From the NCBI GenBank assembly GCA_013298165.1, contig JAAFJU010000032.1:1-37696 (forward strand): a stretch of 37,696 bases of DNA, read 5' to 3'. This document shows positions 1 through 37,696 of the stretch, piece after piece. A model generated the notes under the pieces. The model was given only the letters and a program-made list of their open reading frames with translations. It was not told the origin of the DNA and did not search any database. The stretch's first letter is position 1, and every line of letters begins with the position of its first letter. A program made the position numbers and the translations under genes. The DNA is from Synechococcales cyanobacterium bin31.maxbin.ball.101. Its GTDB lineage: Bacteria > Cyanobacteriota > Cyanobacteriia > Leptolyngbyales > Leptolyngbyaceae.

Positions 1-27
1 GGGGACCTTGTCCGACAATTTTCTTGA

Positions 28-684
28 TCATTCACCGAGGACGATCGATCGGAGTTTTCTCAGGATTTGGACTGCATTGTGGATTCTATGCCCCGATCGT
101 TCCATGGAGAACAAGGGCGACAGTGCGTATTTGTTGGGGTTCCCTTTAACCAATTTAACAAACATGCAATCGCTGCCGTTGATGACCAATCCATAGGTAG
201 GTTGGTTGTCATTGGGGCTTGCCATCATGTGAACGAGTGCCTGGGCAAGTCCCATGCGGACATTAAGTTGAGAGCGTTTGGATTCGACTACGATCGCCCA
301 GAGTTGGGGATGCACCATAAAACAATCAATCCGTCCTCGGACAATCACGCCCGCTTCATCAGATCTAGGATCGTCATCAAGCTCAATTTCAACCGATTCT
401 TTGAGGTTGGGACAGAACGGTAATGCCGAGAGGTGAGCAGCGGAGAGAAGATGGGGAAGGACCAAAATTTGCACCACGCCTTCGGGAAAATTTTTCTTGC
501 TCAGCGACAGAAAATCAGCTTGGATTTTGTCTAGCCAATGCTCGGTCAGGTTATCTAGTTCTGGAGGGACCGACTCTAGCTCAGCGAAGAAATTTACAGC
601 CAACACTTCGACCAAGTTGAGTTTCTCTTCAACTTCGGCGTGGCTGAGGAATGAGGCAGATAGGGCGGCGACCATAGAAATCAC
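28..684 (-). CDS. PD-(D/E)XK nuclease-like protein (restriction endonuclease subunit R-like)
   Basis: A soluble 218-residue protein of unknown physiological role. The middle contains GRIDCF followed about 20 residues later by VVESKRS, a spacing that fits the D...ExK core of the PD-(D/E)XK nuclease fold. Cyanobacterial proteins like this are often annotated as restriction endonuclease subunit R, but the ATPase and specificity parts of a type I enzyme are absent here and next door. The annotated start is GTG at 684; an in-frame ATG at 675 (MVAAL) is equally likely. It is followed upstream on the same strand by a toxin-antitoxin-like pair, so this edge looks like a small accessory cluster. Fold assignment is by motif only; the nuclease activity is inferred. 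Confidence 0.6.
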   Translation of the reverse strand: MISMVAALSASFLSHAEVEEKLNLVEVLAVNFFAELESVPPELDNLTEHWLDKIQADFLSLSKKNFPEGVVQILVLPHLLSAAHLSALPFCPNLKESVEIELDDDPRSDEAGVIVRGRIDCFMVHPQLWAIVVESKRSQLNVRMGLAQALVHMMASPNDNQPTYGLVINGSDCMFVKLVKGNPNKYALSPLFSMERSGHRIHNAVQILRKLRSIVLGE

Positions 685-713
685 TACTGAATGCGATCGG
701 CTTGTCTGTTGGG

Positions 714-959
714 TTAAAAACTTGCAACTGCGATCGGCTTGGATTGCGATCGATCGCTGCGATGTTGTTTGATTTGATCGATCGCCTGCATCGTCACCGC
801 TGTTAAATAGCTAGAACCACAATTAGGGCAACTTACCACTGGAACCTGCTCAATCACCAACAAACGATCCCCCGACCCGTAGCTTCGAGGCATCCGACGA
901 ATCCGAGCCGACTCGAACCCGCACACATCACAATCACAAGTCGTTTGATCAGAGTGCAT
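714..959 (-). CDS. YgiT-type zinc-finger protein, putative antitoxin
   Basis: This 81-residue protein has two CxxC pairs, CDVCG near residues 10-14 and CPNCG near 39-43, the arrangement of the YgiT/MqsA-type zinc finger that forms the N-terminal half of MqsA antitoxins. The C-terminal part is short and lacks a full helix-turn-helix, so DNA binding is not certain. The ATG at 957-959 lies inside the 3' end of the upstream DUF4258 gene, an 11-bp overlap that implies translational coupling. Toxin first and zinc-finger gene second is the common order for DUF4258/YgiT pairs. The antitoxin role is inferred from family and arrangement. Confidence 0.7.
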   Translation of the reverse strand: MHSDQTTCDCDVCGFESARIRRMPRSYGSGDRLLVIEQVPVVSCPNCGSSYLTAVTMQAIDQIKQHRSDRSQSKPIAVASF

Positions 960-1230
960 AGACTGTAATAATCACAACTTTACCCGTCGCTCCTAGTTTA
1001 ACAATAGTTTCGAGCATGAGGCCATCGAGTGACATTCCCCGAACTCGGTACTTGCTTTCACCTGTCACCCGATCTCGCTGGCGCTCCACAACCTCCCCAC
1101 TCAGAATACAGAACTCCACATCTCCGATCGCAAGCTGATCATCATCCATCTCCTCATCCGCATGGATCGTCACCACATAGTTGCCCGACCGCACCTTCGC
1201 TCGAATATCCCACAACACCTGCTCAAACAT
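949..1230 (-). CDS. DUF4258 domain protein, putative toxin
   Basis: A 93-residue protein from the ATG at 1230 (MFEQVLWDIR); the longer frame to 1290 adds a tail that looks non-coding and runs into a palindrome. It carries the DUF4258 pattern: an early VVTIHADEEM segment with a conserved His, a central GEVVERQRD, and a C-terminal strand-rich KVVIITVYAL. DUF4258 proteins resemble RelE/HigB-like and MqsR-like small toxins and are frequently paired with YgiT zinc-finger proteins, as here. The stop codon overlaps the start of the zinc-finger gene. RNase activity is a family-level guess, not visible in the sequence. Confidence 0.7.
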   Translation of the reverse strand: MFEQVLWDIRAKVRSGNYVVTIHADEEMDDDQLAIGDVEFCILSGEVVERQRDRVTGESKYRVRGMSLDGLMLETIVKLGATGKVVIITVYAL

Positions 1231-1280
1231 AATCCAATCAGATCTCCTAACCAGACCACTCTTGATTTTCCCATCACAGC

Positions 1281-1302
1281 CCTCTCCCAACGTTGGGAGA
1301 GG
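1281..1302. terminator. 22-bp perfect palindrome downstream of ppc
   Basis: CCTCTCCCAACGTTGGGAGAGG reads the same on both strands (two 11-bp arms). It sits between the stop of ppc (1321) and the start of the DUF4258 gene (1230), so it can form a strong hairpin at the 3' end of ppc mRNA. No U-run follows it on the minus strand, so it may be a processing or stability hairpin, or a copy of a small dispersed palindrome, rather than a classical intrinsic terminator. Confidence 0.45.
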
Positions 1303-1320
1303 AGCAGTCTTGTTGTGAGA

Positions 1321-4300
1321 TCAACCCGTGTTTCGCATTCCGGCGGCGATGCCGTTGATCGTCAGCAGCGCACCCCGCAGGAGTTCGCCTTTGCTGTAGC
1401 GCGATCGGACCATGCCGCTGGCACTGCTGCTCTTGTGTTGACGCAGTCGTTTCAGCAATGACACTTGGAGGAAGCCCAGGGGAACGATCGTACCGTTGCG
1501 GAGTTGCACCGATCGTTGCAGTTCGAGATCGCCATCTAAGAGCTTTTGATGGCCTGTGATGGTGAGGACGACGTTGCGGGTGGTGTAGTACTCGGTGGCG
1601 ATGATGTCGAAGAGCCGATCGAACCGTTCGCGATCGGCTTCCGGCGTCAACTGCTGGACGTAGTGTTGGGCGATTTGTAGATCCACTTTGGCCAGGGTCA
1701 TTTCAGCTTTAGAAATCACCATTTTGAAGAACGGCCATTTGCTGTAGAAATACCGCAGCAACCGCAGATTTTCAGGGCGCTCGTCTAGGAACTCCTGCAA
1801 CGCCGTGCCGACGCCATACCAGGCTGGAAGCAAAAAGCGGCTCTGGGTCCAACTGAATACCCAAGGAATCGCCCGCAAACTATCCAAGTCTTTTTTGCCA
1901 CCCCGACGGGCAGGGCGAGAACTGATTTGCAGTTGGCTGATTTCTTCAATAGGTGTGACCTGGTGGAAGAAGTCGATGAAGTCCGGCTCTTCGTAGATCA
2001 GCTTGCGATAGTGGGTGCGCGATCGGGTGGCCAGTTCCTCCATCAGGGTATGCCAAGCCTGAATATCATCGAACTTCGTGCCCAGCAAACTGCCTTGAAT
2101 CACAGCCGTCGTCGCGGTTTCTAAGTTGTAGAGTGCCAGTTCGGGGAGCGAATATTTCGATGCGAGGACTTCGCCTTGCTCGGTGATTTTGATCCGTCCG
2201 CGCATACTTTCTCCGGGCTGCGCCAGGATCGCTTCGTAGGCAGGACCGCCGCCTCGACCCACGGATCCGCCTCGACCATGGAAAATTCGCAACTCGACGC
2301 CGTAGGTATGGGCAATGCGCTGGAGGGCTTGCTGGGCTTTGTGGATTTCCCAGTTGCTGCTGAGGAATCCCGAGTCTTTGTTGCTGTCGGAATAGCCCAA
2401 CATGACTTCCTGAACCGGGATCGATCGCATTTCCTGTTCTGTGGCATGGCGACCACCGGAGAGCATTTCCCGGTAGAACGGCAACTGAAACAGATCCGTC
2501 ATCACCGCTGTCGCCTTTTGTAAATCCTCGACGGTTTCAAACAGGGGGACAGCTTGTAGCGTCGTGGTGTTGCTAGTGGGATCGTAGAGACCCGCTTCCT
2601 TGGCGAACAGCATCACTTCCAAAATGTCGCTCAGATCATGGCTCATGCTGATGACATAGGACTTACAGATGCGCGTACCAAACTCCTGCTGAATCGCCCG
2701 CACCATGCGCAGAGTTTCGATCGTCTCTTTGGTTTTATCGGAGAAGGTCAACTCACGGGGAATCAACGGCCGACGAGTCTGGATTTCCTGACAGAGGAAC
2801 GTGACCCGATCGGCCTCGCTCATGTCGTTGTAGGACTGGGGCAGAATTTGTAAATGTTCAATGATTTCGGCGAGCGTGTCTGAATGGCGGGTGCTTTCTT
2901 GGCGAATATCCAGATGGGTGAGCGTGAATCCGTAGATTTCGACCTGACAGATTAAATGCTCTAGATCTCGGCAGCTTAGACCTGTTTCCTGCAAGTTGCG
3001 TTGAATCAGCCGCAGTTCTTCCAGGAATTCTTCACCCGATCGGTAATAGCAGTAGGGTTCCCATTCCGTATTCTCCGGCTGTTGCCAATCCCCGTCGAAG
3101 AGGACCTGGTTCCGATCGCGGGTGTTTTCCAGCCGTTTCTGGATGTAGGCCAATTTGAGGCGATAGGGTTCTTGACGATAGCGAATGGAAAACTTGTCGT
3201 AGACCACAGGCAGCTTGGTCCGATCGTCCTCTAGGGATTCCAGCAGGTCCGGCAGCACGTCGCTCCAGTGCAAGCTCAAGCTCAATAAATCCGTCAGGCG
3301 TTTAATCGATTGGAGATACTTGGCCAGGACCAGTTTGCGTTGGTAACAGGCGGTCTGCCAGGTGACTTGGGGTGTGACCGAGGGGTTGCCGTCCCGATCG
3401 CTCCCCACCCAAGACCCGAAGCGGCAAAAGTCGTACTGCGGCAATCGCATTTCGGGGAAGGAGGTCTGAAGCGCCTGCTGAAGCCGGAGGTAGAGGTTCG
3501 GCATGGCATCGAACAGCACTTCTTCAAAATAGTGCAGCGTGTAGTCCACCTCGTCGAGAACCGTGGGTTTGAACTGGTGCAACTCGTCCGTGCGCCACCA
3601 GAGCCGGATTTCTTCGGTGAGCTTATCGCGCCAAGTGCGGGATTCCCAGGAGTCTGAACTGACGGCGGGGTTCATGTCTAGCCGATCGAGTTCGCCCAGG
3701 ATCGCAGAGATCCGCCGCTGCTTATCCCGAATCGTGTGGCGGACGATTTCCGTGGGGTGCGCGGTGAAAACGAGCCAAACCTCAAGCTGGTCGAGCAGCT
3801 TTTGAATGTGCTGGGCGGGGACATTAAGAGATTTTAATCTTGGAAACAGCCATTGGAACGTGCCCGTGACGCGCCGCCGATCGCCTTTAGCCGAGCGAGA
3901 GTTGGAGGCGACATCATCCGCTTGAGTCTCTGACTGAACGCCGAGGAGAGGACTACGATCGTCGGACTCTAGGCTATTGGCCGCATGGGACATTTCACTA
4001 GACGACTGCGTGGCCCAGTAGCTCTCGGTATCTTCCGCAGAAGCAAGACTTTCTTGAGCGGCGCGGTAGAGCTGCTGCTGCTCTCGCTGCTCGTAATGTT
4101 GTTCAACAATATTAATGATCTGAAAATAAAGCGCAAAGGCACGGGCCGCCCGAATCGCTTCATTTAGCTCTAGCTTTTCCACAAGGGCTAGGGCGTTGGA
4201 TTCCACCGAGTTAGCCGCAAACCCTTCTGGAGAACAAAGCTGGAGGAGCTGATTGAGTAAGTCCACCAGATCTTGACCGCAATCTTGTCGCAGCACCGAC

Positions 4301-4461
4301 TCCCACAGATCTTCCACCATCTTCACCCGGTACCGAAGAAACATCGGGGAAGTCATGGCAGCTCTATCCTGGGGATTATCTTCTGAAACCTCAAAAGGGG
4401 GGACCTTTAGGGCTGCGATCGGAGTGGCGCGTTCATCAGAGGAGAGACGAGACAAACTCAT
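1321..4461 (-). CDS. ppc: Phosphoenolpyruvate carboxylase
   Basis: Cytoplasmic enzyme that carboxylates phosphoenolpyruvate with bicarbonate to oxaloacetate, the anaplerotic supply for amino-acid synthesis in cyanobacteria. The 1046-residue length matches cyanobacterial PEPC, which is longer than the E. coli enzyme. Visible signatures are FTAHPTE at residues 232-238 with the catalytic His at 235, [27 protein letters not shown], the glycine-rich [14 protein letters not shown] loop, and the C-terminal [11 protein letters not shown] ending. Residues about 135-195 form a polar Ser/Glu/Asp-rich stretch that looks like a lineage-specific insertion. I saw no clear Shine-Dalgarno sequence before the ATG at 4461. 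A 58-codon ORF lies about 100 bp upstream on the same strand. The identification is secure. Confidence 0.98.
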
Positions 4462-4561
4462 AGAAGGAGGCTTTATCGAATGAAATCTCCATACATTGTA
4501 GGGGTGTATGCCGCTTTTCTACGGACCCTCCTAGAATTCAGAGTTTGGAGGCAGGGGTGAT

Positions 4562-4738
4562 TTAGCAATCCCGGTCGTTCTCAGCATTAGCGTCGAAGTC
4601 AATGCTCGGGAGCCGATCGCCTCGAAAAAGTTCCTCACTCCACTGTCCAGCCTCCGTCACCAGCGTCGTTGCAGTGCGGACCGTCATCCAAAGCGTCAAG
4701 ACAGGTAGGGTCACGAGGGGCAGCAATAGATCATTCAT
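4562..4738 (-). CDS. Small conserved-looking protein upstream of ppc (58 aa)
   Basis: An open frame of 58 codons, from ATG 4736-4738 to TAA 4562-4564, begins MNDLLLPLVTLPVLTLW and ends in an acidic tail with DFDANAENDRD. The N-terminal third is strongly hydrophobic, enough for a membrane-associated helix; the middle (EAGQWSEELF) is amphipathic. It runs on the same strand as ppc and ends 100 bp before it. The only competing frame is the implausible N-terminal extension of the DUF1574 gene on the other strand. No Shine-Dalgarno sequence is evident. I do not recognise a family. Reality as a gene is moderately likely. Confidence 0.5.
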   Translation of the reverse strand: MNDLLLPLVTLPVLTLWMTVRTATTLVTEAGQWSEELFRGDRLPSIDFDANAENDRDC

Positions 4739-4865
4739 AGGGGTATGTATAGGGATAAAGATCGGGAATTTGCGGGCAGTCGGGATCGATTTCGAAAACA
4801 GGGTGTATCATCGGTGCAAATTAAGACTCTGTTCTAGTTTCAACCTTTTAATTCAACTGCCCTCC

Positions 4866-7800
4866 ATGCTAAACGTTTCTGAACGTCCTTTATCCACTGG
4901 TTTTCCTATGCCCTCAAAACGATTGTTGGGGGCTTGGCTTGGGCCGACTTTGGGCTGGACTGAGGGAAAAGTTCAGGTGAAGCAGCGAGGCAATGTTCTC
5001 CATATTCTCTGTGAAAGCGTAACCGTTCCCGATCGCACCGTCCTCACCCAGCGCATTAAAGAGGGGCTGGCGGAAAGCGGATTTTTGCCGCAGTTAACGC
5101 CCGATGGGGCATTGGTTCATCGGTTGGTGCTATACGGCAGAGTCACAGGTGAGGCTAAGCCCATCTGGGGAGAGACTTTTGAACTCGGAATGGAAGCCCG
5201 TGAGGATTGGACGACGGGTCAAGATAAACCGGACCATCCTGCCAAACCCGCCGCTTTAAAGCCCACACTCACACACGTCAATCTTGACCCGATCGCCAAT
5301 GAAGGCATCGCCCACCAACTCAGCCGTCAACTGAGTCAACACAACGTCGCCGTCCGAGTCAAACGTCGTCCGCTCAACGATCGACTGCATCGCCTCTTCG
5401 TCGTCTGTGAATCCGTCTACAGCCCCGACCCCAATGTGATCGCCGAACCGATCGCCCAATGCCTGCGCGAACTGGCCCTGCGAGACTGCAAAGATGCCTT
5501 AATCTCCGGTCAAGTCAAAGGCGAAACAGAACCCGACTGGCTCGTGCGCGTCGATCTCACCCCCGCCGACCAAATGCTCCGATCGCGGGCACAGTGGGGC
5601 GACATGCAGGCCATGGAACGCTTGCTCACGCCCTTACTCAAGCCATACTGCCAAAGCGTCACCGTTTCGATGGAACAAACCACGATGCATGTGGTCTGTG
5701 GTCACGATGGCAACGCCTCCCGGAACGGGAATCGGCAAGTCATCCCCCAACAAGTCATCCCCCAAACCGTCGTCGTCAAGGCGCTCTCAGACTTTCTCAA
5801 CGAAGTCGCGCCCCAAGGGATCAAAGGGGCTAGTCTGTACGGCGTGCTTAAAGATGCGCAACAGGAAACCACTCAATGGGTGCATTGGCTAGACTTACCC
5901 GCAGCTCAGCAGATCGAATTAGCATCCTCCACTGAAGACCTGGTCCGCCGGGGCAACCTGACGGCGATCGGACAGTTTCTCACCCTGCACTTCAATCCAG
6001 ACATCTCTCAGCAGCTCGCGACAGGTGGCATCCGAGTCCAAGTCCGTCAAAAAGAATCCGTCCTGCACATCATGACGGATGCCCTGAAAATTCCTCCTAA
6101 AGATCTCTTACTTCAAGCGGTCAAAAAAGCGCTGATTCCCTTGGGACTAGAGGGCATCACAGGACTCTGCGTCTATGGACGAAGAGCGGGACAGATGCAA
6201 CCCAGTTGGCAGCAGGGCATTGCGGTGGTTCCAGGGGTCAACGATCGGCGCACCTCCCAGCAGCGTCTGGTGCCGGAGTCGGTTCCAGAGTTTACGGCGT
6301 CTGATTCCTACGTGGAAGATTTGCTCTCGCCGCCGGGAGAGATTGTCTTTGTCCCTCGAAAGGTCGATCGCAAATGGGGCGAGAAAGTTGAAAAACTGCG
6401 CGATGGTGCCCGATCGATGCTGTTGAGTACACCCTTTTTCACCCCGGTTTCAGTGAATCAGCGGATGGTAACGCGATCGGCGACGGATGGTATGGATGGC
6501 CGAGTGGCGGTGGTTTGGGGTCTGCTGGGGTTGAGCTTACTGGTGACGGGAGACTGGGCGATCGGTCTCATCCTCCGTGCCCAAAACCTGGGCGAGGTGG
6601 CCCAAAATGAATCCACCACGCAGACTAATGAACCGAGTTTGTCCTCCATTGCGCTGAACCGATCGGGCAGTGAGAGTGATGTGAACGCCTTCAACGCCTC
6701 AGAATTCACCCCCAACAAGCCCATTAAAAATTCAACCAAACCCTCTCCCAACACCGCCAAACTCTCCACTAAATCCCTCCCCACCATCAAGCCCAATGCC
6801 ATGGTCATCGACCCTGGACTCGATGCCAATCTCCCGTCGTCGCCCTTACAGCCCAAGGCCGCGATCGATATCGCCCGATCGCCCTACCCCAAGCTCAATT
6901 CCCCGCAATTAGATGAACGACTGGCGCTGTATCAGCAGTATGTGTCGGTTTACGGCGTGCCGGATGTTCTGGTGATCGGAAGTTCGCGGGCGCTGCGCGG
7001 AGTGGATCCCTCAGCCCTGCAGGAAACCTTGACGCAGCAGGGTTTTGGAGGGAAACGAGTCTTTAACTTTGGTGTCAATGGCGCGACGGCACAGGTGGTG
7101 GATTTGGTTCTGCGGCGGTTGATTGCACCGGAGCAGTTGCCGAAGATGATTCTTTGGGCGGACGGGGCGCGGGCGTTTAACAGCGGACGGACGGACGTGA
7201 CCTACAATGCGATCGCCGCCTCTCCCGGCTTCCGGAAGCTCCCCCCCCAGCCGATCGGCAGCAAGCCCAAAGACAATTCCAAAGACAGTTCTAAAGCCTC
7301 GGCTCCTGAACCGCCACCCCAGTCCCTCGCCGATCGCTATCGCACCTTAGATGAGTCCTTACAGAGTTGGGTCAATCGTTTCTCCGCAGGGGGCCAAAAC
7401 CGCGAGTCGATCGTCTCCCTCGCCCGTGAAAAACTCTTGGGCAATCCGATCGCGAAACCCAAGTCCGATGATGAGACCAATATTGCGCTGGATGAAGGGA
7501 TGACCGACATAAATGGGTTTCTGTCCCTATCCAATCAATTTAATCCCGCGACCTATTACCAAAAGTACAGTCGAGTTTCCGGAGCGTTTGATGGGGACTA
7601 TGATTCGTTTCAGCTTGAAGGCCGTCAGCAGGAATCCTTGAAAGCGATCGCCACCTTCACTCAAGAACAAAAAATTGCGTTGGTCTTTGTGAATTTGCCG
7701 ATGACGATGGAGTATTTGGATCCGAGACGATCGGAGTACGAGGATGAATTCCAGCGATCGATGTTGCAAATGGGAAGCGATCTGAAATTTACGTACCGCG

Positions 7801-7928
7801 ATCTAGGCAGGAGTTTAGACCAGCAGAACGCGCTATTTTCTGATCCGAGCCATTTAAATCGGTATGGGGCCTATGTGGTTTCGCAGCGATTGGCGAAGGA
7901 TAACCTGATCCCTTGGAAGAAGAAATAA
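4866..7928 (+). CDS. DUF1574 domain protein with four N-terminal repeats and SGNH-like C-terminal domain
   Basis: A 1020-residue protein from ATG 4866. The open frame extends upstream to 4602, but that part reads like non-coding DNA and covers the opposite-strand small ORF. Residues about 35-455 hold four diverged repeats of about 70-100 residues, each running from a V-x-V-x(n)-LHI strand through a helix to a YGR-x-x-GE-x-x-P-x-W-like ending. Near residues 545-570 (VVWGLLGLSLLVTG) there is one membrane segment, followed by a Ser/Asn/Pro-rich linker. The C-terminal part has VIGSSRALRG near residue 702 and a late DPSHLNRYG, the GxS and DxxH signatures of SGNH-type hydrolase folds, consistent with DUF1574. 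The repeats are predicted cytoplasmic and the SGNH domain periplasmic, or the reverse. A role in exopolysaccharide or envelope modification is inferred only. Confidence 0.8.
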   Translation: MLNVSERPLSTGFPMPSKRLLGAWLGPTLGWTEGKVQVKQRGNVLHILCESVTVPDRTVLTQRIKEGLAESGFLPQLTPDGALVHRLVLYGRVTGEAKPIWGETFELGMEAREDWTTGQDKPDHPAKPAALKPTLTHVNLDPIANEGIAHQLSRQLSQHNVAVRVKRRPLNDRLHRLFVVCESVYSPDPNVIAEPIAQCLRELALRDCKDALISGQVKGETEPDWLVRVDLTPADQMLRSRAQWGDMQAMERLLTPLLKPYCQSVTVSMEQTTMHVVCGHDGNASRNGNRQVIPQQVIPQTVVVKALSDFLNEVAPQGIKGASLYGVLKDAQQETTQWVHWLDLPAAQQIELASSTEDLVRRGNLTAIGQFLTLHFNPDISQQLATGGIRVQVRQKESVLHIMTDALKIPPKDLLLQAVKKALIPLGLEGITGLCVYGRRAGQMQPSWQQGIAVVPGVNDRRTSQQRLVPESVPEFTASDSYVEDLLSPPGEIVFVPRKVDRKWGEKVEKLRDGARSMLLSTPFFTPVSVNQRMVTRSATDGMDGRVAVVWGLLGLSLLVTGDWAIGLILRAQNLGEVAQNESTTQTNEPSLSSIALNRSGSESDVNAFNASEFTPNKPIKNSTKPSPNTAKLSTKSLPTIKPNAMVIDPGLDANLPSSPLQPKAAIDIARSPYPKLNSPQLDERLALYQQYVSVYGVPDVLVIGSSRALRGVDPSALQETLTQQGFGGKRVFNFGVNGATAQVVDLVLRRLIAPEQLPKMILWADGARAFNSGRTDVTYNAIAASPGFRKLPPQPIGSKPKDNSKDSSKASAPEPPPQSLADRYRTLDESLQSWVNRFSAGGQNRESIVSLAREKLLGNPIAKPKSDDETNIALDEGMTDINGFLSLSNQFNPATYYQKYSRVSGAFDGDYDSFQLEGRQQESLKAIATFTQEQKIALVFVNLPMTMEYLDPRRSEYEDEFQRSMLQMGSDLKFTYRDLGRSLDQQNALFSDPSHLNRYGAYVVSQRLAKDNLIPWKKK
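5736..5765 (+). repeat. 15-bp perfect tandem duplication inside the DUF1574 gene
   Basis: CAAGTCATCCCCCAA occurs twice in immediate succession (5736-5750 and 5751-5765). It is in frame and doubles the residues QVIPQ within the third N-terminal repeat of the protein, so it looks like a recent slippage event tolerated by a flexible loop. Confidence 0.9.
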
Positions 7929-7933
7929 TGGCC

Positions 7934-8914
7934 CTAGGGATTTGAGAATGTATTGATATTGCCACCGCCGATGACTCGGCCTGGTAGTGGTCTTGGTGCG
8001 GTGAAATTTTGGTCTGGTTGCAAAGGCTGGACTGGAAGATCAGCACCCGGAAGCACCGTGGGCGTGATGGGCGCGCTGTTGATTTGGGGAACGGGGGCGA
8101 TCGGTGCGGCATAGCCCGCTGGTGCTGCAACGCCAGAGTCGATCGGCAGTCCGGGAGCTGAGAAGCCTGGATTGGTCAGATTGGTATAAGCGTTGGGGGA
8201 AGTGGCGGGGGTATTCGTGGGTAGCCCCGTCGTGCCTTGAGCAGGATTGTTCCAGTTATTCACTGGCGAGCCATTGGTTTGAAGCCCGTTGGTTTGGAGA
8301 CCATTATTTTGAAACCCATTGGTGGGTAGACCATTGGTTTGCAGCCCATTATTGGGAATGCCAGGATTTTGTTGGTTAGTGAGGCTGTTGTTGGGCAGGG
8401 CGGTGGTGCCTTCGATCGGAGCTTGGGGAAACTGGGTCCAAGTGGTGCCGGGACGAGAAGGTTGCAGAGGTGGATCCATTTGGAAACCCAGATTCGTCAC
8501 GCCAGTTCCATTGTTTGAATTCACGTTTGAACTCAATAGATTAATTGGACCACCGCCCAAAATAGGAAAGCTATTCGTCCCCAAAAGCTGACTTTGAGCG
8601 GAGGATTCTGCGGGTTTTGTGGCGTCAGGTTTGGCGGGATTATTGGGATCTGCGTTTTTTTGTGGGCTATTGGCTGCTAGCGTCGTGCTGCGAGTGGATT
8701 GGGTCAGAAATCCCAGGCTGTCGATATCGGCCCCGATCGCCGCATTTTCTGCATCCTCTGCACTGGATTCACTGCTCGTAAACGAAAAGAGATCAGGATT
8801 TTGCCAAGCGGTCCAGACAAACGCGCCCGTCACGCCGACACAGAGGAGCGATAGGCCGATCGAAGGGTGAACGATCGGTTTTAGGCGGGCAATCCAGTAA
8901 CGTATTTGGGACAT
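7934..8914 (-). CDS. Membrane-anchored Asn/Pro/Thr-rich protein of unknown function
   Basis: From ATG 8914 (MSQIRYWIARLKP) the protein has 326 residues; a longer frame to 8953 is less likely. One hydrophobic segment near residues 20-38 (IGLSLLCVGVTGAFVWTAW) follows a basic N-terminus, so the bulk should be exported and anchored by the N-terminus. The rest is a low-complexity Asn/Pro/Thr/Gly-rich region with a run of five-residue units of the type NGLQT, NGLPT and NGFQN near the middle. There is no catalytic motif or known domain. It is convergent with the DUF1574 gene, with only 5 bp between their ends, and divergent from the DUF2887 gene. It may be a wall- or surface-linked spacer protein; I do not recognise it. 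Confidence 0.6.
   Translation of the reverse strand: MSQIRYWIARLKPIVHPSIGLSLLCVGVTGAFVWTAWQNPDLFSFTSSESSAEDAENAAIGADIDSLGFLTQSTRSTTLAANSPQKNADPNNPAKPDATKPAESSAQSQLLGTNSFPILGGGPINLLSSNVNSNNGTGVTNLGFQMDPPLQPSRPGTTWTQFPQAPIEGTTALPNNSLTNQQNPGIPNNGLQTNGLPTNGFQNNGLQTNGLQTNGSPVNNWNNPAQGTTGLPTNTPATSPNAYTNLTNPGFSAPGLPIDSGVAAPAGYAAPIAPVPQINSAPITPTVLPGADLPVQPLQPDQNFTAPRPLPGRVIGGGNINTFSNP
8271..8357 (-). repeat. Degenerate 15-bp tandem repeat encoding NGLQT-type pentapeptides
   Basis: On the plus strand, units of the form CCATTGGTTTGAAGC recur about every 15 bp with substitutions, for about six copies. They encode the N-G-(L/F/S)-(Q/P)-(T/N) pentamers of the Asn-rich protein. The period keeps the reading frame, so copy number could vary without frameshift. 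Confidence 0.75.
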
Positions 8915-9038
8915 GGGGAGTGATGGGGTGACGGGTAGAACTCTTGATTTCAATTATGCTTCACCTAATTGCTAGGATGCCCTAAGTCATCCATTAGATG
9001 TATGACGCTACGGGAAATCACTAGAGTCGAGATGCAAG

Positions 9039-9878
9039 ATGGAAACGGATTCCTTGTTCTATCGTCTGTTTAAAGAAAAGCCGAACCTTCTTTTTGAGCT
9101 GCTCGGTGAAAAAGTCCCTAGGACGACCTACACCTTCGGTAGCTACGAGGTAAAACAAACCAGCCTTCGAGGTGACGGAATCCTGCAGCCAATCCGCTCA
9201 ACCAAAAGCCCCATCTTCTTTCTTGAAAACCAAGGCTACCTCGATCGCAAAAACGAGTTCTACCCCAGCTTCTTCACCAAAATCTTCCTCTACCTCCGAG
9301 ACTTCAAACCCAAAAACGACTGGCGGGCCGTGATCATGTTCACCCAGCGCAAGTACGATCCAGGCGTCCCTATTCACTACCAAGATTTTGTCGTGACGGG
9401 TCGGCTACAGCGGATCTACCTTGACGAGTTACCACCAGAGATAGGCAATTTGTCATTGGAAATGGGATTGCTTCAGTTGATCGGTCTGAAAGAAACTGAA
9501 GCACCCGATCGGGCCAAAACGATCCTGGCTCAAACCTATGAGCAAACCTCGGATACCACAGAACGGCGACGGGTTCTAGAATGGATAGTGACGGTGTTTG
9601 TCCACAAGTTTTCACAACTCAGCCGAGAGGAGATAGCCGCTATGTTGGGAGTCACCAAAGAATTACGGGAAAGCCGTTTCTATCAAGACATCAAGGAAGA
9701 AGTCAGCAAAGAATTACGGGAAAGCCGTTTCTATCAAGAAATGGAAGACGAAATCTTATCCCGCGCTGTCCTACCACTGCTCAAATCAGGGATGAGTATG
9801 AAAGCGATCGCAACAGAGTTAAAAGTGAGCGTCAAACGAGTCAAAGAGTTCATCAAAATCGCTCAAGCTGAGGAATAA
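9039..9878 (+). CDS. DUF2887 / Rpn-family nuclease-like protein
   Basis: A 279-residue protein that begins METDSLFYRLFKEKPNLLFELLG, the typical opening of cyanobacterial DUF2887 proteins, which belong to the Rpn (recombination-promoting nuclease, PD-(D/E)XK-like) superfamily. RGDGILQP near residue 48 and FFLENQGYLD near residue 67 supply the likely catalytic D and ExQ. The C-terminal tail is a coiled, charged region with a 17-residue unit (KELRESRFYQ...) present twice, at about 207-223 and 224-240. It ends in a helix-turn-helix-like segment, MKAIATELKVSVKRVKEF. These genes are usually solitary, high-turnover accessory genes. Nuclease activity is inferred from family. An overlapping out-of-frame ATG at 9032 was not used. 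Confidence 0.8.
   Translation: METDSLFYRLFKEKPNLLFELLGEKVPRTTYTFGSYEVKQTSLRGDGILQPIRSTKSPIFFLENQGYLDRKNEFYPSFFTKIFLYLRDFKPKNDWRAVIMFTQRKYDPGVPIHYQDFVVTGRLQRIYLDELPPEIGNLSLEMGLLQLIGLKETEAPDRAKTILAQTYEQTSDTTERRRVLEWIVTVFVHKFSQLSREEIAAMLGVTKELRESRFYQDIKEEVSKELRESRFYQEMEDEILSRAVLPLLKSGMSMKAIATELKVSVKRVKEFIKIAQAEE
9657..9740 (+). repeat. 51-bp in-frame tandem duplication in the DUF2887 gene
   Basis: The string AAAGAATTACGGGAAAGCCG followed by TTTCTATCAAGA appears at 9657-9688 and again at 9708-9739, exactly 51 bp (17 codons) apart. The first 32 bp of each unit are identical and the remainder has diverged. It duplicates a charged, probably coiled-coil segment without changing frame. Confidence 0.9.
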
Positions 9879-10072
9879 TAGCAAACCAATCCTCACACTC
9901 GCGAGGGAGTCTGGGAAGAATTTTGGTCAGCTTAGGTGCGATTCCGGTAGAATGCACCTGAATGAGTTGCCCGGTGTGGTGGGTACGCTATTTCTATGAT
10001 GTAGATTCAGCGATCGTGCCCATGTACGTGCGACCTGCCTGTGCTAGGCCGTGAACTCCCAAGAAGGTCTCC

Positions 10073-10681
10073 GTGAGTGTAATGCAGTTGATTAACCCGC
10101 CCACTTCTCCCCTGATTTTAGACAGTTTGCCGGATCCAGCGGTGTCCGATGGAGCCTGTCCTCGTCGCGCTCGAATGCAGCTTGATTTTTTGCTGCTGGC
10201 GATCGAAGCGTTGGATACCTCTGGATCTGAAGCCATTCTCATGGTCGTTCGGGAACTAGAACTTCAGTCCGTCATCCCCGATCGGGTCGCCCTGTGGCGG
10301 ATCCGCAGTACTAACCCTCTGCGTCGCCTCACCCAGCAGCAGCCTCTCACCCTCCCGGAAGGCAAAGCGCTGGTGGTGATCATTTGCTATTTGGCGAGAC
10401 GGTTAACGGGGGTGGTGCGGCAATATGTCTTGACGCAGCAACAACTTGCCGAACAAGAAAAAACAGCGGAAGACGATTACTACTTGGCCTCCTACTTGGA
10501 GCGGTTTCGGACGCATTTCAAAGCGCGCATGAGCAATCGCCGATCGATCGAAATTGGCTATGGCGAGCCTCAGGACTTAGATGCTTTGGCGTTAGACTGT
10601 CTGGCCCAGCTTTTATTTTGTACTGGGACATCGGGAATGCAACGGTTGTGGATTAGTTTGTTTGATGGAGAAGTGGCATGA
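10073..10681 (+). CDS. DUF3038 domain protein
   Basis: A 202-residue soluble protein matching the DUF3038 family, which is largely confined to cyanobacteria and typically sits immediately before a DUF4335 gene, as here. It is helical, with DSLPDPAV near the start, ARMQLDFLLLAIEALD, a central LARRLTGVVRQYV helix and a C-terminal SGMQRLWISLFDGEV. The GTG start at 10073 has AAGG about 7 bases before it; an ATG at 10082 is in frame but lacks a well-spaced ribosome site. The stop overlaps the next start (ATGA, 10678-10681), so the two proteins are probably made in equal amounts and may interact. Function unknown. Confidence 0.85.
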   Translation: MSVMQLINPPTSPLILDSLPDPAVSDGACPRRARMQLDFLLLAIEALDTSGSEAILMVVRELELQSVIPDRVALWRIRSTNPLRRLTQQQPLTLPEGKALVVIICYLARRLTGVVRQYVLTQQQLAEQEKTAEDDYYLASYLERFRTHFKARMSNRRSIEIGYGEPQDLDALALDCLAQLLFCTGTSGMQRLWISLFDGEVA

Positions 10682-12165
10682 GTAGAATTCAACGGCAGTA
10701 CAGTTTGCCTAACTGCACCATCATTTTGGATGGCATGGATGATGTCACCCAGAGCAATCCCATGGATTTGCGTCCGATTATGGCCTTGTTGCTCAACGCA
10801 GAATGTCACATCGGCAACGGCTATGGAAACCTCGGCAAACCTTTAGTGGGCGGTCGTGAGTTTTTTGAAAGTTTGGTCAATGCCGTCAGTCTCTACGCGC
10901 AAGAATTCCTAAGCGGCGTCCATTTGCCAGCCAGTGCCTACTCTGACAAGCCTCAAATGGTTCAAATGAAGCGCCTCGCGCCCAACCAGCATGAGCTAAG
11001 CTACGAACCCCAGCAGGAATCCAATCCCAACGCAAAACCTGAAAAAATCAACCTCACGACGGTTCAGTTTTTTGACCTAGTGGAGGCGATCGATCAGTTT
11101 GTCGCCGATACTCAGACCCTGCCGTTCTGGTCGTTGAATCTCTCGCCTGTTGCGAAGAAGTTTGCGCCGAAGGGAGCCATGGGCAAGCAAGTCGTGCCTG
11201 CTGCTGTGGGATTGTCAGGACTCGCGATCGCCGCCCTAGCCATCTTTGCCCTACCGATTCCTCAGGTCAAGCAGCCTGAAAGCATCCGAGCCGGAGCCAA
11301 TACCACCAGCAGTCCCGCCCCCAGCACCGCTCCCAGTTCGCCACCCACCGTCCAACCGACGCCATCCGCCAGTGCGACGCCTTCTCCCACCGCTGAAACC
11401 AATCAGATCAAAGCCGATCTCACGGGAGCAACCCCCATCACGGATCCGGCCGAAGTTCAGCGACTTCAGCAGCAGCTTCGCGAAACTCTGACTAGCAAAA
11501 TCAAGCTCGGGGCCAAGATTCCAGAAGCGCTGGTCTATCGGGTCAGTGTGGGGAAAGATGGTCAGATTATTGGGTATAAGGCTGAGGGTGACGTTGCTTT
11601 AAAATCCGAACGCGAGACACCCTTGCCCGATCTGTTAGTGGTTCCCACAGCAGATAAGAAACCGGAGTCGATCGCCGACTATCGCGTCACATTCCAACCC
11701 GAAAACCGCATTCTCATTCAGCCTTGGAGTGAAGCAGTTGCCACAGGGAGCGAATCCCCCGCCCCAAAGCCCAGCGAGTCCCCCCAAGCAAAACCCAGCG
11801 AAAGCCCGAGTCCAAGCCCCAGCAGTAGTCCGATCGCCAATGCAGACGCAAAAGCTGAGATTACTGACGCGACGGTCCTAGATGCGATCCAGCCCAAGCT
11901 CTATGACCAAATCGACAAAGCTTGGCAGGTCAGTCCCGCCTTTAATGAAGACCTGCAATATCGCGTCCAAGTCAACCGGGACGGGACGATCGTTAGCTAC
12001 ACCCCCGACAATCGGGCGGCCAGCAGCTATGAAAACGAGATCCCACTTCCCAAGCTCAGCAAAGGTAAACCGGGAGAAACTGAAGGCACGGCCTCCTTTA
12101 AGGTCGTCTTTCGTCCCAGCGGAAAATTAGAAATCAATCCTTGGTTTGGCTACAACAAACCCTAG
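10678..12165 (+). CDS. DUF4335 domain protein, single-pass membrane protein
   Basis: A 495-residue protein of the cyanobacterial DUF4335 family. The N-terminal 150 residues (ending near DTQTLPFWSLNLSP) form the DUF4335 domain, followed by a membrane segment near 173-197 (AAVGLSGLAIAALAIFALPI). After a Ser/Pro/Thr linker come two related repeats, about 262-350 and 400-490. Each carries YRVxVxxDGxIxxY, then an extended stretch, then a VxFxPxxxxxIxPW ending. The two repeats are separated by a second linker of PSESP-type units. The repeats resemble a small beta-rich periplasmic domain such as TonB-C-like folds, but that is a guess. It is translationally coupled to DUF3038 and followed 30 bp later by the DUF6464-like gene. 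Function unknown. Confidence 0.85.
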   Translation: MSRIQRQYSLPNCTIILDGMDDVTQSNPMDLRPIMALLLNAECHIGNGYGNLGKPLVGGREFFESLVNAVSLYAQEFLSGVHLPASAYSDKPQMVQMKRLAPNQHELSYEPQQESNPNAKPEKINLTTVQFFDLVEAIDQFVADTQTLPFWSLNLSPVAKKFAPKGAMGKQVVPAAVGLSGLAIAALAIFALPIPQVKQPESIRAGANTTSSPAPSTAPSSPPTVQPTPSASATPSPTAETNQIKADLTGATPITDPAEVQRLQQQLRETLTSKIKLGAKIPEALVYRVSVGKDGQIIGYKAEGDVALKSERETPLPDLLVVPTADKKPESIADYRVTFQPENRILIQPWSEAVATGSESPAPKPSESPQAKPSESPSPSPSSSPIANADAKAEITDATVLDAIQPKLYDQIDKAWQVSPAFNEDLQYRVQVNRDGTIVSYTPDNRAASSYENEIPLPKLSKGKPGETEGTASFKVVFRPSGKLEINPWFGYNKP

Positions 12166-12195
12166 ATTTCTGATACCCTTCCTTTTTACCGTTTC

Positions 12196-12573
12196 ATGAA
12201 CCCTATGGAAGCGACGCCCCCTCAGTTTCTTGATCTTCCCACAGAGGTCATTGTCCAAAAGACTTTGACCTCTCTGGGAAAAATTCAGCTCGACTGGACC
12301 CCGCAGCCGGGAGCCTATTTAGATCTTGAGGGCGCAACTTACGCGGTCCTAGAGCGTCGCCATCGCTATCAACTGCAATCCGGCAAATACCAACTCCAAA
12401 CCATCGCCCTCTACGTCCAAAAACGCGATCGTCCCACCGAGCAGAGCCTCATAGAAGGTCGCTGGGTGATTGGCGATGCGAGCTGTCGATTTAATGCCCG
12501 ATCGGAACTCCTGCGCTGTGGTGTCGAACCCGCAGGTCCCTGCGATGGCTGTAGACATTACGAAGCCCGCTAG
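12196..12573 (+). CDS. DUF6464-like cyanobacterial protein
   Basis: A 125-residue soluble protein with GKIQLDWTPQPGAYLDLEG, YAVLERRHRYQL, a central LYVQKRDRPTEQSL and a C-terminal RWVIGDASCRFNARSELLRC. The ending CDGCRHYE gives a CxxC near the C-terminus, and other cysteines precede it. The pattern resembles the DUF6464 family of small cyanobacterial proteins. It lies 30 bp after the DUF4335 gene on the same strand and is probably the last gene of that operon. An alternative start is the ATG at 12205 (MEATPP). The conserved Cys residues suggest metal or redox chemistry, but nothing visible proves it. Confidence 0.65.
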   Translation: MNPMEATPPQFLDLPTEVIVQKTLTSLGKIQLDWTPQPGAYLDLEGATYAVLERRHRYQLQSGKYQLQTIALYVQKRDRPTEQSLIEGRWVIGDASCRFNARSELLRCGVEPAGPCDGCRHYEAR

Positions 12574-12630
12574 TCTCACCAAACTTCCAGCGATTTGCGC
12601 GACTCAGGGTAAGTGATGATTACGAATCGT

Positions 12631-12642
12631 GCTATAACTGTT
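12631..12642 (+). promoter_or_regulatory. Possible extended -10 promoter of desA
   Basis: TGCTATAAC at 12630-12638 is a TG-N-TATAAC extended -10 element about 90 bp upstream of the desA start, in an AT-rich leader. No good -35 hexamer is seen. The leader also contains TTTTTTAATAATTCTAG nearer the gene as an alternative. Cyanobacterial desA genes are cold-responsive with leader-dependent stability, but that is knowledge of the family, not something visible here. Confidence 0.3.
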
Positions 12643-12731
12643 GAGGTTTTGTAACAAATTCTCATCAAAGTTTTCTTACTGAGCGTTTGTTTTTTAATAA
12701 TTCTAGTGCGATCCAATTTTTGGAGTAGTGA

Positions 12732-13775
12732 ATGACCGCGACAATTCAACCTGGAAAATTTCCCGCTGATGCGGGTGCAACGCTGCGTCTACGGGATGTT
12801 ATTAAAACAATTCCTCGTGAATATTTTCAAAAAAGTGCCTCAAAAGCCTGGACCCAAGTGGCGATTACGATCGTTTCAGTAGCGCTCTGCTACGTGGCCC
12901 TAGCTTATACCCCTTGGTTTTTGTTGCCTGTGGCTTGGTTTGTCACGGGGACAGCGCTGACTGGATTTTTTGTGATTGGTCATGACTGTGGACACCGATC
13001 GTTTGCAAAACGGAAATGGGTTAACGATGTCGTTGGACATTTAGCCTTTTTACCCTTGCTGTACCCGTTCCATAGCTGGCGCTTTTTGCATGACAAGCAC
13101 CACAACCATACTAATAAAATGGATGTGGACAATGCGTGGCAGCCTCTGCGTCCTGAGCTTTATGAGTCCTCTGATATTGTTCGCAAAGTGGGCTACAAGC
13201 TCGTTCGCGGCAACTTCTGGTGGATTGGATCCGTGTTTCACTGGGCGTTGATTCACTTTGATCTGAGCAATTACCACACCCGCGATCGGGCCAAGGCGAA
13301 TTTCTCGAATTGGTTTGTGATTGCAGCAGGTTTGATCTTCTTACCCTTGTTGACCTACACCCTTGGCCCTTGGGGTTTGGTGAAGTTCTGGGTCATGCCT
13401 TGGTTGGGTTATCACTTCTGGATGAGCACCTTTACGATCGTTCACCACACCTTGCCTGAAATCGAGTTCCAAGAGCCAAAGGTCTGGGATGAAGCGAAGG
13501 CGCAGTTGTTTGGGACCGTGCATTGTGAATATCCAGCATGGGTTGAATTTTTGTGTCACCACATTAACGTCCACGTTCCACATCATGTTTCGGTTGCGAT
13601 TCCGTCTTACAATTTACGGGCGGCGCACAATCACCTGAAATCCATTTGGGGTGATGATATGGTGATTCGGAATTTTGACTTGAAATTGGTCAAGCAGATT
13701 ACTCAAGAATGTCATCTGTATCACGAAGATCGCTTCTATCAAACGTTTAACGAGTTTGAAGCGTCTAAACACTAG
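12732..13775 (+). CDS. desA: Delta-12 acyl-lipid fatty acid desaturase
   Basis: Integral thylakoid/plasma-membrane di-iron enzyme that introduces a double bond at carbon 12 of oleoyl chains on glycerolipids, using ferredoxin. The 347-residue length and MTATIQ opening match cyanobacterial DesA. The three histidine clusters are all present: GHDCGH near 83-88, HDKHH near 120-124, and HVPHH near 282-286 after HHIN. Two hydrophobic blocks (about 40-85 and 195-230) span the membrane. GGAG at 12722-12725 is a well-spaced ribosome site. It is monocistronic, closing with a strong terminator. DesA versus another omega-6 desaturase of the same family cannot be excluded, but DesA is by far the best fit. 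Confidence 0.93.
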   Translation: MTATIQPGKFPADAGATLRLRDVIKTIPREYFQKSASKAWTQVAITIVSVALCYVALAYTPWFLLPVAWFVTGTALTGFFVIGHDCGHRSFAKRKWVNDVVGHLAFLPLLYPFHSWRFLHDKHHNHTNKMDVDNAWQPLRPELYESSDIVRKVGYKLVRGNFWWIGSVFHWALIHFDLSNYHTRDRAKANFSNWFVIAAGLIFLPLLTYTLGPWGLVKFWVMPWLGYHFWMSTFTIVHHTLPEIEFQEPKVWDEAKAQLFGTVHCEYPAWVEFLCHHINVHVPHHVSVAIPSYNLRAAHNHLKSIWGDDMVIRNFDLKLVKQITQECHLYHEDRFYQTFNEFEASKH

Positions 13776-13798
13776 GATTTAAATCAAGAAATCTAATG

Positions 13799-13843
13799 AG
13801 AAGGTCGATCGTGAGTTTTATCCCACGATCGACCTTCTTTTTT
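13799..13843 (+). terminator. Rho-independent terminator of desA
   Basis: AGAAGGTCGATCGTG (13799-13813) pairs perfectly with CACGATCGACCTTCT (13824-13838), a 15-bp stem with a 10-base loop, followed by a run of T. It lies 24 bp after the desA stop. The stem contains the common CGATCG core. Confidence 0.9.
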
Positions 13844-13857
13844 ATCTGTATACAGGA

Positions 13858-13893
13858 ACGAAGCCCGCAAATCTAAAGACTTGCGGGCTTCGT
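13858..13893 (-). terminator. 13-bp inverted repeat downstream of tRNA-Arg
   Basis: ACGAAGCCCGCAA (13858-13870) is the exact reverse complement of TTGCGGGCTTCGT (13881-13893), separated by 10 bases. It lies 7 bp beyond the 3' end of the minus-strand tRNA, so it probably ends that transcript, although only a weak U-rich stretch follows it. Confidence 0.6.
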
Positions 13894-13899
13894 GATGAA

Positions 13900-13972
13900 C
13901 GAGCATGGCAGGAATCGAACCTGCGACCCTCAGAACCGGAATCTGATGCTCTATCCCCTGAGCTACATGCCC
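13900..13972 (-). tRNA. tRNA-Arg (anticodon CCG)
   Basis: A 73-base cloverleaf on the minus strand. The acceptor GGGCATG pairs with CATGCTC (one G-U pair), the D stem is GCTC/GAGC, and the anticodon stem TCAGA/TCTGA encloses the loop TTCCGGT, giving anticodon CCG for codon CGG. The variable loop is GGGTC, the T stem GCAGG/CCTGC has loop TTCGATT, and the discriminator is G. The CCA end is not encoded. It reads the rare Arg codon CGG. It is a single tRNA, not part of a cluster. Confidence 0.95.
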
Positions 13973-14012
13973 AACTCGTTCCAGTGATACTCTAGCACAG
14001 AATCATCTGTTT

Positions 14013-14053
14013 GGGATTTTGTGGAATTTGCATAAAAGCAGCCACAAAATCCC
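14013..14053 (-). terminator. 12-bp inverted repeat after the SAF oxidoreductase gene
   Basis: GGGATTTTGTGG (14013-14024) and CCACAAAATCCC (14042-14053) are perfect reverse complements with a 17-base loop. It lies 18 bp past the stop of the minus-strand oxidoreductase gene and upstream of the tRNA. No T-run follows on the minus strand, so it is either a weak terminator or a 3'-end stabilising hairpin. Confidence 0.55.
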
Positions 14054-14071
14054 TCTGAGGAAATTTACCTC

Positions 14072-15244
14072 CTAAATCGACAAGCCCGCCTTAATTTTCA
14101 AGCAAATATCAAACGCCAAACTATCTGGAATCTCAACATCATCAAAAGTGAGAATTTGGCCCGCTTCGATCGGTTTCACGATCGTCACTTTTTCCAGAAG
14201 ACCGATCGGCACCGCATTTGGGTGACTGGAGAATCGGCAGGCCATTCCTCGCACTTCAAAGCCACCAATGGCTTTAGCAATAGTATCTCCCACCGCCAAA
14301 TCTTTCTTCGCCACAGCCATGACTCCCACCTTAGGGGTTGTCGTATTGTTCAACAGAACGCCACCACCATTCACAACTCTTCGAATGGTTTTAGCCACTT
14401 CTAAATGGCACAAATGGTAGGTTTGAGGAATGGCATAGAACGGACCCTCACCCATTTTTAAATAGCGCAAATAGTCCTGTTGTTCCGCCTCATGTTCCGC
14501 AATAATGAACACGCCCGCAGGAGACTTCGGCGAAAGAATGTAGTCACTCACAGAGTGCCCTAAGCGTTTCGCCGCCTCTGCAATCTGCACTCCACCTGTG
14601 AAAATATCCTCAGACGACGGACCCATCAATCCATCTTGCAACACATCCGCCCCCAATCCATTGGCCACAAATGCCTGCTCAATTTGCACCTTCGTGCCAT
14701 CGGTAAAGGAAGTCACTTGGTCATAGCTAATGCCTTGGCGATTAGACCAGTAGGCCATGTCTTCCGGTGTAGGCAGTAGATTGAGAAATCCTTTGATATT
14801 GCCATAGACCAAGGGCTTAAAGCCCATCTGAATCACACTTTCATTCAAAGCGGCCAAACAACCGGGCTGATCGCCTTCCGCTTCCGTAATCAATCCCTTT
14901 TGCGCCAGATAAGAACCCGTGGTCACATGCACTTCCGAGTCCATCGTTACCACAGGCAGGCCCGCTTCCAAAACCCGATCGAGGACCTTCGTCGCCCACA
15001 GGACCGAACCCGTACATTCAACCACTAGATCCGCATTGGCGATCAACTCATCGATCGAATCCGTCAGCAACTCAGGTCGAGAAAACTTGAACTCTGGACC
15101 CGCTTTTCGACGACTCAACACTTTTGTCACCGTCAGACCGGGCTGCGCTTCTAGGGCTAAGACAATCCCCTGTCCAATGTATCCGGTCCCGACGACTCCG
15201 ATTCTCACTTCAGACTGTGGATCAAAAATAGGATTAGTAACCAT
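14072..15244 (-). CDS. NAD(P)-binding oxidoreductase with C-terminal SAF domain
   Basis: A 390-residue soluble protein. GVVGTGYIGQG at about residues 16-26 is a Rossmann nucleotide-binding loop of the homoserine-dehydrogenase/Gfo-Idh type, and DLVVECTGS follows near 73-81. The final 90 residues, from KVGVMAVAKKDLAVGDTI through AGQILTFDDVEIPD, match the SAF domain also found in antifreeze proteins, FlgA and sialic acid synthases. Such two-domain dehydrogenases occur in sugar or dicarbonyl pathways, but the substrate is unknown. The start ATG lies within the last 11 bases of the glycosyltransferase gene (overlap ATGGTTACTAA), so the pair is translationally coupled. The SAF oxidoreductase identity is clear; the reaction is not. 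Confidence 0.8.
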   Translation of the reverse strand: MVTNPIFDPQSEVRIGVVGTGYIGQGIVLALEAQPGLTVTKVLSRRKAGPEFKFSRPELLTDSIDELIANADLVVECTGSVLWATKVLDRVLEAGLPVVTMDSEVHVTTGSYLAQKGLITEAEGDQPGCLAALNESVIQMGFKPLVYGNIKGFLNLLPTPEDMAYWSNRQGISYDQVTSFTDGTKVQIEQAFVANGLGADVLQDGLMGPSSEDIFTGGVQIAEAAKRLGHSVSDYILSPKSPAGVFIIAEHEAEQQDYLRYLKMGEGPFYAIPQTYHLCHLEVAKTIRRVVNGGGVLLNNTTTPKVGVMAVAKKDLAVGDTIAKAIGGFEVRGMACRFSSHPNAVPIGLLEKVTIVKPIEAGQILTFDDVEIPDSLAFDICLKIKAGLSI

Positions 15245-16508
15245 AGGAATAAGCTGTAGGTAGGGTTAGCGAAGATGTAGCCGAGGGTGTGGACAATAGA
15301 TTCTGGATAGATGATTCTAACTTGTCCAGCGGAATAAAAATATCCTGACGAACATTATCAGGCCGATCGACGGCGATCCCGTGGAAATAGGAGTAGTGAT
15401 GGCCCATATCTTCACAAGTTCCCCAGGTCGCTTCACAATAATAATCTCCCAGCACAGCATCATGCTCCACCGTTGAAATTTCTAGCACCTGGGTGCCTTC
15501 TTGGGAGAACATCACATTTGCCAAAGCCGCCCCCGTCACCGAAACCACCGCTTTAGCCCGCGAGAACAGCGCCACCTGTTCTCCAATGCTCAATCGCTCC
15601 GTCAAATAGGTCTTGAAACCATAACGTTCTAGGAGGTTGATGACATCATCTTCATTGACGATTCTGCGCCAAGCAGTCAATGCGCGACTGATATAGATCA
15701 ATTCAGTCTGCTGTTCGGGTTGGGCGGTGATGTTGTGCCGATCGTAAAACGCTTGACGGCCCCAGTGACAGGCTTCAGTCGTGCCTGTGTCTAAAATTTG
15801 ACCATAGGGTGTGAAGTAGAGATTTTCAACGGTCCAGATTTCATGCTTGGGAAAGTGACAGAGACGATCTTTTTGAATACCCAGAGTTTCTAGAATTTCG
15901 TATTGCCATACTTTCAATTGTTGTGGGACTAAGAAAATCACATCTTCGGGCAAAGACTGAAGGACATCGTAAATACGATGCGTTGTATCCCGCAACGTAT
16001 GGTAGTAATTGCCTGTGGTGGCCCAGATATGCATCAGCGAGAAATAGTTTCCCTGAACCGATCGACGCTTTAAAAATTTATGTCTGAAGACGCTGTAATA
16101 GTCGGGTAGGCTTTCTAAAAATTGAGTTTCTTTAGCGGGTTCTTCCGTATAAGAGCCGTCCGGCAAAATGATGATCCCTTTATTACCAATCACTTGCGCA
16201 TTGGAAATTCGCACCAAATATCGATCGATCGGCTGCCGAGACAATGAATTGAGAAAGATATCAGGGGCTTTGGGTTCAATGGTTTTTGGCACAGCCCGAT
16301 GAGGCGTTCTGGGGGCGACTTGCTGTTGAGCAATCACTTCTGCAACAGATGAATCCTGAGTCTCAGCCCAAACTCTAACATTGCTACAAATTTCCGGAGA
16401 TTCTTTCCAGAGATTATCTAGAACCTGGAGAAACGATCGGGCGATCGCTTTAGAATCCAGATTGACTTTGTTGTTTGTTTTTCTTGCTGATGATTGAAGA
16501 ATCGGCAT
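15234..16508 (-). CDS. Glycosyltransferase family 61-type (DUF563) protein
   Basis: From ATG 16508 (MPILQSSARK) this is 424 residues; the longer frame to 16550 starts at TTG with an unlikely leader. Residues from about 150 on carry GT61/DUF563 features: YFSLMHIWATTGNYYHTLRD, IYISRALTAWRRIVNEDDV, a mid KTYLTERLSIGEQVALF, AVVSVTGAALANVMFSQEG and a C-terminal VLEISTVEHD. The His-containing N-terminal part and the SxTGAALAN loop are typical of the nucleotide-sugar site. GT61 enzymes transfer sugars to glycans or proteins; the acceptor is unknown. No membrane segment or signal peptide is evident, so it is likely cytoplasmic or peripheral. It overlaps the downstream oxidoreductase by 11 bp. The 298 bp upstream of the start hold no other gene. 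Confidence 0.78.
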   Translation of the reverse strand: MPILQSSARKTNNKVNLDSKAIARSFLQVLDNLWKESPEICSNVRVWAETQDSSVAEVIAQQQVAPRTPHRAVPKTIEPKAPDIFLNSLSRQPIDRYLVRISNAQVIGNKGIIILPDGSYTEEPAKETQFLESLPDYYSVFRHKFLKRRSVQGNYFSLMHIWATTGNYYHTLRDTTHRIYDVLQSLPEDVIFLVPQQLKVWQYEILETLGIQKDRLCHFPKHEIWTVENLYFTPYGQILDTGTTEACHWGRQAFYDRHNITAQPEQQTELIYISRALTAWRRIVNEDDVINLLERYGFKTYLTERLSIGEQVALFSRAKAVVSVTGAALANVMFSQEGTQVLEISTVEHDAVLGDYYCEATWGTCEDMGHHYSYFHGIAVDRPDNVRQDIFIPLDKLESSIQNLLSTPSATSSLTLPTAYSYGY

Positions 16509-16806
16509 AGAAATAGATCTTGATATATAAAAACTATGGAAAATAATCAAAGTACAGATACTGTGGTCAGCAGCGATCTTATGCAGTTACAGTACCCAAA
16601 ATGTCCTGATCGGCAGCAGATCGATAGCCCTCAGCAGATTTAATGGTTTTTGGGAGATGTCTTTTTAGGATTCCCGTATTCTTTCGGAAATCTGTACTCC
16701 ACTTTAAGTCAGCCTCTATTTCCCAGACTCACGAGGGAATGCTGAAAATAATCAGGTAATTGGCTGATAAGCGATCGAGTTATTTTTGTCTGGGTGGGCA
16801 GCGAAT

Positions 16807-17472
16807 ATGAAAAAGATTTTGATTGTGGATGATGATACGACGCTGCGAGTAGCTTTAGAGCGCTACTTGGTGAAGCGGGGATTTGTGGTGCAGACGGCGG
16901 CTTCGGGCATGAGTGCGCTGGGCACTTTTCAAGAGGATCCCGCTGATCTGATTGTTTCTGACATTTTGATGTCGGAGATGGATGGCTTTGAGTTTTGCCG
17001 TCGGATCCGAGCAAGCCGATCGGGCCAACTGGTGCCGTTTATTTTTCTTTCGAGTCGATCGGATGTGGAAGATAGAGTCCAAGGTCACTCGATCGGGGCG
17101 GATGACTATCTGATCAAGCCCTTTGAAGCGCGGGAACTCCTCGCTAAGATTGAGTCGCAACTCGAACGATCGCGCCGCACCCACGCCGAAATCATTCGTT
17201 TGCTACAGCAGGCAACTGTGCTGCCGACCCCACCTGTCAGTCCTGCGCCCCTGCCACTGACCCCTGCTGAAGAGAAGGTTTTTTGGGAAGTGATCCAAGG
17301 TCACACGAATAAGCAAATCGGTGAACATCTTTTCGTCAGCCCTCGCACCGTCCAGACCCACCTGAGCAATATCCTCAATAAGCTAGAACTGGATAACCGA
17401 TCGCAGCTTGTCCGTTATGCCTTTGAACAGGGGTATAAACCGTCTTCGCTAGAGATGATGGTTGCAGAGTAA
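16807..17472 (+). CDS. Two-component response regulator, NarL/LuxR type
   Basis: A 221-residue DNA-binding regulator from ATG 16807 (MKKILIVDDD); the frame extends to GTG 16786 but ATG fits the family. The receiver domain (1-115) has the acidic D8-D9 pair, phosphoacceptor D52 in LIVSDILMSEMDG, and K104 in YLIKPFE. A Pro-rich linker near 138-150 joins a LuxR-type HTH, LTPAEEKVFW...NKQIGEHLFVSPRTVQTHLSNIL, at 150-210. No histidine kinase lies beside it, so it is an orphan. It ends 9 bp from the convergent gatC stop. The 298-bp leader 16509-16806 has no clear repeat; I saw nothing definite there. Confidence 0.9.
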   Translation: MKKILIVDDDTTLRVALERYLVKRGFVVQTAASGMSALGTFQEDPADLIVSDILMSEMDGFEFCRRIRASRSGQLVPFIFLSSRSDVEDRVQGHSIGADDYLIKPFEARELLAKIESQLERSRRTHAEIIRLLQQATVLPTPPVSPAPLPLTPAEEKVFWEVIQGHTNKQIGEHLFVSPRTVQTHLSNILNKLELDNRSQLVRYAFEQGYKPSSLEMMVAE

Positions 17473-17481
17473 GGCTAAAAA

Positions 17482-17775
17482 TTAATCCCCAGCAATAATT
17501 TTGGGCACTTTGAAAAAGTTGTCATCCCGATCGGGAGCGCTGTTCATCAAGCCCTCGCGGTTGTCGTAAACTTTCATGTCGTCGGCGCGGGTGACATTGA
17601 TGACATCGATCGCTCTGGTGGTGGGTTCGACATTCGTAACGTCGAGTTCGTTGAGTTGTTCGACGTAGTCAAGGATGCCGCTGAGTTGTCCAGCGAACTG
17701 GTCTTCTTCAGCTTCGGTGAGGGCGAGACGGGCGAGGTTAGCGACTTTATGGACTTCGGCGCGATCGAGAGACAT
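17482..17775 (-). CDS. gatC: Asp-tRNA(Asn)/Glu-tRNA(Gln) amidotransferase subunit C
   Basis: Small subunit (97 residues) of the GatCAB complex, which converts Glu-tRNA(Gln) to Gln-tRNA(Gln). Cyanobacteria need it because they commonly lack GlnRS. Recognisable features are the opening LDRAEVHKVANLARLAL, the helix ILDYVEQLNELDVTNVEPT, and the C-terminal MNSAPDRDDNFFKVPKII. It wraps between GatA and GatB as a stabilising chain. gatA and gatB are not in this window, as is normal in cyanobacteria. It lies 51 bp after the end of the Uma2 gene on the same strand and may be the last gene of the flotillin cluster or have its own promoter. Confidence 0.95.
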   Translation of the reverse strand: MSLDRAEVHKVANLARLALTEAEEDQFAGQLSGILDYVEQLNELDVTNVEPTTRAIDVINVTRADDMKVYDNREGLMNSAPDRDDNFFKVPKIIAGD

Positions 17776-17826
17776 AAGTGTATTGGAGTGAACGGGCCTG
17801 AGTATTTTACAGCAACAAGCCGATCG

Positions 17827-18492
17827 TTAGCCAAACTCTCCTTGGATTAATGCATTGCGAAACGATCGGAGCATTCCGCTGGTGCCTTGAAGTAAGGCGC
17901 GATCGAGGAGTTCTGGCACGAGGGTTTGAATCGGAAAGTTTGGGAAGATTAGGCTCTGGTTTGATTCGAGGTAGGTTGTTGACTGCAACAGGTGAATGGT
18001 TAGGGTTTTGTTGCGATAGATCCAGACTTCTGGCACTTTTAATCGAGCGTAAATTTCCAGTGTGGTGTTGGAGGTGACATCGGATTCAATGGCCAAATCG
18101 GGTGGGGGATAGACATTGAGATCCATTTGGGACTGACAATTACGAACTTTTACGGCGTTCTCACCAATATAAAAACAAGTATCCGGTTCTAATCCAGCCC
18201 GCTCTTCTTTTCTGCGCAACGTCGTCGAACCAAAATCTTCCCAATCCCTAGATTCAAAATCCAATAGGGCAGTTGCGATGTAGCCGATCGATCGGTGGGG
18301 ACGTTCGTGGGCGGGCATTGGCGGCATAATTTCTAACACCCGATCTAAATAAGAAATGCGGTATCCATGGCGAGTTTCTAACGCGGTACTTAGCGCCTCG
18401 TAGCGTTCCCAACTGACATCATGCAGCACTAGAGTACTTCCTTCGTGGAGATCAATATCTGCGATCGAAATTGAATCGAGTGCTGCAATCAT
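17827..18492 (-). CDS. Uma2 (DUF820) family endonuclease-like protein
   Basis: A 221-residue protein of the Uma2/DUF820 family, restriction-endonuclease-like PD-(D/E)XK proteins that are greatly expanded in cyanobacteria. Visible signatures are VSWERYEALSTALE, YRISYLDRVLEIMPPMPAHERPHRSIGYI, the core PPDLAIESDVTS with the catalytic D and E, and VPEVWIYRNKTL, which supplies the last conserved residues. The sequence is full length for a single-domain Uma2. It starts 27 bp after the flotillin gene end on the same strand, so it may be cotranscribed. Uma2 genes are mobile and seldom tied to neighbours; the role is unknown. Confidence 0.85.
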   Translation of the reverse strand: MIAALDSISIADIDLHEGSTLVLHDVSWERYEALSTALETRHGYRISYLDRVLEIMPPMPAHERPHRSIGYIATALLDFESRDWEDFGSTTLRRKEERAGLEPDTCFYIGENAVKVRNCQSQMDLNVYPPPDLAIESDVTSNTTLEIYARLKVPEVWIYRNKTLTIHLLQSTTYLESNQSLIFPNFPIQTLVPELLDRALLQGTSGMLRSFRNALIQGEFG

Positions 18493-18519
18493 GATGGTTT
18501 TGGTTGCGTTTAGCTTAGT

Positions 18520-19761
18520 TTACTGGTTTCCGGGTTCTCCCGGCAACAGACGATTGATTGCAGTGGCGGCATCAATGCCTGTGGTTTGCTTCAGTTGTTC
18601 TAAAAAGCTGCCCAATTGCGTTGCAGTCGAGCCATTTTTGCCATCGATCACCGTGACGGAATTCACCTCGATCGTTGGAATGCTCGTAGACAAGGTTTTG
18701 AGGAGGGGTTCGAGTTTTTGGAGGATGAAGATCTCGCGGGCGTTGGGTCCGGAGGAAGTCCAGGATTCAGACAGTAAACGGATCCCGTTGGCTTGGGCTT
18801 TGCCGGATTCGACAATTTGGGAAGCTTGGGCTTGAGCGTTGGCGATCGCACTTTGGCAGGCGGCATCGGCGGGGGCGATGACATCGGCATTGAGTTGCTG
18901 CTCGACTTGCTTAATGCGTTCGCGTTGGACGGCGACTTCGGCCTGGACTCGGGCAACTTGGGCGGCGACGACGCCTTCGACTTCGGCGACGACGGCCGAT
19001 CGTTTGGTTTGGGTGTCGCGGACTCGACGATCGGCGTCGGCTTTGGCGACTTGGAGATCCCGTTCAATGCGTCGCAGGGCGGTGGCGCGATCGTTTTCCG
19101 AAGTTTGAATTGCAGCTTCAGCACGGGTGCGGGCTTCGGCAATGCGGGCATCGCGGAACAGATCGGCTTGCTGCTTGCGTCCGATCGAATCCAAATAGGA
19201 CACTTCATCGGCAATGTTTTTGATCTGTAAATTGTCCAAGACCAATCCCAAGATTTCCAAATCTCGCTCTGCTTCTTCAGCTAAGTTACGCGCAAAGTCG
19301 ATTTTATCTTCATTGACTTGTTCTGGGGTCATGCTGGCTAAAACCCCACGGAGATTTCCTTCCAGCGTTTCTTTTGCAAGCAATTCAATTTCTTTCCGCG
19401 TTTTGCCTAGCAATCGTTCGATCGCATTGTGAATCATCGGCTCTTCGCCTGCGATTTTAATATTCGCGACGCCTTCAACGGTAAGAGGAATACCGCCTTT
19501 TGAATAAGCATTGGAAACGCGCAGTTCAATAATCATGTTGGTGAGTTCCATGCGAAATGCTTCTTCAAGCAACGGAATTCGCAGACTGCTTCCACCTTTC
19601 ACGAGTCGATAGCCGATCGTCTTGTTGCCTACGGCGGGCGATCGGGTTCCCGCTAAAATCAGCACTTCGCTGGGTTGGCAAATGTAGTAGAGATTTTTAA
19701 TGACACGGGAAGAACTGAATGCACCAATGCCAAGGAGAACGAGAAGAGTAATGGGATCCAT
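18520..19761 (-). CDS. Flotillin/SPFH domain protein 1
   Basis: A 413-residue membrane-associated scaffold of the flotillin (SPFH/prohibitin) family. The N-terminus is hydrophobic (ITLLVLLGIGAF), and the SPFH domain runs from about 25 to 190 with YYICQPSEVLILAG, PLTVEGVANIKIAG, ETLEGNLRGVLASMTPEQVNED and LGLVLDNLQIKNI. This is followed by a long charged coiled coil (about 190-320) rich in EAR, DAR and AQAQ. The C-terminal ~90 residues contain the RLLSESWTSSGPNAREIFILQKLEPLLK flotillin tail. Flotillins organise ordered lipid microdomains. It is the second of two paralogues, next to an NfeD-like gene, and starts after a spacer holding an inverted G/C-rich repeat. Confidence 0.92.
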   Translation of the reverse strand: MDPITLLVLLGIGAFSSSRVIKNLYYICQPSEVLILAGTRSPAVGNKTIGYRLVKGGSSLRIPLLEEAFRMELTNMIIELRVSNAYSKGGIPLTVEGVANIKIAGEEPMIHNAIERLLGKTRKEIELLAKETLEGNLRGVLASMTPEQVNEDKIDFARNLAEEAERDLEILGLVLDNLQIKNIADEVSYLDSIGRKQQADLFRDARIAEARTRAEAAIQTSENDRATALRRIERDLQVAKADADRRVRDTQTKRSAVVAEVEGVVAAQVARVQAEVAVQRERIKQVEQQLNADVIAPADAACQSAIANAQAQASQIVESGKAQANGIRLLSESWTSSGPNAREIFILQKLEPLLKTLSTSIPTIEVNSVTVIDGKNGSTATQLGSFLEQLKQTTGIDAATAINRLLPGEPGNQ

Positions 19762-19800
19762 AGGAGTTGTAAATTGTGAATGGTGAGTAAGAACCGTCTG

Positions 19801-19886
19801 GCGAACCGCCCCCCAGCCCCCAATTCTGGGGGAGCCGAGCCGAAGAGTTTTGTTTCATGTCCCCCCAGAATTGGGGGTTAGGGGGC
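19801..19886. repeat. Inverted pair of CCCCCAATTCTGGGGG-type intergenic repeats
   Basis: Left copy 19801-19832 (GCGAACCGCC then CCCCAGCCCCCAATTCTGGGGGA) and right copy 19861-19886 (CCCCCCAGAATTGGGGGTTAGGGGGC) face each other. They fold into a large hairpin in the spacer between the two flotillin genes. Related copies lie at 21245-21279 and 29156-29181. These are dispersed cyanobacterial repeats and may act as a 3' stability element or attenuator. Confidence 0.85.
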
Positions 19887-19893
19887 CTCCGGA

Positions 19894-21213
19894 TTAGGCG
19901 AGTTTTACGTTTAAAATCTGTTCAACTGCCGTGAGGTATTGGGAAATCATTTGTGGATAGACTTGGATGAGACTGGACAATGCATTGCCGTCGCCGTTGT
20001 CGATTACGTTGATATCACCAAGCTGTAAGCGTTGTGGAATTTTGCCTGCTTCATTTAAGATCATCTCCAATTGTTGTAGAACAAAGACCTCAGAGGCTTG
20101 GCTTCCGGCGTCTTGCCACACTTGAGATAAGAGGGTATTGGCCATGGCGGTGGCGCGGGCGGTTTCTTCGATCGTCGCCGCTTCCCCACGAGCCTGAAAC
20201 TCAGCCGCCGTGCGCTGGGCTTGGGCAGGTAAGACCATATCCGCTTGCAATCTGAGCGTTTCGAATTCTGTTCGCAGGGCTTGCAGAACTTGCTCGACCT
20301 TGGCGCGCTTTTCTTTGGCGGCGGCGATCGTAATTTCCTCTTCAGATTTCGCGGTTTGTTCTAGTTTCGCTTTGAGACGACGCAGTTCATTTTCCCGTTC
20401 CAAAACCAGCGTTTGATTTTGCGTTGAGGCGACTTTTGCCTGTTCGTCGCATTGGGCTTCGATTTGCTCAGCTTCTGTCAGAGCATTGGATTCGGCAATT
20501 TCAGCATCTCGCAAAATCATGGCGATTTGTTGACGACCGAGCGATCGGAGATAGTCCATATCATCGGAGACACTTTGCACTTTTAATGTGTCAAGCTGCA
20601 ACCCCAACTGCCGCAAATCCTTACTCACATCCGTTGCAATGCGCTCTGCAAATCGAAGCCTGTCTTCATTCAGTTGTTCTGGCGTTAACGTCGCCACAAC
20701 CCCACGGAGATAGCCTTCTAGGGTTTCTTGCGCGACGCGGGCTAATTCCGATCGATCGCAATCTAGAAATCGTTCGATCGCATTGCCCACGATCGCTGCA
20801 TCGGTTGAAATTTTCACATTCGCGATCGCTTGAATATTTAACGGCGTTCCCCCTTTTGCGTAGGCTTTCCGAACTTCAATTCGGATCGGAATCGTTGTTA
20901 CATTCATCCGTTTAACGGTTTCCAAAACTGGAATTCGTAAGGCTCGACCGCCTGTCAGAACTCGATAGCCAACTTCTTTTCCACTGGCGCTGCGGTGTTT
21001 TCGACCTGCGAGGACGACAATTTCGTTGGGTTTGCAAATGCAAAGGAAGGATTTTAAAAACCAGGTTGCGATCGCGCCCAAGATTAGCGTTCCGACGATC
21101 GGTAGTCCAATATAGGCCGCTTTAATGGCGATCGCTTCAATCCCATCAGGTTCTCGTGGCGCAATTTCAGTGTAGGTTGTAGGTCTATTAGATTGTGCAA
21201 TTAAATCTGGCAT
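19894..21213 (-). CDS. Flotillin/SPFH domain protein 2
   Basis: A 439-residue paralogue of the neighbouring flotillin. One membrane segment lies near residues 32-55 (YIGLPIVGTLILGAIATWFL). The SPFH domain follows, with FLCICKPNEIVVLAGRKHR, PLNIQAIANVKIS, ETLEGYLRGVVATLTPEQLNED and LGLQLDTLKVQSV. A long coiled coil (about 220-340) and the C-terminal VFVLQQLEMILNEAGKIPQRL complete the family plan. AAGGAG about 10 bases before the ATG gives a good ribosome site. Gene order NfeD-like, flotillin 2, flotillin 1 mirrors flotillin-NfeD pairs seen in many bacteria, where NfeD is thought to assist assembly. Two copies may form hetero-oligomers; this is inferred. Confidence 0.92.
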   Translation of the reverse strand: MPDLIAQSNRPTTYTEIAPREPDGIEAIAIKAAYIGLPIVGTLILGAIATWFLKSFLCICKPNEIVVLAGRKHRSASGKEVGYRVLTGGRALRIPVLETVKRMNVTTIPIRIEVRKAYAKGGTPLNIQAIANVKISTDAAIVGNAIERFLDCDRSELARVAQETLEGYLRGVVATLTPEQLNEDRLRFAERIATDVSKDLRQLGLQLDTLKVQSVSDDMDYLRSLGRQQIAMILRDAEIAESNALTEAEQIEAQCDEQAKVASTQNQTLVLERENELRRLKAKLEQTAKSEEEITIAAAKEKRAKVEQVLQALRTEFETLRLQADMVLPAQAQRTAAEFQARGEAATIEETARATAMANTLLSQVWQDAGSQASEVFVLQQLEMILNEAGKIPQRLQLGDINVIDNGDGNALSSLIQVYPQMISQYLTAVEQILNVKLA

Positions 21214-21244
21214 TGCTTGAGTCTCCTTAATAATGCAGGATTGG

Positions 21245-21279
21245 TCCCCCAGAATTGGGGGTTAGGGGGCGGTTCGCCA
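21245..21279. repeat. Intergenic repeat copy between NfeD-like and flotillin genes
   Basis: TCCCCCAGAATTGGGGGTTA followed by GGGGGCGGTTCGCCA is the reverse complement of 19799-19832 except for two bases. With the 19.8 kb pair it brackets flotillin 2, so the element has been copied around this operon and could support inversion or deletion of the gene by recombination. Confidence 0.85.
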
Positions 21280-21295
21280 GGATATTAAATAGCGA

Positions 21296-21625
21296 TTATT
21301 CAGCAGATGTCACCCAAGCTTGTCCATCATGGACTTCGACAATCACCACCCGATCGCCGACCTGAAAAATCTGCTGATCACGGCTGATAGCACGCATTTT
21401 GATCGTTGTCGATTCTCTGCGAATCAGAATGCTTCCAGGCTGATCCGGAGTGATCGACAGCGTCACTTCAGCAATCTTTCCTGGATAATCTCGAATATCC
21501 GTCAAACTGTTGTAGGTGGGATTAATTCTAGAAACTAAGATTGCAATCACAATTCCAACACCGATCGCAATTCCAATTCCGATCGCAACTAAAATACTGA
21601 ATATCACAATTTCATTCACCTCCAT
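21296..21625 (-). CDS. NfeD-like membrane protein
   Basis: A 109-residue protein with one hydrophobic segment near residues 7-32 (IFSILVAIGIGIAIGVGIVIAIL) followed by a beta-rich domain with GKIAEVTLSI, GSILIRRESTTIKM, FQVGDRVVIVEV and the ending GQAWV. This matches the short form of NfeD, whose C-terminal OB-fold partners flotillin. It is the first gene of the flotillin cluster. The annotated ATG at 21625 overlaps an unusually perfect Shine-Dalgarno sequence, so the true start may instead be GTG at 21607, giving 103 residues that still include the whole hydrophobic segment. Confidence 0.75.
   Translation of the reverse strand: MEVNEIVIFSILVAIGIGIAIGVGIVIAILVSRINPTYNSLTDIRDYPGKIAEVTLSITPDQPGSILIRRESTTIKMRAISRDQQIFQVGDRVVIVEVHDGQAWVTSAE
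21616..21623 (-). promoter_or_regulatory. Perfect Shine-Dalgarno GGAGGTGA before a GTG start
   Basis: On the minus strand GGAGGTGA is an eight-base match to the 16S 3' end complement and ends 8 bases before GTG 21605-21607. It lies immediately inside the ATG of the annotated NfeD-like start, so it favours GTG as the initiator. Confidence 0.5.
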
Positions 21626-21791
21626 TGCAAAATTTCGATCGGTTTTACAGCCCTGAATCTAATACCTTGAATTGATTATAAGTCGTTCAAATCCGTATCT
21701 CAGCTCACTTTTCCCGAAAAAATGGCTCACTTTTGGATCAGATCCCGTACAATAAGCTAGACTCTAAAACTCAAACCTCCGACCTTTCCCT

Positions 21792-22571
21792 ATGTCCAAC
21801 GAACAGTTCAGCCTTTTTGACTTGGGTGCAACCGACGCTTCACCTGAAGCCCAGCCTGAAGCATCGGAGGGAAAACGAAAGGCAGGGAAAAGTCCAGCAC
21901 CGATCGAGCCTGCGTTTGATCCAGCGACCTTTGATCCAGCATTAATTCCCACGAGTAAAGAGATTCCCATTCCGGTAGGCACCTACAACGACATGACGGA
22001 GATGCAGGTGCATTGCAGTGAATGTCAGCGCTGTGAACTCGGAAGCACTCGGACCAATGCCGTCGTCAGTCGAGGCAATCCCAAGGCTCCGATTTTAATC
22101 ATTGGTGAAGGGCCTGGAGAAAATGAGGATCTTCAGGGCAAACCCTTTGTCGGCAAGTCTGGTCAGCTTCTTGATAAAATCTTGCAGTCCGTCAATCTCA
22201 CGGAAGATGACGTTTTTATCTGCAACATTGTCAAATGCCGTCCCCCCGAAAATCGCAAACCCACCAAGCTCGAAATGGAAGCCTGTCGGCCTTACCTGCT
22301 AGAACAAATTCGACTGGTTGATCCAAAAATCATTCTGATGACGGGTGCTTCTGCGATCGAAGGACTCTTCCAAGAAAAATCCGTCGGCATCACCAAAATT
22401 CGAGGTGCATGGAGAGAGTGGGAAGGAAAGTCCTGCATGGCCATTTTCCATCCGTCTTATTTATTACGGAATCAATCCCGTGAACAGGGCAGTCCGAAAT
22501 GGTTGACTTGGCAAGATATTCAAGAAGTGCGTCGTAAATTAGATGCCTTAAGAGCAGAAGAGGGGTTCTAA
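21792..22571 (+). CDS. Family 4 (Fe-S) uracil-DNA glycosylase
   Basis: A DNA repair enzyme that excises uracil from DNA, with a 4Fe-4S cluster. The 259-residue protein has an N-terminal disordered Ala/Glu/Pro-rich tail (about 1-60). Candidate cluster ligands are C78 and C81 (in the CSECQRC group with C75), C149 in NIVKCRPPENR, and C165 in MEACRPYL, the C-x2-C ... C-x15-C spacing of family 4. GEGPGENED (105-113) and HPSYLL (220-225) are the two active-site motifs. It resembles thermophile and cyanobacterial UDG family 4 rather than Ung. Monocistronic, with the neighbour convergent. Substrate specificity is by homology. Confidence 0.9.
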   Translation: MSNEQFSLFDLGATDASPEAQPEASEGKRKAGKSPAPIEPAFDPATFDPALIPTSKEIPIPVGTYNDMTEMQVHCSECQRCELGSTRTNAVVSRGNPKAPILIIGEGPGENEDLQGKPFVGKSGQLLDKILQSVNLTEDDVFICNIVKCRPPENRKPTKLEMEACRPYLLEQIRLVDPKIILMTGASAIEGLFQEKSVGITKIRGAWREWEGKSCMAIFHPSYLLRNQSREQGSPKWLTWQDIQEVRRKLDALRAEEGF

Positions 22572-22594
22572 AGCATCACCCGATCACCCAAAAC

Positions 22595-23566
22595 CTACTC
22601 CCAAATTGCCTCCACCAAATTAGTATTCTCCTGTTCCGCATGATCTAGACAAGCCCCGACCATTCTCGCGCCCATAAAATTGGCCCCCGTCAAATTCGCT
22701 TCCGTCAGGTTAGCGCCACTCAAGTCTGCGCCCCAAAGATTTGCGCCCCAAAGATCCGCCCCCCAAAGATCCGCCTCGCGCAAATCCACCCCCGTCAAAT
22801 CCATTTCACTCAAATTCACGCCCCGCAACGATCGCCCTGGGCCAATTTTGATCAAGCCCTCAACCTCTGGATTCTGTAAAGACTCCGGTAGGCAAGTGCG
22901 ATCGTCATACACCGCCCCCTGCCACTGCGTCCCCGCACAAAAACACCCCATCAGATCCGCACCCAACAGTAACGCCCGAACTAAAACAGCCCCGTCCAAA
23001 CGCCCCTCCCGCATCTGAAACTGATTTAACCGCGCCCCCGCCAAATTTGCCTCAACCCATCGCCCCCGATCGGCGATCGTCCCCCGCAAATTCGCCCGCC
23101 CCAAATTCACCCCAAACGCCTCCGTCTGCGTCAAATCCGCCCCCCCACAATCCGCATCCCGCAAATCCGCCCCCTCCAAAATTGCACTCCGCAACGCTTT
23201 TCCCGCCAAATTTGCACCCGGAGCCAGTTTATAAACATCCTCCGGCTCCTCGTGGGAAAACTGGGTCAGTTCATCCACGATCGCCCCCTGCCACAGCACG
23301 CCATCCACGATCGCCCCCATTAAATTAGCGCCGCGCAAATTCGCACCCCGCAGATCACAATCTCGCAAATCACAATTGCGCAAATCACACTGCCGCAGAT
23401 CACAATCCCGCAAACTCAAAGCACTGAAAACGCCACCTGCCAGATTTGCACCCCAAAAGCAAGCCCCATCCAAAGCCTGAATCCCACCTTCCGGCTTCCA
23501 TTGAAAAATTCCCGCAAAATCCCGATCGCCCTGAGCATAACGCCGCTGCAATTCCACGCCATCCAT
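22595..23566 (-). CDS. Pentapeptide repeat protein
   Basis: From ATG 23566 (MDGVELQRRYAQGDRDFAG) this is 323 residues; the frame to 23659 adds a hydrophobic leader unlike the family. Most of the protein is built from A(D/N)LxG-type pentapeptides, with C-containing variants such as LRDCDLRQCDLRNCD. It should fold as a right-handed quadrilateral beta-helix. Non-pentapeptide loops (about 100-130 and 230-260) break the helix into segments. The opening resembles many cyanobacterial pentapeptide-repeat proteins; roles are mostly unknown (some mimic DNA; some line thylakoids). Tandem CRP-like sites upstream suggest cAMP-dependent control. It is the only gene between the glycosylase and the amidohydrolase. 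Confidence 0.85.
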   Translation of the reverse strand: MDGVELQRRYAQGDRDFAGIFQWKPEGGIQALDGACFWGANLAGGVFSALSLRDCDLRQCDLRNCDLRDCDLRGANLRGANLMGAIVDGVLWQGAIVDELTQFSHEEPEDVYKLAPGANLAGKALRSAILEGADLRDADCGGADLTQTEAFGVNLGRANLRGTIADRGRWVEANLAGARLNQFQMREGRLDGAVLVRALLLGADLMGCFCAGTQWQGAVYDDRTCLPESLQNPEVEGLIKIGPGRSLRGVNLSEMDLTGVDLREADLWGADLWGANLWGADLSGANLTEANLTGANFMGARMVGACLDHAEQENTNLVEAIWE

Positions 23567-23723
23567 GATGCTGACCCCCAAAGCGAAGCAAGCCCATCTT
23601 GCGACATCCCAGCCCCCAACGCAACCCAAAAAAGGCAATAAAAAACCGACATCTCTCATAAAGAAAGCTGTCGGCCAGTCGTGTGTTCCCTGTTGATGAC
23701 TCGGCTAAAGTTGAGTCCCCTTT

Positions 23724-23729
23724 ATTATG
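23724..23729 (-). promoter_or_regulatory. Predicted -10 element of the pentapeptide-repeat gene
   Basis: On the minus strand CATAAT (one mismatch to TATAAT) would place the transcription start near 23717, about 150 bp before the start codon. Its importance is that the CRP-like palindrome centred at 23758.5 then lies at -41.5, the standard class II activator position. No -35 hexamer is needed for such promoters. Confidence 0.4.
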
Positions 23730-23750
23730 TGGAAACCCATGTAAAAGATA

Positions 23751-23766
23751 TGTGACCAAGATCACA
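23751..23766. promoter_or_regulatory. Perfect CRP-type palindrome TGTGA-N6-TCACA
   Basis: TGTGACCAAGATCACA matches the E. coli CRP and cyanobacterial SyCRP1-type consensus TGTGA-N6-TCACA in all ten conserved positions. It lies upstream of the pentapeptide-repeat gene, centred at -41.5 from the predicted start. Confidence 0.6.
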
Positions 23767-23773
23767 CAAGGAT

Positions 23774-23789
23774 AGTGATCCTAGTCACA
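23774..23789. promoter_or_regulatory. Second CRP-type palindrome AGTGA-N6-TCACA
   Basis: AGTGATCCTAGTCACA differs from TGTGA-N6-TCACA at one conserved position. Its centre is 23 bp upstream of the first site, about two helical turns, so two dimers could bind on nearly the same face, at -64.5 from the predicted start. Confidence 0.5.
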
Positions 23790-23962
23790 CAAACAATATT
23801 TTTCTACGTGAGTGAAAATTTCTACAACTGAGGCGTAAACTAATCTGTAGCTCTACGGAGTTTTTTTGAGGGGAGCTAAGTATTTACGTAGTATTACTGT
23901 TTTGATCGGTAAGTGTCAAGCATTACTGTACGTAGCTGCAAATTTGGTCCCCTCCTGTGACG
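23790..23962. other. Spacer after the M20 gene: no gene seen
   Basis: The gap between the M20 stop and the pentapeptide-repeat gene (23567-23962, 396 bp) holds the CRP-like sites, the predicted -10 and, at 23845-23867 on the plus strand, a short stem (CTGTAG/CTACGG) followed by seven T. The latter could end a short plus-strand transcript. No open frame with coding character was seen. Confidence 0.5.
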
Positions 23963-23967
23963 TCACA
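23956..23967. repeat. 12-bp perfect palindrome TGTGACGTCACA over the M20 stop codon
   Basis: The palindrome contains the TGA stop of the amidohydrolase (minus strand). The half-sites match the CRP core but the spacer is 2 bp instead of 6, so it is not a standard CRP site. Confidence 0.6.
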
Positions 23968-25201
23968 CTCCAGTTAGAATCTTTTCCACACATTGAATAA
24001 AAATCTCCATGCCTAAGGCTAGAGCAGTCTCGTCAATGTTGAATTGGGGATGGTGGTGGGCAAAGGTCAACCCGCGATCGGCATTGGCCGAGCCAAGGAA
24101 GAAGTAGCACCCTGGAACCTCCTGAAGAAAATAGGACATGTCTTCGCCGCCCATGGTTTGGCAGTGAGGGGTGACGAGGTTGTTGGGGAGGCTGGTTTCG
24201 GTGACGACGGTTTGGGCGATCTGGCGAACGAGGTCGGCGATCGTCTCATCGTTAATCACCGGAGGATAAAATTTCTCATAACTCAGGTCGTAGGTGGCTC
24301 CGTGCATTCCACAGACCCCGGCAATGAGTTGCTCTAGGCGAGGATGAAAATAGTCGGCGTATTTAGGGTTGAAGTAGCGGATGGTGCCGCTGAGGCGGGC
24401 GGTGTCGGCGATGACGTTACAGGCGGTACCTGCGTGAAATTCACCGACGGTGACGACGGCGGAGTCGATCGGGTCGATGTTGCGGGCGACGATCGTTTGC
24501 AAGGCGTTGACGATTTGGGTGGCGACGACGATGGAGTCTACGGTCTGTTGCGGGATGGCACCGTGGCCACCGCGTCCGAGGACGGTGCAGCGGAAGGTTT
24601 CAACCGCAGCCATAAGGGGACCCGATCGGACGCCGACGGTGCCGAGGGGGAGTTGCTGCCAGAGATGTAGGCCGATAATGGCGTCTACTTGCGGGTTTTG
24701 CAGGACGCCCGCTTCGATCATGGGTTTTGCGCCGCCGGGTCCTTCTTCGGCGGGTTGGAAGATGATTTTGACGGTGCCGTTGAAGGTGTGGCGGTGGCTG
24801 GCGAGGTAGCAGGCGGTGCCGAGGGCGATCGCGACATGACCGTCATGACCACAGGCGTGCATTTTACCGGGGTGTTGCGATCGGTAGTCCAGATCGTTTT
24901 GTTCTTGGATCGGCAGGGCGTCCATGTCGGCTCGAATGGCGAGGACTTTTCCGGGCCGATCGCGTTGCCGATCGCCTTGAATCGTTGCAACAATACCTGT
25001 TTTGGCAATATTGGCTTGGTAGTCGATGCCCCAGCTTTCGAGTTTCTCGGCGATGAACTGGGCGGTGAGGGTTTCTTCGAAGCCGAGTTCGGGGTATTGG
25101 TGGATTTGTCTACGCCAGGTGATGACTTGGGGGTGGAGCGATCGGAGATCGAGGCGGACGTTTTTGAGGTGGGGGGAGTTTAAGATGCTGGCGGCGACCA
25201 T
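23963..25201 (-). CDS. M20 family metallo-amidohydrolase (N-acyl amino acid hydrolase type)
   Basis: A 412-residue soluble zinc hydrolase of the M20D group, which removes acyl or indole-acetyl groups from amino acids (AmaA/HipO/IAA-conjugate hydrolase type). Metal-binding residues are seen in HACGHDGH (residues 115-122), FQPAEEGPGGA with the catalytic Glu near 152, the His of the central IIGLHLWQ, and the late CQTMGGEDMSYF. The dimerisation lid contains GRGGHGAIPQQ. The M start at 25201 gives the usual family length. The specific substrate cannot be told from sequence. Divergent from the small membrane protein gene, with a 143-bp shared upstream region. Confidence 0.92.
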   Translation of the reverse strand: MVAASILNSPHLKNVRLDLRSLHPQVITWRRQIHQYPELGFEETLTAQFIAEKLESWGIDYQANIAKTGIVATIQGDRQRDRPGKVLAIRADMDALPIQEQNDLDYRSQHPGKMHACGHDGHVAIALGTACYLASHRHTFNGTVKIIFQPAEEGPGGAKPMIEAGVLQNPQVDAIIGLHLWQQLPLGTVGVRSGPLMAAVETFRCTVLGRGGHGAIPQQTVDSIVVATQIVNALQTIVARNIDPIDSAVVTVGEFHAGTACNVIADTARLSGTIRYFNPKYADYFHPRLEQLIAGVCGMHGATYDLSYEKFYPPVINDETIADLVRQIAQTVVTETSLPNNLVTPHCQTMGGEDMSYFLQEVPGCYFFLGSANADRGLTFAHHHPQFNIDETALALGMEIFIQCVEKILTGV

Positions 25202-25344
25202 GGGGAGTTTTGGGTGATGGGGTAATGGGGTAGCGGGGGAATTGGAGGCTACTGGTTTAATTCTGCCATTTTGATGCGGGGATTCTCGACGGCTCCCAGT
25301 AAGATATTCAGTATTCCCCTTGAATTTGAGTCAGTATTTTCTTC

Positions 25345-25746
25345 ATGTACATTGATTTGGGTCCATTTGCCTTTGAGATTGAGCCTTCTGCGATTGCAGG
25401 GGCGGCGCTGTGGGCCTTGGGCCTTTATTTGGGGTTTTCGCGCTTGGCAGGGACGTTAACCGATCGGTTGTCCGGTTGGATGAATAATGCGGAACGATCG
25501 CTCTATGCCACCCAAGAGGAATACGAAAAGACGCGCAAGGCTCGGGAGGCGCAGAATGTTTTTTATTCGTCGCTGTTGAGTGTGCTGCCGTTTTTGGTGT
25601 TGGGGACGCTGTTGAGTATTGGGGTTGAGGTGGGGTTGGGGGAAGATTGGGTCGTCAGTGGGGGAGTTTTATTAACGTTGTTTTGTGGGGTGTATGAGTT
25701 GGAGCGTCGAAGCCAGGAAGCCGAGGATGAAGAGGAGGAAGACTAA
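25345..25746 (+). CDS. Small multi-pass membrane protein of unknown function
   Basis: A 133-residue protein with hydrophobic segments near 15-32 (AIAGAALWALGLYLGF), 75-92 (SLLSVLPFLVLGTLLSIG) and 102-116 (VVSGGVLLTLFCGVY). A cytoplasmic-looking charged stretch lies between the first two (RSLYATQEEYEKTRKAREAQN), and the C-terminus is very acidic (EDEEEED). It is not assigned to a known family by me. Its stop is followed directly by the start of the cupin gene, so the two are cotranscribed and probably act together. Confidence 0.65.
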   Translation: MYIDLGPFAFEIEPSAIAGAALWALGLYLGFSRLAGTLTDRLSGWMNNAERSLYATQEEYEKTRKAREAQNVFYSSLLSVLPFLVLGTLLSIGVEVGLGEDWVVSGGVLLTLFCGVYELERRSQEAEDEEEED

Positions 25747-26265
25747 ATGCAGCGTCCTGATATTCAGCTTTTAACCCGATCGCTTTTGAGTAATCTCTGT
25801 GATGAAGCGGCGAAGACCGATCGTAAACGGAAAAACTACAATTTCCACGAGCATTCGGAACGGGTTCAACGCTTTCTCAATGTGTTGCAGCCAGGAACCT
25901 ATGTGCGACCTCATCGGCATTTACGCGCCACTGGGGTGAATGGGTTTGAGTTTTTTTTGGTGTTGCAGGGGGCGATCGGGATGGTTGTGATGGATGAAGC
26001 GGGGACGGTGGTGCGATCGGAGCGATTGGAGGCTGATGGTGAACGCATGGGCATTGAATTAGCGGAGGGATTGTTTCATACGTTGGTGGTTTTGGAACCG
26101 AATTCGGTGATTTTGGAACTTAAAGAAGGGCCTTACCAGCCTGCTATAGACAAAGATTTTTTACAGATGTTTCCACCGGAGGGATCGGCTAATTGTGGGG
26201 AGCAGGTCCGATCGTGGGAGAGTTTGTTTTTTCACCCCCAAACCCCTGATTCTGAAAGTTTATGA
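25747..26265 (+). CDS. WbuC-type cupin metalloprotein
   Basis: A 172-residue protein with a single cupin fold of the WbuC type, a family often found in polysaccharide gene clusters. Metal-ligand candidates are H56 and H58 in YVRPHRH, E68 in NGFEFFLVLQG, and H111 in LFHTLVVLEP, the complete cupin set. The N-terminal ~35 residues (RKRKNYNFHEHSERVQR) are typical of WbuC. It begins one base after the stop of the membrane-protein gene (no spacer). Its last 6 bases overlap the convergent YhcG-like gene. The substrate is unknown. Confidence 0.8.
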   Translation: MQRPDIQLLTRSLLSNLCDEAAKTDRKRKNYNFHEHSERVQRFLNVLQPGTYVRPHRHLRATGVNGFEFFLVLQGAIGMVVMDEAGTVVRSERLEADGERMGIELAEGLFHTLVVLEPNSVILELKEGPYQPAIDKDFLQMFPPEGSANCGEQVRSWESLFFHPQTPDSESL

Positions 26266-27240
26266 TTGTTTGTCAGCTAGGAGTTCATAAAATTCGTTGA
26301 GTTTTTTGCGGAGTGTTTCTTTGGGAATGAGTTTGATTTCGTATTCTGCGACGACGGTGGGGCTGAGGGTTCGGCTGAGCGCATATTCTACGACTTCATC
26401 GTCTTTGTCACGGCAGAGTAGGACGCCGATGCTGGGGTTTTCGTGAGGCTTTTTGATGTCTCGGTCCAAGGCTTCTAAATAAAATTCGAGTTGTCCGAGG
26501 TATTCGGGTTTGAATTTATCGATTTTGAGTTCAAAGGCGACGAGGCTTTGGAGATCTCGGTGGTAGAGGAGCAGATCAATGAAGAAGTCGCTGTTGCCAA
26601 CTTGGAGCCGATATTCTTCGCCAACGAAGGTGAAGTCGCGTCCGAGTTCTAGGATGAAGTCGCGGAGGTTTCGGACTAGGGCCGTTTTGAGATCGTCTTC
26701 GGAGTGATTAGGTGGGAGGTTGAGAAAGTCTAGGATATAGCTATCCCGAAAGACGCCAGAGAGCGGCTGGGATTGCGATCGGTTTGGCGAAAGTTGAACA
26801 TCGGCAAGAAGGGTTCGCTCGTAAATGCCACTGTTGATTTGGCGATCGAGTTCGCGGGTGCTATAGCGTTCGGTACTTGTGAGTTGGAGGTAGAAGAGTC
26901 GTTCTTCCTGGGTTTTGCACCGTGACATGATGATCCGATGGTGAGTCCAGCTTAATTGCGTCCGCAGTGCGGTCGTAATGTCAGGATAGATTTCATAAAA
27001 TTGACGCATTCGTTCTAGGTTGCGTCGCTCAAAGCCTTTGATGCCGGGTTCTTGGGTTTGGATGAAGGTGGCAAGCTGTTCGATCGCTTTTTGGCCCCAT
27101 GCGGTGGTGTTGAGTTGTTCGCTAATGTACCGACCGATCGTCCAATACAGTTGGATCAGTTCTTGATTGGTGTTCGCGATGACGCGATTTTGGGCTGTTT
27201 TGATTAGGGTTAGAATTTCTCTAAATTGGAGGTCTAACAT
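26260..27240 (-). CDS. YhcG-type PDDEXK nuclease (DUF1016) family protein
   Basis: From ATG 27240 (MLDLQFREILTLIKTAQ) this is 326 residues; GTG 27249 adds three. The N-terminal ~150 residues are the DUF1016 winged-helix part (NTNQELIQLYWTIGRYISEQ; RNLERMRQFYEIYP; LSWTHHRIIM). The C-terminal part is a PDDEXK nuclease fold, with FFIDLLLYHRDLQSLVAFELKID giving D...ExK and EYLGQLEFYLEALDRD downstream. YhcG-like genes are frequent in defence-type or type I restriction surroundings, but here it stands alone. Function unknown. Its end overlaps the cupin gene by 6 bp on the opposite strand. Confidence 0.88.
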   Translation of the reverse strand: MLDLQFREILTLIKTAQNRVIANTNQELIQLYWTIGRYISEQLNTTAWGQKAIEQLATFIQTQEPGIKGFERRNLERMRQFYEIYPDITTALRTQLSWTHHRIIMSRCKTQEERLFYLQLTSTERYSTRELDRQINSGIYERTLLADVQLSPNRSQSQPLSGVFRDSYILDFLNLPPNHSEDDLKTALVRNLRDFILELGRDFTFVGEEYRLQVGNSDFFIDLLLYHRDLQSLVAFELKIDKFKPEYLGQLEFYLEALDRDIKKPHENPSIGVLLCRDKDDEVVEYALSRTLSPTVVAEYEIKLIPKETLRKKLNEFYELLADKQS

Positions 27241-27268
27241 TTTCGACACCCTGATGAGCCTGAATAGC

Positions 27269-27274
27269 TATAAT
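27269..27274 (+). promoter_or_regulatory. Consensus -10 TATAAT in the divergent spacer
   Basis: TATAAT lies between the YhcG-like gene (minus) and the small membrane protein gene (plus), 82 bp before the latter. No convincing -35 precedes it at 17 bp. The reverse complement also offers TATTAT for the minus gene. Confidence 0.35.
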
Positions 27275-27355
27275 ACTTGGCAATGGTCCCGATCGATGGC
27301 TATTCCCTGAACTGAGTGTAAATACCGTTCAATATCATTTCATCATTGATTATTT

Positions 27356-27700
27356 ATGAAATTTGACAAAGATTTTTGGTCGATGCAAATCTTGATTGCT
27401 GAGGTGTTGGCGATCGCGGGATTTTTGGTTTGCACGGTTTGGTTTTTAATTGTGCCTGTCTTTTACTATGGCAATGCCGAAAGCAATCTCCATGAGTTTA
27501 CAACGGTGGCAGGGTTAGAGCCGATCGGCTGTATTAATAATGATTCCGATCGGGATTGGAATTTGTCCTGTACAGCGCGCAACAAGGAGCGGTTAGTGGC
27601 AGTGAGCTGTGGCTATATGCCTTGGTCTAAGGGGTGCAAAATTAATTTTGGTCAACTCAACCAATCGCCACCTGTGCAGTTTTCACTATTTAAAGAGTGA
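27356..27700 (+). CDS. Small single-pass membrane protein with conserved-looking cysteines
   Basis: A 114-residue protein with one membrane segment near residues 12-36 (AEVLAIAGFLVCTVWFLIVPVFYY) and a C-terminal domain of about 75 residues, probably outside the membrane. That domain carries several Cys (GCINND, LSCTARN, VSCGYMPWSKGC), enough for two disulphides. I do not recognise a family. It is divergent from the YhcG-like gene and convergent with mnmE, with a 14-bp gap. Coding is supported by composition and a clear domain plan. Confidence 0.6.
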   Translation: MKFDKDFWSMQILIAEVLAIAGFLVCTVWFLIVPVFYYGNAESNLHEFTTVAGLEPIGCINNDSDRDWNLSCTARNKERLVAVSCGYMPWSKGCKINFGQLNQSPPVQFSLFKE

Positions 27701-27714
27701 TCATAATCGACTGT

Positions 27715-29145
27715 CTATTTACCAATACAGAATTGACTAAAAATTCGATCGAGCATCGATTCTGTTACCTCTTCACCCAGGATTTCACTCAGAGATTGGG
27801 CTGCACCGCGCAGATCGATCGTCCAAAAATCTAGAGGAAGCCGATCGTCGATGGTCGTTTGAACCTGTTCCAGAGAGGTTTTCGCCTGAGTTAAGGCATT
27901 GGCTTGACGTTGGTTAATCGTAAAATCTAGATTGCTAGGGTTGATACTCTCTTGATTGATTTTAGTTAAGATAGCTTGTTCTAATTCGGCAATACCAACC
28001 GTTTGTTCTGCGATCGTTTGAACAATAGACGAGGCATTGGTTAACGTATTGATTTTACTAACAACAGAATCAGGTGAATTTAAATCTACTTTATTGATAA
28101 CAAAGACGATCGATCGATCTTTAATCTGTTCATAAATTTCATCTTCGCCCGCTGTCCAGCCTTGATCCGCCGCGATCGCAAATAGCACCAAATCTGCTTC
28201 CAAGGCAGCTTTACGCGATCGTTCGACCCCAATGCTTTCGACCCGATCGTCCGTCTCTCGAATGCCCGCTGTATCCAAAACCTGAATGGGAATTCCACCC
28301 ACCACAAGCTGCGATTCCACAACATCGCGAGTGGTACCGGGTAAATCGGTAACAATAGCCCGATCGCTCTGGCTCCACGCATTGAGCAAACTGGATTTGC
28401 CAACATTAGGACGCCCGACGATCGCCACTTTCAATCCCGTGCGCAAAAGCTGACCCCGATCGCGGGTTTGTAAAATTTGGGTGACTTGATCGATCGCTTG
28501 ACGCAGGTTTTGCCGAATGCGTTCTTCTTGGAGCGCAGGCAAATCATCTTCAAAATCAATGCGGGCTTCGACTTCGGCAAGGAGGTCTAGGCAAACCGAT
28601 CGTAACTCTCGAATCGGCTGCGCGAGTTTGCCTTGAATGCCTGCAAGCGCGACGGCAGCGGCTTGGGGCGACTTGGCTCCGACGAGATCAGAAATACTCT
28701 CCGCTTGGGTGAGATCGAGGCGACCATTGAGGAATGCCCGTAAGGTAAACTCTCCCGGTTGTGCAAGTTTTGCGCCAGACTCAAGACAAAGTTGGAGAAC
28801 GCGCTGGACGGCGATCATGCCGCCATGACAGTGAAATTCGATCACATCTTCCCGCGTATACGATCGCGGAGCCAACATGATTAACAGCAGCGCTTCGTCA
28901 AGCTGCTCCTGAGTGTTTGGGTCCGCAATGTAGCCGTAAAGAATGCGGTGGCTTTCCCAAGGTTGCTGGCCGGGGGCTTGAAAGATTTTACGGGCGATCG
29001 TATAGGCTTCAGCTCCAGAGAGCCGAACGATCCCGACGCTACCCTGTTCAGGAACGATCGCCGTGGCAATGGCTGCGATCGTATGACCTTGAACTGGCGT
29101 GTTTTGAATTGAATTGTTTTGAATTTGCAAGCTTGAAGTATGCAT
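27715..29145 (-). CDS. mnmE: tRNA uridine-5-carboxymethylaminomethyl modification GTPase
   Basis: Cytoplasmic GTPase (476 residues) that, with MnmG, adds the carboxymethylaminomethyl group to the wobble uridine of tRNAs. The N-terminal folate-binding domain has [22 protein letters not shown] and the CHGG motif in [11 protein letters not shown]. The G domain near residue 240 contains the P-loop [21 protein letters not shown] and [10 protein letters not shown], and NKVDL. The last residues CIGK are the invariant catalytic C-terminus. ATG 29145 has a 10- to 15-residue extra N-terminus compared with most homologues, with no better start nearby. Identification secure. Confidence 0.97.
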
Positions 29146-29155
29146 TGAATCATGT

Positions 29156-29181
29156 TCCCCCAGAATTGGGGGCTAGGGGGA
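29156..29181. repeat. Intergenic repeat copy upstream of mnmE
   Basis: TCCCCCAGAATTGGGGGCTA followed by GGGGGA is a fourth member of the repeat family found around the flotillin genes. It lies between the GNAT and mnmE genes. Confidence 0.85.
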
Positions 29182-29209
29182 CGCCTCGTCAGGGGCTGGA
29201 AAATCAGGA

Positions 29210-29782
29210 CTAAGGAGCAGTCCAATTGGGATTGGTGAGACTCGTGAGAATGTGATCTTCCCAAACACCATTAATCAAGAGATATTGTTTCGCATCTCCT
29301 TCGATCCTAAAGCCTAACCGTGCCAAAAGATTGCCGCTACGTTGATTGCGGGGCATATAATTCGCTTGAATGCGATGGCATTGCATGGCATTAAAAACAT
29401 AGTTAATGCTGACCGTCAGGGCTTCCTGCATAAAGCCATAGCCTTGTTTATCTTCCGCAAGGCTATAGCCCAAGCTACAGCAGTAGAAGGGATAGTAAAC
29501 AAAACTACTGAAGTTAACCGTGCCGATCACCTTGCCCTTCGTGCTACCGGGTTTGTCCCGTTCAAAGATAATCAACCGGAGCGCTTGGCCATTCTGATAT
29601 TGATCAAAACTGCGGGCCACCTGCGATCGCCAATAACTCCGACTATAAAAATCTGGGGAGCGAGTCGGCTCAAAAGCGGTCAAAAAATCTTGGTTATTTC
29701 TAAAGTGCGTCAAGAGGTCAGGAATATCATCCTGATTGGCAAGACGGATTATGAGTCGTGGTGTGTAAAGACAAACAGGCAT
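29210..29782 (-). CDS. GNAT family N-acetyltransferase (RimJ/RimL-like)
   Basis: A 190-residue acetyltransferase of the RimJ/RimL subgroup. It opens with YTPRLIIRLANQDDIPDLLTHF, and the acetyl-CoA motif region covers YYPFYCCSLGYSLAEDKQGYGFMQEAL. It then has NAMQCHRIQANYMPRNQRSGNLLARLGF and the terminal GVWEDHILTSL. Members acetylate ribosomal proteins, amino groups of small molecules or antibiotics; the substrate here is not predictable. It is on the same strand as mnmE with a short repeat between, and its upstream region contains a dispersed repeat. Likely cotranscription with mnmE is uncertain. Confidence 0.88.
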   Translation of the reverse strand: MPVCLYTPRLIIRLANQDDIPDLLTHFRNNQDFLTAFEPTRSPDFYSRSYWRSQVARSFDQYQNGQALRLIIFERDKPGSTKGKVIGTVNFSSFVYYPFYCCSLGYSLAEDKQGYGFMQEALTVSINYVFNAMQCHRIQANYMPRNQRSGNLLARLGFRIEGDAKQYLLINGVWEDHILTSLTNPNWTAP

Positions 29783-29809
29783 AAGGTAAGGTGCGATTCC
29801 GAAAGGCCC

Positions 29810-29923
29810 GATCCCCCTAACCCCCTTGAAAAGGGGGGACCGGAGAAGGAGGGAGTTGGAAAAGAGAATAAACTCATCACTCTTCTCAAAGCCCCCCTTG
29901 GCAAGGGGGATTTAGGGGGATCG
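29810..29923. repeat. Inverted pair of GATCCCCCTAA-type dispersed repeats
   Basis: GATCCCCCTAACCCCCTTGA (29810-29829, continuing to GGGGGGAC at 29840) and its inverted partner 29891-29923 (GCCCCCCTTGGCAAGGGGGA then TTTAGGGGGATCG) enclose about 50 bp. The unit is a common cyanobacterial dispersed repeat. The pair lies between the Gfo/Idh and GNAT genes and could act as a hairpin at the end of the Gfo/Idh transcript. Confidence 0.85.
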
Positions 29924-29946
29924 TGACTAGGCGATCAGGACGGGTT

Positions 29947-31053
29947 CTAAAGCATCGCCATCATCGGGGTTTCGATCGGTCCGAGACCCAGATCCACTGG
30001 ATGCCAGACTTGACCGTCCATGGCCATCTGTTCAATCAAGCTGGCAAGACGTAATGCCTTGAGCGCTTGCTCACCACCGACGAACGGCGGCAGTCCACCG
30101 CGAACACAGGCGACGAAATGTTCGAGTTCGGCATGGAGGGGTTCCACACGTCCGATCGCCACTTTTTCGATGATGCCGTCTTGACGGTAAAGGTTCGGGC
30201 GGGTAAAACTCGCAGGTCCCACGGCTCCGAGGCTGGCGGGGATGCCATTGCTCGATCGGTGGATTTGGATCTCGTTGTTGAGGAAATCCGCTTCGGTGAG
30301 CGATCGCTTCGAGTGAGCCGAGATTTTGCGGATCTTGCGGTGGGTGATCTTGCTGGCGGTCAAGGTCGCCACGATGCCATTGGCAAAGCCCAGGGTCGCA
30401 GTGACGTAGTCCAGATATTGAGAGGTCTGGCTGGCCTTGCTGCCACTAGCCGTCAGACGAACGACGGGAGAGTTGGCCAGTTCCAAGCAGAGGTCAATGT
30501 CGTGAATCATCAGATCCAAGACCACGGACACATCGTTGGCCCGATCGCTGTAGGGACTCATGCGATGCGCTTCGAGTGAAACCAATTCCTCGGTTTTCAT
30601 CACATTGCTTAACTCTTGGAAGACCGGATTAAAGCGCTCAATGTGACCCACTTGGAGCAAGCAACCGCTATCAGCGGCAGCGTTGACGAGGGACTCAGCC
30701 TCTGAAATCGTGGCTGCGATGGGCTTTTCAATCAGAACATGGACCCCTGCCTTGAGGGCCGCAAGTCCTACTGCATGGTGAAACCGCGTCGGGACGGCGA
30801 TACAAACCGCATCAACATGTAGCAATAGTTCATGATAATCCTCAAAAAAATGCGTCTGATAGCGACTAGCGGTCTCTAAACCGCGATCGATATTGACGTC
30901 TGAGATGCCCACCAACTTGATATCTTTCATTAAGCTCAGCACACGGACATGGTGCTGTCCCATGTTCCCGATGCCGATCACCCCGATCCGAACGGGTTCT
31001 GGGTAACTTTTATGAAATGGGATACTAGAATCCCCCATGAATCGCTTCGTCAC
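29947..31053 (-). CDS. Gfo/Idh/MocA family oxidoreductase
   Basis: A 368-residue NAD(P)-dependent dehydrogenase. The Rossmann loop GVIGIGNMGQHHVRVL lies near residues 24-39, EKPIAATISEAE follows near 115-126, and HDIDLCLELA carries the conserved catalytic-region His. The C-terminal half has the standard beta-sheet domain (GFANGIVATLTASK). Family members oxidise sugars, inositols or UDP-sugar acids; sugar identity is not deducible. The GTG start at 31053 is preceded by AGGAG at the right distance, while the next ATG (31038) is not, so GTG is likely the initiator. It is followed by a repeat pair and not obviously in an operon. Confidence 0.9.
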   Translation of the reverse strand: MTKRFMGDSSIPFHKSYPEPVRIGVIGIGNMGQHHVRVLSLMKDIKLVGISDVNIDRGLETASRYQTHFFEDYHELLLHVDAVCIAVPTRFHHAVGLAALKAGVHVLIEKPIAATISEAESLVNAAADSGCLLQVGHIERFNPVFQELSNVMKTEELVSLEAHRMSPYSDRANDVSVVLDLMIHDIDLCLELANSPVVRLTASGSKASQTSQYLDYVTATLGFANGIVATLTASKITHRKIRKISAHSKRSLTEADFLNNEIQIHRSSNGIPASLGAVGPASFTRPNLYRQDGIIEKVAIGRVEPLHAELEHFVACVRGGLPPFVGGEQALKALRLASLIEQMAMDGQVWHPVDLGLGPIETPMMAML

Positions 31054-31061
31054 GTTTGTTG

Positions 31062-31066
31062 CTCCT
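31062..31066 (-). promoter_or_regulatory. Ribosome binding site AGGAG fixing a GTG start
   Basis: AGGAG on the minus strand ends 8 bases before GTG 31051-31053 and 23 before the in-frame ATG, so it supports GTG as the start of the Gfo/Idh gene. Confidence 0.6.
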
Positions 31067-31255
31067 CTACCACCACAAAGTAATCGTTTTCAGGGATAAA
31101 TTCCGATCGGTCCCAAGGTGTAACCCAGGGAAAAATCTAAGTATTTAGACCCATTAAACTCCTCAAACTGTCACAGAATACTAGCACAGTCGTTCTGCTT
31201 AATATGAATCTTAGATGACAGATAAGGTTCCCGAAGGAAAAGTAGCGCTTCCAGA

Positions 31256-32701
31256 TTAAGCCGAAACTTGAAGACTCTCTAAAGGCACCACTAAATTGTT
31301 TTCAAGAGAAACTTTTTCTTCCACGGCGCTCAGCACTGAGTAGGGCGTTTGTGTCAAAAGGATCTGGTGTTGGTTGGCCCATTGGGTGAGATCGGAGAAG
31401 GACCGATCGCGGTATTGCCCATAGCGTTCAGCCTTGCTGCGAACTTTGGTAGGCAGGGGTGGGAGGATGCCGAAGTTGGGGGGCATGGGTTGGAAATGCT
31501 TGGGTTCGGCGGAGCTGATGAACTCAAACAGCGCCCCCATCATGGTGGTGACGGGCAGGGCGATCGGATCTTTCCCGAGTACCAATCTCGCGGCATTAGT
31601 TCCCGCCAGCCAGCCTCCAGCAGAGGCGGCAGTGTAGCCTTCGGTGCCGCTGATTTGGCCTGCGGTGAGGAGCGTCGGGCGGGACTTGAATTGCAGGGTG
31701 GAGGAGAGGAGTTCGGGGGAGTTGATGAAGGTGTTGCGGTGCATGACGCCCATGCGGACGAATTCCGCGTTTTCCAGTCCAGGAATCATTTGGAAGATGC
31801 GTTTTTGTTCGCCCCATTTCAGGTTGGTTTGGAAGCCGACCATGTTCCAGAGTTGTCCGGCGCGGTCTTCTTGACGCAGTTGGACGACGGCGTAGGGGCG
31901 TTTGTCTTTGTTAATCTTGAAATCGCCGTTGCGCGGATCGAAGATGCCGACGGGTTTGAGTGGTCCGTAGCGCATGGTGTCTTCGCCACGTTTGCCCATT
32001 TCTTCGATCGGTAAGCAAGCTTCAAAGAACTTGGCCGTTTCTCGTTCAAAGTCCTTCAGTTCCGCCTGTTCTGCGGCACAGAGCGCGGTCCAGAAGGCGA
32101 GATACTGCTCCTTATCCATGGGGCAGTTGAGGTAGGCGGCTTCTCCGCGATCGTAGCGAGAGGCCAAAAACGCGATGTCGTAGTTAATCGATTCGCCCAC
32201 AATGATGGGACTGGCCGCATCAAAAAAGCTCATGTAGTCCAGCCCCGTGAACTGCCGCAAATCTTGGGCCAGCGCATCGGTGGTTAAGGGACCTGTGGTT
32301 AGAACCACAACGCCATCGCGGGGGATTTCGTGGACTTCGTTGCGGCGCAGTTCGATCAGTGGGTGGTTTGCAAGAGTTGCGGTTAGATCGTCGCCGAAGA
32401 CGCCGCGATCGACCGCCAAGGCCCCACCCGCAGGGACTTTGTGTTCGTCGGCTTTGTGAATGACGATCGACCCGAGACGACGGAGTTCTTCATGGACGAG
32501 ACCGGAGGCGCGATCGGGCGACATGGCTCCGAAGGAGTTGCTACAGACGAGTTCGGCGAGGTGTTCGCTGTGGTGAGCGGGGCTTTTGACGAGGGGCCGC
32601 ATCTCATGCAAGATCACCGGAACTCCGGCTTGGGCAATTTGCCAAGCGGCTTCGGTTCCGGCGAGTCCACCGCCAATGACGTGAATGGGTTGGTGCTGCA
32701 T
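31256..32701 (-). CDS. trmFO: Methylenetetrahydrofolate-tRNA-(uracil-5-)-methyltransferase
   Basis: FAD- and folate-dependent enzyme that makes 5-methyluridine at position 54 of the tRNA T loop. From ATG 32701 ([15 protein letters not shown]) it is 481 residues, near the usual length; the frame to 32734 adds an unlikely leader. The FAD-binding [14 protein letters not shown] opens the protein. [32 protein letters not shown] and the second nucleotide motif [20 protein letters not shown] are TrmFO signatures. It stands alone, divergent from a Uma2 gene. It and mnmE both act on tRNA but are in separate units. Confidence 0.96.
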
Positions 32702-32783
32702 GGTAGGGCTGGGGAGCAGTTCAAAATAGGCCAATCAACACCATAGCATCCTCCTCCCATGCCCTGGCAAATCGCACACAAGA

Positions 32784-32789
32784 TATACT
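32784..32789 (+). promoter_or_regulatory. Possible -10 TATACT of the second Uma2 gene
   Basis: TATACT (in AGATATACTG) lies about 36 bp upstream of the ATG at 32826. An AGGAG at 32816-32820 just before the start is a good ribosome site and supports 32826 rather than the longer frame at 32799. Confidence 0.35.
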
Positions 32790-32825
32790 GAATTAAAATT
32801 GACCCGCCGCGATCCAGGAGTCAGC

Positions 32826-33659
32826 ATGTATCAAATTCAATACCCTAGGCCCCCTGCTGAAACATTGCCCACAATGTACGATTTACCGAGCGAAGATCCT
32901 GAGGAGTCTGGTTTGCCCGATCAATTTCATGAATTTCAGCCGAGTTTGCTGCGTGAGACCTGTCGGCCCTCGACTTATTTAGCCTCAGATTTTTTCGTGG
33001 GGGTCGATCTAAATCTGTACTACGATTTGCGCCATACAAAATGGTACAAGCGCCCCGATTGGTTTTTGGTCACGGGAGTGCAACCTGCGGATCAACAGCA
33101 ATCTTTACGCCTCAGCTATGTCACCTGGCAGGAAGGCGTGAATCCACTCCTAGTGGTGGAACTCTTGTCACCGGGAACGGAAGATGAGGATTTGGGGAGG
33201 ACTGTGCGGGAAATTAACAAACCACCGATGAAATGGGAAGTTTATGAACACATTTTACGGGTGCCATTTTATGTGGTTTACGATCGCTACCAAAATCACC
33301 TTCGAGTCTTTTCCATACAGGGCGTCCGTTATCAAGAGGTCAGCCTTGATCCTGACAATCCGCGTTTTTGGATTGAGGAATTGGGATTAGGCTTGGGTTT
33401 ATGGCAAGGTCAGTATCAGGGCGTTGAGGGAAAATGGTTGCGATGGTATGGCGCAAATGGGGAATGGATTCCCACTGACGCTGAAGCTAAACAACTCGCG
33501 CAAACTGAAGTTGAGACCGAACGATCGGCCCGAGAAGCCGCCGAAGCGAAGCTGACATCGGCCATTCCTCAACTGCTCAGTTTGGGTCTAACACCCGACC
33601 AAATTGCAGCGTCGTTGGGATTGACAATCGCTCAGGTTTTAAGTGCAAAGCGGCCTTAA
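32826..33659 (+). CDS. Uma2 (DUF820) endonuclease-like protein with C-terminal coiled-coil/HTH tail
   Basis: A 277-residue protein from ATG 32826 (MYQIQYPRPPAET), with AGGAG at 32816-32820. The Uma2 core spans about 40-190, with FFVGVDLNLYYDLRH, PDWFLVTGV, WQEGVNPLLVVELLSPGTE (catalytic D/E region) and VPFYVVYDRYQNHL. After residue 215 an Ala/Glu-rich coiled coil (EAKQLAQTEVETERSAREAA) leads into a small helical motif, LTPDQIAASLGLTIAQVL, the common cyanobacterial long Uma2 form. It is distinct from the short Uma2 at 17.8 kb. It is followed by an inverted-repeat element. Nuclease activity is inferred. Confidence 0.85.
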   Translation: MYQIQYPRPPAETLPTMYDLPSEDPEESGLPDQFHEFQPSLLRETCRPSTYLASDFFVGVDLNLYYDLRHTKWYKRPDWFLVTGVQPADQQQSLRLSYVTWQEGVNPLLVVELLSPGTEDEDLGRTVREINKPPMKWEVYEHILRVPFYVVYDRYQNHLRVFSIQGVRYQEVSLDPDNPRFWIEELGLGLGLWQGQYQGVEGKWLRWYGANGEWIPTDAEAKQLAQTEVETERSAREAAEAKLTSAIPQLLSLGLTPDQIAASLGLTIAQVLSAKRP

Positions 33660-33712
33660 TGGACACCCTACAATCTGACTCAGAACATTGTGCAAGATCT
33701 TCATGGAGCAAA

Positions 33713-33859
33713 AAATAGCTCGCAATTTTTGATACTGTTGGCGGATTCTTCAGGAAAAAACAACTTCCTTGCTGAGCAAGGAGCTGAGCAAGGAATTGAG
33801 TGAATCTAATTTTTTCTTTTTCTAATTCGCCAACAGCATCTTTTTTTTGCGAGCTATTT
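33713..33859. repeat. 147-bp inverted-repeat (MITE-like) element
   Basis: The left arm 33713-33747 (AAATAGCTCGCAA, T-run, GATACTGTTGGCGGATT) and right arm 33824-33859 (AATTCGCCAACAGCATC, T-run, TTGCGAGCTATTT) are imperfect reverse complements of about 35 bp. They flank 76 bp that itself contains the palindrome CCTTGCTGAGCAAGG and a tandem GCTGAGCAAGG repeat. The size and terminal repeats suit a miniature non-autonomous element. As it lies between two convergent genes it might instead be a bidirectional terminator. No target-site duplication was seen. Confidence 0.65.
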
Positions 33860-33897
33860 GACCAAGTGGAAATCTTAGTGGGTTTAAGGATGATAAG

Positions 33898-34761
33898 CTA
33901 CGTTGCCAGATTCAGTGTTCGCTTAATCTTCCGGTTAGCCTTTGAGAAAATCCTTAAGAAAAGCCATGGGCTGAAAACCCATTGACTTCTATACAACCAA
34001 TACTTTTTCTGCCAGAAAGATTGTGGTTGGAGTTCGTTACTTTCCCGGTCTTCTCTCTTAGCATGAATATCCTTCCATCCTAATCCTTCCAATTGTAATC
34101 GGTGAAACAGCGATTTAGAATCCATCCAATTCCCCATCACATCTTCACCAAAAGGTCCGGCTGAGTGATAGGGAAATGAATAAACTTCTTCTCCGCCCAT
34201 GGTCTTGATCGAATGGTCACGATATTGATCGAAGACATGCACGCCTTCCACAATTTTGAATGAGTTATAGTTCCCTAAAGTCGTTAGGGTTAAAAATACT
34301 TCGAGGCAATGCGATTCCGCAGAGATATAGTTCGGTTTAATACCACTATCGAAAATGGAGCGAAGGATCACTTGATCATAGCCCTCAATATCAATTTTCA
34401 CATAATGGGGAAAACCATGTTCAAATAGCTCACTGACGGATTTACTCGGCAGTAAGACGCGCTCAAATTGCTCAGGATTGCGGGGATAAGGGAATTGGCT
34501 AAGAACATGATCTTCTTTATGAAGATAAAATGGGACACTTTCACTTTCCCGATTGGCCGTTAGAACGCAATTCTCAATAATGAGTTTACCCTGGCTTATT
34601 TCAGACAAAAAACGTTCCTGGATCTGCTGACAAAGGGCTGGATTAGCCTCAACAGCAACGACAACATCAGCTTTCTTCAGGTAATAAGGGATATCATCAC
34701 CATTGTTAGATCCGATATCATAAATGATGATTTTTTCGTTATCTTGTGTCACATTATTCAT
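33898..34761 (-). CDS. FkbM family methyltransferase
   Basis: From ATG 34761 (MNNVTQDNEKIIIYDIGSNNG) this is 287 residues; longer frames to 34770 and 34818 add a hydrophobic leader. The SAM-binding motif I IYDIGSNNGDDIPYYL, the acidic motif VVVAVEANPALCQQI and the later VKIDIEGYDQVILRS are standard FkbM features. Family members O-methylate sugars, lipids or antibiotics; the substrate is unknown. The C-terminal 60 residues extend past the core (FWQKKYWLYRSQWVF) with some hydrophobic character. It is convergent with the Uma2 gene across the repeat element. Its leader to 35228 is gene-free. Confidence 0.85.
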   Translation of the reverse strand: MNNVTQDNEKIIIYDIGSNNGDDIPYYLKKADVVVAVEANPALCQQIQERFLSEISQGKLIIENCVLTANRESESVPFYLHKEDHVLSQFPYPRNPEQFERVLLPSKSVSELFEHGFPHYVKIDIEGYDQVILRSIFDSGIKPNYISAESHCLEVFLTLTTLGNYNSFKIVEGVHVFDQYRDHSIKTMGGEEVYSFPYHSAGPFGEDVMGNWMDSKSLFHRLQLEGLGWKDIHAKREDRESNELQPQSFWQKKYWLYRSQWVFSPWLFLRIFSKANRKIKRTLNLAT

Positions 34762-35228
34762 CTGTTCCATCCTAAAAAAACTCAAAAATTGCATCGAACA
34801 CATTACAAAAGTAGGCATAATGCCAATCCTAAAATGCCTAAAAAATAAGCTATTTATTATCTAGATCTGATGCTTCTTAACGTGCTCTAAAGAAGCAGAT
34901 CGATTGGGGAGATTGGCTGACACTAGCTCACTTAGATGCAATGCTTAGTTACCTATGTTAGGAAAAGTTTTTCTATATAACCCCTGTCATGAGGAATAGC
35001 TATTAGAGTATGTTTGCAAATAAATATTAAGAGGAATCTCTCAGTTAAATAGCGCCCCAGAGTATTAGTTCAGAAAACTAGATTGGCCGGGATGAGCGAT
35101 GATTACAGGATGAGGATAGATAATCTAATTTATTGTGAGCCAAAGATGAACTAATAAGTGAGCCAGATCACAGTGGCCACTTTGGGATAATGCGGGCTAG
35201 CCCCAAGCAATCTAAGCAATCTATCCCC
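34762..35228. other. 467-bp AT-rich intergenic region
   Basis: No open frame with coding character lies between the FkbM gene and the small lipoprotein gene, except the 5' extension of the latter (35190-35228), which is probably non-coding. The region is AT-rich with several TATATAA/TAATCT-type boxes and carries one CRP-like palindrome at 35157-35172. Confidence 0.5.
35157..35172. promoter_or_regulatory. CRP-type palindrome AGTGA-N6-TCACA upstream of the lipoprotein gene
   Basis: AGTGAGCCAGATCACA has nine of ten conserved positions of TGTGA-N6-TCACA. GATAAT at 35186-35191 is a plausible -10; the palindrome would then sit at about -33.5, a repressing rather than class II position. Same type as the 23.75 kb tandem. 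Confidence 0.45.
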
Positions 35229-35411
35229 ATGAATAAGACTCGATCGCCCCTCCTTTTACTGCTCTCTTTGCTGCTCCTTCTCCAAAGCTGCACCCTACCC
35301 CAAAAACAGCGGGGCGGTTCCACCATTAGTACTGTTAGCGCTGTCGCCTATCAAGTTAGCGAAGGGGAAGTCGAAGCCGAGGTCCGGTGTCAAAACCGAC
35401 AAAACGCCTAA
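35229..35411 (+). CDS. Small predicted lipoprotein (60 aa)
   Basis: From ATG 35229 the protein begins MNKTRSPLLLLLSLLLLLQS, a lipoprotein signal peptide with the lipobox LQSC at residues 18-21. A 39-residue mature chain (CTLPQKQRGGSTISTV...) follows. The frame is open back to 35190 but the ATG at 35229 makes the signal peptide complete. No family recognised. The gene ends 2 bp before the convergent 35.4 kb gene. The signal peptide is a strong sign, but so short a gene remains uncertain. A CRP-like site lies about 60 bp upstream. Confidence 0.5.
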   Translation: MNKTRSPLLLLLSLLLLLQSCTLPQKQRGGSTISTVSAVAYQVSEGEVEAEVRCQNRQNA

Positions 35412-35413
35412 AC

Positions 35414-35746
35414 TTAATCCTCATCCCCCCAATCCTCATCATCGTCTTCCCACTCGATTTCCTGACGATTTTCGTAGTATTGAAGCAAATCAGCCTGACT
35501 GATAGGATTTTCGGTGGGATTTGAGAAAAAGGCTTTGACGCGAATGTAGCGGCGCAGTCCGTCCGCTCCCGCATCCTCTTGGGTGGCTTCTTGGAAATCC
35601 TGAGGAAAGGTATGGGTAATTTCCAACCAAGCATTGATCAAAATTTTAGCAATCTCGTCCGTGGGGGCCGTGTCGTAGAGATTTTCTAGGGCTTCCAGAA
35701 TATCGATCGTCTGGAGGAGTTCCGGAGTAATGTCGGGATCCGTCAT
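35414..35746 (-). CDS. Acidic protein of unknown function (operon gene 3)
   Basis: A 110-residue soluble, acidic protein beginning MTDPDITPELLQTIDILEAL and ending in an Asp/Glu/Trp-rich tail (EWEDDDEDWGDED). The body is predicted helical, with IAKILINAWLEITHTFPQDF. There is no catalytic motif or family I recognise. It begins 3 bases after the stop of the CobW-like gene and belongs to the same minus-strand operon. Conservation in other cyanobacteria is likely but not shown. Confidence 0.6.
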   Translation of the reverse strand: MTDPDITPELLQTIDILEALENLYDTAPTDEIAKILINAWLEITHTFPQDFQEATQEDAGADGLRRYIRVKAFFSNPTENPISQADLLQYYENRQEIEWEDDDEDWGDED

Positions 35747-35749
35747 AGA

Positions 35750-36535
35750 TTAAAGGTCCTCCTCCTGAAGTGCCGATCGTACCTGCGCTTGATACATCGT
35801 CACTTGCTCGTCCGTTAAAAGGCAAAGTTTTAAGGTTTCCACGATCGCCCCAGTCTCTAAATCACAACCCAAAACTTCAATCCCACTAAACCTGTCGGGC
35901 CGTCCCTCCAGATTTCGAGGCAGATTCAGTTCTGTCATTTCGCGGGTTTCGACCCCGCTTGTATAGTCTGCCAACAAAGGAATGCCTTCGCTCACCTCGA
36001 AAATGCCTTTAGCCCGATCGACCTGGCCATAGGCCCCAAGGCATAACTCCTGCCAAAAGATCTCTAAACTCGCAGTTTCTAAAACCTGGCCCGAGAGCTT
36101 GAGTCGCCAGATCTGCGGAGGGGCGATCGGTCCCTTCAAGCCAACAACCTGTTCATCAGCCCAGGTTTCCCAATCTTTCGCAGGCGCGTCGGGGGACAAC
36201 ATCGCAATTCGTCGGACGGTCAAATCATCGGGAAACAAGAGGCTCTGAACGTCGATCGAATAGCCACATTCCACATATAAGACCGAACCCTCTGGCAGCT
36301 CTTGACTCGGCAAAGCAGTCAAAACCTGGAGGCTGGGACAGCTTTGAGCTAAAACCACAGCATCCAACGGAAAATCCTCTGCACCGAGATGGATGAAATA
36401 AGCGGGACTGGACCCGACTTGCGATCGAATCCAATCCGTCTTTCCCGATCCCGGTGTTCCTGCGACGAGAACCAAACCAGTTGAGGCAGGCGTTGAAACA
36501 GCGGCTGAAGCATCCGGCATTGCAGAGCGTTCCAT
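35750..36535 (-). CDS. CobW/COG0523-like P-loop protein (operon gene 2)
   Basis: From ATG 36535 (MERSAMPDAS) this is 261 residues; a TTG one codon upstream is in frame. A Walker A motif GTPGSGKTDW lies at residues 26-35. LYVECGYSIDVQSLL, near 90, sits where COG0523 proteins have their Walker B/ECSG element. The C-terminal GRPDRFSGIEVLGCDLET is like the CobW C-terminal domain. The CxCC metal motif and a clear G4 (N/SKxD) are missing, so it is a degenerate or specialised member; metal-chaperone activity is doubtful. It follows the preceding gene after a 3-bp gap and precedes the acidic gene by 3 bp, a tight three-gene unit. Confidence 0.6.
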   Translation of the reverse strand: MERSAMPDASAAVSTPASTGLVLVAGTPGSGKTDWIRSQVGSSPAYFIHLGAEDFPLDAVVLAQSCPSLQVLTALPSQELPEGSVLYVECGYSIDVQSLLFPDDLTVRRIAMLSPDAPAKDWETWADEQVVGLKGPIAPPQIWRLKLSGQVLETASLEIFWQELCLGAYGQVDRAKGIFEVSEGIPLLADYTSGVETREMTELNLPRNLEGRPDRFSGIEVLGCDLETGAIVETLKLCLLTDEQVTMYQAQVRSALQEEDL

Positions 36536-36538
36536 CAA

Positions 36539-37633
36539 TTAGAAGGGGATTTGGCTGAGTTCGGGTTGAAGCTTGGCAGGCAAGGACTTCAGGTAGCCGA
36601 GGAAGCTAAAGAGTTCGGCTTCGGTCAGTTCCGCGCGGGTGCGTTTGCTGTATTCCTGTTGAAGGTAGGCGCTGCCTTGCTTTTTGGTCCAGCCGATGCG
36701 ATCGATTTCCATGCCGATTTGGGCGATCGTGTCGGAGAGGTCAATAGCGGCGACGGGAGCGGTGAAGGCTTTTGGCGCTTCGGCTTTTGGTGCTTCGGCT
36801 TTTGGTGCTTCGAGAAGTGGCTCAGCGATCGGCTCCACAGCAGGCTCTTCATAGGTGTATTCAAACACTTCTTCAGATTCGTAGCTGATTTCAAAGGTCT
36901 CTTCGGCTTCAACGATCGGTGCAGCCGATGCGATCACTTCGGGTTCTGAAATCGCTTCAGGTTCTGCGATCACTTCGGGTTCTACGATCGCTTCTACAAC
37001 CGCTTCGGGTTCTGCAACCACTTCAGGTTCGACGATGGTGTTGGCAATTTCTTCAACTGGAACCATCGGTTCGGCGATCGCCAATTCCAAAGTCGGCTCT
37101 ACGATCGGCTCTAAGACCGGGGTTTCGTTAACAGGCTCGGCGGGTTGCGCCTTGGTCTTGCGCTTGGTGGCGGTGCGGGGCAGCGATTTTTCCGTGGGTT
37201 CGGAGGTGGGCTGCATGACAGGAGGAATGGTCAGTTCTGGAGAAATCTCCGGCATCATGGGCAGGGTTGCGCTCAGGTTACTGCTGACAGCGCTGTGATT
37301 CACATTCAGGCCGAGGGCTTCTAGGGCACGGCTACGGGCGCGGTCTTCGGCGACTTCGACGGTGGTGGCGCTGGCGAGGGCGGTGACGATCGTGACACCC
37401 TCGACTTGAACGTTAGCGCGCACCACGAACTGGTCAGAATTGACTTGGACTAAATCTGCGGATAGGCATCCGGTGGGGTACTGCGATCGAAGCTGTTGCA
37501 GGACGGGATTGCGATTGGGACGGAGGGCATTGAGGCGCTGGTCCATGGTCGATCGCAAATCGTCAAAATTTGAAGGGGTCGCTTCAGACAAATCAGAGGA
37601 CAGCGTGGTGGGAAGGTCAAGTGCAAGGTTCAT
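36539..37633 (-). CDS. Protein with long Pro/Glu/Ala repeat linker (operon gene 1)
   Basis: A 364-residue soluble protein. Residues about 25-115 form a compact N-terminal domain (FDDLRSTMDQRLNALRPNRNPVLQQLRSQ ... FVVRANVQVEGVTIVTALA). Residues about 120-295 are a Pro/Glu/Val/Ala-rich linker with EPEVIAEPEA-type repeats and three APKAE units. The last ~65 residues are a helical domain (TIAQIGMEIDRIGWTKKQGSAYL... ELFSFLGYLKSLP) of a type seen in other cyanobacterial hypothetical proteins. Function unknown. First gene of the operon; its stop is followed by the P-loop gene 3 bp later. The upstream region to 37696 is the window edge. Confidence 0.7.
   Translation of the reverse strand: MNLALDLPTTLSSDLSEATPSNFDDLRSTMDQRLNALRPNRNPVLQQLRSQYPTGCLSADLVQVNSDQFVVRANVQVEGVTIVTALASATTVEVAEDRARSRALEALGLNVNHSAVSSNLSATLPMMPEISPELTIPPVMQPTSEPTEKSLPRTATKRKTKAQPAEPVNETPVLEPIVEPTLELAIAEPMVPVEEIANTIVEPEVVAEPEAVVEAIVEPEVIAEPEAISEPEVIASAAPIVEAEETFEISYESEEVFEYTYEEPAVEPIAEPLLEAPKAEAPKAEAPKAFTAPVAAIDLSDTIAQIGMEIDRIGWTKKQGSAYLQQEYSKRTRAELTEAELFSFLGYLKSLPAKLQPELSQIPF
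36769..36813 (-). repeat. Three 15-bp tandem repeats encoding APKAE units
   Basis: CTTTTGGCGCTTCGG and two nearly identical copies (36769-36783, 36784-36798, 36799-36813) encode the APKAE pentamers of the linker. A second, looser 18-36-bp repeat encodes EPEVIAEPEA-type units at about 36925-37040. Confidence 0.85.
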
Positions 37634-37696
37634 AGGACAGTGTGTTTGGGAGATTACAGCGGTTGAGACTGAAAGACGGCTTGAAGAAAAACAGAG

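Follow-up and report, generated by a model that had tools for sequence, protein, structure and literature searches.

A putative cAMP-CRP-controlled small RNA with an almost unchanged core in the class Cyanobacteriia

Introduction

Cyanobacterial cAMP signaling, which serves motility, responses to light and dark, and carbon supply, is known through its protein targets. At CRP promoters, a site centered at -41.5 defines class II, and a site at about -62 is the class I position. NsiR1 of Nostoc is a case of tandemly repeated sRNA genes. NsiR1 is HetR-dependent and heterocyst-specific (PMC9045159). CyaR is a CRP-induced sRNA (PMC6166021); it and Spot 42 are enterobacterial sRNAs with transcription set by cAMP-CRP. 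NsiR4 and NsrR1 are cyanobacterial sRNAs under NtcA, a regulator of the CRP/FNR family (PMC6166021). NsrR1, a 112-nt RNA encoded between alr1709 and all1710, occurs only in heterocystous strains and their close relatives and has its NtcA site over the -10 box (PMC6166021). In cyanobacteria, the Yfr1 and Yfr2 families comprise short RNAs of deep conservation that contain an invariant unpaired motif, which is CACUCCUCACACC in Yfr1 (PMC4734099). A survey predicted the cyanobacterial SyCRP1/CRP regulons of protein genes, and its text mentions no small RNA or sRNA (PMC2633013).

The locus described here is compared with these systems as follows. Its likeness to CyaR and Spot 42 lies in the predicted regulation; the RNA comes from another phylum, and its two CRP sites are arranged in a fixed geometry. 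Like NsiR4 and NsrR1, it is a cyanobacterial RNA predicted to be under a CRP/FNR-family regulator, but in contrast to NsrR1 it is 78 nt long, has GTGA/TCAC sites upstream, and is more widely distributed. It shares a short length, deep conservation, and an invariant unpaired motif with the Yfr1 and Yfr2 families, but the motif is GAGUCAUYAAYAGGGAACACA. Tandem repetition is common to this RNA and NsiR1, but the former has CRP sites and is present in non-heterocystous lineages too. The types of binding site and of predicted regulator are those of the SyCRP1/CRP regulons. Identity with NsrR1 was rejected on length, distribution, and site position, and identity with Yfr1/Yfr2 or other Rfam families was rejected on the lack of an Rfam match and the different Yfr1 motif. 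Rfam 15 detected only a tRNA in the window and nothing relevant around the locus even at E 5. No description of the RNA was found in open papers, Nostoc RNA-seq supplements excepted; the RNA may be among the unnamed entries in the supplement of one Nostoc sRNA survey (PMC4734099). The RNA is most likely a CRP-controlled sRNA.

Results

Paired CRP-type sites precede a predicted transcription start

The window is the whole stretch of DNA that was analyzed, 37,696 nucleotides. An earlier note on this DNA had reported a perfect TGTGAN6TCACA and a one-mismatch copy, and both were found, at 23751-23766 (TGTGACCAAGATCACA) and 23774-23789 (AGTGATCCTAGTCACA), respectively. Matches with no more than one mismatch occur at only three places in the window, and none of 300 Markov-shuffled windows contained two such sites 20-26 bp apart, which agrees with the claim that the pair is unlikely to arise by chance. 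The minus-strand CATAAT at 23729-23724 is also in place. The start at 23717 was predicted from this -10 box and the edge of conservation, and for that start the site centers compute to -41.5 and -64.5 on the minus strand, the class II geometry that the note had proposed. A two-hexamer sigma-70 promoter was not found at the predicted start. By sequence the promoter is of the class II type, with TGTGA-N6-TCACA at -41.5 and no good -35 box. The whole 5.39-Mb genome contains four perfect sites, one of which is 23751-23766, compared to one match for the control pattern. The third place in the window is a further CRP-like site with one mismatch at 35157-35172 (AGTGAGCCAGATCACA). A sigma-70-like TTGACA-18-AATACT is located upstream of the CRP sites at 23919-23890 on the minus strand, and the chance expectation for such an element is 0.7. 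The features of the locus are collected in Table 1.

Table 1. Coordinates of the features at the small RNA locus in the window.
Feature	Position	Strand	Basis or remark
Distal CRP-type palindrome, minus-strand TGTGACTAGGATCACT	23774-23789	-	Center -64.5
Proximal CRP-type palindrome, minus-strand TGTGATCTTGGTCACA	23751-23766	-	Center -41.5, replaces -35 box
-10 element CATAAT	23724-23729	-	Sequence; CATACT/CATAAT-like element at equal distance in RNA copies
78-nt small RNA gene (predicted)	23640-23717	-	Covariance-model match 23640-23717; fold; conservation; covariation; start inferred, end at U-run
5' stem-loop GACTC-AACTTTAGCC-GAGTC	23698-23717	-	Fold, covariation
Ultraconserved core AGCCGAGTCATCAACAGGGAACACA, presumed pairing (seed) region	23682-23706	-	Conservation in copies
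Intrinsic terminator, GC-rich stem then U-run	23640-23675	-	Sequence, fold, covariation
Downstream pentapeptide-repeat gene, start MDGVELQRRY at about 23566	22595-23566	-	Pfam PF00805; outside conserved unit
Upstream M20-family peptidase/amidohydrolase gene	23963-25201	-	Pfam PF01546; similar ORFs upstream of RNA in L006, L009

The sequence predicts a short, structured, non-coding transcript

The minus strand downstream of the predicted start reads GACTCAACTTTAGCCGAGTCATCAACAGGGAACACACGACTGGCCGACAGCTTTCTTTATGAGAGATGTCGGTTTTTT. In the predicted fold (-24.2 kcal/mol, z -3.1), a hairpin at the 5' end is followed by the unpaired AUCAACAGGGAACACACGACU and then by a strong intrinsic terminator; none of 200 shuffles was equally stable. 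The conserved core lacks ATG, GTG, and TTG, and for this reason the RNA is read as non-coding. The features of an intrinsically terminated sRNA are all found in the sequence: a promoter of its own, a length between 50 and 250 nt, a Rho-independent terminator, and no conserved ORF. The sequence GGGAACACA is invariant in 115 non-redundant copies, and only two C/T positions vary much elsewhere in the core; these copies were gathered by a core pattern (at most 5 mismatches of 24), which biases the conservation measure upward. Covariation was measured in 84 aligned matches and is seen in both helices. Thirteen of the 15 pairs changed on both sides, a value that none of 500 shuffles reached, and the measure is biased upward since the alignment was fitted to the structure of the model. 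All seven pairs of the terminator stem have changes on both sides. Copies of the Nostoc type have a weaker 5' stem, with 84% of the cells paired.

The paired sites are conserved with the RNA

The palindrome score in the 115 non-redundant copies peaks at two places only, -63.5 and -41.5. A distal GTGA-N6-TCAC scoring at least 8/10 is found at -62.5 to -65.5 in 98 of the 115 copies, compared to 0-2 in the control windows. The logo of the distal site is TGTGAtnaagATCACa, and each position of GTGA/TCAC is 95-100% conserved. The proximal site is weaker (tTGATCnnGATCGCt); it scores at least 6/10 in 68 of the 115 copies and is degenerate in most. The perfect site of the window is the proximal one. 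In copies of the G139 type only one site is seen, near -42.5 to -43.5. A third CRP-like palindrome lies about 22 bp upstream of the conserved two in L141, L147, L150, and L153.

Distribution of the RNA

With 171 bases of the locus as the query, 43 of 58 genomes (own genome included) matched at E<1e-8, and most of these matches span the unit from the -10 box to the terminator. The core is present in 39 of the 42 family genomes. Named matches to the exact 23-nt core come from Leptolyngbya, Phormidesmis, Stenomitos, Myxacorys, Alkalinema, Oculatella, Elainella, and others. A covariance model, R1, was built from 37 copies, and it matched at E<1e-6 in 48 of the 386 genomes of a phylum-wide draw. 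The R1-positive genomes include the large family f28, which appears to be Nostoc-like and whose copies read AACTGAACTCTAGCCGAGTCATTAATAGGGAACACAC. They also include G139 (2,593,857 bp), whose gene for the TePixJ photoreceptor domain (PDB 3vv4 and 4glq) makes it probably Thermosynechococcus BP-1 or a near twin. The predicted small RNA is found across the class Cyanobacteriia with its core almost unchanged. In several genomes the whole unit is repeated head to tail, in 2-5 copies that mostly lie 160-185 bp apart, and some genomes have the RNA at more than one locus. A second, diverged copy with a different 5' hairpin loop was seen at another locus of the same genomes (L166, L167, L168, and L169). 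Two near-complete genomes of the window's genus (G001 and G002) kept crp and lack the RNA, a natural loss which suggests that the RNA is dispensable. Weak model matches at G338/L154 and G157/L155 were rejected on the absence of the core. Three weak matches (E 0.002-0.06) occur in crp-bearing genomes that otherwise lack the RNA.

A SyCRP1-type regulator accompanies the RNA

The Crp-type HTH model has seven matching stretches in the own genome, some lying within other winged-helix regulators. L032 (230 aa) contains the PF00027 cNMP-binding and PF13545 Crp HTH domains, a RETVTR recognition helix (RETVGR in E. coli CRP), and the PRS motif of the cAMP pocket; the E. coli CRP fragment in the alignment was checked against PDB. 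These domains together with the RE..R motif place L032 among receptors of the SyCRP1/AnCrpA type. L037, L033, and L035 do not have the RE..R recognition motif. Nine class III cyclase domains are encoded in the own genome. A crp orthologue was called at a threshold of at least 59% identity, which 107 genomes of the phylum draw pass. It is present in 47 of the 48 RNA-bearing genomes compared to 60 of the 338 others (Fisher p 3e-29, a value that ignores kinship). These 60 genomes of the draw bear crp without an RNA match. The sole RNA-bearing exception is G153 (L136 and L182), whose crp is only a fragment with a stop; the RNA and its sites are retained there all the same.

Discussion

The minus strand of 23717-23640 very probably encodes a cAMP-CRP-activated, 78-nt non-coding sRNA that acts by base pairing through its unpaired core. 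A rise in cAMP would lead the CRP orthologue L032 to occupy both sites. CRP at the proximal site (class II) and at the distal site (class I-like) would recruit RNA polymerase, and the intrinsic terminator would end transcription. The almost invariant unpaired AUCAACAGGGAACACACGACU would then pair in trans with target mRNAs and alter their translation or stability. Activation rather than repression is predicted from the positions of the sites, given that -41.5 is a class II position and about -62 a class I position.

The earlier note had assigned cAMP control to the pentapeptide-repeat gene; it named the lack of a CRP homologue in the genome and the lack of conservation of the palindromes in close relatives as findings that would refute the idea. 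A SyCRP1-type CRP is present (L032), the paired sites are kept in relatives, and control by cAMP through the CRP-type sites is probable; the target, however, is predicted to be the 78-nt RNA with its own terminator. The pentapeptide gene was rejected as the target of the promoter on account of the terminator at 23675-23640, which the note had overlooked, and the variable downstream genes, which are a TrhO/rhodanese-like gene in L006 and L009 and other neighbors elsewhere. The gene is read here as a mere neighbor, to which a small amount of read-through would contribute at most. As the locus illustrates, what looks like a site 'upstream of a gene' may be part of an intervening RNA gene that is not annotated. 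An unlikely alternative keeps the promoter in the service of the pentapeptide gene and makes the hairpin a conditional attenuator or leaky terminator, with CRP control exerted through read-through. The gene is on the same strand and starts about 73 bp past the end of the terminator (a longer possible start at 23659 falls in the terminator loop), and a sigma-70-like promoter was not found in the gap between the two. The unit is nevertheless preserved where the downstream genes are unrelated and where it is repeated head to tail, and its terminator is strong, in a fold that contains no competing antiterminator.

The identity of the regulator was considered in the same way. NtcA binds GTN10AC and activates mostly from -41.5 (PMC6166021), GTGA-N6-TCAC also fits this loose rule, and other CRP-family genes are present in the own genome. 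Binding of NtcA or another CRP/FNR protein instead of the cAMP receptor is still quite improbable: the distal site conserves GTGA/TCAC and not GTA/TAC, the distribution of the RNA tracks the SyCRP1-type gene, and the RE..R recognition motif is lacking from L037, L033, and L035. The tandem copies in several genomes and the presence of more than one locus in some would suit a small mobile or repetitive element with an incidental promoter and terminator. That explanation is very improbable in view of the low copy number (1-5), the M20 neighbor common to L006, L009, and the window, the compensatory helix changes, and the fixed promoter geometry. Matches with two mismatches are at the chance level in the window, as would be expected if the two palindromes were functionless coincidences beside an unrelated gene, but dozens of diverged copies have this pair at these positions and none of the 300 shuffled windows has one, which leaves this explanation a negligible probability.

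The targets of the predicted CRP-controlled sRNA were approached in G139, the one complete genome scanned. The G139 core is complementary to the pixJ 5' UTR from -60 to -34 (-28.8 kcal/mol, z -3.6) and to the start of an apparent pilT gene (z -3.6). The overall energies in this genome were no better than those of shuffled cores, and pixJ and pilT are for that reason leads only, from one genome. Pairing with pixJ and pilT would be in line with what cAMP, SyCRP1, and PixJ do in phototaxis (PMC7690835). The chances are about even that a core sRNA of the class Cyanobacteriia carries the cAMP-CRP signal post-transcriptionally, possibly with phototaxis and type IV pili as its destination, and that the CRP-promoter-RNA-terminator unit as a whole multiplies through tandem duplication. 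If so, the cAMP pathway would gain an RNA arm, governed by the same CRP sites in genomes ranging from Thermosynechococcus-like to Nostoc-like. A search of the 42 family genomes for 15-nt complementarity to the core (one mismatch) gave only scattered single matches beyond the RNA genes. The strongest z-scores in the G139 scan belong to the repeated leader of a transposase-like gene. This leader, CUGUGUCUCCCUUUACGAAGAUGACUUGA, precedes a transposase-like gene family at several places on the G139 chromosome (e.g., 241585, 1447751, and 2320881) and is partly complementary to the core.
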